Assembly (NCBI GenBank): GCA_902728285.1
Contig: CACVBU010000372.1
Span: 635,727 to 699,726 of the forward strand
Length of the DNA: 64,000 nucleotides
Source of the DNA: Clytia hemisphaerica
Taxonomy: Eukaryota; Cnidaria; Hydrozoa; Leptothecata; Clytiidae
Direction: 5' to 3'
The position numbers and the translations under genes are program-made. This document shows positions 1 through 64,000 of the stretch, one piece after another (the first letter of the stretch is position 1; each line of letters opens with the position of its first letter). The notes under the pieces were generated by a model, which worked only from the letters and a program-made list of their open reading frames with translations, was not told where the DNA came from and made no database searches.

Positions 1-361
1 GATAAAGACACAGCCACAGAAAATAAAAACTGCTTCGTTAACAAGATTGACCACCCCCTTTTTAAAACCTTAAAGTACCTACCTTAGAGATTAGCTAGCT
101 ATAGGGTATAATTCTCTACCCAATATTTGAATATTGATTACAAAAATATTTTTACATACTTAACTATAGAAAATCATTCATATTCATAAAATAATTTAAA
201 ATCTATGTACATGCCTTGTGGAAACACGTTGTTATGAGAACGTCAAAAGGTTTTGAAGCCTGTTGGCGTTCTCAGTCTTTATCGTTTTCACTGTAGACAG
301 ATTTCACAATCCACGATTGGATAGCTTGCTATACCCACGATCACTTTTTTCAGTGATCATT
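1..361. other. 3' flank of the RING/TRAF gene, no gene seen
   Basis: AT-rich sequence downstream of the stop codon at 362. No coding region and no clear AATAAA on the minus strand were found. It would contain the 3'UTR, which may run out of the window. Confidence 0.4.
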
Positions 362-3300
362 TTATCGGTGATTTTTAATCATTCGTTTAACATCCTTACT
401 GACTTCTTTTAAATCATCTGGCTTCTTTGAGAAGATATCTTTCACATTCACATCAACATCAACTCTTGAACATATATATTTGGCCATTTCCTCAAAACCA
501 AGATCAATAGCCATATGCAGTAATGTTGAACCATGGCTCGTTCTATCCTCATTAAGAAGCTCTGGTTGATTATCTAAGAGAACTTGTAAAACTGGTATAC
601 AGTCTACAGTAACTGCAATTTGGGCTGAATTTTGACCATCATGGTCTTTAACATTTGGCTTGCACTGTGTGTATTGTTCGGAAAACTGTATAAGCCATAA
701 GACGAAATCAGGGCGTTTGTAACGGGTGGCATGGTGTAAAAGGGTGTCCCCGTTTTCATCGAGTAGCTCAACCAGACGGTATGATTGACTTGTATATTGC
801 ATGAAATTGATTATATCATTTTCTTGGATTAACATTAGAAGATCTAGAATTTGGAAGTTTGATAAACAGAGAAATTCATAGTGAAATGTTTTGTAGCCTG
901 GAGCAGGATATTGCGCTAATTTCGAGGAACTCTTCTTTCATCGTCACCAGGCAAGGTGTTTTATCCACTGTTTATAGTCGAAATTCTATTTCAGATTTAT
1001 GAGCCTACCCCTCAAAGGAAAATACTTAGTTGGATAAAACTTAAAACTTTTCATTAACCAAAACTAGCCCAATGACTTGCAGTTAATTACTTACCTAAAA
1101 ATGACCTAATAATTTCCCAGATTCAGATTTCCCTTTAAGGTTCGAGGACATATTTTAGGATAGCACGCACCATTGGTTGAATAAAATCCAACTTTATTTC
1201 CATACGTAGGTTATGGATGTCATATGGATGTTGTTTGGACGTTCTATGTGGATACTTACTTACCTTGGAAATTGACAAGTCTCAAACGTCCATCACTCGT
1301 AGTCACCATGCTTTCACTAAAATTCAAATCCATACAAATGAAAGATATGAAAATTGATCTAACAGTACACGTTTGGAGGAAAAATACAAAGTATCGAATG
1401 GAATAGTAGATATTATATAGCTATAGATATGTATTTAAGGACAGCTTAACCTTTTCGGGGCGCAAATTCTTTTTAAAAGCTGATTTTTGTTATAAGGTGA
1501 TGAGGGGGAGGGTGTTTAGGGGGTACCCGATTCCGAAATTCCACCGCAGAAAATTCCTTTGAAATTCATGGTTTTCGTCAAAATTTCCGGAAATTTTGAG
1601 TATTTTCTGCAAATTCCGTAATTCCGCGAAACTTTTTGCAAAAGTCCATTTTTTCGGAAAAATTGATTCCGCACTAAAATTGATTCTGCTCCTCCGCCAA
1701 CCATGAACCCCCCTATAGTTTGTGGTATATAGTTTGGTACTCAGTATCTTAACCCAGTACACAGGAAAAAATCATCGATTCCCAAATTTGGGAATTTCAG
1801 TTTACGTATCTGGAAATTTTCACATCATGTTCACTTTGTAATTTTTAGTTTGGGATTCTACGACGTTCGGGATATTGCATTTCACGATTGGCATTTGAGT
1901 TTAAGTTAAATTAGACATGCCTTGGGAAAATCAAAATCACAATGTGGAAAACTTATATAACAAACTTAAAGCTAAAACAACCAACTAGGTTTGGGATAAT
2001 GCCGTTCCCAAGCTTGTGATATATATATTTAATTACTAGACTTTGTTATAAAATCAAAAACTTGGTACTGGAAAACTCAAAATTAGATAAGTTTGGGATT
2101 CGCAATTTCCCAAACTTGTGATTTCGGGGTTAACTTTAATTAAACCCTTTTAAAACATTTAAAACTTTTTTTCTAAAACCTCAAGTACAAAGAATCTGAC
2201 ATTATTTCACCTAGAAAGTTTAAATTGGGAAATATCGATTTCACATTTGTGAAAATCAATTTCCCAAACTAGTACCACGCATGCGTAAGAAAAACCAAAA
2301 GTAGAAATTGGGTCAAAACTGTTCAGATCATAACTTGTGTATTCGATCAGTGTGTAACACAACGCTAAAGGTGATGCGTTCCGCAAGGGCGGCCTCGTCC
2401 GTTCGCAATTGACTTGCGTCACAAGGGCTCAGTGGAATCGTCAGTCGCCGTGCGGCCGTTCAATCGGTACCACGTCGTTGTTCCGCTGTTGTGACAAAGT
2501 GCCGGGATTCTCAAAGTAGCACAAGTACATGACAGAACGAATGGGAGCTATCGAGCCAATGCTCACGAATAATCGAATACATTTATTTACAAATCATATT
2601 TGGGTATTTGAGTTTCCCAATTGTGTTATACAGAATCACAAACTCAATCTTTGTGTTCAGCATTGTTAATAGCCATTTTCCGTAATGTGAACTAAACTTT
2701 AACAAGTTTGGGAAACCTAGTTTCCCAACCCTATTCCAGATCTGGTTTTAAGCTTTGTGATATTGGAATTCACAACCTACGTACAAGCTGCATAATCCCA
2801 AGTTTGGGGCTGGTTTGGGAAATACATCATTTTCCGGATCTGGAAATACGTATTTCCCAAACATTGGGATTTGAAGATTTTTTCCTGTGGTATATACACA
2901 AATATGCGTCTTTTGGAAGTTCATATAGATTTTTTTGAAAACATATAGATCCAAGCGTTTGAGTCCTCTACAGGGCAAAACAAAGTCGAGGGTAAGTGTA
3001 TAACTTTGGGTAAATGACAAAGAACGGATTGCTGCCAAAATTTCGGCCGAATATCTAAATTTTTCTCCACTGCACTATCATAAATGCTGAGTAATCATTT
3101 TTCTGGTAGGGTAAAATAGTATTTCATATCAAACCTTTGGTGAAATTTCTCCCATTCTGCTCTTAATTGTTCAGCTTTCAATTTTAATTCTTTATGTTTT
3201 GGCGTAATTTCATTTAACTTCTTTTGGTTCAGTTTATTTGCCTCTTGCTTCATGGAGATAATTTCTTTATAATGATCAATAATGACGTAATCTATTTGAG

Positions 3301-6300
3301 TTACTTCACATTCCGCCTGATGGACCACCATTTCGGGACGAGGAAGCTAGAAAACAATGAACGCATAAGATTCGAGTATACCTGGAATTTATAATAGCGA
3401 GATTATGTATCGGAGATATTCTACGGCTACAGTTGCGGGGCTGCCCATGCGGGTCGTCGCCAAAGGCAACATGTCGTTGTCTACTTTGCTCTGTACGGGA
3501 AAAACACCAAAATACCGTATAAGCAAAGTTGACATAATGTCGTACGTCAAATATCGAACTTGCTTTCACCCGCCATTGCTTGCCTTACTCGCCATTTCCC
3601 TCGCCGCTTTAACTGTAGCCGTAGAGAATTCTAGATACATAATCTCGCTGAAGTCAATTCTCAGATGCCGTTGGAATGACCGATTGCATTTTGACGTCAT
3701 ATAGCCCATGAACGGTAGACACCCAAAAACGCGAAAGTTTTTTCCGCAAAATGCAGTTTTTTACTAAAAAAACCCTAGGAATATGAAAGAATTTCGGCAA
3801 AAAGTGGGTGTCGACACCCAAAAATGCGAAAATTAGTTACGCCAAAATTAGTTCCCTCAAGGTTTTCCTTGATAAAATGTATCGTTTGACAAATACCTCT
3901 TCCAAGCAGCCATATTGTCGCCACCGACACAAAATTAAATTTGTTTTGCATGAATATTCTGCGTGATGTTGTAACTAAAGAAAATACAAAAAATAATTAG
4001 CGCAGGTAAAACTGAGGTAAAACTTATGACGAGAGGTAGAGAGGAAGGAATCAAAAGTGCATTCGCTTTAAGTGTGTACTTTTTTCAGAGTTTCCGAGTT
4101 TCATGCTCAGTAAGCAATCATCAGATGTAACTAAAAAATTATAAAAGCTGTGTGAAAACATACGTTACAAAATTGGTAAAATGCTGATTTAAGAGTCGTA
4201 AAAAAGTGATACAATCGTAAAACTATGAATTATTGTCAAGAGAGACATCTGATATGTCTGGAGGGACTTCTTTAAAGTTTTTTAAAAAGAATTTGCTTAT
4301 ACAGGGTGTCCCTAATTAAAGTATCGAGTCGAAACACAACTACGAGTAGAAAGTTTTATGTGCGTGTTCACAAAATTGTATTTTAAGCTCTCCCTCTTTT
4401 TTCTTTGTCATTACGATTAATTTATACGTTGTAACTACCTTTTGTAATAAGCCTGTGTGATGGAGAACGTTCTTATATTTTAGAGCGATAACACATACAA
4501 ACTTTTCTACTCAATCGCATGTTCAAACTCGATACTTTAATTAGGGACACCCTGTATGACGGAACGTGGAGATTAGTTAGATACTGAAGCATTTGTTTGA
4601 AAAATGGCATGCACAACAAGGGTTATTCAACACTTAAAGCGAATGCAGTTTAGAATAATGCCACAGAAGAGCAATAAAAAATTGACAAAACCGAGGGCGG
4701 ATAAGGCGTAATTAGAGAAACAATGGCGGTATTTAAGGTAGTTGAACAGTGATTGTCCAGCATGAGAAAATTTAGAGTATATTGAGACGATGTTCAGACG
4801 ACGGTTCCGAAACAAGTGTGAACGTCAAAATTCGAAACGTCAAAAAAGAAGACGTTACAAAGCAAAATAGATTGAAAAGGTTTCACTCCACTTTTTTCAT
4901 CGGAACGGAACTGCTCCGTTTTCTTGCTCCGAAACGTTCCGAAACCAATATGAACAAACTCGATCCGTAACGAAAATCATACCGGAGTGAAAAGGAAGGG
5001 TAACGTGTGAACATGGTCTGAATCTTCTTACCTGCGATTTTTCGATTAATTCATAGCATCCCTTATTTGGACATGGTATCATACAAACGTGATCCTAAAT
5101 AAAATGAAGACTAAAATTGGGCTTTTCTAGAAAAAAAACCGTATAGCCCCTGTTGAGGAGGTGCATCCCTCTATGGCTGGAAATGCTGTAACCCCCTGGA
5201 ATTCCAGGCAATCTCAGGTTTAAACCCCTCTGGAATTCTGAATTTTAGTAGGATTTAAAAAGCTACCCCCATGGAATTTCAGTTATTTTTGACAGATTTT
5301 TGTATCTCCCTATGGAATTCCACCATACAGCAAACCTTACCCCCTTGGAATGGAAATGGACCTTCTCAACAGGGAGTATACGTTTTTTTTCTGGAAAAGC
5401 CCATTCTCAAGAATAAAATTCGTATATTCAGCTTGAAATAGAAACTAATACTGACCAAATACTGATTAAAACAGCAAAATTAAGGCCTTAATTTAGCGAG
5501 CAAAGTCGACACATTGTAAACGTGTATACATTGGGCTATTTCAGAAATAGTCTGTATCCCCTATGTTGAGGAGGTGTGACGTCCAGGCTGGTCTTAAAAA
5601 TAAAAAATCCAGAGTCTGATTTTTTGAATGATAAAATCCAGGGTGTGGTCAGTAAAATCGGGTTGAAAATCCAGGACTGACCACTCAGTATAACGGCGTC
5701 GAAAATCTAGGGTGGTCCAAAGAAATCGGAGAAAAAATCTAAGGGGTCCTGAAAAATTGGAAAAAAATCCAGGGGGTCACCTTTTTAAAAAAAGATCCTC
5801 AACATAGGAGGTACAAATTTTTTCTGGATTGGCCCATTGGTCACAGATTTTTCACCATTCAACAAATAGTTTAATTCGTGAAGTATGTCGACTGTTTAAG
5901 ACCACGAGTGCTTTTGTTCAAGCTCCTTCTACATGTTTGTCTTACCACAAGATCGAACCTTCCTGTCATCAAAAGCGAAGAAATAAAAGTCTAGTGAAGA
6001 TTTAACTTTTCAGGGTTTCTCAAAAGGGGAGTGAATCTATTACCTTGCTTTTCCAGTCCGCATGGATATTACATATCGGACATTCACTATATCTAAACGA
6101 ACAATTTTCTTCGTGATCTTCTATGAGCGCCCGGTGAACAATTTCATCACATCCTTGAAATGGACATCGGACACTTGAGAAGCTGCATTCAGTTTTATGA
6201 GAGGTCTATGGGAGAAAAATAATGAACCGATTCATTATATTCATGACGTTATGTTTTCTACGGAAATACCCCGGCAAATTCTATACAACTTTTGTCTAGT

Positions 6301-8172
6301 TTAAATTTGCCACTACTGGCTAAAACCGGGGTATTTCCGTAGAAAACATCACGTCATGAATATCATGAATTTAACCGATACGTTTAAATACGTCATAAAC
6401 AGGCCTTTTCGTCCAGAAATAAAGAAATATGTATTTTTTAAATTTTTCTGGAAATGGAAATTTAAAAGATCCAAAAGATCACCAGAGTCAGACGAAAGAA
6501 ATGATCCCGGGGGGGGTACTACTTTTGCCGACCGACAGGGGTGTGCCGCTGAAGTTGTTGGACACTTGTTCTTTTGAAAAGTTTTGTCAAAATTTTCGAA
6601 AAAGGTCGATCCTAAAGGGAGATGAAATTCCAAAGTTTTCCACATTTTCTTCCCGAGTTCCCCCAAAAAGGTACCATTCGGCACATCCCCGTACCCCAAT
6701 CTTGCCCAAGTACACCCCCCCCCCGGAAGAAAAACACAAAAATTTTACATGGTAGTCTTTGATCAAACCAGTCCAAGGACAACCGTGAATGTACATGATG
6801 CATTTCACTTCCATTGTATTCAAAATCAATCGATCAGCTGTTGCAGAGCGTCGTGCCTAAAATCGAGGTCGAATACCTCTATCACTGACTGTACAAGTAA
6901 GGACAATAAGGAGCTGTTTTACAACTTCTTATACACCCATGTCTCACAGGCCCAGTAGAACTTTTTCCCAGAGCGCAGATAAAAATGCCTATTGAAATCC
7001 CAATGAGGATGGAAATTCTATTGTTCCAAGGCTAAAAAATCCAGTGAGGATGGTTTTGGAGTGCAATTTTTGAACATTGAATTTCGAATGGGGATGAAAT
7101 CAAAGTCAATTTCCCAGTGGGGCTGAAATTCTAAGGTATTTTTCCTTCCAGGAATGGAATTCTTGCTAAATTTTCCAGTGGAACTGGGGTCCCACCGGGT
7201 CTGTGACACAAGGGTGTCCTTATGGTTTCTGCGACCGAAAAATGTTTGGCAGTATAACGTTTGAAAAGTAAAACGTTTGAAATATTCTAATTGAAAAGAA
7301 ATCAGCAAACCTGAGCGATGGTGTATGAAGCTTTGCATTCTGGACATCCATATGCTTCTTCTTCTGTTGTGTCGTCTGTATATTTGCTGAAATGATAATA
7401 AATAATGATTCTTTGTAGAGTTTTTAAAATTTTACCAAAGAATCTTAGTCTAAAAGTGAAATCTGTGATAGCATAGATAATGATGCTCCAAGTTTTGGAG
7501 ATGAGCTGTCACCGATGAAAGTTTGTTTCCACGTAGCATGCACCGTATTTCGGTTTATCAAAAGTCCCATCTTTTTCGCATCACTTGACTAAACTTTGTA
7601 AGTCTTATAAAGTGTTTGAGACAATGATATCTATAAATTGTACAACACTAATAATAAAGCTTTATCTCCGTGCAGATCCTATCGATGATATCTACTATGA
7701 CATTGAAGTTGAAGCAAAGTATTCTTCTTATAAAGTACACTTTATTTTATAAGAACAAACTATAAAAGAACATAAAGCTTTGATGACAAAAATATCAAGA
7801 ACAAGTTAAGAACATTTTAAGGCTCTGCGGACTCCAAAACATACTAATTTTAAGGAAAATGGACAAAAATACACACAAAATGGTGCGGAAAATATATAAG
7901 AACATGTTAAGAATATTTTTTAGGCCCAAACCTCAAAAAGTTAAGAACATCCTAAGGCTCCAAATATTTTGCATGTAATTATGAAAAATACGAAAATTTA
8001 AGTATTCTCACTTGGCTTCTGGTTTTTGGTGCCACGCCCACAGACATGATTGACAGGCCATGTGAGTACAAGGAAGTTCCATAGCTTCGTTTAATAGATG
8101 CGAACACACAATACATTCATACTCTTTGATTTTGAGGCTCGCAGGGACAAAGTTGAATCCACCGTCCTCCAT
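362..8172 (-). CDS. RING / TRAF-type zinc finger / coiled-coil / ankyrin protein, probable E3 ubiquitin ligase
   Basis: Six coding exons on the minus strand: 8172-8012, 7386-7311, 6205-6044, 5094-5032, 3346-3135 and 929-362. They total 1242 nt (413 aa plus TAA), and the phases agree at every junction. The start ATG at 8172 has A at -3 and G at +4. A likely splice acceptor lies about 24 nt upstream of it, so a 5'UTR intron is probable. Residues 20-71 form a C3HC4 RING (C20, C23, C35, H37, C40, C43, C68, C71). TRAF-type fingers follow: C93-x4-C98-x11-H110-x3-C114, a less regular C121/C124/H135/C137, and C141-x4-C146-x16-H163-x3-C167. Residues about 170-222 are charged and heptad-like (coiled coil). 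About 282-395 hold three ankyrin-like repeats. RING proteins of this kind transfer ubiquitin; TRAFs normally end in a MATH domain, here replaced by ankyrin repeats. The weakest joint is the exon 6 acceptor at 930, which has a poor pyrimidine tract. The substrate is unknown. Confidence 0.8.
1770..2880. repeat. Array of spaced TTTGGGAA / TTCCCAAA palindromes
   Basis: Lies in the last intron of the RING/TRAF gene. The words GTTTGGGA and TCCCAAAC recur in both orientations, often in pairs around a short centre and followed by CTTGTGAT. Copies are seen near 1779, 1990, 2091, 2223, 2265, 2597, 2709 and 2812. No coding capacity is apparent. Confidence 0.6.
3396..3649. mobile_element. Inverted-repeat element, family A, copy 1
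   Basis: The ends are near-perfect inverted repeats of about 39 bp starting AGCGAGATTATGTATC. It lies in intron 5 of the RING/TRAF gene, about 50 bp upstream (in transcription order) of exon 5. A second copy is at 42199-42466. It has no transposase, so it is a MITE-type element. Open frames inside it are not genes. Confidence 0.8.
4299..4557. mobile_element. Mariner-like MITE with 30-bp inverted ends
   Basis: The ends are perfect inverted repeats starting ATACAGGGTGTCCCTAATTA and ending in its complement. TA at both borders suits a Tc1/mariner-type insertion. It is about 257 bp, non-coding, in intron 4 of the RING/TRAF gene. Confidence 0.8.
5118..5403. mobile_element. Inverted-repeat element, GGGCTWTTC family, copy 1
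   Basis: Starts TGGGCTTTTCTAGAAAA and ends with its imperfect complement. The inside holds repeated short runs such as CCCCCTGGAATTCCA. It lies in intron 3 of the RING/TRAF gene. Relatives are at 5532-5836 and 55392-55700. Confidence 0.75.
5532..5836. mobile_element. Inverted-repeat element, GGGCTWTTC family, copy 2
   Basis: Starts TGGGCTATTTCAG and ends TGGATTGGCCCA. The core has repeated AAATCCAGGGGGT-like units. It has no coding capacity and sits 129 bp from copy 1. Confidence 0.7.
6237..6363. repeat. Near-perfect hairpin palindrome
   Basis: ATATTCATGACGTTATG with TTTTCTACGGAAATACCCCGG is mirrored on the other side of a loop of about 50 bp. It is probably a very short MITE or its footprint, lying 30 bp upstream (in transcription order) of exon 3 of the RING/TRAF gene. 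Confidence 0.7.
6505..6727. mobile_element. Probable MITE with G-run / C-run ends
   Basis: TCCCGGGGGGGGTACT on the left is mirrored by AGTACACCCCCCCCCGGA on the right. It is about 220 bp with no coding capacity. The inverted end is short, so this call is tentative. Confidence 0.45.
6931..7217 (+). mobile_element. Inverted-repeat element, family B (CACAGACCC ends), copy 1
   Basis: Ends read ATACACCCATGTCTCACAG and CTGTGACACAAGGGTGT. The body has runs such as CCAGTGGGGATGG every 30-40 bp. It is followed within 100 bp by exon 2 of the RING/TRAF gene. Other copies are at 8811-9094, 14699-14944 (inverted) and 16987-17260 (inverted). Confidence 0.75.
7737..7975. mobile_element. TATAAGAAC-family MITE (intron copy)
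   Basis: Starts ACACTTTATTTTATAAGAAC. The internal words AAGGCT, AAGAACAT and TTAAGAAC are shared by the other members of this family. The right end is degraded. It lies in intron 1 of the RING/TRAF gene. Confidence 0.6.
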
Positions 8173-8309
8173 GTTGAATTTAACCAAATTCTCTAAAAAA
8201 AATACAGTGTGTCTGGAAGAAAGCGGAATAGATTTTGTATAAAAAAAATAATCCTATAAACCCATTAAATCTTACTGCATTTTTAGAGCATTTTCAACCA
8301 TGAATTGCC

Positions 8310-8563
8310 TACTTTTATAAGAACAATTTTATAAGAACAACGAGGCTCGAAATCGCCAAAAAATAAGAACAAAAAAAATTAAGAACGATACTCAATGCCA
8401 AACAATTTAGGGTATATAGAAATTGGGTATAACACCTAAAATATCTCAATCACGAATTATAAATAAGAACATAGGATAAGAACAATCAGAGGCTCAAAGT
8501 GTCAAAAAATAAGAACAGCCAAGCCTCTGCAAAATTTTACAGGTTCTTATAAAAAGAAAGTGT
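8310..8563. mobile_element. TATAAGAAC-family MITE
   Basis: Starts ACTTTTATAAGAACAATTTT and ends GTTCTTATAAAAAGAAAGTG. Contains the family words CGAGGCTC and TTAAGAAC. Non-coding. Confidence 0.7.
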
Positions 8564-8810
8564 TTCTCCCTGTAATGCTCAAGACTTTTGAAAAATGTAT
8601 TACATGTTAGATTTAGTTTTTTAGATCCTAACATAAGATTAACCTATCAAATATCAAAATATTTTAAAATGATTTCCCCAAAAAAAGTTAAGAATATCTT
8701 TCGATGTAATGAGAATAGTCCATTCTTATAAAAAGACTTGTACTGATCTAAAAAGTTGCAAAAAGAGTCAAACCAAATTTAAACTCAAGTTAATTTTACA
8801 GTCATTTAAG

Positions 8811-9094
8811 ATACCCCTGTCTCACAGCCCCAGTGGAACTTTTTTCCTCAGTGGGGATAAAAATTCCTATTGAAATCCCAATGGGGATAGAAATTATATT
8901 GTTCAAAGGTTAAAAAATCCAGTGGGGATAGTTTTGGGGTGCAATTTTTAAATATTTTATTTCGAGTGGGGATGAAGTATAAGTCAATCTCCCAGTGGGG
9001 CTAAAATCCCAGGGTATTTTCCTACCGGGGACGAAATTTTTGCCAAACTATCCAGGAGGGCTGGGGTCCCAGCGGGTCAGTGACACAGGGGTGT
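8811..9094 (+). mobile_element. Inverted-repeat element, family B, copy 2
   Basis: Starts ATACCCCTGTCTCACAGC and ends GTGACACAGGGGTGT. It is the same length and internal layout as the copy at 6931-7217 and in the same orientation. Confidence 0.8.
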
Positions 9095-9343
9095 ATTCAA
9101 GCATAGAGATTTTTTCATAGGTTAGCCCTCAAAATCAACCCTTACCGTTATCTATAACCGCGATTAGAAATAAAATCTTATAACTACTTGACAAGAATAT
9201 AATGACTTAAAAGTGTCTGCTTTTTATCAAAATGATATTTACATACTAAGCACTTCAAATACCATGTATAATAACAAAATAATTCAATCAAATTCATATA
9301 AACTGTCAAACTCTTCTTTGAAACAAGAGACCCTTATTAAAAT

Positions 9344-9568
9344 ACACGTTTTTTATAAGAATAATTTTATAAGAACACAAGGCTGAAAATTGGGCAAAGA
9401 TTACAATTCAAAATCAATAAGAAAGTACATACTGATTTTGACAGATTTTAACAGATTTGGAACCCTTTTTTAAGAACATCGTAAGAATACTTAAGCCTTA
9501 AAATTTCAAAAGATTCAGAACATCTCAACCTGAGCCAAAATTTACTAGTTCTTATAAAAAAAATGTGT
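9344..9568. mobile_element. TATAAGAAC-family MITE
   Basis: Starts ACACGTTTTTTATAAGAATA and ends CTTATAAAAAAAATGTGT. The internal words AAGGCTG and TAAGAACATCG are present. Confidence 0.75.
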
Positions 9569-9787
9569 TGAAGATAGCGGATTCTTATTACGATATGCAG
9601 ATCCTCCAAAATGTAAACTCAAAAAAAAAAATTATTCTCGTGTAATCAAATCATTCATTTGAGTCCTTTATAGAGTTCGATAACGCTATAGACTAGAGTC
9701 TGCCTACCTCTGACCAAACTTTGCTTTCTGATAATTTTTAATGACGCTGAACCCAGTGAAGAATCACTTTATCAGCACCTCTAGCAT

Positions 9788-10039
9788 ACACGGTTCTTTT
9801 ATAAGAGCATCCAAAATTTTCAGAGCTTTCAGATGTTCTTAACCTTTTGAGTTTTGGATTTAAAATGTTCTTGAGATGTTCTTATTTTCACCATTTTGTG
9901 AGTAATTTTGTCCATTTTCTTACGAAATTGGGTGTTTTAAGAGTCCACAAAGCCTTAAAATGTTCTTAACTTGCTCTTAATTTTTTGGCCACCAAAGCCT
10001 TCTGTTCTTTTATAGTTTGTTCTTATAAAAAAAACGTGT
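9788..10039. mobile_element. TATAAGAAC-family MITE, opposite orientation
   Basis: Starts ACACGGTTCTTTTATAAG and ends TTCTTATAAAAAAAACGTGT. The interior matches the reverse complement of the 7737 and 61949 copies, with words such as TGTTCTTAACTTGCTC. Confidence 0.75.
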
Positions 10040-12054
10040 ATCAAAAAGTCGGGAATGATAAAACTTTCCATTGATTCGATTGAACTGATACTATAATGAA
10101 CACCACCTTGTTTCATATCGAAAATATTTAACGAAAAGGCAACAAGCGTTACAAGAAAATTGGCGATTTTCTAAAGCTATGTAGCATGTGCACATTCTCA
10201 AATGACTGAAATATAAAACCTGCTACAGATAAAAAAATTTGTTATAATTCTGTTATAATATATAATCTACCAAAATTGTCTGTCAAAAATCTACATAAAA
10301 CACACACCCCCATCGATAAAACTAGTAAAACTTCAAACACATCGAATTCTCATATGCAATATAAAAGAACAAACTCAAACCAAAGCACAGTAAGCTTATA
10401 ACTTTTTATGTTTTGTTATTATAAAATACGAAACCTGAACTAAAGTTTTTTTGCACACGACTTAATCAAAAAAAAGTTGTAGAAAAGAGACTTTTCATCA
10501 CTCCCTGAGGGTTTGATGTAAATGTTTTATAAGAATATGGAAGTTGAAAATTTTCTTGAATTTAGTATTCTTATAAATTAAATTTTTGGAATAGATTTTC
10601 ATGGTCTTTAAGCGGGAAAAGCAAAAGTAAGTGGTTAATTAACCAGCTATTAGGAACGCAGATTCTCATTTTTGCCGTCTAAAACTGGTCCTTGATTCTA
10701 AATGATAGATTTCTTACACATCAACAAATCATATCCTCAGAATAAACTTCACAAACAAACGATATAGTAGCCCATAGCAACCTTATATCACCAATTAAAT
10801 TGTTATGCTTGATATCTGTTTAGAAGGGAATAAATCTCATACGTGACGTCACATATCTTTTGTCATTGCATAACCGGGTTTGTTCCGCAATATTTCCGAT
10901 AAAGGGTTATAGCTGAATTAATGAATCTTTGGATTACAAAAGATTGCACCATGTCTCAGAAGATTCTCTTATCTGGTACAAGATGTGGAAATATGCTACG
11001 ACACGCTTTGCTCTGAAGGTCGGGCATATTTTAAGCATATATTGGCCCGCTCCTTTAGAGCTTTAGTGTGGGCGGCCGCCAATACGCCATCGGAATATCA
11101 GATAAAAGATTCTCTTATCCTGCGGGGATGAAAGGGGGGGTGTACTCAGGTAAAATGGGTTACAGGGATATGTCGCTAGTTTTTATGGGCTCTTATTCAG
11201 GGTCTAAGAATATCTGATAGGGTTGGAGGATTGCAAGACTGCCAAATTTCAAACACTTTATCTGACCATTTGAGGGTAGATTTTGAAAAACTAGATTTTG
11301 CGTCAGACCGTATCTAACCGTAGCTAAACTTAGCCTGTGAGGTTCCAAAACTTCCAATTATCGTCTAAAAAGGGTCCACATTTAGTTTGTCAGGTGTGAG
11401 TTTTACATAGAAATCATTTTTAGATAAGACTAAGTTGTTTGAGGTCTTCGAAATTCAAAGTAGTACACGCTAACTGCCCGTGCCGAGCCCTTTTAGAAAT
11501 CGACAAAGTTGACCCATGAAATTTTCAACAAAAGTTTGACTTTTAGAAGCTCCTGTAGCACGAATTTTGCTTACAAATGCTTACCGTCAAAAAGACAAAG
11601 AATTTTATGGTGTTTTCAAAAATGCAAAAGAAAGGTAGCCTAAGTTTCTGTATCATGAAAAATAATCTCCGGTAACCGGAAAAGGAAACCTTCGTCATCT
11701 TTCCCAAAACTACATATACAAATTCTTTTGTTGCAGTTAAAAATCCTTTGGTGATTATAAAAATTCAAACAAAGCTTTTTACTAGGCTAGTAGGCTACTG
11801 ACCTCCAAATTTTTGGGTTCAGTAAGATTTTCCAAAGGGGACGACGATACAGGGAACAGTTTTAGGCAAATTTCATTACGGTGGATAGGGGGTCCTATCG
11901 GATCTACGTATTTTGTTTTCAAGGGAAAAACCTTATTAAATTCAGATTTATCAAACTAATAATTTATAAAACTTAAATTATAAACAAAAAATGCAAGGTT
12001 CGTAAATAAGCAAAAATTATTAAGAATCCCTACATTTTTTCCTATTTCCCAATT

Positions 12055-12300
12055 ACACGCTTTTTTATAAGAACAATTATATAAGAACACGAGACTGAAA
12101 ATCGGTCAAAAGCTAAGAACAAATTAAGAAAAATCTTGAGCATCAGAATTCAGAAATTACTAATACAGTATTGATTTTAATAGATTTTAATAGATTCTGA
12201 GTAAAGAAACTAAGCGTATTAAGAACATCGTAAGAACATACTTATAAGCCTGAAAATTTCGAAGGTTTTAAAAATTTTGAATGTTCTTAAAGAAAAACGC
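12055..12300. mobile_element. TATAAGAAC-family MITE abutting the lectin stop codon
   Basis: Starts ACACGCTTTTTTATAAGAAC and ends TTCTTAAAGAAAAACGC at 12300. The lectin stop codon occupies 12304-12306 on the minus strand, so this element must form the start of that gene's 3'UTR. Confidence 0.75.
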
Positions 12301-12303
12301 TTA

Positions 12304-15300
12304 TCACTGTAATCTTCCACGTCTCAATTTCTTTTCTTTCTCCTGTTTCTTCTGATCGACAACTTTCTGTCTTGCTGCTTCTCGTTTCTCGTTTTCTCTC
12401 TTCACACAATTCGGACAATACGGGCGTCCGCCATTTTCCCGTATGGTTTTGGTCAATTCCGATATCTTTTGCCGGAACAAAATCTGCTCCTCGGTTTCAC
12501 GTTCGCAAATAAAAGGTAATACCTGGTCACACTTCTCAACACTAAAACAACCTTTATCATCATCCTTTTCGTTATCAATCGTATAGGTAACACAATCATT
12601 GACTTCTGAGATAATCTTGATATCATTGGGATGTCCCGGACACCAGTCCCGATATACGGACAGGTCATCACTGACCCACCGGTATTTTCCTTGCTTGTTC
12701 CCAGACAAACCAATCCATACCTTTCTGACGCGACCACTGTAAGAATGAAAAGACAGAGAAATATGGTTAGAAAATTTCATAAATCACAATCGAGCCTATG
12801 TAGAAAGATTTTTCTTCCATATAAAATAGAAGTAAATGGAATTACACAGATAACTTTCCTTTAAAAATACGAGAATAATTTCAATCATGGAATTATTATA
12901 GACACTGGAAAAACAACGAGCTGAATTTTGCCAATTTCTCATGTACAAGCCTTGTCCGCAGTAATGACATTATTGTTCACCCTCCATCCACCATTAAAAG
13001 ATTTTTCGTAGCATTTTAATTGCCTTTCCCATCAAAATACACTTATCCAATTCCCAAATGAGACTTTAAGTTCTCCTCCGAGATTCAAACTCATCTAGTT
13101 AATTACTAATTATACGTCGTTATGACGTTTTAAGTTTCGAGAAAGGTGCAAAAACATGCTATGTATAAGAAATTGAATATTGACACCAGAAATTCTTAAA
13201 CTTCAACCTCAAAAAAGCCACCGCACCACCACGTGCCACTAAAAGATTTTCATACCACAGTGGAGCTATGAGACTCACGTCTAATATATATCAATCTCAG
13301 CTCTTCTCGGAGAAATATTGGAAAGATATTCCCAATTCAAAATTTCTTGTCATTATAAGCATTTTGTTTGATTTTACTCGTCTGATGGTGTTTTTCTCAC
13401 ATCAGATTTCATAAATGTATTCGGTTGGTATTCTAACATTTATTTTCAAACTTTTAGCCAGCAAAAGTACGATCAGAAAAAGTCAGAGAACTTTTTAGAA
13501 AAAAGAGTATTAATCATTTTTCAAAATCAGACTCCTTCGAGCCGCCATGACAGTTGTCCTTTGCGGACAAAGCCTGTACATCGATTGTTTTCTGAAACAA
13601 TAAAAAGACAATACTTCGCTCTCCACCGTTTCATTCGATGTTTATCCAGAGTCTTTATAATAAATCCATGTTTCAATGAAGTATAGCCCTTTTATGGTTA
13701 GAAAACCTTTCCGAGGTAAGAAAATCTCATGAAAAAATACAAGAATTGTTTTGGCTGACAAAAAGTCAGATTAAACTTGATCAACGTTAATTTCTGTGAA
13801 GAAAAAAAAATCCAACAGCTTTTCTCATACGGAGTTCAAACTTACTTTTGTTGCAGCAGTTCATATAACATCTTATTCTCATTCACGTCATTGATGATCA
13901 CCAGCGACATTCGAAATAACGAACAACTGTCGTTAGCACTTTCCCACGATGTGCGATCATCAGACACGAAATGATTGAAACTTTCCATTGGTGGAATTAA
14001 AGGTACTTTACACACATAATCTGTCTTGACTAAAGGACATGACTCAGAAACACCTTCACCTAAAGCACTCCATGAACCATTAGTTGCGGTAACGTCTATT
14101 TCAATACATGGATTTAAGAATTCGTCCTCAATCGTTGGACGACGACCTACAAAAATATCAAATATACTGATTCTGCAAAATCCAATTAGGCCAAATCTCA
14201 AGCAAGCTGCTTGTTCTTAACTGTCTGATTTCCACCCACGAAATAAAAACAAACAAGAAGCTATGCACAGGTCCAAACGGAAACACTAAAAGGCTTGGAG
14301 CTAAGCAAGGTGTCACTAAATCACCCTGTAAATATTCTTTTTACCATTTCTTAGAAAAATGGCTGATCGTAGGTGAAAATGACGTTACACGGAATCGTTC
14401 TAAACATATAGTCCGTCCATTTTCCATTTGAGTAATCGTTAAAAATTTTTTCTTTCCTCACCAAACATAGTGAAAATAAAGTGCTTGTAAAAAACATTAT
14501 CCAGATGGTAGTGGACGGACTACAAAATCATTATTTAACTCGGTATGAATCCGTCGGAGCTAAACAGTGTCCCGAAAAAGCGGACACATTTTTGAATGAA
14601 GTAAAATTCCGATGATTTACGCGAAATTTTATAAACTTATTTATTTAATTATTTCATAATCTCCAAAACCTATTCAATTATCTTGGGAATTGAATATCAC
14701 ACCCCTGTGTCACAGCATCACTAGAAAATTTGACAAAATTTTCGTCCCCTGTAAGAAAAATACCTTAGAATTTTAGCCCCACTGGGAAATTGATTTTGAT
14801 TTCATCCCCATTTAAAAATTGCACTCAAAAACCATCCCATTTTTAGTCTTGGAGCAATAGAATTTCAATCCCCATTGAGATTTCAATAGAAATCTTTATC
14901 CCCGCTGTGGGATAAAGTTTAACCGGGGTGAGAGACATGGGTGTAATATCTATTGAGCAGAGAATTTTAATCTTATTTTAATTATTCTAATTATTTTAAG
15001 CCCGTTTCACATAAAGAGTTTTAAGGATTTTACTTCATTTAAAAATTTGTCCGTTTTTTTTCGGGACACACTGTAAATTTAATTCGAAATAAGAGTAAAT
15101 CCACGCATATACCAAATGAGAGAGGGTGTAATTAAGTCTGCGACCGCAGTCGGAGGCTCCTCTTTCGATAGCTATCTACCCGAGGGTAGGGGAGGGCGTC
15201 ACTCTTTCCCCCTGGATTGCTCCACTTACCCTTGTCCCTTTTCTTAATTGCTGAGCATCACACAGAGAGGCATCAAGTACCATTTTGGGAATCTTTTGTA

Positions 15301-16910
15301 TGACCCGGCTGGGGATGCTCTACTACTGCACTACGGTCGCTTTTGAAAGGGGTTTAACGGTTTTAATAACATACCATTTTCCCAGTTGGTGTAGATCATT
15401 GGTGATTGGTCGAGCCACTCGTATGACCCTTCATCATTTGTTTTCATACCAAGAAACACAGTTTTCAACTTCCTGAGGGAGAAATTGTGATTAAATGTAA
15501 GTTTAGTTAACGAGTAACATGTTTGTGAATCAGAGAGAAAACATCCCAAAATTTTCACGCTCGCTTTGCTCGCGTACACGTTTTTTTTTATTTTAAGAAA
15601 CACACTTTTAAGAATCATGAGGCTCAGAATGCCTAAAAACTAAGAAACATCTAAGAAACATACTGAGGCTGAGAATGAGAAGAATGAAAATTACATTTTT
15701 TAATTCGTTTTTTTTTTAAGAATCCAATCAAAACAATTGTTTTTTTTTCTTTGCATGAAAAATAGGCTGGTTGTATCAAAAAGTTTAGAAACATCTGAGA
15801 AACATTTAAGGCTCAAAAGGCCGATTTCTTAAGAAACATTGAGGCTGCTTGGTAAAACTAGTTTCTTAAAAGAAAACGTGTAGTCTTAGAAAGGTAGGGC
15901 AGCGTCAGTTGGTGGCCAAAAGGAGCACTTTTTCTAGGGTTTTCCACTAAAAAGGCTGTTTTAACCAAAATTTCAGTGATTTTATTAGGGGCAGCGTCCG
16001 ATAACAGGACGCTAAAAGGGCATGAAAAATGGCTTGCTTTACAAAGAATTGATTTCATAGGGGGCGCAAAATCATAATATTCGAAATTTGCCTCCCCAGA
16101 TTCCCCGACTTTTTGTCGACCCACCACGCTACATGTGTAAACGTCATTTGGAGCAATTATTTCATTTGAAAACGAGGCCCGCAATGCTGTTGATTGATCA
16201 CTCGAGAAGTGGGTATTGTTTGAACTAACCTATACTTGAGTTCATTAATGAGGAACTTATTTTCGTCTTCATTTTGAATGGAGATGAGACCACCAGAACC
16301 ATAAACATCTTCACATTCTTCGTTTGCTTCTTCGATAGTCAAACCAAAAGGTTCGTGACGAAAATCGTATCCGAAATCGTCAACTAAAATGGTACAAGCG
16401 GATAATAGTGAGGTTTTAACTCCTTGACGTCCCTTTCTGATTGCACTTAAGTAATTTTTAAGCCAAGTTTTTAAGTATTGAAAAAATCTTAAAGTGCGAT
16501 TCTTTTAGCTTTTTGAGAACGAGTTAACGAGCCAGGAAATGATTTTCAAAGCTAATTTTTGCTTGAAAAACTAGTTTGACCTTTTCTAATTGCGGCCTCT
16601 AAAACAATCGAATTTTTAGGAAAATGGACAAAAATATTCACATAAAGGTGAAAATAACATTTTTAGGCTTAAAACTGAAAAAGTTAAGAACATCCAAAGG
16701 CTTCACACATTTTGGATGTTCTAATAAAATAATATGTGCTTCTATAGTTTATCAAAAGCATAGAAAATTTTAATCTTAAAACTTTTAAAACTTACAACAG
16801 ATCTTTCGATCTTGTTTGTTGTCCAGCAAAAAATCTTCGCAAGTGAAGCCATGGGAAGGTTTAATGATAAATGCCACGAGAAGAGAAAATATCAATAAGA
16901 GTTTCGTCAT
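12304..16910 (-). CDS. Secreted protein with two C-type lectin domains and a basic tail
   Basis: Five coding exons: 16910-16796, 16383-16230, 15472-15375, 14146-13846 and 12736-12304. They total 1101 nt (366 aa plus TGA) with all phases consistent. The ATG at 16910 has A at -3. Residues 1-22 look like a signal peptide (basic start, hydrophobic core, SHG before the probable cut). CTLD1 spans about 39-170; its signs are an EEANEEC helix, GGLISI, a W109 near a YEWLD strand, NW, and C136/C159/C168. CTLD2 spans about 176-301, with KVWIGL, a YRWVSD strand, DWCPGHPND, C271, C286 and FICE. The usual EPN/QPD plus WND calcium and sugar residues are not clearly kept in either domain, so binding may be atypical. 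The tail 302-366 has a CPNC knuckle and then a Lys/Arg/Glu-rich helix, unusual for a secreted lectin. CTLD proteins usually bind carbohydrate or protein outside the cell, often in immunity. An inverted-repeat element begins right after the stop codon and another lies about 75 bp upstream of the ATG. Confidence 0.85.
14408..14523. repeat. Imperfect inverted repeat around AGTCCGTCCA
   Basis: AGTCCGTCCATTTTCC is mirrored by GGTAGTGGACGGACT about 115 bp away. Probably a short degraded MITE in intron 3 of the lectin gene. Confidence 0.45.
14565..15073. mobile_element. MITE with CAGTGTCCCG ends, carrying a second MITE inside
   Basis: The left end CAGTGTCCCGAAAAAGCGG is mirrored by the right end ending TTTTTCGGGACACACTG. 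ATGAAGTAAAAT is also mirrored further in. The family B element at 14699-14944 lies between the arms, so it inserted later. In intron 3 of the lectin gene. Confidence 0.7.
14699..14944 (-). mobile_element. Inverted-repeat element, family B, copy 3 (inverted)
   Basis: Starts ACACCCCTGTGTCACAGC and ends GAGACATGGGTGT. Internal order is reversed compared with copies 1 and 2. It is nested in the element at 14565-15073. Confidence 0.75.
15576..15881 (+). mobile_element. AAGAAACAT-family MITE, copy 1
   Basis: Starts ACACGTTTTTTTTTATTTT and ends TTTCTTAAAAGAAAACGTGT. Related to the TATAAGAAC family but with AAGAAACAT words inside. Inverted copy at 20103-20384 and a truncated direct copy ending at 25142. 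In intron 2 of the lectin gene. Confidence 0.8.
16550..16738. mobile_element. Degraded TATAAGAAC-family MITE fragment
   Basis: Contains GGAAAATGGACAAAAATA, TTAAGAACATCC and an end like TTCTAATAAAATAATATGTG. The left end is lost. In intron 1 of the lectin gene. Confidence 0.5.
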
Positions 16911-16986
16911 TGTACTTAAAAGAGAAGATATTTTAAATGAAGGAAAATAGATATTAAGAGGGAAAATGTTCTCGAGTTTTAAGCAA

Positions 16987-17260
16987 ACACCCTTCTCACA
17001 GACCCCCTGGGACCCCTTCCCAATGGAAAAATTGGCCAAAATATCCTCCCCAGTGTGTGAATTTTTAATTCTAATTTTTATCCCCGCCGAAAATAATCAG
17101 ATAATCAAATCCTCACTGCAAAATATTGTGCTATTCTTTCAATTACCACTGAATCTTTTAGCTCGAAAACAATGGAATTCAAATCCCCAGTCATTAAAAA
17201 ATATCTATCCCTATTCCCCATTAGCTGAAAAAATCTCACCGGGTCTATGAGGAGGGAGTT
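16987..17260 (-). mobile_element. Inverted-repeat element, family B, copy 4, near the lectin promoter
   Basis: Starts ACACCCTTCTCACAGACC and ends GGTCTATGAGGAGGGAG. It is more diverged than the other copies. Its inner end is about 75 bp upstream of the lectin ATG, so it overlaps or adjoins the promoter or 5'UTR. Confidence 0.65.
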
Positions 17261-18705
17261 TAATCATTAAAAAAAGCTTCAAAGGAGACTTGCCCATCAC
17301 AAGCATCAAATGTTTATGTTTTAAAATATGAAAAACTGAAACATGCAATTTTGGATGACACGTCATTACTATGGTAAATGAAAATGAGTAAGTAGATCGC
17401 ACTATTCATCATGACCTCACAAGTAGTACATACAATCAACTAGCATGACATGTTATGAGAACATTATACACATCAACATAGCTAGAGAAAATATTTATAA
17501 CAGTTAGGTTAGGTTAGGAAGATTCTGAAGTACCATGTTATCTTGTAAAATAAAATATGCAATTATTGTAAATAAGTTTTCAATAATTGATTGATACTGA
17601 TACATACCTTTTTCAAACTATAAACACAAAAAAACCAAGTTATCCAAACTTAATGAAGAAGCATTACCCATAATTAGTGTCTAGCAACAATTATCAATTT
17701 GTGTGTACGTAATTAGTATTTTAGCGGATGTCGAGTGTCCACTGTGGTATAAAATGATTTGTCCGACAAATGTGGTGGAGAGCGCAGGATGTTTGTGAGT
17801 TGGTCACTCCTTCAAGGAGTTGATTCTTCTAAGTAGAAAACAAAGGAAGAATATTTCCCGTTTAAATGATTTGGTATTTAATAATATAATATCATCAAGA
17901 TGAGCCGAGCATAGTAGGACGGATCCCAAAATGATACATGTCAAGCCGGTCGTGCACATCAGGAGTTGTGATAACAGAGGTTATAGGATTATTAGTAGAG
18001 TGTTAGTGGGTCAAATTTCAAACCGAGTGTGAAGGTATTGGATTTGCGTGAGTTCTCAGGCTTGGATGTAAAAGTTGTCGTTCTCATTTTTTTGAACCCT
18101 CTTGGGAGATGAATATTGTTTTGAGGCATGCTTATTAGTGGGAGTTTTAAATGACTTGGTGATATAAAAATATCCATATTCATATTAACAAGTGGTGCGG
18201 TTACGATGAGCTTCTATAAAAAGTCTCATTGATCACGATATTCAAGACTCTAAGTTCACCTCTTAAGTAATAATAGGCTACGCACATCCCCAGAATCTAT
18301 TTTGATATAGGAGATGCGTATCGTGTATGAAATTCTCGTCCGATTCCCTATATCAAATCATATCAGAGGGGATGCGTGCAGCCTACTTGGTAGTCCAGAC
18401 ATTAATATTCAATTTTCAATCATGCCTCAAAAACCGAAAAAAATGTTATGATGTTCAGGAAATTCAATGAATATGTTGAACTGAGATTCGCCTTTTTAAA
18501 TCAGAAAGCTAAAGGTACCTAATCAACAAAAAACAACAGTTAAACAAGCTATGAACAGAATGTATGCCAAAACAATAAATAAGAAGCAAAACACATAAAA
18601 ACATAAAGAATTAAAAAATCCTAGAAATGGAATTGATGCTGACGTAAACATAAGAAGCCTAAAAACTGCAGAAAAGATGCAGTAAATCAAAAGTCAGGTT
18701 TTAGA
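17261..18705. other. Intergenic region between the lectin gene and the CXC gene 3' end
   Basis: No gene seen. It contains the hairpin at 18275-18388 and otherwise plain AT-rich sequence. The 3'UTR of the CXC gene should extend leftward from 18706. Confidence 0.4.
18275..18388. repeat. Imperfect hairpin, TAGGCTACGCACATCCCC arms
   Basis: AGGCTACGCACATCCCC and TGATATAGG are mirrored by CCTATATCA and GGGGATGCGTGCAGCCT about 115 bp apart. Probably a very short MITE. Confidence 0.6.
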
Positions 18706-21700
18706 TTATCCTAACGAAAGATCAACCTGCATTTGATATATCCTTAGATAATCGGATACATCTTTCTCCCTTTGTTGAAGTTTCAAAGAAATTTGTTCTG
18801 TGCTTTTAATGAAAGCTGCTTGTTCAAGACGTGGTATCGTTGTTAGTTCTTTTACAACTTGATTGAAAATGAGTTGAACTTCATCTGGCGTAATGACATT
18901 CTCCTCCGATTTGATCTCGTTGATGAGAGCTTCAAAAATACAATGTTCAATAGGTACCCAGCTTTCCATACCCCCACCCTGGGAGTCAAAAATCTCTTGG
19001 GCGGAGGGCGTTTGAGTACCAACAGTGTTTGAAACGGTGGAGCTTTTACACGTTGCGATTTTAGCCGCCTCGTGGGCGTAACGTTGTCGGTATGGAATTT
19101 TCGGTTTCTTCATACGTGGTCTTTCCATTCGTTTCCCAAACGGGTTATCACAACCCCGACAATCGCATTTATCACTACAACCTCGATCTAATCGAAAACA
19201 GATACATCGGGTTAAATATTTCCCGTTTTCTCTTGAAACGCAACGTCCTTGGTTCGTTTTACCCGGTGTACCACGACCACACCTACATTGAGGTTCTTTG
19301 CCTTGTCTTTTGAAGTTGATGCTACGAATAGATGACACAGAGGCCTTGCTGCCGAGCCAAGCGGCAAAAAATCTTTGGAATCGATACACAACAAAGAAAT
19401 GAGGTGAATTTAAATGGAATTTATCGGGGAAAATCGGGATCACCCAACAATGGTCTAAATCGGTGAACAAAGTAATAACAGCTCCTAATTTATCAGCTAA
19501 CGCTTTGAGGACATCAAATTCTTCACTGTTGACGGGTAATTCGGATTCTTTTTCCAGTTTTGATGTAGAATCGGATTCGTTTTCGGGTTCGGTTGACATA
19601 GCAGCTATATCGACAACAGTCATTTTGTTTTCTTGGTCTACATCCATTTGCTCACTGGTTGGCTCCTTGAAAAAAAATGTCAACTTGTTAATTTTTAGAA
19701 ATTTTTCAAACCCCCCCCCCAGAACTTAATAGGACCCCCCGTTTATTCATTTTTAAGAATTTTTTCAGCTTTCAAAGAGAAGGTCCCTTATTCTGCTTTA
19801 AATAGCCTGATTTTAGCCTATATTTACCTTATTGTTGAATTTTTGCAAGTACAGTTTCCAACCCCCCCCGGCAATTAGCCCCCTCCGTTTATTAAAATTT
19901 CGAAAACTTTCCACCCCACCCCCCGTTTATTCGAACCCCACCCCCCGTTTATTTGAAACCTAAGAGTAATAAATTTTCTAACGGGGGTTGATCAGTCTTT
20001 CAGGTTGGTATTGGGAAGAAACGATCGATGCAAAAGGGAGAGTCTTCAAAGCCTATATATTCTTAAACCTTCCACAATATCAAAGACAATATGGAAGTAC
20101 GTACACGTTTTTTTTTTTTAAGAAACTAGTTTTACCAAGCAGCCTCAATGTTTCTAAAGAAATCAGCCTTTTGAGCCTTAAATGTTTCTTACATGTTTCT
20201 AAACTTTTTGACGTAATCAGCCTATTTTTTATGTTTTGATTGGAAGGTTCTTAAAAAAACGAATTAAAAATGTCATTTTTTTAATTTTCAGCCTCAGCAT
20301 GTTTCTTAGATGTTTCTTAGTTTTTAGGCATTCTGAGCCTCATGTTTCTTAAAAGTGTGTTTCTTAAAAAAAAAAAAAACGTGTACACATTCAAAGTAAA
20401 AAAGTCGAGCAAAATTATAGTCGCCGTGAATAAGTTCAAAATAAGTTGAGTTAACTTTACTCAACTTTACTCAATCTATCTTCTAAGTTCCTTTCAGTTT
20501 GAAGTTTTCTATGTACTGAAATTGATATAAAACTCAAACTCGTATATCATTTCCATTGCCAACAGCTGTTTTTGTAAAGTTAATATAAATCACTTACATT
20601 GACCAATTGTGTTTGTTCTTGTGTGATTTGAGATTGCGTCAACTCCATGACTGCATTAACAGCATTTGAATCTCCGGTGTGTTGCTCCTTTTGTTCTGGT
20701 TGAGGACTGTCACTGGGAAAAAAATGAATAGATAACTAGGGGACTAAGAGACAGAAGACAGCTGTCCTAGAGAGTCTAGTGTTAATCACGGTCAATCAAT
20801 AGTTATTATAAAAACACTGGTCTGGAAAGCTTTTGTCTCCTTTTATTATTTAAAGATGTAGCTTACGTACCAAAATCGATTTATTTTGCAAACCGTTTGA
20901 TCATGTGATTAGGAAATAGACCAATCCCAAGAGGAGATTTTGGTAACGTGATAAAAAAGTATGTCTTTGCTTTGTAACAAAAGAAAATTGAACAAAAAGC
21001 TAAAACAATACATTGCCAGACCGGGGTTTTTCATAATGACTATGGTCAATCATCATTGTTAATTAGCAATGCCAATTATTTAAATAGGCAATTAGAAGTA
21101 TCTGTTGAGGCAAAGCTTTCTAGTTCCAGAAAATGAGAAAGTGTTTCACAAGCCAATTCACTAGATGGCACTAGATGCGTAATGATAACGAGTTCGAAAT
21201 AAAATAGTTAGGGGTTCGTAAATATACTCAGAGATATTGTAACAGCGATAGAATAAATACACTACACGTTTTTTTTATTAGAACCCAGTTTATAAGAACA
21301 TTGAGGCTGAAATTCGTCGAAAAATTAACAACATCGTAAGAACATGCCCAGCCTCAATTTTCTCAAAAAATGACAAGAAACTACAATTTTATCCTCTTTT
21401 AAAGCAGTTTTAACCAAACTTAGTCATGGATTTTCAAAAATCGAGAGTCGAATATTGTCCAAATTTTACCAATTTTAAGTGCTCTTTATTTTGCATGATA
21501 TTGTCGATTTAAAGTAGTCTGAAAAATTAGGAACGCATTTAAGAGCATTTTAGGCTGAAAATTGCTAAAAAAATCAGCAAATCCAGGCTCAGCCAAATTT
21601 TAGGTATTCTAAAAAAAAATGTGTAGTATACACTTGAGTATACAAGTGTATGACACCAAAACGAAAATAATAATTTTTATCAGGGAAAAAGTGAGGTAAC

Positions 21701-24700
21701 CTTGACGTAATGTCGCCTTCAGTAAAATTCAAGGATTTCCATATGCACCATATATATGCAAGCTAAGCAGAAGAGGCGCTAGAATAAAAAACCCAAGAGA
21801 ATCTTGTCTATAACAATAATAGCAGAATGTTTCTTAGTATGGAAAAGATTTTATTCTTTCAAAAGTGAGGTTACCTTGACGTAATGTCGCCTTCAGTGAA
21901 GTTTAAGGATTGATGCAATTGTAACTCGGTGTTGGATTCTTGAAGTTTGTCATTGGTAGCAATGGATGGCAGTGCAATTTCACCTTCAATAAAATAAACA
22001 GTGGAGTTTCGCCTTCAATAAAATAAATAATGGAGTCTCCATAACTCGAACACGTAGGGGAACACAAATTTGTTCGAGTTAAGGAAATTCGAGTTATAGA
22101 GTTAGGTTTATAAGGCATTGCTAACTGAAGGGACCAGCAAATTTGTTTGAGTTAAGGAGACATCTGTATTATGGGGTTCGAGTTGAAGAGACTCAAAAGA
22201 GAGAATTTGAACGAACAAGAATAATGCCAGATTAGATGTGTCAGTTTCTAAATTCTAAGTTTTTTTCAAACATCAGAACACGTCGCAAAGAATGATTCCA
22301 TCGGAAGAAATCTCAAAAAAATCTTCCAAAACTTTTTAAGATGAAAAGTATTGTAAGAATAAGACATTGTAGAAAAAACTAAACCAGTTACATGCTGAAT
22401 GGACCTACCTGAAATAGATAGTCAGAAAAATGCGGAATGAATATGAAAATGTTCGAACGAAAAAGAAAAGATAACAGCATAGCATAGGTTTGAAAAACAC
22501 AATGAAGCTTGTTTCACGCTGGCTTTTCAATGTTTTAGAAGTAAGGAGCCATGAAAGTCTTGGACACAAACAAAAACAATCCCTTCTTTCATGTTAAAGA
22601 TAACTCTGCTCTTTAAAGATAAAATCTAATACAGCAACTCCCACAAATCCAAGATTTGGCCCATTGACCAAATTTTTCCAACTTTTTCTTTTAAAATACC
22701 TTGAAAAATTAAAGAAGCAATTTCACAAGAGTCCAAAAAACCCCATTTTTAGGCATTTTTTGGCCCGAATTTGCCCAAAAATATTTCTTTTTCGAAAATC
22801 GAGCTCCTTCACTTTTTGGCATCACTATGCGAAAAAGTCAGAAAAAGATAATGGGCAAATCCAGAGAAAAGCTGGTAACAGATGAATGGACGAACGGGCG
22901 AACGAACAAAGGTTAAATTAGAGGGCCAAAAACAGAGGTAGAGGTAGGTCCAAAAACATACCTTGGTTTACAATTGGGACTGTATTACTAGTTGTCTTGA
23001 CTTGAAGTGACTTGTTGACTTCCCCTGTATAGAAAATAGAGTTTAAAAGAGTCGACATAATGGTCCAAAGAAGACATTTAACAGCATTTTCCCCGACGAA
23101 ATTTTCCCTCATAAAGGCGGATTGGGAATGGAATGAATTTGTTCTTTTCTGATTTGTTTAGAAAGGCTTTCCATTACGCCATCGATCGCATAAAATTATA
23201 CAGTCACCCTTCTGTAATTCGAAGCTCTATGATTAGAATCTTTCTGTGATTCGAACTAAAACATCAGCCCCTTCAATCAGTTGAAAAGTTGTGTGAAATA
23301 CTTCCTGTAATAGCATACCGTAGTGATTCTAGAAATAAGTATCAAAATTACTGTTTGTCCGAGTTTTAATCCCATCATCCTTTGCATTAATTGCTTTGCA
23401 ACCAAATTACACTTATTGACAATACAAAAGTAATAACTTGCCCGCATTACGAATCAAGATAAAAAGGATTGTGGGATTGAAGTTCGGTCAAATGTTAAAA
23501 GTAATAATTATGACGTTTGCATAGCGGTGTGCTATTCGAATTTTTCTCTAATAAAAGGAAAAATAAGAAATCTCACCTAAAATTTGTTTTTTGGTTTCTT
23601 CGAAGAGTTCCATCTCCTTAGACTTGAAATTGACCAGTGATTTCAGTGACCTTTCCATGTCAGTATACGCATCCCTCATATCGAGAAGCTGAACACCAGT
23701 TGCTAACAAATACTTCATATAATCCATAACATCAACAGCCAAATTATCCGACATTTTATCCTTTTGCAACTGACGTGATATGACAGTGAAAATGTCGGAT
23801 GTTGTTCCCGTCAGACGGGCGCTACTGCCAACATCAACGTGTAAACGACGTATCTTTTGTTCGGTGAGTAGCAAACCGTGACATATCGTCTTAGTATCGA
23901 ACGTCTTGATTTCTCGCGGAAACGCCGGATGAGAGATGAGATTTAGTGCTGAGGAGTAGTACGGTAATAGACGGAGATTTTGGATAGCTTGTGGAGCGAA
24001 AGCATCAAAATCTTCTTGATATTTATAATACATTAAAGCTTGAGTGAGAAGTGTAGACACGATGTTAGTCTTCCCTTTGATGTATTCGGAGATGGTAGAG
24101 ATTATAACAGCAGCTGGGATGATTTTTTGTGGTTCGGTATAGATTGGTTCGGTAAGTGAAGGGAAGACTATGTTCTCTTCTGCTAAAGTACTTTCTGTTT
24201 GAGCTGACTTCTCGTTGAAACCTTTGGAGAAAAAAACGAGTAAGTTTTAACCATTGTAAACGCGGAAAGGTAAACCCCAACTGGCACGCAACGTTGTTTC
24301 AACGTGCATCTAACGTTATATGGACGTTGTGAACGTTAGATAAACGTCCGGAAAAAAGCGGATCAAAATCTATATAAATTAAGATCATCATTATGCACTT
24401 TTAAATGGCTTTTTATGAGCTAATTACTCGATTTCTTAATCAAAAATCCACTTTTATTACCTATTAGTATCTATTCTATACTCCATTGTGAGATTTGAGA
24501 TTTTAGTTTATAAAGAACCTATTTACGTGAATAGAGGAGAAAAAGTATTCAAAACACAACTATTCATGATATATGCACCATTGCAATGTTTTCTGACATT
24601 TCATCGTGGACCCAACAGCTGATTGGTTAAAAGTGACATATTGATTCATTTTACGTCACTTACAACCAATCAGCTGTTGGGCTCATTATGTAATACCAGA

Positions 24701-27700
24701 AGACATTGCAATGGTGCATATCACGAATAAGTTTGTTTGTTTCAAAAGCCCTTTAAATTGTTTGCCGATTGATTTCGAATGGTTGGTGCGTGGTTTTGTT
24801 ATTCCTCGTCATTATTTTGGAGTTTAAAAATCTGCCTGGGAAACGGGGAAATAGCCCTGAGTGTGTGAGTTTGGTACTGCTTTGATACTGAAGAATCTAC
24901 ATAAGAGTATAGTTGTGTATGTGTAACCTGATAACAGATTGCGTATTTTCTGGCCCAGTACGCTGTAGCTCTAAAAGACGTGGGCGAAAATTTTTAAGAA
25001 CTTTTCAATCAAAACATGAAAAGTAGGCTGATTATGTCAAAAAGTTTGGAAACATGTAAGAGACATTTAAGGCTCAAAAGGCCGATTTCTTTAAGAAACA
25101 TTGAGGCTGCTTGGTAAAACTAATTTCTTAAAAAAAAAGTGTATGGTCGCGCGCCTGTACGCGGACCGCGTAGAATTCAGAACTTATTCTCAAATTTTCA
25201 GTAGAGGCATTTTCCTCAGATGTTAATTTTTAGCGATCTTTAGAGCTTCAGCGTGTCGCGTTAAGAAAACTCCACAGCTGTTATCAGGTTATGTATGTGC
25301 TACAAATGGACTCTTCACAACATCATGTGCCCCGGCGAGCTATTTTGAGTGGGGAGGGGTGATATTTTGGAAAAAAATGTCGAAGAAATTTTTCACTTTT
25401 TACACCCTCAAAACAGAATAAGGGAAGAATAATATAGTTTTTATGGTTTGAAATAGTCACTTTAAAAAAAGTATGGCATGGTCCGCAGAAAAGTGGGGAA
25501 GTTGACGGGCTCCATGAACATGGTGGGAAAAATTTTCTTTTGACAAGTTTACTAAACATTAATAAGGTCGCGTAAAATAATACAAAGAAGTTATGGAAAT
25601 GCGTGTATCAATAAGTATCTTTTGTGCTTAAAAAGCAAATCAAATCCTGTTTTCGTCATGACGGAAGCAAAATTGATTCTTAGAAATTCTGAAAAATGTG
25701 GATTGCCTTACTAAGAGAAAAAAAATCCACCCCGCTCTTTAAGACCCCCCCCCCCCCGCTAATTAAATTCGAATAATTAAATATTTTATTACAGTGTAGA
25801 TAGACCTTAAACTTGTTAAAATTTCCCTTTTTGTTAGTATTGGTTCTTATTTTACGTGTTCATTTGTTAAAGTTTCTTTTTTGTTGTTGAAATTCATATC
25901 AGTTAAAAAAAATTACGTCTTCAAATTACCCCCCCCCCTTATTCCATCCCGCCCCCGCTTATTATTAAATTTTCCTACCCCCTGCTTATTCGGACCCCCC
26001 CCCCGTCTATTCGGGAGATAAAAGTAAGCATTGAGACAATTTATTATACAATTAAAAGTTTTTGTAAGTTAGACCACGATGGGATTGTTTTAATTTTCTG
26101 ACCGTTTTCCTGATTAAACTGTCTCTGGTGTTTTGTGAATTGAATCAATTCATTGCAGCTACGCGTTTTGTTTTTATAAGAACAAACTATATAAGAACAT
26201 AAGGCTTCGCTGGCCAAAATGTTAAGAAAAAGTTAAGAACATCCGAAGGCTTCAAAGAATTTTGGATGTTCATATAAAAAAACGTGTATGAACGTTTAAA
26301 TTGTACTTCTCTAACGCTTAAATATTTTGTTGAACATTTTAGATGAAGTGTTTATAATAAAGAAAGATATGAATTCTGCAGCTCTTAATGTTAACCCTTT
26401 CATGTAAGTACATTTTTTACTAATCATTACCGTCCTTTTGTATAACATTCTAATTTCCTAAGATTCTTTTCAGTTTCAGATTTGTTTTTTCGGAATCTTT
26501 CCGCTATTTTCCCCGGAATAACCGGAAGGAGATTGGAAAGGTTTTGTTTCTAAAGGTACGGAAAATCTTGTTTTTACTCACGGAAATGCCTAACTTTGCC
26601 GAAGCTATTTTTTCTACAACACCCACTACGTCCTTGTCTATTTTCGCTAGACATGGCTGGAACCCTCCTGTGCCTAGGGGGAACTAACCATGTTTAGGGG
26701 TCACCAAAATTTTTTTTAGATGAACCTTGGGTGCTAGATTCTATGTTAGGTGATTTTTTTCTGAACTTGTTTTTGTTTCATCGTAAACTTCAATATGGAA
26801 TGTCTTCTGTCTAAAAAATTGTGTGTATGAGTAAAGTGGGTGTGCGCTGAGCTATTTTAAAAAATTGTGCAATAGCACGTCTTCATACTTTTTTTCTAAT
26901 TTGCAGCTTGTTCGAAACGCAGGTCACAGGTCGGAGGTCATAACACAAGTCACAGGTCATACAAACTACGGACCGGAAAATGTAATACACTTGTAACATA
27001 CAATTTACAACATTGAAATTATTATATGCAATGGAAATGTTGTATACGGAATATGCTATTTAGATCAACATCAAAATATAGATCAACCCCAAAATAATGA
27101 CGTCAGAAAATATGAGGTGTGTACACCAATGTACAATAAAATGTCTTATGCCCAATAGAATGCTGACGGTGCAAGTGGATATAGATTAACATGTTTTGCT
27201 CCAAGAAAGCTGTTTAGAGACACGAAAATAGGCGTCATTTTTATCAAAAATACAAAGAACGGGATAAAAATAGTCAACCATTTTAAAAATATAATCCTTT
27301 TGGATTATAAATTCATAAATTCTTGAAAGGTGATGCAGGAGATATAATAGGAAATGATAAAGCGATTGTGTAATAGGTATTTTTCTGTCAGCATCGATGC
27401 TGCCAGGGGGCTCTGTTTAAAGGTGACATTAATAAAATCAATAAAAATATCACAGTACAGTATGTGGCCCCCAAAACGGCGATCAAATTTGAAATTTCTC
27501 TCAAATCTAGAGGAAAAGAGATTTTACAAATATTTTTGCTGCATGAAAACCTTTAACATCTCTACTTTATTTCCTGGAAGTTCTTTTTCAAAATTTTCAA
27601 TTTCAACAATATTTTTCAATCGAAAAATATGTAGCTTTTTTCTAATGGCCCCCAAAACGGAGGTTTGAAATTTTAGCGATTTCTCGAGATATCTTTAAGA

Positions 27701-30700
27701 TATGAATACAAATTTTGACCATAGTTTTGAAATATGATTTAGAGGGTTTTGGGCATAAATTCATTTGATAAAGTTTTTTACAGTATACCCCTGGTTGTCA
27801 AAATGCAGGTTTGGGGCCCCCAAAACGGAGGTGTAGTTAAAATCAAATTATTAAGCCCAGTGGTAATAGGGGGAGAAACTATGAACATATTTGTGTTCTC
27901 CCTTAAATTTACGACCCGATGGATGTAAAATTTATGATTTTTATGAAATATTTCAAGATTTTCGATATTGCAAAGTCCAAACTGAAAATTTAGAAATCTT
28001 CAAAATGACAATTTTGATTTAACAACGTCTTAATAATCTTAAAACAAATCTCTTTTGAAAATAGTTCCATTCATGTATGGAATAAGCTGTGAAAGCTTAA
28101 CTGAAACTGAAAATATAAAGCTTTAAAGGTATTTTTCTCCTATATTTTGCAAAAAAAAGACAGAATTTGCCGTTTTTGCTGATTCAGCGAAAAGTTTTAT
28201 ATATAATGCCAATTTTTTAATAGAATTCCAAGATTTTTTGATTTTTCTCATATTTAGAATTTTCGGTTTTGTCAATGCTGATTCTAGGGATCCAAAATAC
28301 TAGTTGACCTTCAAGATGCTATATCTTTTACCCAACCTCTAAAGCTACAGATGTATGTGCATTTTCTGAACGGCATTAGGTGTAGAAAGTTTCCTATACC
28401 CCGTTTTCATAACTTATTTTCAACATCCAAGGAGCTAGAGTGAGTTATATGCAATTTTTATCTAATTTTGGTGTTAAAATATTTTCTTTAGACGCAAATA
28501 TGTTATTTTGAATCCGTCTCAAACCAGCAAAAAAAACATGCTCATTTTTAAGTATAACCATATTCTTTCAAAATAAACAAAAATCGTTTAATTCTGATAA
28601 ATCTACAAGTCAGAATCTTCATTTTAATCACGACCTCCGTTTTGGGGGCCGTCTCCATTTTGCCCCTATTGTATGGAAAAATCTCGGAACTCGTAAAATA
28701 TTTCTCATATTGTACTCGCAACTATCCGATAACTATTACATATCTATTACCCTTTTTGGCTGACCTTCCAGCGCAGCTGGTTTATTCGCTATCGAAAAAG
28801 ATTGATCGTTCGCTATCGAAAATTTCCTTTATTGCTATCGATTTCTTTTCTCGTAAATGTTGATTTTACGTTCGTATTGAATGAATTTTGACGTTTTGGA
28901 CGAAGGGAAAATAGTGTATTTAGTATTGTTAAATTATGCCATGCTGGGACTGACTCCGTGCAAGTAAAATAGAAATAAGGGAAATACCTAAGTTGTTTTG
29001 GAAGCTCAAGAAAAGGCTCAAGAAAAGAACTTCGAGGAGATAAATCTCGGAAAGCCTCGCCTCAAAATACGTTTTTATTTAAAGTTTTTTGAAAGCGAAA
29101 ATAGCTCTAAATAAAAAAATTTCGAGGGTATAGATCCGTTGCACAGCAAGCTTCGCCCTATACGGATTTAAAACTAACGCGCAATTTGTATGTATAGCAC
29201 CAGTTATGATATTTAGACGGAGGGATATAGTTAGTTGTTTTGAAAGCTCAGCAAACAAACTTCGAGGTGATAAATCTCGGAAAACCTCGTCCAATACAGA
29301 TTTTACAGACAAAATGTTTTGCTTCTTTATATCACCAATCAATGTTTTTAGAATCAATTCATTTCCTTGTGGTATTCAAGATTTATCTTTTTTTGTTTCT
29401 AATCCTTTTTACTTACTGAGTTCAGTGGTCAAAATAAGCTTTTTCGTTGTGATCGATTATTTTAGCGAATCGCTCGTGTTTAGTGTCACCCGAAGGCCGA
29501 CCAAAGTTTGGGCTTTAGGAACAGGAAATTTTGAACATTTACCCTTCTTTTTACGAATTATGCCTTTAAGATGTTTAAATTAGTTGGGTATAAATACTAA
29601 AACATGAAAATTGTAGATAGAAAATGATTGTTCCAAAAGATAACTGCGCCAAAATTAACCAAACAGTGTATGATTAATAAAGATCACTCAAAAATTGATC
29701 GGTCATTTCTTTGAATCCGAAATTTAGCTTAAGCATACAAATTGCGATTGCTGCGCTTTTTCCGATGAAAATTTTCGAACGTGAAAAAACAAATTTTTGG
29801 ATAGCGAATAATCAATCTTTTCGATAGCGAAAAATAATTTTTTTCGATAGCAAAAATTCAATCTTTTCGATAGCGAAAAATAAAACTTTTCGATAGCTAA
29901 GATCAAACTTTTCGATAGCGAAGATCAAACTTTTCGATAGCGAAGATCAAACTTTTCGATAGCGAATTTTCAAGTTTTAAATATGCGAAAAAGACGTTTT
30001 CCGATAGCGATTGTCCTTATTCTGATTGCGAAACTTTCATGGTTTTGCAACATAGGGCGCGTCATAGTCTTCACTATAGATGTAAACAGTTTGAAAAAAA
30101 ATATCTTTAATGAAACACAAAGAATTTTCGAAAAGATTTAAGGGCTCTGACCATAGTGAATTTTTCATAATTGCTGTGTTTAAAATGTGTTTACTGACTG
30201 ATGTAACCAACAAAACTATGGCATGTTATACATTTTCTGTTAGACAAACTATTCCTGAATCTGAAAATTCTAAAATTGCATTGAAAAAATTTGATGAAGA
30301 AGAAAATGAAGACTTTTGAGAGGAAGAGTGTTTCAACTTTGAAAAGCTTAGTATCGGCGAAGAAAAAACATTTTGAAAAATTTTTCGCAGTAGATGGTGT
30401 ATCTTTTACCGAACAATTAAAATTTTTGCGGAAAATTTTTGTAAATGCTTCTTTGTCTCGAAATCTTCAAAATAGTGGTTTTTCATCAATTTTTCATCTG
30501 GATTTTGCTTAAAAAACAGTCATAACTTTTGACACATCTTTTTAGAAAAATTTTCCGCAAAATTTAAAAATAGTTTAATTCTTTGCAGACAGTGTAAAGA
30601 AATTTTGAAACAAAAAAGTTAATTACCCATTAAAACTAAGCACTTTTTGTAAAAGAGGGTGAAGCAACATAATATTAACATCTTTTTAAAGTTCATAACG

Positions 30701-33700
30701 TCATTTTTGCAATTAAATTCTTAATTACTCTTAAGGGATTCGATTAAAAAGCAATTTATAAAGGCAATTCTTTGTTAAAAGTGTTAAGGAACCTGAAATA
30801 TAACTTTTATGTTCAAATACCAAAATCAATTTTTGGACTATGGTCAGAGCCCTTAATGTGTCATTGGCTTAGGGGTCACCCAAAATATTTGGCAACCAGG
30901 GGTCACCTGAATTCTTAGGGGGGCACCTAAAACCTGCTGCCAAGCCATGTAAAAAAGAGGCAAAGGAATTTCAGTGTGGAAAAAGGAGTCTTATAAAAAA
31001 CGACGGTGATGATAAAAGAGAGAAAGATTTCGTTATCCTATGATGTAGGGGAATTCACTGTGTTTACGTGACTCTGTCAACTCGTGCTTGCGGTACAAAA
31101 ACTGCTGATGTATATAGTAACTATACCCAAACGACTCGGGAGAACAATGCAACCTCGTACTGTCGAACCTGACAAGTATTCACTACACGGGGGGGGTGAC
31201 CTTGACGGCCGATGGGGACGTGGCTGGAGTTTGAAAGGTGGGCCCTGTTAGATATGAATTTTTGGTAAATTTAGGACCCTATCAGAACGAAAGAAATGAT
31301 GCCATTTTCACACTGAAAAGTTGCAAAAATGCCTAAAAGTAGACGAAAATTAAAAATTCTTTTAACTTCTATCCCGAAAATTGTCCGAAATAACTGGAAA
31401 TAACCAAAAGTAGACCCTGCCTGTGAGATGCACATCTTGAAAATTAGTAAATTAGGGACCCTGTCAGATATCTTCAGAGCCTAAAATAGAGACCCCGTCG
31501 TAGCCAATTTTGCCTAAGTGACCATCCATCCCCTCTGGCAACAACACCACAGATTCAGACATTTCTTCCCACACCTTCCTAAACTTTTTAATTCCTTCTA
31601 GGTCTGGAGATGTAACGGTTCGAAGTTGTCTAAATTTATATCTTGTAGGAATGAAATCCAAAACTTGACACCTCAAGCGATCGATCCTGAGAAATGCACC
31701 AAAGACCTTTCTCTGTATGAACAAATCCACAAACATTCACATACAGTTCAAGAACGTCAAACCAAACAATTTGATCTTGGAAATGGAATGACATTCAGAA
31801 CTCCTATCGAAGCTGCGGAGTATCTTCTGTTAAGAGAATATGGCGAAAGCTTTCTTTTCGAAAACGATTGCCATGAACGAATACTCATACCACCAGAATT
31901 CACATCAAATCAATATTTCAAGAAATCAAGCGCAGTGATCTTAGACTATGACATTAAGGGCGAAATGTTAAAAGTACTGAAGAACCTCAAGAAACAATCA
32001 CCCAATCATTGGTTCACTAAGGAGCTGGAAACCTTTGTCGAATCGCAGCAATTACATAGTAACTCGTTTGATAATATAATACCACCGAAGGAAATCGATC
32101 AAAATTCATTCGTTAAATGGAAATGGAATATCAAAGTCATGCATCTGATGATCCAATTTGCCAAAGCTGAAAACCTGAATCTACCATCATCAATCTTGGA
32201 ACCAGATGATTTTACCCAAGGTTGTATTGACCAGATTGATACATTACCACCAAGTGCAAAAAGACCAGATAGGTTGCAAGATCTAAAAATCATCCTCAGT
32301 ACTTACAAATGGTCCAGAGCTTCGGCAAAACGAAAAATCAATAAGCTCATAACTGAAAACCCATTTCCAAACGTTTCAATCAAATGGATCATGGACTTGG
32401 AATTATCAGATACAGGAGAAAAAACCGAACATTGGTTCTTTGAACAACTTTCTTCGAACGCAGCAGCAAACATTCTGGAAGACGCAGTCATACTCCAATC
32501 AGTGACTTTCATGACCAATGTTTCAAACAAGAAACACCAAGAATTCGACTTCATCATCATCTTTTGGAAACGGAAACTGATCCTGGGAGTAGAAATCAAA
32601 CGACAATTGACAGACACCAAAGCTTTCGACCAACTTGAGAAGTACCATAAACTATTCGAGGAAAAGTTAGGAGACCAGCTTGGACATGGATGGATATTCT
32701 TCCCGACAATCTGTGTTGAATATGCCAACGGATTAGGGGAGACTCAGCATTTCATCAACAAAAACACTGACATTCCCATATGGCTATCAGGACTCCTAAG
32801 CAGTTTCCCCATAACACCATACCAAATTCCGTTTATTCACCCATTGGAACAACTCAAAAAGGTTCTTCAGATCATTGTGTTCACTATACACATCGCCAAG
32901 AAAGATCTCCCAAGACCGATAACGTCATCTAACTGGGTAGACTACATTAACAACGTAATGGATACTTTGTACACGGTAGATAATATTGTTTTCTACTCCA
33001 AAAGTCAACTACCCATAATGACAACGGACCATTCTCGATACAAAAAACTTTTCATAAGAGGTGGATACAGTACAGGCAAGTCGTTCTTGATGCAAGAGAA
33101 AGCCAAGATGTTGAGCAAAGATGACAGGTACAAAGGGAAAATCATCTACATTTTAAAAGGAAGAACAGATCATGACCCAGACCAACTTCTTTATCACAAA
33201 CTGAAGTTGGAACTCCCAAATGTAAAATGTACTACAAATGTAAGATTTTTAGCGAGTACTTCAATGTCTATTTTCAAATTCGCAATTAACTGTAGAGAAC
33301 CAATAAAAACAATGAACGGAGTGCTTTTCCGGACTAAGACTGGCTAGGGGACTGACTATTTCAAATTGACCGAACCGTTTAGCCAATACCATATTACTTC
33401 GAATAAACGCCCTGGGCGCAGGTTTTTAGGATGGGTTCTCATTTGATTTATTCGAAGTAAATACGGCAAAGACAAATTTCGGTCTGTAAAATACTACGTA
33501 ACAAAATGACCGAAATTTTAACTTTTAATTTCACCAGATTTCACATCACTTTATGTAACACTGTACATCTTAGGGCTTCCAATAAATGCGTTTGCTAAGC
33601 TCTAGTTTAGACGACCCACTTTTTGCCCTGCCTATTCTAATTGTGAATTAAAGTGGGCATAAAGTGGGTCGTCTAAAGTGATGCATAGCCCTCTTTTGAC

Positions 33701-35884
33701 GTCAATGCAATGTCTTCTTTCAAACCTTTCCAAGCAAAGATTTTAACAACCAACTTTGTGCCCTCTTTCTGCCTACTCTAACAATTAGAATAGGCAGGGC
33801 AGAAAGTCGGCCGTCTAAACTAGAGCTAAATAACACGAAGGTTAACTATAGTTTCTCTTTTTCTATGATATGGTCTCTAAGACTCCAAACATCTGCACTT
33901 CTATTTTCAGATGGCTCATCATAGTGAACAATACAAAGCGGTTTTCTTAGACGAATGGGACGACATATATCCTGAAGATTTGTTCGGCAATGTTGAGATT
34001 GCGTGGGTTGCTCGAAAAGTTTTATACTACCGACATAGGGATGATCACTCTTCTGACTTTAAAGCAAAGGGCTTTCAAACAATTCAACTTGGAACCAATT
34101 TACGCAACACGAAGGAGATCGCTAAAAGAGCCAAAATCAATGCTGAAAATACTTTTTCGACCGTTGCAGTAGCATTAATAAATCCACCTCAAGTGTTTCC
34201 GAAAGGCCCTCCTCCAATTTTTGTTGACTCAATTAATGAAGCGATCGCTTTAGAACGGAAGAAAAATAATTATGACGGGATCCTAGTCGTAGCTGATTAT
34301 ATCTTATACCAATCACAACCTTCACATAAAGTCGACCCACAAAGTAGCGGCCAAATCAAATATTGGTGGGAATTCAGGGAAAAAGATAATCCGTTCACAT
34401 TTTTGCAAGGGAAAGGCAATGTATTTGTAACTGTTCCAAGTTCATTGCATGGATTTGACTGGCCTACAGTTATAATTGACAGAAAACACAGCTCAGATTG
34501 CAACATGATAATGAGATGCAAAGCCAATTTGTACATCGTTGGGGAAGCTCAAGTCCAGGAGCCAGTAGATTTACCCTTTTCTGAATATATGAAGCTTGTC
34601 AATGTCAATGGCACTGAACCTACAATGTTGCTTCCGTTAAAACAATTCGCTCGAACATGTCTCAAAGAAATTGAAACATTTAAGGATACATCCAGAGAAG
34701 ATACTAGATCGTTGTGTAGAGAGATGCTACCTTTCTTGAAGGAAGCACTTCAAGCAATGGACAAGATCAAAACAACTGAATCTGAGGAGAAAACTGAGAG
34801 CTTATGGAAAGTACTAGAGTTCTTTACAAGAATGATTTTAATCAAGCGCTTCACACCTCCTCGTATGGTTCAAGTTGCCTACAGCTTCCTGACATTGGGT
34901 AGCACACTTGGTGATTTATCCAATAATCCAACAGTTCCAAATCGGGAGGCGCTTACCAAAATTGACTTCAAGCCAATTGATCGATCGTTAGCCAACTGTC
35001 GTCTATACATTGAGGCTTTATGGGGAGCATTAGTAGAGGACACAGAAGAAAAACCAGAGTATTCATGGTTAAAAAATCACCGACGACAAATCTTTAAAGA
35101 AAGCAAGCTTGCGATTCTACTTGAACTATTTCGAACTATCTAAAAACATTTTCAGACAGAAAAGCTACAATGGTGGAATATGAATATGATGGCATTTCTG
35201 GGTATTTTAGCGTTTGGTAGAATTTAAAAATCGGGCCGAAATAATGTTTTTCAGGCTTTCTTTTTTATTTGATTGGATATTTCGTTTTGCGAGAGGTAAA
35301 TTGACTTCCAGTCTATATAATTAGTCTAGTCGGCCCATTCACAAGTCTTTAAATCTTAGATCCTAAGTCTTAAAAGTATCAGGTTAAAACTCTATTTTTC
35401 AAACCTAAGTTAAGACACTCAAACTACTTTAAAATTTTGCTGGGAAATTTCTTTGCCCCAAAATATTATAGCAATCATTGTAAGAAGACCGACCCATCAT
35501 TTTATTCAGCATGTAATTCCTTTAGAGTAGAATTTTTGACAAGAAGAAATTTCGGCGAAGGGCCAATTAGCAAATTTATGCAAATTTTGTTTTTTAGGAA
35601 ACATCTGGACGAAATTAAAAAAACAAATAATTTTGGCGAGAAATAATTCCGATAAAAATGATAAAAAAGTTTGAGCTTGGGCGAATTTTTAAAGCAATAC
35701 GCCATTCTCCGAAATTTTTTCCCTTAGAATAATGCATTTTTTTACAATTGAAATTTTATGTGGAATTTTTTATTTGAGGAGTAAATTTGCTGAATTGTGG
35801 ACTGAATTTAGGGCATTTTTGGATATTTTTCTCGAAATACTTTATTTTTATCATTTAGATCCAGGATTTTAAAATTGTTCGTTA

Positions 35885-35923
<39 letters not shown>

Positions 35924-38900
35924 TATACAAGTTCAAGGCACACGAGGGCCTCTGAGAACCGGATCTTGATTACAATTGTCTTGTCTCGAATCTTTTCGGA
36001 TGTTTTTTCCAAGCTTCGTTGAGTCTTTCTTTAAAGATTTTGACAGTCTTTGCCTCTACAACGTATCTTGGTAATCTATTCCAGTTTGGTATACTCCTGT
36101 AAAAGAACGAGTTGGTTTGTGCGCCTCGGAATCCATCTTTACCAAAATTTGGTATCAGCTCATCTTTGTGTCTCCTGTTCGGACGTGTTCGAGTCGATAA
36201 TTTACTTGGAAGAGTATTTTTATCGTAGTAGTGGAGATGTTTGTATACTTGGACCATATCACAAAAGAGTCTCCTGAATTCAAGCGTGGGGAGGTCAAGT
36301 ATGCGCAAGCGTTCTTCATAGGACATATCTTTGCAGATAGGCACGAGTTTTGTGGCGCGTCTTTGTACACCCTCGATCAAATTAACATATTTTCGAAGTT
36401 TAGGTGACCATACCGACTGAGCATACTCCAAGTGCGGACGGACAAACGAAGTATATAGTACTAGGAAGATGGATGGATTCAGATGTTCAAAGCTCCTGTT
36501 AATCACTCCTAGTATTGAATTTGCCTTCTTTACCTGCTTTGCAATATGCTCCTCGAATGTAAGTTCTGAGTCGATCACAATCCCAAGATCTTTCTCTTCA
36601 AAAACATGTTCAAGCTGATTTCCATCCAAACAATATGGATAGGCATGTTTGATGTCAGAGAATTTGCCAATAGTTAGTACGTGACATTTGTCGGGATGGA
36701 AATTTAATAACCATTCTTTCGACCACTTAACTAGCGCGTCTATATCCTGTTGGATGGAAATAGAGTCTTCGATAGTGTTGACCTCTTGGAAGATTTTGGT
36801 GTCATCAGCAAAAAGGAGTATAAATGATGATATCACTCTTTCAGGAAGATCGTTGATGTAAAGAACGAACAATAACGGTCCAAGGACACTACCCTGTGGG
36901 ATACCACTAACCACGTGATCCGTTGTCGAAAATGATTTATTTACTTTCACTGATTGGGTTCGTCCATTTAAAAATGATTTTACCCAAGACATTATCGGAC
37001 CATCTATGCCGTATGCTAATAGTTTCTGGCATAAACGACGATGAGGTACAGTGTCAAAGGCCTTTGCGAAATCAAAATAGATACTATCAATCACTTTTCC
37101 CTCCGATGTACTTTCACAGCACGTATCCAAGTAATACAACAGTTGCGTAACGGTGGATCGATTTTTGATAAAACCATATTGCTTGTTCGATAAAAGATGT
37201 TGATCAAGAAGATGCTCCATAATATGCTTTCTCACTATTGACTCCATCAGTTTGCATACTATTGATGTCAAGCTTACAGGTCGATAATTTACTGCAAGAT
37301 TTTGAGCACCTTTGTTCTTATATATGGGTATTACGTGAGCTTCTTTCCAATCCTTTGGTAGAGACCCTTCCTTTAATGATGTGTTCATTATTACTGCAAG
37401 AGGTTCAGAGACGTAGTCAGATAACGACAGTAGCATCTTAGGATGTATTCCATCAGGACCAAATGATTTATTTTGATTTAGATGTTTTATTTCGATCTGG
37501 ATCATTTCTTTTGTTATATGGATTTCATCGATTACGGACTCAGTTCTTTTCTCGAAGTCCGGTAGCTCCCCAGGAGGCTCTCTTGTGAAAACACTGCAGA
37601 ATTGACGTTGAAGTATATTCGCCTTTTCATGGTCTTCATGTTTCAAAGAATTTTTGTCATTTGGTGCCTCAAGTAATGATGATACCGTACTGGAAGATTT
37701 CATTTTGCTCCTGACATGTGACCAGAAAACTTTTGGTTTTGTTTTTGAATTGTTGCAGATTTTCCGTTCGTAATTTCTATGGGCTTGTGTCATCATTTTC
37801 GTCACTCGGTTGCGTACACGGGTGTATTTCACGCGATTCTCGTCTTTCTCTCGCGGCGATGATTTCATCCATTTTCTATGTAGACGCTTTTTCTTTGCTA
37901 TTTCAGTTCTGAGATCTTTTGGAATAGGAATTCTTCCTCTCTTTCTCCAACCCTCGCCTCCAATCGTTTTGAGCGGGATGAAACGGTTTTGCAATTCGCT
38001 TACTTTATTCTTGAAAACTTGCCAAAGTTCCTCGACTGATTTGTCATTAGCCGCATCTAGAAAAATCCTTTGCCAGTTACCTGTTTCAAGATTTTGCTTC
38101 ATTGCTTCAAAATCAGCATTATCATAATTGTACCTTTCCGATGTGGGCTTTACATATGCATTGCACTTTATGCTAAAGGTCAGGGAACTGTGATCGCTTT
38201 TACCCAATGGACTGAGATATTCCAGATTTTGTGTTTGGTTGGCTTCTCCTGTTAGAATGAGATCAACCAAAGATGGTTCATCGGTTCCACGGCATCGTGT
38301 TGGTTCGTCTACGTTCTGATGGAGGAAAGAGTCGCGGAGAGTATCTAAGAACTTCTCTTCTTTGCTTTCTTCCTGATGTTTTGTCGTCCAATTTTCCCAG
38401 TTAATTGTAGGAAAGTTGAAATCCCCTACAAAGCATTTATGGGAATATTTTTTGATGGATGAAATATCGTAAATGAGCTTATTAAGTCTGATGTTGTTTT
38501 CATTCGACATGTTACTGCTGGTAGGGCTGCGGTACATGCATGCAAAAACCAGTAAGTCATTACCACTTAGGCGAACTTCTATGATACAAGCTTCAATAAA
38601 GTTGACTTGATTTATTGATTTGGTCACATTAACAATCAAATGCTGAACTGATGCGTGGGCAAGAATGATAACTCCACGGCCAATGTAGGTATCCATATTC
38701 GTATGACAAACAACTTTATAATCTTTGAATTCGTACTCGTGTAGTTCTCTTAGTGTTCCATGTTTTGGTTTTACTTCACATATGGCAACAATGTGTGGTT
38801 GTTGTTTCTCTACGTTTTGTATAAGTTCTTTCTTTTTGCCTGATGTTAGAATATCAGCGTTGCAGTAATAAAACTTGATACCATTTATTGTTAGATCATG

Positions 38901-41900
38901 GCGAGGGACTTGATTCAGACTTTTTTGATTTATTGTTCTTTTGTTTTTTGTGTTTGAGTGAGATTTTTGAACACAACTTTCTTGGTTGCATTCTCTATTT
39001 GGGGTTTCGTCTTGATCTTGATGAGGAAGAATCCGTTTTTTGAATTTCCCCGCACTCTCCATTTTTCATTTTCAGAGTTATTATTTGCGTTACGTTCTTT
39101 AGCTTGGTTCGAAAGTTTTTTTAATTGGTTTCTTTCATCGGGTGTTAGATCTTCAGTGATACTGACTGCCCTATATTTTTCAATACCCTTAAGAAGACAA
39201 AGATTGCCAAAGAGTGTGGACTTTTCTCTCTCGTTTGAGAGACAAACCAAAAGAGGTCGCTTCTTCTCTTGTGATGGACTTCCAAGACGAGTGACACGCT
39301 TGATTTCAACCCGGGAGTGTGTATCTCTAACAAGATCTTTTGCCCACTTGAGGTCGTCATTAGTTTCTTGCTCAGTTAATCCGTGAACAATGATGTTGGA
39401 AGACCTTTTGAATTTATCGTTCTCTTCCGCGTCCTCCTCTCGCCATGCTTCACGAATTGCTTCCTTCATTGTTGTTTGTTTTGATTCGGATGTTCCCGAG
39501 ATCTTAGTAGCGTCAGCGTACGACTTATTTAAAATGGATTTTAGCTCAGTTTTGATCAGTGTTTCTACATCCTCTTTGAACTTCTCCATGTTCGCGTCCA
39601 TTTTTTGTTCGACGTACTCCAAAGTATGGAGTGCAGGATTCTTGTCCATTTTTTTCTTCAGTTCTGCAAGTTCTTTTTTCTTTGAATCAGCTTCAGTCTT
39701 GCTAGCTTCACATTTCTTGAGAATTTCTTTCTCCTTTTCTGCTTTCACCTTTATGATATTTTCACAGTTCGTAACGTCTCTTTTTAATGATTTGACTTGT
39801 TGACTTGTAGAAGGATACTTGTTGGCAATATTCTTTGACATTTCGACACAGTTTATGCAAATAAACTTGATGCCCTTCTTTTTATCTTTGATAAGCTGTA
39901 TATAATAAGCTGGAAGTTCAGTGCAAGAGTAATGTACACTTCTCATGCATTCGGTACAGTTAAAACGGTCCTTTTTACGATCTGTGATGCAATGCGATGG
40001 TCGGCATGTTTGAATTTCTTCTATGCTTGTATTGAGCTCGCCAGATGCAGAGGGTGATGGTGATGGTGGACTGACTCGGCTACTGCGAAGAATCTTCTTC
40101 ATCTTGGTTGATGGTGAAAGAATTTTCGAAAGATTGGTCAAAAATTATAAATTTTTGAGAAAAATTTCAAAAATTCTGTTGAAAAAACTCAGAGCTCCAA
40201 AAAGAACGTCTGAACTCGAGAAAAATATTTGACGTCTAATTTTTTTTTTTTTTTTTTTTTAGTCATGTTCAACGTGCAAGGAAATAATGTCAATATTTAA
40301 TAGATGAATAATAGAGTCCCGTGTAAGGTATATAATAGTGTTTATCTTCCGAAGCATTAATTCTATAAATTCCAAGCGTTTTCGACAAATTAAATTTCAG
40401 TGAAAACTTCTCTATATGGTGGTTATCGAGATTTTCATATTTGAATGCTTTACAATAGCTGAAAATGCATAGAATTTAAGAAAGATTCTTGAATAATTGT
40501 GAGTTAGGCCCATCGTTATCAGACATGCGAGATCTTTGATAAAAAAATTAGGATTATAGGTACTTTTTTACAAAGTTTTTATTCCATTTGAGGACATTAA
40601 GATTTTTAAGACAATCGGAAGGCCTGTAATTTGTATGTTATTCTCAAAAATTTTACCATAGAGCGTGAGAGAAAAAAGAATGATATTATTTTCGGTTTTG
40701 TATTTTTTTTACCTTCACGCTCAGTGCCCGTCTATCAAATTTCTTTTTCCAGCCTATCTCGAATGAATGAAGGGACTCAAAATTTATATTTTTTTATTAA
40801 TGTCAGTCCGTTCTACTTATGTATCTTGCACTTTAAAAAACTGAAGAAATACTTATTTTTTTATTATAACATTTTATCACGTAAGATTTTCATAATTTTT
40901 TTTGGCTAAAAGTATTCATACGGATTTTATATTTAGACCGTGTAACTAAAAAAATGATCTGATTTGTAAGGGATTATTTTTTGTTTTATATTTTACAGAA
41001 CAGTTGAAGTAAACTTTCTCCCGAGAAGGAGAAGAAGATTATCTCTTTAATATTCTGAAAAAAAATTCTTATTTTATATACTATGTAAATGATATTTGCA
41101 CGATCATTTTTTTCATTCTTGTTATGTAATTTATTTACTTAAAGGTTTTATTTTTATATATTTTTATTTTTATATCGTTTTATAAAAGACAGTGTCTTGC
41201 TATTGTTATATTATGCTGACATATACAAAAAAGTGTTTTTCTTTTCCTCTTTCTGACCAATTATTTTTTGTTTTATCTTTTACAAAAAAGTTGAAGCAAA
41301 CTTTCTCCCAAGAAGGAGAAGAAGATTATCTCTTTAATATTTTGAAAGCAAATTCTTATTTTAAAATGTTATGTAAATGATATTTACACGATCATTTTTT
41401 TCATTCTTGTTATGCAATTTACTTAAACCATTATTATTGAAAGTAATAAATCTTATATTACCTTCCAACATTTCGAAATCTTTATTATTTGTACAAAAGC
41501 TGCAATTTTCATAAAAAATCTTATAATATAATACTCAAAATATGGATTATATTCCATTAAAATAAGTATTTTACGAAACAAATACTTCTAATAGTGTTAA
41601 ACTAAATTTGATCTCATCAAACACGAAGCAAAGTCGATATTTCGCCATCCATCCGTCTCATTTTCGAAAATTCGTGCATATACAGATTTTTTTTACGCCA
41701 CACGCAGATCTAGAGAAAGGATGCTACACTCCCATTATTATTGAAAGTAATAAAAATCTTCTTACCTTCCAACATTTCGAAATCTTGATCATCTCCCCCA
41801 TCCGTTGATGAAGCTCCCACTAATCCACCATCAGCCAACTTTTTCTTCTTTGAATTATACGGGAAATCAATAGGCGCTCCCTTCCCTTTGTTCACTTCGT

Positions 41901-44900
41901 GCAAACACATGGAAAAGAGAGCTGAGACCAGGGGTACTGTAATACGACAACTGGATACTGATTTCCTAAGTGCGTTGTGTATCTCGTTGAAATTCTCATC
42001 TCCAACTTCGGGTGGGATAGCACTGAGACAACCAGCTTGTACATGCTGTTCTAGTTCTGTTAATAAGGTTATAGCGTTTTCAGTGAGGACTGCTTGAATC
42101 TTGTCGTCTATCACGTCTCTCCATCTTTTGACAAACTCCTACGGAAACAAAAGAGAGATTATGTATTGGATAGATATTACCGTCTATCAAGAGTTATTAG
42201 CGAGATTATGTATCGGAGATATTCTACGGCTACGGTTGCGGGGCTGTCCATGCGGGGCTGTCCATGCGGGTCATCACCAAAGGCGACACGTCGTTGTCTA
42301 CTTTGCTCTGTACGGGAAAAACACCAAAACACCGTATAAGCAAAGTCGACATAATGCCGTACGTCAAATATCGAACTTGCTTTCACCCGCTATTACTTGC
42401 CTTACTCGCTATTTCCCTCGCAACTTTAACCGTAGCCGTAGAGAATTCCAGACACATAATCTCGCTAAAATTAAATTCCTACCAAAGATTGATTTTTAAG
42501 CCAAAGGCTAAGAGGCAAATCCTCAACCTTACCGAAGGAAGAAGTTGTTTTCGCGTTTTGCATTTTTCAAATTCTTGCAGTAAATGTTACTTCAAATCTA
42601 GAGTTTGTATAAAAACCACTCAGACCACGCAACTTACATAGGTAATTGGCTTCAAATCCTACCACCTTCGACCACCTTATCGGCCAAAACTTAGTCGGCC
42701 CTAAGTGACTAAATTTTGACTTGGTGACTAAAATTAGGGCCGACTAAAAATTTGGCCCAAATTAAAAGTTTATAATTAAGCTTTCCTTAACCCACTTTTC
42801 ATATCGGTATTACTTTAAAGGTTTTTGTTTTAAGTGTTCCCGTTTCATATCAGACACATATTTCATATCAGGACAGTGTCCACCTATAGTTATATTATGC
42901 TTATAAGCAAAAAATGTTTTTCTTTTCCTCTTTCTGACCAATCTTGCTCCACATCCGTGTCAACCCAATGTTAAAAAGCTTGTAAATTAAAATTGATGAG
43001 TAAACGTTATCACTCTTATTTAAAAACAAAACCTTTAACAAGGAATTTACTAATATATAAAATTTTTAGTCGGTCTTAATTATTAATCGGCCCTTAATGA
43101 CTAAATCTTGACGAGGTGACTAAAATTAGGGCCGAATAAAATTAAGGCCGACTAAGGTATTCGTTATTGTTAAAAGCTATGGCATTCTCAATCTAAAACG
43201 CCATGTTTGAAGCCCTTAACGGCGCGATCGGCTTTTAAAGGGATTGGTTATGAATTTACAAGGAAAAAATTGGACTTGAAATGAATCTTTGTAACTTTAG
43301 AGATTCTACCCGTTAAATGCCAAATCAGTTTGGCCCATGAGAAAACTTCCAAACTCTAACTAGTTACTAGTCTAAAGTCTAATGTGCAGACCTCTATAGA
43401 AAGACTTCCTACTTTCGGGTACCTAATAGCTGGGGGGTTTGGAATAAGCAGGGGGGGGGAATCTCAAAAATTAATAAGCGGGGGAGGGGGTTGGAGTAAA
43501 AATGTCCTGGGGCGAAAATAAAAAAATGTAGTGTTTCCGGAAACCAGCCGGGTGAAAAAGAATTTTTTTCTGACCCGGCCGCGACTATGGGTTCATCTAT
43601 ATGATTCATCATTAAAAAAATCAAGTTGACAGTTCCAGGGGTTTTGCTTTGTTTTAAGTGGGCTGGCGAATGAAAAATTAACTCTGGCGATTTCTAGATT
43701 CAAGGCCGGCGAATTCTTAGCAAGCGCAGTATATTGATTAGCGTAAATATGTACTTGAGGTGGCGAACCGAACTTTTCGAACGGCGATTTGTAAATTTTT
43801 TCGTACCTTGGACCCGGCGAAATTCGCCATTCGCCGGGCCTAAATAAGACCCCTGCAGTTCAAGCTATCAAACGTCGTTTAGTTAGATATTCCCATAAAT
43901 CAAGTTTTGTTTGTTAGTAGTTAATACATTAGTATTCAGGGCGTTTGTACATAAAAGTTATCTTTAAAGTTCTATTTCAATGATCTTGAGTTATTAAAAT
44001 TTAGCAAAAAGAAATTTGGAAAATTTTCGAAAAGGAGGCTAATGTAATACAGCAGAATTAAGGCAAAAGAGGGAACTTTAAAAAAAATTTCCCAAAAATC
44101 AATAAAATTTTGGAGTGTCCTGGGTGGAAATTTTTCGAAAAATTAATTAGCGCCCCCCCCGGCTATTAGGTATCCAAGAGTGTATACTTACTTTTATATA
44201 TTTTAATATACATACTTTCTATAAGAAATACTTTTCGCTAGAGGATTAGTAGAAGCCTATAAACTTACCTGTAAGTTATGAGTGATGATAAGAGGATCAG
44301 GTGTGTACTCCTTGCGCACATCTTGAGAATCGTTGGCCTCACGAAAAACCAATATCAACTCGTTCACGCATTCTTGATAATAAGTGTGGTCTGTTGGTAT
44401 CTCTTTGATTATCTTGTCCAGAAACAAACGTAGGTTACCTAGTCATAAATGAATAAAGGTATTCAAAACAAATCTCCAAGTATTATTAGTTTAGTTCAGA
44501 AAATGTAGCCTCACTGAACATATGGTAAATTCAAATATCAAGATATTTGATGTTTCAAAATTAAATCTTATCTTAAGATTAAAATAGCAAAAAATACATC
44601 AGCAAAAGAATGCAAGGGATATAAAAGAAGTTGACAAAGAAACCTACTGTTAACTGAAAAAATAATTTCATTTCAAAACATAACTTCTCTCAGGAAGAGC
44701 TTATATTTGAGCAATTTCAAACAAAAATCCATTGATAGAATGTGACCTTACCTTTGACAATGAACCATTTTCCAAAGATTTGTCTTAACTGATCACGCCA
44801 CTCGCAACAACGCGTCGTAAAACAAGCTTTCAAGGAAACTGTAGAATTAATATGTCGATTACGTAACTCTACCAGGATATTTTCAACTTCAGCAAATCTG

Positions 44901-47900
44901 CCTTCTTTCAAGAACGTCCAAGACAGGATATGTTTCGCTTCATTAAAGACTAAAAACATGCCTTGGAATTCCTCTGGAAACATTTTAACAGCGTTCCCCC
45001 ATACACCTGGAAGTCCAATCCGTGCACCGATTGATAGACTGTCGTCTAAAACTATAGCCTCGTTTCCAAGCAATTGCTGCATACAATGTTTGTAGTATTC
45101 ATCTTTCTCTTTGAAAGTGGCCAAAAAACATCGTCCCAACAAGGCTTTAGAGGGATGACAATTCACATAGGGTGGAAAGATAGCCTCAGAGCTAATCTCT
45201 ATTTGCCCTCCTTCGGCCATCACATGCGAGCGTATGGTTTCAATCTCGTTGGCGAAGAATTGGGACGTGATGGTATGATTGACTTCGTATTTTGCTTTCA
45301 CGATATCAAACAAACGATTAACAGTCATTCCACTGATAACAGATTCTAAAATGAAATCCATCATCTTTTTAGTGATACCAGCTTTGTGAAATAACATGAA
45401 GGGTAAATCAAGATTCGGAAACATACGTAATAATCTAGGATCATATCCGAGAATCTCATGTTGCTTTTTACTGCGATTACCACATCTAAGGAAGGATGTC
45501 ACCAACAGAACAGGACGATCAATATCATACAGCATTCGTAAAGCGAATCTTTGACCAAATGGAACATGACTCATGGGGAAAGAACAGCTTGGACAATTTA
45601 ATGCTTTTCCATTACCAAACACTTGATACACTTTTTCGAAATCCCAAAACTGGACAGCAGGTTGTAACATATCTTTTTCAGTTATACGTGACAAAATTTC
45701 AGCTTTGAGTGCAACGTCGTCAGTAGCTTTCAGTACTGATAACACTTCTGGTTCATGGAAGTTTGCACCTTCCGAACAACCTTTCTCCAACAACATTTTG
45801 GCATACACTTTCCATTCAACCGCCTCGCGCATCAAAGCTTGACGACTTTTCAATACTTGAACATAGTTTTCATCAAGGACGTCAACTGAAAAACGTAATA
45901 TGAGTTATTTTCAGTTTATTTGAATTACAGCTACTTAGTAAAGTATCTTCTATCAATCCATGGGAAAGTTTTCCCTTTTTTTGAAGTCAGGATAATGTAA
46001 AATGTGTCAACAAGAACCTTATAATGAAAGTCGAAAAGGAAAAATTTCAATTGAGATTGCAATTATCCAAGGGACCCATAGGGATGAGATAGACCCTTAA
46101 ATAAATTAATTCTACATGTTTTCGGAATTATATTTTGGCGAGGGCTAGTTTCGCAATAAAGAACAAAATTTGTTAGAATCAGAAAAATTAACCCAAGCAA
46201 AATTTAAATACACATAATACCTTGATATGAGACCAAAACCCTTTGGTCATCTTGTGAAGAAGAAGCCATGTTTTGTTGAGTAGCATCAATAACGACATTT
46301 TGTTGTTGTTCATCTGTTTGCTGTTGTTGTTGTTGAAGTTCCAGTATCCTGTTGAGTTCTGCTTCATCGACATTCTCAATCTCAATGCCTTCCAAAGTTG
46401 TCAAAATCTGACCAGTTGATGCTATAAAGTAAAGAAAAGGTTTTCATCAGATTAGTAATAACAGTTTTTCACAATAAATTCACTCACAATAGTCACAACA
46501 ATGATTTTTTTTCAGTACGAAAATTTTTAAATATTAGGTATGGAGAATGTTACGAGATCTTTGATTAGAGTCATGCCATCCTTGAATGTCTATACTGATA
46601 AAAGATGATGAACTTTTTCAGTGAATTGGATTTATCATCTTTAATATTTTACAATCACCCTTCCAGAATTATATACAAAACATTATATCAGCAAAAACAG
46701 CACCAATACTTTGTCTTTGAGCAAACGTCTTCCTTGGGAAATACATGAGATTTTATTTAAATTATACACACTAAATTACTCTCCACTCCCTCCCGCTAAT
46801 TAATTTTTCGAAAATTTTCCACATTCTTATTCCAACCCCCCCCCCCTGTTTATCAATATTTGGGAAAATGTTTTTGAAAGTTCCCTCTTTTGTCCTAATT
46901 CTGCTGTATTAGCCTCCTTTTCAAAAATCTTCCATCCAGGACATTTTTATTCCAACCCCCCCCCCCCGCTTATTAAGTTTTGAGATTTTTTCCAACCCAT
47001 TTTTTCCAATCTTATTCCACCCCCAGCTATTAGGTACCCAGAGTAGTACCTTAAGTGGAGAAATTTTCGCGTGGATTAATTTTCGCGGTTTTCGCAAATT
47101 TTGGCCATTTTCGCGAAATTTAGTCCAGGCGAAAATTTTGAAGGCCTTTGATTTGCGAAAATTAGTCCACGCGAAGTTATTTGGAATTTTACAAATCGCG
47201 AAAATAAAAATTCAAGAAATCTAGATAGCATGTTACAATCAAAACGTATTACGAGTTCAACTCTTCATTTAAATTAAATTATAAACTAACTAGTAACCTC
47301 CTAAAAGTACTTTCTTTGAAGTTTTTTGAAAGCTTTTGAGTGACTTTGTCCGCCTTAGTTCGATTAAAAAACACACATCACTTTTCTAATTACACAATTT
47401 ATATAGTCGCGAAATTAAATAAAGAAGGCCATTTTCGCGAAATTTAATCCACGCGAAAATTTTAAAGGCCCTTGATTCGCGAAATTTAATCAAAAATTTA
47501 TCCACTTAAGGTAGTTGATTTTACTTCTTTTGTTCGTTATTCTGTGAGTTGTTTTTTTTGTTAATCAGCTGTAGAAGACTACAAGGAACAAAAAATTTAA
47601 CATTCTAAAAAATTTAAAAAAGTTTGATTTAGGGGGTAGTCTTGGATTTTGATGAAACCTAGAAAAGGGGATCGCATGCCATAAAATTGGCTTTGGATTG
47701 ATGGGTCGAAGACATGCATTGCGAATTTGAATGTTCATTGTTTAAAACTATACTTTCTGAAGCAATCTTAAGGGGTGGCAGACTGAAATTTCTACACAGT
47801 AAAATTTAGTAAGAGGAGGGTTTTAATTTTCAAATGTATTTCTTTAGGCGGGGGGGGGGGGGGGGGGGTGGTACCACACTTAAGGGGGTCTTGACTTCTC

Positions 47901-50900
47901 TAAAAACTATGAAATTAACTAGGAAACATACCTTAAGTGGATAAACTTTGGCGGGGATTAAATTTGGCGAATTTTGATAAAATTTGCCAAATTAAATCCT
48001 CGCCAAAATTTCAAAAATCTGCCATTCGCCAAATTAAATCCCCGCCAAATTTCACAAAATTGATCAATCGCCAAATTTCACAAAATTGATCAATCGCCAA
48101 ATTAAATCCACAGCAAATTTAATCCACTTAAGGTAAAATGTGATTTATTGATATGATAAACTTCCATTACCAAACACGATAAGGGCAGGCTTTATCACTA
48201 AAATCTGCCACAATGCTGAAATACACACTTTTAAAAAAAATGGTGCTTTCATTCCATCATGGATATTCTTAACTTTTTGGGAAAATTATATCCTAAATCA
48301 TACAGCTTCCTAAAGCCAAATACCAATTTTTCAATGCCCAATGGGAACAATCATTGTATTCGGAAGAAGTTCACCATCTCAAGATTCTAAACAAGTTGTT
48401 TTTACATATTTTATTAAATTTTAAGCAGAACTAATAGCAGCTCAGTACACAGGGTTGGATCATTGGATAAAGTACTCAAACTTTTTTATTTCTGAAAGGC
48501 AACAGGTGCCAAGAAGGGCCGTGTAAAATGTGACAATTTCATTGGTGGAAATTTGATAAATAGTATGCAAAGATGTGTATTGTCAACTTTTCAGCATTGT
48601 ATTGTTGCAACTAACTAAAAACCAATTCACTCGAAAACTCCAGGAGATTCGAAGGGAAAATTTTTTTTGTTAATTCTACACTCTATTAGGAGAATAATAT
48701 CAAAAATTTGCCCTGATCTAAGGGGTGCCCTATGAAATGACACAATTCACTACCTCAACCACTGGTCCATACGGTACATTCCTGTTGCAGGCGTGTTTGA
48801 TCACGAAAAGCGTGTGTCAATGTTCGATCGAAGAAATCAGTTTTCATCAATGTCTAAACTTTTGACTATATCTAAAGAATTAGTAAACCTTTTTAAGATC
48901 TGTAAAAATCTCTCCACTTCCAAATAGTTCTAGAATAAACCCTGAAAAAACAAGATGATTGATAAAATATCCAATCTTTAAATAAAGAATGAAGATGAAA
49001 ATTCACAAAGAAAAAACAAACCTTAAGCAAAGAAATTGCCTTCATAGCTCATTTTGCCATGAAAAATAGAGAAAAACTTTTAGATATTTGAGTTCCCCAA
49101 ACATCGTAGAATCTTTTAGTACACATGGCAAAAGAAAAAGAAATAATTAAAACCTTTAAATCAACTGAATTCTTTCCATAATCCATATACATCGAAAAAA
49201 CGTCATTCCACCACTTTATTTATTTTTAATGTGAAGTTAGAACTTCTTGTCACGTGACAAATAAATTTCCAACATTCAATGAAAATGCGCGATTTGTATC
49301 ATGTGCTGGAAAAAAGTCACGTGACAGCAATTTCCATAGAATGGCCCTTCCGTTATATTTATAGGATAAGAATACAAAGATTCAACCAATCCAATAGTAG
49401 GGGGAAATTTGTTTGATTTCATTAAGTCGTTCAACTTTTTTTAGTCAAAGCACTTGTTGTTACACATTTTTGGAAAGCTAAGGGGTAGGGAAATCAAAAT
49501 AGCATGGGTGCCAATTTTTCCTGAAAACTAGTGTTTTTCAGCCAGAAACAGCTGAAAACATTTTGTCCACTTTTTGCACTTTTTGAAGCTCAATATCTCG
49601 AGTCATTTCGTGAGGGTAAGCTTTTAGGGCAATATTTTTGGTTTTTCTGAACCACATAAGATAGAGAAAGACCTACTGAAAAGGGGAAATTAGGGAACAA
49701 TTCTATCAATAGTTATTGGCAAATAAAGTCACCTTTTGAGGTGGAAATGATGGTTTTTTTTGCATAACTTTTTATTGCAGTACCCCCATCTTATCCCGGT
49801 TTGACAACAGGTAGTCATCAAGTACATCAGAAAGAATGGGAATGTTTGCACATGGACAGGATAAGTTTCCACAAAGCACCAGCAAGAACAAAACCTGGAT
49901 TTGGCTGAAATGGCTGAAATTGGACCTTTAATATTATTTTTTTGGTAAAAGCTATGGTAATTCTTTTTGGCAAGTTAGTGGAAGTACTTCGATTTGTGAA
50001 GCGTCTTTACGTCACATAGAACAAAAGAAAATAGCAAAAGAACAAAGGAATACCCATAGCCACCATTTTGCAACCATGGGGAATCGCAATTTTACGGAAA
50101 TGGGAAACCTCATATCGAATAAAGCATCAATTTCTGATTGTCTTTTTAATCTACCATGAAGTGTTATAAAATTCCTTATAGAAAGACACAAAGAGTCTTA
50201 AAAAAGATGACGTAGAAAAAGTTGTTATATCACAACCAAGAAGCGCTTACTTTTAGTTTTATCAGACTTAAACTCCTATATCAAGGTTACAGGATTTGGA
50301 GTGCGGGCCAATTTAACTTTCGTTTTCAGCGGTTTCATTTTCAATTTCAAGCCAACATCTTAGCAACGAGGTGTTTGCTCATAGTTACAAGAGTTTGTGC
50401 AAAAAACTAAACATAGAAATCCCCCATTTCAATTAAAGCAATAAAAAATGAAACTTTTCCATGTTTCATATTGCATAATTTGCACCAATTCATCAAAATG
50501 AAAATATTTGAGATTTTAGGCTCTTCTTTTATTCAATGATCTTTTACAGCACATTGTTGACAATCTAACTCTTATATCAAATTTACGCTTTCTTTGGAGA
50601 ATTGAAGATGAGAAATAGTGTACTCCTTAGGATCATGGATTGAAACAACTAAAAGAGGTGTTATGAAGGGATAAATTTTACAGCCGCCTGTGCTGCAAGG
50701 CACTGAAAGGCCACGGGTGCCCAAAAAAGGGCTGTATGAAATGCGGCAATCTTATTTGTGGAAATTTAATAATTAGTCCGCGAAGGAGCGCCACAAAGCA
50801 AGCAATAGAAGAGACCACTTTCATTTTTGTTGCAGATTTTGATATAAACTTCTCACAGGGATTATTTGTTGATGTGTTGTGTCAACTTGTCAGCATTGTA

Positions 50901-53900
50901 TTGATGCAAAGGCAACAATAAAAGAGGTAAGACTAGCCTATCTAGTTACTAATCCTGATATACAGTCAAGAACAAGTGCAAGTTAGGATACCTTCAGCAA
51001 TCTCTCCTACTTAGGAGAGTATCTTAAATTGGATACAAAAAAGTATCCAAAATAACAATCAGTATCCTAATTAGGATACTAAAAACCTAAAAACCTGTAT
51101 TTTTCACCAAGCAGAGACATCCGCGCCATCTTACCACTTCCAAGATGTAAATAATAAGCAAATGAGATTGTGTACTGAATTTCATCGAGTTTGGCTGGCG
51201 GAATGCAAAACTACAGCCCAAAACCACTCAAATGTGCTAACTAGCATACGCGAACGCTTTTTTCGCGCGAAAATCACCCATGCCCCTTCCTTCTTTACGG
51301 CTACCATTTTGAAATTTGGACCGTAGCGGGCCGTTCCGTAAAAAGAAAAACAAATCTTTAGCTCGTGTTCGCAAAAATTTAGGCTCCGAACGGCAGATTA
51401 TTAAGGATGTTAATTTTCAAGGAACCCGCCAGAGAAACTACTCGAAATTTTGGTCAGTGGTGCAAATCTTGATGAAGAAAAGGTTTGCATAGTTTTCCAA
51501 ACGCGGATCGAAGCAGTAACCTCAAAAATTCAGGTCAAAGTGTCTGCTCTCCTATCTAGGATACCTAAATAATCTCCAAATTAGGATACAACTCTCCGAG
51601 TAAGGAGAGATTGGCCGAAGGTATCCTAACTTGCACTTGTTCTTGACTGATATAGGAGTTTAAGTAAGTCTAGACTGTTTATGACTTGTTCTCACTTGGT
51701 TTCCGTAATAGAAAGAAAGTTGTTATTGTGAACTTTGAGCATGCTTAAAATCGCCGTACTTCCACTAACTGTTGGCTATATGAAAAACTTATCTATTCCC
51801 TTGTCAAGAAAAACAAAAACAATAATAACAATAATAATAACATATGTTTTAAGTGGCATGAATCATGCTCCAAAAAATTCAAAAGCTTTTAGGCAGCTGG
51901 AGAATTGTTTCCACAGGAAGGGCCACTAAAAAGATATTAAAAAGTCTTGACAGGCCATTTTGCTATTTTTGTGTCATTTTGGTCAGCTGAATGGATTGAT
52001 GCATTTCCATTGTTTTGCCTTTTGGAACACGCGTCATTGATAGGTTTTAAAATCCATCCAGCAGCAGAACTTAAATCAAAAAAAGTAAGACATGACTGCT
52101 TAGGGGTCACCCACATATCGATGTTTCCTGCAACTAACGTCATTGTGACGCGAGGGGGTGGGGGGGTCAGAGCCTATGACGCTAAGAAATTTCAACAGAA
52201 TATCGATTTTCAAACCTGTAACATTTTGTATTCCATCCTTCGCTACACCTGCAATCTTAATTCAAAGGCATAAAATATAACAGAGATGATATCCAATACC
52301 CTTCCGTTACGTTTGTAGGAATATGTTATTATCTCCCTAATCATAAAAACAGAGATACCGCAATAAAGAATAGATGGGCCGTATTTTGATATACAAGGGC
52401 CGCGCTGACGGACCGTCTACATAAATATGATAAAACAACGAGCCGTTTGTCTGGGGACAAACAAATGTGAAAGTCATAAGTCAAAACCACTTGTTTTAAA
52501 ACCGTGCGAAACGAAGCACAAAAATCAATGTGGCTGGAATATCAATATCTGTATAATAGAGAAGAAAAATTAATTTCATTGATTTTTGGTATATTTATAT
52601 AAATGACACTAAGAAAGGGGAGTGGGGGGGTTCTTCAGATAGCGTCACAATGACGTTAGTTGCAGGAAAAATCGATATGCGAGTTACCCCTTAAGGAAAA
52701 GGTTTTTTTCTAATCCAGTACCATAAGTTGGTCTAATATCGACGTCCCTTGTCTAATTTCGACACCCTTCTTTAGAGACAGGAATAATATGAAAGCTTGA
52801 ATTACTGATTGAAATAGGATTATTCCTCTGTGACTGCCCAGTATGGATTTCGTGTAACTAACGCCAAAGATCTTCGGCGTACAACTGAAATGTTTTTGGC
52901 ACATTGGTGTAAGGGTACTTACAACAAAGATTGTTTGATTTTCAGCAGTTGGCGTAAAGCAATAATTCCAGCTCGGCGTGAATGACTGCATAATCCATCG
53001 ATTTTTAGCTTTCATTTGGCTAAATTTGCTTTCGCTCGCTTATGCTGCTCGTGTCAATTTATTAATTATGTTGGCGCGCGCCTCTTTTCCCATCTTGCAC
53101 CCTTATTGAAAAATTGAATGTTGGTACAAAAAAAAATTTGCTTGGCGTGAGGCTTGCTGTACGGAAAAATATCTTCGGCGCAAGATTTCGTGGAATCCAT
53201 ACTGGGTGACTGCACTAAGCCAAGAAAAACAGTTTCAACCTTTTTATCAATTTCAGCTGATAAAAAGGGTGTCGGAATTAGAGTAGGGAAGTCAGCTAAA
53301 TTTTCAAACTTAGTCAGAAGAAACAAAAGTAGGCTCATCTGATAGCCCTAAACATAAGAAGAAAAAAAAAGGGGTCACCTTTAAGAAATGATAAAGTAGT
53401 TCAAAAGATATAAGAAAAATGGATTGTGAAGAACTCACTTTTTTGGTCAAAACACGTCCAACCTCGTCCAAGCCAAATCGAAAGTGCCGCGCGCACCAAA
53501 ATGGGGCGCAGAAGCAGACTACAAAGATGACGTCACACACACGCGGTCTGCTGGCGCGAGTTTAAAAACTTCTCAACCATCATGTTTTAAATAGCAATCG
53601 CTATTTAAGCAATTCATTTGAAGAAAAACAAATGCTACCAACAGAAAGCCCAAGCTATAAGGATTCTTTTGTTGCCTGCTGATAATGTGAAAAGTTAAAG
53701 AAAAGTATAAAAAATCTTAAAAATCTTCTTTACTTTGATTTTTCTCTGTCACCTTCCGACTAAACCGTGCATCAGCAGACTTCAAAAGAAAGCTTAGAAC
53801 TTTCCGCGTTCAGTAAAAAAAAAATGGGAACCAACGGACCATCGCTTCAATAGCAACGACCGTTTTTTTACATCTCGATCAAAAAATTTTTGGTGCTGTG

Positions 53901-54678
53901 ACATTTTCTTTCTCAAGATGGTGACACCTGATGGGGAAATGAATGTAACTTTAGATAGAAAAAAGATATCGAAGTGATTTTTTTTATTCTCTAATCTCTG
54001 ATAAATTCTCTACTATTTGGAAAAAAGTTTGGATGCAAAACTCAAAGTATTGGGTAAGTTGTGGGTCAATAAAGTCACTCGAAGACTCTTTTTCCTTTTT
54101 TTCTTTTTTTTCGCGCCGAAAATATGCGCGAGTTCGACCTCCCTAATTAGAGGAGGGATGTCGACATTAGACCAAATTACGGTATACTTACTCTCTACTT
54201 TAACTTTTACACCAGACTTCTCCATAGCTTCTGCAACAGCTTGCAAGTTTTGAATATCAAATCCACCACCACTTTCATCTTCCCCACCACCGACAATGTT
54301 CCCTTCACTCATTTGCTGTTGAACAAATGCAATGGTTGATGCATCAAATTTCAAAAGTTCAGAATCCTCAGCTACCTCCATGCTTACTTCCTCAACTTCT
54401 GTGTTATTCTGATTATCTACATCTTCTTGTTGTTGTGAAACTATTTGTTGGCCATCATCTTCAATTTGATGCTGGTCATCTTGAATTTGCTGGGGAGGAA
54501 TTTCGAAAAATTGGACATTATCTCCTGCTGTATTTATGGTGGAAATAATCTGCTCTGAAGTCTCAACAGTCTCTTCAGATATTTGACTATCAGATCCATC
54601 ATAATTGGAATCACAAAGAGCAACTAAACCATAAGCTGCAGCATCTGAGTTTTCTTCCTCGATATTCGTGCTTTCCAT
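18706..54678 (-). CDS. Large CXC-domain protein with a transposase-like core (probably domesticated or host-adopted)
   Basis: Ten coding exons: 54678-54192, 46421-46221, 45885-44752, 44438-44269, 42138-41766, 24221-23577, 23024-22962, 21983-21875, 20712-20598 and 19665-18706. They total 4257 nt (1418 aa plus TAA) and the phases agree at all nine junctions. The chosen ATG (54678) has A at -3 and G at +4; an in-frame ATG lies slightly upstream. Residues 1-229 are acidic and Gln-rich, like an activation or scaffold region. Residues about 300-605 resemble the zinc-ribbon plus RNase H-like part of transposase-related proteins: C327-x2-C330, a strand with D510/D511, a strand and helix ending in NILVELRNR, then TTRCCEWR at 586-593. 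Residues 1226-1271 are a cysteine-rich CXC domain (RCRCGRG ... CDCRGC), a DNA-binding fold known from MSL2 and tesmin/TSO1 proteins. The helical C-terminus contains MESWVPIEHC. A nuclear DNA-binding role is likely. The family assignment is from memory, with no database check. Confidence 0.78.
19690..19965. repeat. C-run / GTTTATT repeat element
   Basis: Repeats of CCCCCCCGTTTATTCG-like units in the last intron of the CXC gene. The phrase AAGGTCCCTTATTCTGC links it to the elements at 43418-44175 and 46783-47041. Borders are unclear. Confidence 0.5.
20103..20384 (-). mobile_element. AAGAAACAT-family MITE, copy 2 (inverted)
   Basis: Starts ACACGTTTTTTTTTTTTAAG and ends TTCTTAAAAAAAAAAAAAAC followed by GTGT. 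It is the reverse complement of the copy at 15576. In the last intron of the CXC gene. Confidence 0.8.
21264..21624. mobile_element. TATAAGAAC-family MITE, long variant
   Basis: Starts ACACGTTTTTTTTATTAGAA and ends TTCTAAAAAAAAATGTGT. Contains TTGAGGCTG and AACATCGTAAGAACAT. In intron 8 of the CXC gene. Confidence 0.7.
21692..21745 (-). pseudogene. Duplicate of the 3' end of CXC gene exon 8
   Basis: The exon 8 end (minus strand at 21875, TCCTTGAATTT...GACATTACGTCAAG then the donor) is repeated 174 bp downstream with few changes, including the splice donor (GTTACC here, GTAACC in the working copy). The coding phase of a possible acceptor (GCTTAG at 21766) does not fit the preceding exon, so it is probably a non-functional duplicate. 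Confidence 0.6.
24561..24730. mobile_element. Hairpin MITE, GCACCATTGCAATGT arms
   Basis: ATATGCACCATTGCAATG is mirrored by CATTGCAATGGTGCATAT. An inner pair, ACAGCTGATTGGTT and AACCAATCAGCTGT, is also mirrored. About 170 bp, near the exon-6 end of intron 5 in the CXC gene. Confidence 0.75.
24990..25142 (+). mobile_element. AAGAAACAT-family MITE, truncated copy 3
   Basis: Matches the right half of the copy at 15576 (CAATCAAAACATGAAAA ... CTGCTTGGTAAAACTA), ending TTCTTAAAAAAAAAGTGT. The left half is missing. Confidence 0.7.
25735..26015. repeat. C-run repeat region
   Basis: Runs of 9-14 C followed by GCTAATTA, TTATTC or GTCTATTC recur four to five times. This resembles the C-run/GTTTATT elements elsewhere in the window. 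Homopolymer lengths may be unreliable. Confidence 0.5.
26161..26287. mobile_element. TATAAGAAC-family MITE, short internal-deletion copy
   Basis: Starts ACGCGTTTTGTTTTTATAAG and ends CATATAAAAAAACGTGT. Only the end regions remain, about 127 bp. Confidence 0.7.
27455..28665. repeat. Region with repeated GGCCCCCAAAACGG motif
   Basis: The 14-bp word GGCCCCCAAAACGG occurs near 27463, 27646 and 27816, and in inverse orientation near 28635. This suggests the borders and internal repeats of one old element. No coding region seen. Confidence 0.4.
28981..29285. repeat. Direct repeat around CTTCGAGGxGATAAATCTCGG
   Basis: AGTTGTTTTGGAAGCTCA ... CTTCGAGGAGATAAATCTCG recurs about 230 bp later with a few changes. 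A short local duplication; nothing coding. Confidence 0.5.
29795..29965. repeat. Minisatellite of TTTTCGATAGCGA units
   Basis: Units of about 22 bp such as CTTTTCGATAGCGAAGATCA repeat seven to eight times, the last few almost identical. Scattered inverted copies (GCTATCGAAAA) lie about 1 kb away at 28785-28830. Confidence 0.75.
30138..30856. mobile_element. TTAA-flanked 711-bp element with 16-bp inverted ends
   Basis: GGGCTCTGACCATAGT at 30142 is mirrored by ACTATGGTCAGAGCCC ending at 30852. TTAA sits at both outer borders, the target duplication used by piggyBac and Kolobok transposons. No transposase is encoded, so it is probably a non-autonomous copy. Confidence 0.75.
31147..35143 (+). 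CDS. NERD-like PD-(D/E)XK nuclease fused to a superfamily-1 helicase, nested in an intron
   Basis: Proposed exons are 31147-31175, 31649-33239 and 33911-35143, 2853 nt (950 aa). The two large exons join in phase 0 (AAT|GTAAGA ... TTTTCAG|ATG), so the ATG at 33911 is internal. The 29-nt first exon is less certain: its ATG has A at -3, its AA|GTATTC donor fits the phase of TTGTAG|G at 31648, and no other in-frame ATG precedes 31788. Residues 308-327 carry the nuclease signature E308-F-D310 ... V-E325-I-K327 on adjacent strands, with acidic residues in a helix near 270-275. Walker A is GGYSTGKS at 481-488. FLDE (D554, E555) is Walker B, NLR (603-605) matches motif IV, SSLHGFDWPTVII (about 717-729) motif V, and NMIMRCKANLYIV (738-750) motif VI. 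Motif III is not evident. The last 200 residues are helical. Similar nuclease-helicase fusions act against foreign DNA in bacteria. Its role here is unknown; it lies antisense in intron 5 of the CXC gene. Confidence 0.75.
33598..33827. mobile_element. MITE inside the nuclease-helicase intron
   Basis: AGCTCTAGTTTAGACG plus CCCTGCCTATTCTAATTG is mirrored by CAATTAGAATAGGCAGGG plus CGTCTAAACTAGAGCT. It fills about a third of the 671-bp intron between the two large exons of the nuclease-helicase gene. Confidence 0.8.
35144..35884. other. Gap between nuclease-helicase 3' end and LINE 3' end
   Basis: AT-rich sequence of about 740 bp. No further exon and no clear AATAAA on the plus strand. Two convergent transcription units meet here. 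Confidence 0.4.
35970..39062 (-). CDS. LINE ORF2: apurinic endonuclease plus reverse transcriptase
   Basis: 1030 aa from ATG 39062 to TAA, uninterrupted. The endonuclease spans about 60-298, with N68 in YYCNAD, E96, YRSP (177-180), GDFN (213-216) and SDH (289-291), the set used to nick target DNA. The reverse transcriptase spans about 530-800, with FGPDGIH, NYRPVSL, FDFAKAFDTV, GIPQGSVLGPL and FADD at 751-754. The thumb and C-terminal region follow with no RNase H domain, typical of CR1/Jockey-type elements. Every catalytic motif I looked for is intact. It makes DNA copies of the element by target-primed reverse transcription. Confidence 0.95.
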   Translation of the reverse strand: MESAGKFKKRILPHQDQDETPNRECNQESCVQKSHSNTKNKRTINQKSLNQVPRHDLTINGIKFYYCNADILTSGKKKELIQNVEKQQPHIVAICEVKPKHGTLRELHEYEFKDYKVVCHTNMDTYIGRGVIILAHASVQHLIVNVTKSINQVNFIEACIIEVRLSGNDLLVFACMYRSPTSSNMSNENNIRLNKLIYDISSIKKYSHKCFVGDFNFPTINWENWTTKHQEESKEEKFLDTLRDSFLHQNVDEPTRCRGTDEPSLVDLILTGEANQTQNLEYLSPLGKSDHSSLTFSIKCNAYVKPTSERYNYDNADFEAMKQNLETGNWQRIFLDAANDKSVEELWQVFKNKVSELQNRFIPLKTIGGEGWRKRGRIPIPKDLRTEIAKKKRLHRKWMKSSPREKDENRVKYTRVRNRVTKMMTQAHRNYERKICNNSKTKPKVFWSHVRSKMKSSSTVSSLLEAPNDKNSLKHEDHEKANILQRQFCSVFTREPPGELPDFEKRTESVIDEIHITKEMIQIEIKHLNQNKSFGPDGIHPKMLLSLSDYVSEPLAVIMNTSLKEGSLPKDWKEAHVIPIYKNKGAQNLAVNYRPVSLTSIVCKLMESIVRKHIMEHLLDQHLLSNKQYGFIKNRSTVTQLLYYLDTCCESTSEGKVIDSIYFDFAKAFDTVPHRRLCQKLLAYGIDGPIMSWVKSFLNGRTQSVKVNKSFSTTDHVVSGIPQGSVLGPLLFVLYINDLPERVISSFILLFADDTKIFQEVNTIEDSISIQQDIDALVKWSKEWLLNFHPDKCHVLTIGKFSDIKHAYPYCLDGNQLEHVFEEKDLGIVIDSELTFEEHIAKQVKKANSILGVINRSFEHLNPSIFLVLYTSFVRPHLEYAQSVWSPKLRKYVNLIEGVQRRATKLVPICKDMSYEERLRILDLPTLEFRRLFCDMVQVYKHLHYYDKNTLPSKLSTRTRPNRRHKDELIPNFGKDGFRGAQTNSFFYRSIPNWNRLPRYVVEAKTVKIFKERLNEAWKKHPKRFETRQL
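38930..40102 (-). CDS. LINE ORF1 protein with PHD-type zinc finger and coiled coil
   Basis: 390 aa from ATG 40102; the frame is open further upstream but without another ATG. Residues 11-22 are Pro/Ser-rich. Residues 33-85 form a PHD-like cluster: C33, C38, C49, C52, H57, C60, C82, C85. Residues about 100-190 are Lys/Glu-rich with heptads, a probable trimerising coiled coil. About 230-370 looks like the RRM-like RNA-binding region of CR1-type ORF1 proteins (SSNIIVHGL strand, a later FFLIKIK strand). It would package element RNA. Its 3' end overlaps the start of ORF2 by 133 nt in another frame, so ORF2 is probably made by reinitiation or recoding. Confidence 0.85.
   Translation of the reverse strand: MKKILRSSRVSPPSPSPSASGELNTSIEEIQTCRPSHCITDRKKDRFNCTECMRSVHYSCTELPAYYIQLIKDKKKGIKFICINCVEMSKNIANKYPSTSQQVKSLKRDVTNCENIIKVKAEKEKEILKKCEASKTEADSKKKELAELKKKMDKNPALHTLEYVEQKMDANMEKFKEDVETLIKTELKSILNKSYADATKISGTSESKQTTMKEAIREAWREEDAEENDKFKRSSNIIVHGLTEQETNDDLKWAKDLVRDTHSRVEIKRVTRLGSPSQEKKRPLLVCLSNEREKSTLFGNLCLLKGIEKYRAVSITEDLTPDERNQLKKLSNQAKERNANNNSENEKWRVRGNSKNGFFLIKIKTKPQIENATKKVVFKNLTQTQKTKEQ
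40970..41425. repeat. Tandem duplication, period 287 bp
   Basis: About 150-165 bp from TTATTTTTTGTTTTAT to CATTCTTGTTATG, including GAGAAGGAGAAGAAGATT, occurs at 40973 and again at 41260 with a constant offset of 287. AT-rich and non-coding. Confidence 0.7.
41430..41500 (-). pseudogene. Duplicate of the 3' end of CXC gene exon 5
   Basis: GAAAGTAATAAATCTTATATT plus ACCTTCCAACATTTCGAAAT repeats, with small changes, the end of exon 5 and its downstream intron (donor at 41765/41766), offset by 304 bp. On the minus strand the copy keeps GATTTCGAAATGTTGGAAG then GTAATA. There is no matching acceptor, so it is not an exon. Confidence 0.65.
42199..42466. mobile_element. Inverted-repeat element, family A, copy 2
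   Basis: Same ends and interior as 3396-3649, with an extra duplicated GTCCATGCGGGGCT-like segment. It lies about 60 bp upstream (in transcription order) of CXC gene exon 5, inside the intron. Confidence 0.8.
43418..44175. mobile_element. Inverted-repeat element with GGTACCTAATAGC ends
   Basis: GGGTACCTAATAGCTGGGG is mirrored by CCCCCGGCTATTAGGTATCC. The interior holds G-runs and a GCAGAATTAAGGCAAAAG stretch shared, inverted, with 46783-47041. 758 bp, non-coding, in intron 4 of the CXC gene. Confidence 0.65.
46783..47041. mobile_element. Truncated relative of the GGTACCTAATAGC element
   Basis: Ends CCCCCAGCTATTAGGTACCC and carries CCTAATTCTGCTGTATTA, as in the reverse complement of 43418-44175. 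The left terminal repeat is missing. C-run units are present. Confidence 0.55.
47047..47513. mobile_element. MITE with TACCTTAAGTGGA ends, TTCGCG type
   Basis: TACCTTAAGTGGAGAAATTT is mirrored by AAATTTATCCACTTAAGGTA. The inside repeats TTTCGCGTGGATTAA and TCCACGCGAAAA words on both strands. Confidence 0.75.
47929..48134. mobile_element. MITE with TACCTTAAGTGGA ends, TTTGGCG type
   Basis: TACCTTAAGTGGATAAAC is mirrored by TTAATCCACTTAAGGTA. The inside has GCCAAATTAAATCCCCGCC words. A likely third member, with the right end lost, is at 63583. Confidence 0.75.
50963..51649. mobile_element. 687-bp inverted-repeat element with ATATA target duplication
   Basis: CAGTCAAGAACAAGTGCAAG (continuing to about 50 bp) is mirrored by CTTGCACTTGTTCTTGACTG. 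ATATA flanks both ends (50958-50962 and 51650-51654). It has no transposase. Internal TAGGATAC words repeat near both ends. Confidence 0.8.
52100..52693. mobile_element. Inverted-repeat element with ~55-bp ends
   Basis: TAGGGGTCACCCACATATCG and CTGCAACTAACGTCATTGTG at the left are mirrored at the right by CACAATGACGTTAGTTGCAG and CGATATGCGAGTTACCCCTT. Next to each arm is a G-run. Non-coding. Confidence 0.75.
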
Positions 54679-55391
54679 TTTGATTTCATGTAAAAAAGGA
54701 AGCCCTTCGATTCGGTGTAAGATTTTCTTGAAAGTCATAAAATTTGCAGACTTAATATTTTTCAAAAGTAATTATTTTTCAAACTGTTTGAGCAATTTTG
54801 AGCAGTTCAATGAGCTTTTATTTCATTTTTCAATTATTAGTAAAATTAATTATGAGAATTATTTTCAAATTGTTACATAAAAACATTGACCATAGACTAC
54901 ATTTGTGTAGTCTGTAAATTAACCCTTTTCATGTCCATTCAGCACGACCTGCAGAATTCTTGGAATTTTATCAATTGATTATAATTTACAGACCTAGACT
55001 TCTAAAAGATTGGATCACTTTGTCTTCTTTCAAGAGTAGTTTTCTTTATACTTTTTAATAATAATTTTTAAATATTAAAACATATTTCTTAACTTTTTTA
55101 ATACAAAATTTGGCTTATTCAATTGATCTGGTTTCGGCTTCCGACTTCTTAGAAGGTCTTTAATTTATACTTTTCATATTTTTTTTGCGGTAGATAGTCA
55201 CTTTCGATTTCGATCTCGAAAATGATTATTAATGATTTTTAATGCATAATGGGGGAAATGAGCACGTGGTGTCTTGGTGAGTTTTCAGAGCCTCTTTGCT
55301 CCACATTTCTGTTTTATTTTTTTTAGTTATCATATTATAGATTGATTTGTGAGAAGTATTTTTACTTGCAATATCATGCCCTTGCAAACAA

Positions 55392-55700
55392 TGGGCTATT
55401 CCATTTTTAAACCATACAGGGGTATTGACGAACTTTTCCAGGGGGGTCTGAGCCTTAATTTTCCAAGGGGCTTTTGGTCATTTTCAGATTTTCCAAGGGG
55501 TTAATTAATGGTTTCCAGGGGGTTCTCTCCTCCTAAACTGGCATCAATAGTCACTTTCCAGGCCCTTTTTCACAAAATTTCACTTTCCAGGGGTGTCGAC
55601 TCCTAATTTCCAGGGGATAGTTTGTTATCCAAAATTTCCAGGGGGGTTAGTGAAAAAAGTTCGTCAATACCCCTGTACAATTTTTTTTTGGAATAGCCCA
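55392..55700. mobile_element. Inverted-repeat element, GGGCTWTTC family, copy 3
   Basis: TGGGCTATTCC and TACAGGGGTATTGACGAAC at the left are mirrored by GTTCGTCAATACCCCTGTA and GGAATAGCCCA at the right. The core repeats TTTCCAGGGGG-like units. Part of it recurs at 59460-59520. Confidence 0.8.
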
Positions 55701-55872
55701 ATGCTCTCAGTACAACAACCGCTGGTAATAAACCAGACGTCCGCGCTCGATAGGATCGATCATCGGAACGGCTTGATGACGGATCGATATGTGATTGATG
55801 GATTACTGGATAGGAGATCGATAGAGGATCGATACTCAAGATTTTTTTAAGCTTGTGATTACTTATCGATTA

Positions 55873-56457
55873 TAGACCTTTTTTCAAAAAGAGGCCACCC
55901 TGTCAGTCAGGCACCACATCCTGGCAAATGAGCGGGGTATTTTTCACTTGCGACCACTTGCGACCATTGGCAAATGAACGGGGTCGAAAACGAAAGTGAC
56001 GTAATAGCGCCGGACACCCAGTTTAATTGAACCGGGTTGGAAATATTTTGCTTCATTTCAAAGAACTGCATAGATGAAATTTTTTTTCCATGGGTCAATT
56101 TTGTCTTTGAAGATTGAAGAAACTTTTAACGAAAAAATAAAGTTCCTAGTTTTCTTCCTTTTTTCCCTTTTTCAGTTTGAAGTTCATTTTTATTCATTTT
56201 CAACATTTTAGCCTGAGACGTCCTATCTCATTTACACTGGGTGACGAATACCCCATGCAAATGCTCACCCCGTTCATTTGCCAGGATGTGCCTGACTGCC
56301 TGTTGAGTAATTATGTAGTCCAGCAGAAAAACAATGATAAAACCATGCATAATTATTACAATATGCATGATACAGTAAGTATGCATGGCTCTATCATTGT
56401 TTTTATGGCTGGACTACATAATTATTCAACAGGACATCCTCTTTGAAAAAAGGTCTA
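55873..56457. mobile_element. Middle nested palindromic element
   Basis: TAGACCTTTTTTCAAAAAG and CAGTCAGGCACCACATCCTG are mirrored on the right by CAGGATGTGCCTGACTG and CTTTGAAAAAAGGTCTA, the right arm being split by the inner element. The motif CAAATGAGCGGGG occurs in the left arm. Confidence 0.7.
56300..56432. mobile_element. Inner nested palindromic element
   Basis: CTGTTGAGTAATTATGTAGT plus CCAGC is mirrored by GCTGGACTACATAATTATTC plus AACAG. 133 bp; the centre also has ATGCATA words. It interrupts the right arm of the middle element. Confidence 0.8.
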
Positions 56458-56534
56458 TTTATCGATATCATCGATCTTGTTTTATCAATCTTATCGACCC
56501 TATCGACTCATACTCGATTTACGATCGATAACAA

Positions 56535-56606
56535 ATCGATTAACGATCAATGACGAATCGATTAACGATTGATGACGAATCGATTAACGATTGATGACGA
56601 ATCGAT
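56535..56606. repeat. 22-bp minisatellite, AATCGATTAACGATTGATGA
   Basis: Three and a bit copies of a 22-bp unit (ending CG), with the first unit slightly changed. It lies inside the right half of the outer palindromic element. Confidence 0.8.
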
Positions 56607-57457
56607 ATGCTCGATTGAAATACTAGCTTGATAATGGATCAACGAAGGATCGATACTCAAGACTTTTTAATGGCTGAATCTTCCATCGATCTCCTATCCG
56701 GATCGTTAAGTAATACATTGATCATATATCGATCCGTCATCGAGCCGTTCCGATGATCGATCCTATCGAGCGCGGATGTCTGGAATAAAAAAGTCATTGT
56801 CATTTTCCAGGCCCTTCAGTTAGGAACATTTGGCGAGTTCCTGTAGCTGTACACGGCCGGCCGCAATCAAAAAAATCATAACGTCACTCAATAAAAAATG
56901 GCGTTCGTGTCTTTTCCCACTTTTTTTAGCCTAGATGATGTAGCCAACATAGTAAGTATAAGCACACTGTGCTTATAATTGGCTGACAATTTCTTCCTCT
57001 GAGGACAAGGTTGGGTTTTCCAATCGGAAGGCACTGCATTGCAAAACGTTCGAAAATTGTCAATCGAATTTTGTTTTTAAAACGCAGAACACAATTACGT
57101 CAAAAAAGAAAGAAAAATAACACAAAAATCAAATCAAAACAAAAAAAATTACAAGTGAAAAAAATAAAGTGAGATAGGGACGTGATGATCAAACTGATTA
57201 AAAAAGTTTTCTTGTTATATATCTATCCTGGCTGATCCGAAATATGGGATCTATCAACAGAAGAATAGCTACTGTAAAGCTGTTTTTTTTTTCGAGTGCA
57301 GTCAGTTGCTGAAATTCAGAAGTTCTGCTGTGCTGCTAGTGCTAGACAAAAATATTTAGCTGGATATTTTGTTGTGGTTTGAAGAATAAATTAAGACAGA
57401 GACTTTGAGAAAGTCTAGATCTTTGATGAGGGTGAATACTTCTAATGACACCCATAG

Positions 57458-57650
57458 CCAGACGATCTCAATCGAACGGAATCGACGATCGAACCAATCG
57501 AACCAAATCGAACGCAATTGACCGATTGAAATTCGATTGTCGAACGCAATCGAATCTCAATCGAACGTCAAAATTCTGGGTAATATTCGATTGGTTTGAT
57601 TGTTGTTCGACTGGTTCGATCGTCGATTCCGTTCGATTGAGATTGTCTGG
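57458..57650. mobile_element. CAATCGAAC palindromic element, copy 1
   Basis: CCAGACGATCTCAATCGAAC plus GGAATCGACGATCGAACCA is mirrored on the right, ending CGATTGAGATTGTCTGG. The inside is built almost wholly of TCGATTG and CAATCGAA words. Confidence 0.8.
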
Positions 57651-58046
57651 CTTTATTCTTGCAGCTTCCCAACATCCAAGCTCTCAAACATCACAAGAAA
57701 GAAAAATAACACAAAAATCGAATCAAAACAAAAAGAATTACGAGTGAAAAAAATAAAGTGAGATAGGGACGTGATGATCAAACTGATTAAAAAAGTTTTC
57801 TTGTTATATATCTATCCTGGCTGATCCGAAATATGGGATCTATCAACAGAAGAATAGCTACTGTAAAGCTGTTTTTTTTTTCGAGTGCAGTCAGTTGCTG
57901 AAATTCAGAAGTTCTGCTGTGCTGCTAGTGCTAGACAAAAATATTTAGCTGGATATTTTGTTGTGGTTTGAAGAATAAATTAAGACAGAGACTTTGAGAA
58001 AGTCTAAATCTTTGATGAGGGTGAATACTTCTAATGACACCCATAG

Positions 58047-58239
58047 CCAGACGATCTCAATCGAACGGAATCGACGATCGAAGCAATCGAACCAAATCGA
58101 ACGCAATCGACCGATTGAAATTCGATTGTCGAACGCAATCAAATCTCAATCGAACGTCAAAATTCTGGGTAATATTCGATTGGTTCGATTGTTGTTCGAC
58201 TGGTTCGATCATCGATTCCGTTCGATTGAGATTGTCTGG
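58047..58239. mobile_element. CAATCGAAC palindromic element, copy 2
   Basis: Same as 57458-57650, carried in the second half of the 589-bp tandem duplication, with a handful of base changes. Confidence 0.8.
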
Positions 58240-58349
58240 CTTTATTCTTGCAGCTTCCCAACATCCAAGCTCTCAAACATCGCAAGCTGAATGAAATTAC
58301 GTTCGATTTCCCGTAGAAATTATGCGATGAACAATCCGGGGGTCAATTA

Positions 58350-58537
58350 ATTGACGATCGAACGCAATCGAATGCAATCTAACATCAATCGAATGCAATC
58401 GAATATCAATCGAATCTGAAAATTGCGGTAATATTCGATTGAGATTCGATTGCGTTCGACAATCGAATTTCAATTGGTCGATTGCGTTCGATTTGGTTCG
58501 ACTGGTTCCATCGTCGATTCCGTTCGATTGAGTCTGG
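58350..58537. mobile_element. CAATCGAAC palindromic element, diverged copy 3
   Basis: The right end CCATCGTCGATTCCGTTCGA plus TTGAGTCTGG matches the family. The left end is altered or lost. The interior is made of GAATGCAATCGAA repeats. Confidence 0.65.
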
Positions 58538-59906
58538 CCATAGCCCTGATGCAAATGTTTCACTCGATCCAAATACTCAAAATTTGCTGGACCTGGAGGA
58601 GTTGGAGAGGAAATGTTTTAGATTGGATTAACTTATTACACTTGACACTACAGTATATACAGTTTGCGATAAAAAAGTTAGAATATTTACTTCCAGTAAT
58701 AGTGATCCATTCTTGGCTTGTTTGCTGTGTGTGTCAGGAACGATGAAGTCTTGCAAAAAAGGGTAAGTCGTTTAATATTTTAAAATTACAGCTGGCATGA
58801 ATGAATAAAATCGTCCAGCTTTTTTTATCCCAAATGGAATGAAACTTTTCTCCGTTTGAAGAATTTCTATGGGCCCTATTCCTCACCAACCTTTTGAAGG
58901 TACAGTCTGTTTATCGCAACAACTCATGCTAAATTTAAAATCCAATGAGTGTGTTCCATCTTGCTTCATAATAAAACTGTTTCTTTAAACTTATGCTGTT
59001 CATTTTTGAAAATGAAAAATAGGGATGGTTCACTCTTCATCCTTGAAAGATCATCTGGAGAATTTTTTTATGAAGAGAAGGAGTATAAAACGTTAAAAAA
59101 ATTTCTCGTTTGTGGTTTAAAAGAGCCTGGTATCTCAGGGTCTTTTGTCTTCATCATAAAGTATGAAAATGTTATCAAAAGGGACTGAAAAATTGCCCTC
59201 GCTGATCTGACCTGTACGTCAGTTAGGTACAATTGCAAGGAAAATCTAGTTAAGTTAGCAAGCTTCCGCCTTATCATTTCTCACAATTTTTCTGAAAAAG
59301 CAAATCAGACATGATCCGCAACCTCCTCTAAGCCAAACGAAGCCAAACGGTGAAATATATCTACTTTACGAGCGTTTTTCTACAAGATCTTGTATTAAAA
59401 AAAAAAACTTCGTCTTCACAGCTCGAATTTATTCGCGCTGTGATACTCACGGTATAACTTCTAGGGGATAGTTTTTTATCCAAAATTTCAAGGGGGGTTA
59501 GTGAAAAAGTTTGTCGATAGACTTTTTCGCCTTTTCATTCGCCATCTTGAATTGTATGCAAAAATACAGGAACAAAAAAGCCGTGGTTGGATTTAGTTGG
59601 AAATTATATGCAAGTTCAGTTAGGAACATTTGGCAAGTTCCTGTCAGTATAGACCTAACTCTTCATACAAAAATTACGGGAAACGCATGTTTGGACTTTA
59701 TACCCTATGCTGCACGCAATGCAAGCACTTAAGCCAAAGTCCTGCAAAGGTGGGACAAAAATCAGTTTTTTGAAGTTTGCAAAAAAACGCCACATAGAAG
59801 ATCTTTCAATTTCAGTATGTGAATAGAGCAGTAAAAAATACAATTTTTCTATTTTTCCTTTTTTTTGCAAAAGTTCTAGGCTGGAATGAAAATAAAGGGA
59901 TAATGA

Positions 59907-60192
59907 TTATTTAATACTATCCATTGATGATCCGCGGCAATATCGTAAAGCTAGAATCGCTTTGCGTACTCTTCGCTTGAGAAAAGGATTGACAGATTGA
60001 AGTATTTCACCCGCGTGGGCGTTCTGCGAGCGTTCTCGGCTCAATCCTCGGACTGCGTTAAAAATGGTAGACTGAGCTGTGATAAGATCATTTTGATGAA
60101 AGTTGTTGGAATGTTTACAAGGCTCTTGACAGAAAATCGTTTGTTTTATTGTCAATGATGACAGTGCGGTTATTAATTTTGTTAGATCTGAC
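59907..60192 (-). other. Unrecognised open frame, possible exon
   Basis: 95-codon minus-strand frame ending TAA, with no ATG near its start. The part GEILQSVNPFLKRRVRKAIL looks protein-like (amphipathic, basic), and the DNA here is GC-richer than its surroundings. No acceptor, partner exon or family is recognised. It could be a relic of a gene or transposon. Confidence 0.2.
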
Positions 60193-60597
60193 AAATTGAT
60201 GTTTGTAAGTGCACTTTATAGTTTTGATTCCCATTGAAGAATCATATTCTGGTTTTCATGTTATTAGATGCTGTTTTAGAGCTAGCCTGCCTGTACGCGA
60301 CGGCGATCAAAAAAATCAAAAGCATACTCATAAAAAAATTACATTTAGTGTCGTTTTTTATCGTTTTTTGCCTAGACGATATAGCAAATATAGTAAGTAA
60401 AATTCGCTTCACAATAAGTAGACTGTGCCTTTAATTGGCTGTAAAAAAATTCTGCATTGGTAGAAATTTCTCCAACTTTCAACAATAATAGAACACACTT
60501 ATTTAAACAAAATTAACCAGCGCATTTTCTATCTTTCTACTTCTTCATATTCAATGAAGCTCTGAAAGTCAAATAGAATTAAGCACATTAGATATTT

Positions 60598-60786
60598 TTA
60601 TAACTGTGAAATGCTGTTTGCGCTTTCGCTACGGTGGAGTGCATGACGTAACTCGCGCTGCAACAAACTCGCCTTCTGTTGACTGATCATATTGGGCGTT
60701 TTGGCGTTACTACCCTTGAAGCAGTGGTTGCCTTTATCATTCCGCAACTCCGTCCACCATTTTAAATGAGTTAACAATAGATCCAA
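60598..60786 (-). other. Unrecognised open frame, possible terminal exon
   Basis: 62-codon minus-strand frame ending TAA: LKWWTELRNDKGNHCFKGSN, then a Gln/Arg-rich helix. Its CpG and GC content is above the local average, which suggests former coding. It may belong with the frame at 59907-60192, but no splice link could be shown. Confidence 0.25.
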
Positions 60787-61582
60787 AAGGGCGCCCTCAT
60801 CAAGGAATATAATTTGCTTTGGTCTCCGGCTTTAGGAAGCAGTAATGTTTTTGGTTGTTTTCGATGGAAAATTGTAAGAAACTTAAGTTTACAATTAACA
60901 TTAAGTGATAGAATAGCAGAATCATGGATGGTTTCCCTAAAACTGAAGTTTACACAAAGATTAAAAAGACAACAAAGCATCTTATAAAGAAATATTATTA
61001 TAATCATTAGAACAATAAAAAATTTCTTAATCCAAAAAGAAATATTTACAGAACAACAAAAGACATATTCTGTTTTCATGCCATTAAAAAATTCCATGGA
61101 GACAAGACAGAGTTCACACATTAAACTTTCAAAAATACGCAAACTGAAAGCAGAAATGATGACGTCACACATTCTTTCCCGTGCAGTAAAATATTAAAAC
61201 CCCCATTAAGGTCAAGCGCAACATGTTAGTAAAAGCAGCTGTAAATCAGGGGGTTCAGATCAAAATGTTTTGATTTGATCATTTGGTGGTTCTATTCCCA
61301 TTTTTGTACCTTTGCTGTTGATTTTTCATCTTGAGTTTATATCTAATGTCAATTTAATCTAATGTTATGGTTTTTTGAAGTGCTTGTTCTAAGAGATGAG
61401 TGAATGTGATTATTTCTAGTAAGTTTTATATTAACACTTTCTTTTTGCATAGGTTTTGCAAATTTTCAATGCAAGCTCACCACGGCAATTTGTCCACTAT
61501 AATTGTTGCATTTAATTCAATATGGCGGATGGAAAGGTCAAAAGGTCTATACCCTGTACAATTTTGATGAGAGCGAATGAAG

Positions 61583-61721
61583 CCAGGGAATTGAATCAAT
61601 CGACCATAATCGAATACAATCAAACGTAATCGAAGCAATTAAACAGCAAATCCTGGTTAATATTTGATTACGATTTTGTTCAATTGATTTGGCATTCGAT
61701 TTGTTTGATTAACATCGTCTG
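61583..61721. mobile_element. CAATCGAAC palindromic element, degenerate copy 4
   Basis: Starts CCAGGGAATTGAATCAATCG and ends GATTAACATCGTCTGG. Words such as ATCGAATACAATCAAACG show the same composition, much decayed. Confidence 0.6.
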
Positions 61722-61948
61722 GACAGTTGGCATTGAATCTATCAGCTGTCTACGTTCACTTTCAGAATAATATTTTTGATGGCTTTTTGATTTGGTAAAA
61801 AGACACTATCATTGTATTGTTTCAGCTGTTTCAGACCATACTCTCTAGTTGAAAGCAAATATTAAAATCATTATCTAAGTCAAAGTGAGGTAAAGTAAAA
61901 AGATTACTTGAAGAATCTTTTTGGTATAAGCTTCAAGGAATAACTGAT

Positions 61949-62192
61949 ACCCGTTTTTTTATAAGAACAAGATATATAAGAGCATATGGCTTCGATCGCC
62001 AAAATGTAAAGAACAAGTTAAGAATATTTTGAGGCTTTATGGACACTAAAACACTCCAATGTCTTAGGAAATTGCACAAAAATACTTACAAAATAGTAGT
62101 GAAATTAAGAACATTTTTCTAAGGTTTAAAACTCAAAAAGTTAAAGCACATCTGAAGGCTCGAAAAGTTTTGGGTGCTTATGAAAGACTTAC
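61949..62192. mobile_element. TATAAGAAC-family MITE upstream of the acetyltransferase gene
   Basis: Starts ACCCGTTTTTTTATAAGAAC and has ATGGCTTCGATCGCCAAAAT and AGAACAAGTTAAGAAT inside. The right end is degraded. It ends about 70 bp before the ATG at 62261, so it overlaps the likely promoter or 5'UTR. Confidence 0.7.
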
Positions 62193-62260
62193 ATTTTATT
62201 AGTTATTTTCATTACTAATGTTTCAAAATGTTCTTATTATTTTAATAGTTATATTTCAAA

Positions 62261-63163
62261 ATGATGTCAATAAAAATAGTACCAAGAACAATGAAAAATC
62301 GACGTGAATTTCGAACATTAGCACGTGATAATTGTGGTGAATCAATGGAACCTGGTGAAAATGAAATCATGTATTTTGGTTACCCGGCATCAGATGAAAA
62401 ACAAAAAGGTATTTGAAATAAAATTGAATAAAAATTGAATGATAATCATCACTGAATTATCGAATTGTTAAAGTTTTAGAAAAAAGTTTCTCCTATGATT
62501 TCTTAAAATTGAAGAAATATTTTGATAAGGTGTAAGCGTCACTTTTTCAATATATCCTTAACGGGATGGGGTCCCGTAAGGTTTTCGACCCCACCCCCGT
62601 AGGGCCTTCCCGTAAACTTTTCAGGACTTCGGACCAAATTGCTAACGACGCATATGTAAAATATTGTTGTTTAAACATATGTTATTCTTATAAGCGAGCG
62701 GTCTTTAGGGTGCAAATGTGTAGTTTATTTAGTTTGAAGAGTATATAACTTATGAATAGGCGTTGTGTTATTATTTTTTTACGAGCCTCATTTATTTTCT
62801 CTTCATATTTAAGGTCTACCAATTGCGTGTGCTAGTTTGTTACCCTGCAATACGAAATGCAACGATTATCAACAACGAGATTATTATCACTGGATTACTT
62901 ATATTTTCGTACACGAACGTTTCAAAGGCGAGGGGTTTGGGACACAGCTATTACGTCATGTTCAATATGATGCTTGGCAGAGTTCTAAACATCCCATAAG
63001 AGCTGATGTTGCGCATAAAGCGGTACCGTTTTTTGAGAAGAATGGTTATTTTGTTTTTGGTGATGTATGGAGCCCTGCAGCTGGGAGTAGATATTTTCGT
63101 CGATTGCACCCGATGCAGCTGGACTTTCGAATAGTTGAGAAGGAAGAATTATGGGATTCTTGA
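62261..63163 (+). CDS. GNAT-family N-acetyltransferase
   Basis: Two exons, 62261-62408 and 62814-63163, joined in phase 1 (AAAG|GTATTT ... TTTAAG|GTC). They total 498 nt (165 aa plus TGA). The tandem ATGATG start has A at -3; the first ATG is used. The acetyl-CoA loop reads FKGEGFGTQLL (matching R/Q-x-x-G-x-G/A), on the C-terminal side of the strand YHWITYIFV. A following helix and strand (AVPFFEKNGYFVFGD) is typical of motif B in these enzymes. The length is normal for a single GNAT domain. It would move an acetyl group from acetyl-CoA to an amine; the substrate cannot be told. There is no signal peptide, so it is probably cytosolic. An ATTAAA at 63523-63528 is a possible polyadenylation signal. 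Confidence 0.85.
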
Positions 63164-63582
63164 TTTGATGAACGAAAAGATAATCAAGGAAAGAAAGAAA
63201 CGATGAGAGTTTTTTTGTGACTTCCCAAGAAGGAGGAAATGTTTTGAATCTTCCGACATAATCTTCCGACACATCTTTTCCTAAATTATATTGTATCTTC
63301 AATGTTAGAAAAAAGTGGTCGGTGATCGAATGTCTCAGCTTAGAGTGATTTATCAATCATTACAAAATGGTTACAAGAGGAGAAATCATAGCACCATTGA
63401 AGAGAGATTATGATGAAAATAGAGTAAACAACTGATAACAATCTTTCAACATTACTTCCATTCTGTGCCTACACCAATTCGTAACAATTGACTATTTCTT
63501 AAAGACAATGTCATGCTCAATAATTAAAGGTCCCAGCATCAATGCCAAAATTGAAAAGAAAATATTCATTACATACTTTTAC

Positions 63583-63800
63583 TACCTTAAGTGGAATAAT
63601 TTTGGCGGAAATTAAATCCCTGTAAAATTTTCAAAAACCGATCACTCGCTAAATTAATTCTCCGCCAAATTTAACGAAAAAAATATTCTGTGAAAAATCA
63701 CAACTTTTTAGTATATTTCATAGTAATTTTCACCCATTTCAATATCGCAAAATTTTCAGTTCGCCAAATTAATCCCCGCCAAATTTTACGAGGTTTAACT
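63583..63800. mobile_element. Partial TACCTTAAGTGGA MITE
   Basis: TACCTTAAGTGGAATAATTT on the left, with GCCAAATTAATCCCCGCC words inside as in 47929-48134. The mirrored right end is not found before the end of the similar sequence. Confidence 0.55.
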
Positions 63801-64000
63801 AGTACTTATTTTGATTTGTTTTGCACATTGTGGCTTCAGGGAAATAAGATATGCAATCAAACTACACTGTAAGGGCGAGAAACGTTCGGTAAAATACACG
63901 TGTAAGGGTACCTTTTCACTGCTTAAGAGCTAGCACTACTGTAAGAATCTGATTTTGAAAGCCAATTTTTTGGCAGCATGGCCGTCGTTTAGAAATCGAG

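Follow-up and report, generated by a model that had tools for sequence, protein, structure and literature searches.

Nuclease–helicase fusions are known in bacterial defense, and Schlafens are antiviral in vertebrates. In the bacterial proteins AbiO and RTasNERD-Hel, the nuclease presumably precedes an SF1 helicase in a single chain. PIF1 proteins belong to a different SF1 branch and are not known to carry a PD-(D/E)XK nuclease. Group III Schlafens (SLFN5, SLFN11, SLFN13, and SLFN14) join their SF1 helicase half to a SWAVDL linker domain and, at the N terminus, an RNase core of their own. One survey lists NERD for Mokosh type I and Nhi-like systems, and describes Gabija (GajA–GajB) as a nuclease whose partner, a UvrD-like ATPase, binds DNA termini and assists it (PMC10952713). 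Gabija consists of two proteins, and its nuclease is of the TOPRIM type, not PD-(D/E)XK. Helicase expansion in an animal has a parallel in the PIF1 families of the springtail Folsomia candida, which have 52 and 28 members (PMC5490193).

The gene described here lies in a 64,000-nucleotide stretch of the Clytia hemisphaerica genome (the window). Its product shares with RTasNERD-Hel, AbiO, Nhi, and Mokosh type I proteins a one-chain arrangement of nuclease followed by SF1 helicase. The first-pass annotation had recognized this fusion and its resemblance to bacterial NERD-helicase defense proteins, and both hold: the motifs align, the modeled nuclease has a PD-(D/E)XK core, the helicase part has an SF1 fold, and the order is the same in the predicted spliced frame of the window and in the contiguous frame of an intronless paralogue (L049). 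Unlike the bacterial NERD-helicases, this is an animal gene with introns, an ∼260-residue helical N-terminal part, and variable C-terminal extensions, and it is without motif III.

Table 1. Features of the nuclease–helicase gene (window positions).
Feature	Position	Strand	Basis
Open frames	31602-33347 and 33881-35143	+	ORF listing of window
Nuclease exon (P0001, 546 codons)	31602..33239	+	Open frame; 28-row alignment A3; AlphaFold2 model
PD-(D/E)XK nuclease domain (∼residues 265-405 of P0001)	32394..32816	+	
Active-site codons	E276 32427-32429; D316 32547-32549; E331 32592-32594; K333 32598-32600; Q344 32631-32633	+	
Q-like motif, invariant Gln	33006-33008	+	
Walker A, GGYSTGKS	33060-33083	+	
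Intron, phase 0, between nuclease and helicase exons	33240..33910	+	GT-AG sites
Helicase exon, ATPase part	33911..34549	+	24-row alignment A2; PcrA/Rep profile matches (non-significant); fold of L049 equivalent
Walker B	33941-33964	+	
Motif IV-like, NLRNTKEI	34097-34120	+	
Motif V-like	34439-34477	+	
Motif VI-like, invariant Arg	34511-34540	+	
Exon 3, C-terminal part and stop codon	34550..35143	+	

Three exons had been proposed at first. The two large ones (31602–33239 and 33911–35143) are borne out, whereas a first exon at 31147 is unsupported. The donor that follows a G-run there yields an exon of 49 nt, which is out of frame with the acceptors at both 31602 and 31649. A shorter exon (31147–31175) can be joined in frame to 31649, so a first exon at 31147 may yet be used. 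The coding 5′ end of the nuclease exon is uncertain, with a possible acceptor before 31602 or before 31649. All 18 paralogues inspected carry an in-frame ATG that continues into the nuclease-exon frame without interruption and lies at the conserved start or shortly before it. The window copy is without this start codon, and its first in-frame methionine is Met63 of P0001 (31788).

The nuclease exon encodes the helical N-terminal part, the PD-(D/E)XK nuclease, a helicase Q-like motif, and Walker A. Predicted splicing from ‘gtaag’ (33239|33240) to ‘cag’ (33910|33911) leaves one phase-0 reading frame. Within the intron, a 47-nt inverted repeat (94% complementary) and a further inverted copy occupy 33598–33827 and may represent a small non-autonomous insertion. 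The C-terminal part of exon 3 matches no family above its curated cut-off, and the length of this frame varies greatly among paralogues.

Other elements were observed around the gene. Directly downstream, at 35970–40144 on the minus strand, is a non-LTR retrotransposon (LINE) with an endonuclease–reverse transcriptase frame (RVT_1, E 6.6e-34) and an upstream frame that may be ORF1. Tandem repeats of 22–23 nt around ‘TTTTCGATAGCGAA’ occupy 29765–29978, with inverted copies ∼1 kb upstream. The minus strand also carries coding pieces of C-type lectin (12307–12783) and ankyrin-repeat (362–934) type, and a frame at 18706–19725 with no Pfam match at E ≤ 0.001 whose cysteine-rich stretch we take to recall the CXC domain of MSL2. 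Elsewhere in the assembly, a COX1 fragment (C900:5–967) reads without a stop in mitochondrial codes 4 and 5. Code 4 fits best, giving Arg and Ile at the expected COX1 residues; if the contig is the host's own, this suggests a cnidarian or another non-bilaterian and makes a springtail or other arthropod host improbable.

PD-(D/E)XK nucleases are recognized by an acidic residue of the first helix, an aspartate, an ExK motif, and usually a glutamine of the second helix. A complete E-D-ExK-Q site is present here: E276, D316, E331, K333, and Q344 are invariant in all 15 rows of alignment A5. The AlphaFold2 model of P0001 has the α-β-β-β-α-β core order around residues 272–374. The residues first reported as E308, D310, E325, and K327 are all present, being E314, D316, E331, and K333 in P0001 numbering, and these last four are invariant in the same 15 rows. 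The domain had been called NERD-like; it belongs to the PD-(D/E)XK superfamily, but assignment to NERD proper is not possible. PF08378 (NERD) matches one of 28 family members (E 4.5e-4, the curated cut-off not being shown for this match) and does not match P0001, and DUF4268 matches 12 of the 28. Searches of PDB sequences with single exons returned nothing at E ≤ 10, and the best PDB profile match of alignment A3 is DnaA (E 0.062).

The helicase motifs named by the first-pass annotation are also in place, with an intact Walker A and with Walker B and the IV-, V-, and VI-like motifs of exon 3 conserved in the 24 rows of A2. Q307 and G330–K331 are invariant in A5. In A2, D406–E407 is found in at least 90% of rows, and N458, R460, G586, and R615 are invariant. 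We take these residues to represent SF1 motifs Q, I, II, IV, V, and VI; their conservation refers to the aligned rows (15 and 24) rather than to every gene unit in the genome. A clear motif III had been reported missing, and GDxxQ is indeed not seen in A2, where 16 of 24 rows have W[IV][AV]P in its place and others have variants of this sequence. Lacking motif III, the protein may be an ATP-dependent switch, not a processive helicase.

A tandem RecA-like SF1 fold is present in the part of L049 equivalent to the window ATPase, and UvrD, AddAB, Rep, and PcrA are among the fold matches. PcrA is also the best PDB profile match of A2 (E 0.24). The P-loops of single members match DnaA-type models more often than helicases: Bac_DnaA in 10 of 28 (best 5.5e-7) and TIGR00362 DnaA in 13, compared with UvrD-helicase in four; nSTAND_NTPase5 is matched in eight. 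These DnaA-type matches count against a defense protein driven by a UvrD/Schlafen-type motor.

The nuclease–helicase gene was originally described as a single locus. The layout is intact, but the gene is one member of a family that counts 106 or more gene units, spread over 73 contigs. The host genome searched comprises 417 Mb in 951 contigs, and match counts are lower bounds. The nuclease exon matches at least 84 places (79 without internal stop) and the helicase exon at least 104 (94 without internal stop). When places were merged by strand, order, and distance under our own rules, by which a widely spaced array on C594 may be mispaired, 75 units have both parts, four have only the nuclease exon, and 27 have only the helicase exon. 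One-part units may be fragments, or their other part may have been missed. Since 75 units hold both parts in the same order, the arrangement is not due to chance. That proteins joining a PD-(D/E)XK nuclease to an SF1 ATPase form a real family in an animal, with this architecture, is well supported. A description of it was not found in the open-license literature searched, which included PMC3710099, PMC5490193, PMC8195603, PMC10952713, and PMC12499436.

In 18 of 20 longer loci, the split between the two parts falls at the same place; a P0002 search found no exon 3 in L029 and L044. The intronless copy (L049, on C229) has a single contiguous frame of 645 codons, and a frame break at ∼1984–1989 separates its N-terminal part from the remainder. 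Trees of exons 2 and 3 group mostly the same copies, whereas the nearest neighbor of the window copy differs: a C540 copy in exon 2 (support 0.485) and C594 copies in exon 3 (0.79). Alignments A1 and A4 were dropped because MAFFT placed exon-3 rows on nuclease columns, and the nuclease-exon row of L043 was left out for a premature stop, its exon-3 row being retained.

Individual paralogues vary further. The closest exon-3 relatives of the window copy form a cluster at 1.32–1.44 Mb of C594, and their nuclease exon apparently has an extra intron after residue 422. By eye, the C-terminal extension of L046 exon 3 (4859–6997) has about three diverged helical repeats of ∼160 residues each, and the extensions of other paralogues differ from it. 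An array of ∼168-bp repeats lies directly upstream of the nuclease exon in L031 (∼5948–8130) and L030 (6348–6969).

Some paralogues share short profile matches with the bacterial NERD-helicases. Searching 28 members against the PADLOC library at E ≤ 0.1 gave RTasNERD-Hel in three (best E 2.6e-7), AbiO in four (6.5e-5), and Nhi in three (0.0037), each match covering a short stretch, and none with P0001 of the window copy. In L039, the AbiO match (269–312) lies ahead of the RTasNERD-Hel match (393–468), an order that fits the one we presume for these two proteins. GajB profiles touch the P-loop of L031, and the Foldseek rows include the GajA–GajB structure. A genome-wide search with the RTasNERD-Hel profile yields eight matches at E ≤ 0.01, all in profile positions 182–307; five overlap nuclease-exon places and two lie just upstream of helicase-exon places. 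The best (C895:86960–87298, E 1.4e-4, in a frame of 635 aa) lies outside the family places found and could be a distant branch of the family. The shortness of the defense-profile matches and the position of this best match both count against a role in defense. Pattern searches of prokaryotic and viral (IMG/VR) sequences gave 3, 3, 90, and 109 matches, none confirmed as a relative by tblastn.

Schlafens, initially named as the nearest animal helicase relatives, are among the nearest solved helicase structures by fold comparison. The P-loop region aligns to Schlafen with an hhalign probability of 61.7 and a score of 39.0, compared with ≤20.0 in 21 controls. Together with the fold matches, this points to an SF1 helicase half common to group III Schlafens and the family here. 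No Schlafen-type RNase core was found, and no Schlafen or AlbA family is listed for either exon of a gene whose 5′ end is uncertain. The nuclease columns of A5 align to the SLFN11/5/14 linker with a probability of 0.1, no better than 21 shuffled controls. A bolder proposal has two parts, namely that these hundred or so genes give a non-bilaterian animal an undescribed repertoire of nucleic-acid-sensing nucleases, on the scale of NLR repertoires, and that the Schlafen linker is a worn-down PD-(D/E)XK nuclease, with bacterial NERD-helicases, this family, and Schlafens forming one lineage. We consider it unlikely that both parts are true. If they were, the family would retain a cutting site that Schlafens lost and swapped for their own RNase core.

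The two exons evolve unequally, with the nuclease exon under purifying selection and the helicase exon evolving faster. From 23 copies, 13 pairs with a synonymous difference below 0.15 were obtained. The nuclease exon was compared in seven of these, none of which overlap in membership. Six pairs served for the helicase exon: four belonged to the nuclease-exon set as well, and two, chosen by place, came from C594. Pooling gave a pN/pS of 0.40 in the nuclease exon against 1.06 in the helicase exon (Fisher p 1.5e-11), or 0.49 and 1.30 with transitions weighted 2; additional helicase-exon pairs gave 0.87, 1.25, and 1.25. In binomial tests at weight 1, no helicase-exon pair is off neutrality (lowest p 0.069, L024/L025), so positive selection is suggested rather than proved. 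The bootstrap range of L024/L025 (1.29–23) excludes 1, and pooled tests against neutrality gave p 0.67 at weight 1 and 0.039 at weight 2. In four pairs, intron stretches delimited by eye show differences of 0.05–0.11, and helicase-exon dN is larger in three of the four. Close copies differ less often in motif columns (37/422) than outside them (224/1075), a test that is partly circular because these columns were picked as conserved, and in which some pairs share a member.

The most probable explanation, to which we assign a probability of about 0.5, is that this is a large, recently expanded, and diversified family of nucleic-acid-sensing nucleases acting in innate or genome defense. The ATPase half would bind a particular nucleic-acid structure, such as a single strand, an end, or an invader's replication or transcription intermediate. 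The protein would change shape when it binds or hydrolyzes ATP, and its nuclease half would then cut the bound nucleic acid. Many copies could cover many targets or evading opponents, with the cutter conserved while the recognizing motor half diverges. An immune or genome-defense factor had been suggested from the outset; because its motor part evolves faster, the family is a candidate for such a role, which we infer from architecture, expansion, and selection. The same architecture and selection would be expected if defense were turned inward, restricting the host's own transposons, integrated viruses, or extrachromosomal DNA, or serving drive or allorecognition conflict, by the same cut-after-sensing action. 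The LINE directly downstream of the window copy and the inverted repeats inside its intron agree with this version, but the evidence does not separate internal from external targets, and we regard an inward role as possible at a distinctly lower probability.

More doubtful still is a DNA repair or recombination family of AddAB/RecB-like layout, expanded by chance, with redundant copies under relaxed constraint. UvrD, AddAB, Rep, and PcrA among the fold matches would suit it, and a helicase-exon ratio near 1 is also expected from relaxed constraint. However, at least 106 units with recent duplicates are unlike repair genes, and redundancy alone hardly explains unequal selection on the two exons. 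Dispersal over 73 contigs might instead suggest a gene that belongs to a mobile element or an endogenised virus, as cargo or as part of its machinery, and was multiplied by transposition. This is the least probable explanation. Eleven close pairs of the 13 compared have matching blocks with differing end points, although several ends are cut by locus limits, and in four pairs (L030/L033, L039/L041, L037/L047, and L038/L047) the block runs unbroken through the intron, so segmental duplication fits better than retroposition. The absence of internal stops in 79 of 84 nuclease-exon rows, together with purifying selection, and the lack of confirmed viral relatives in IMG/VR also argue against it. 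A separate matter, compatible with a defense role for the family, is whether the window copy is itself decaying into a pseudogene. The missing ATG and the unsupported first exon speak for decay, but the two long frames are unbroken, the catalytic motifs are intact, and exon 2 has a dN/dS of 0.14 against the C540 copy, at a high dS of 1.76; we regard decay as rather unlikely.

The unequal selection on the two exons leads to a testable prediction, that the motor half recognizes and the nuclease half executes. If the family does act in defense, about a hundred diverging copies that join an intact PD-(D/E)XK site to a Schlafen/UvrD-type motor would add a new arm to the innate or genome defense of invertebrates.
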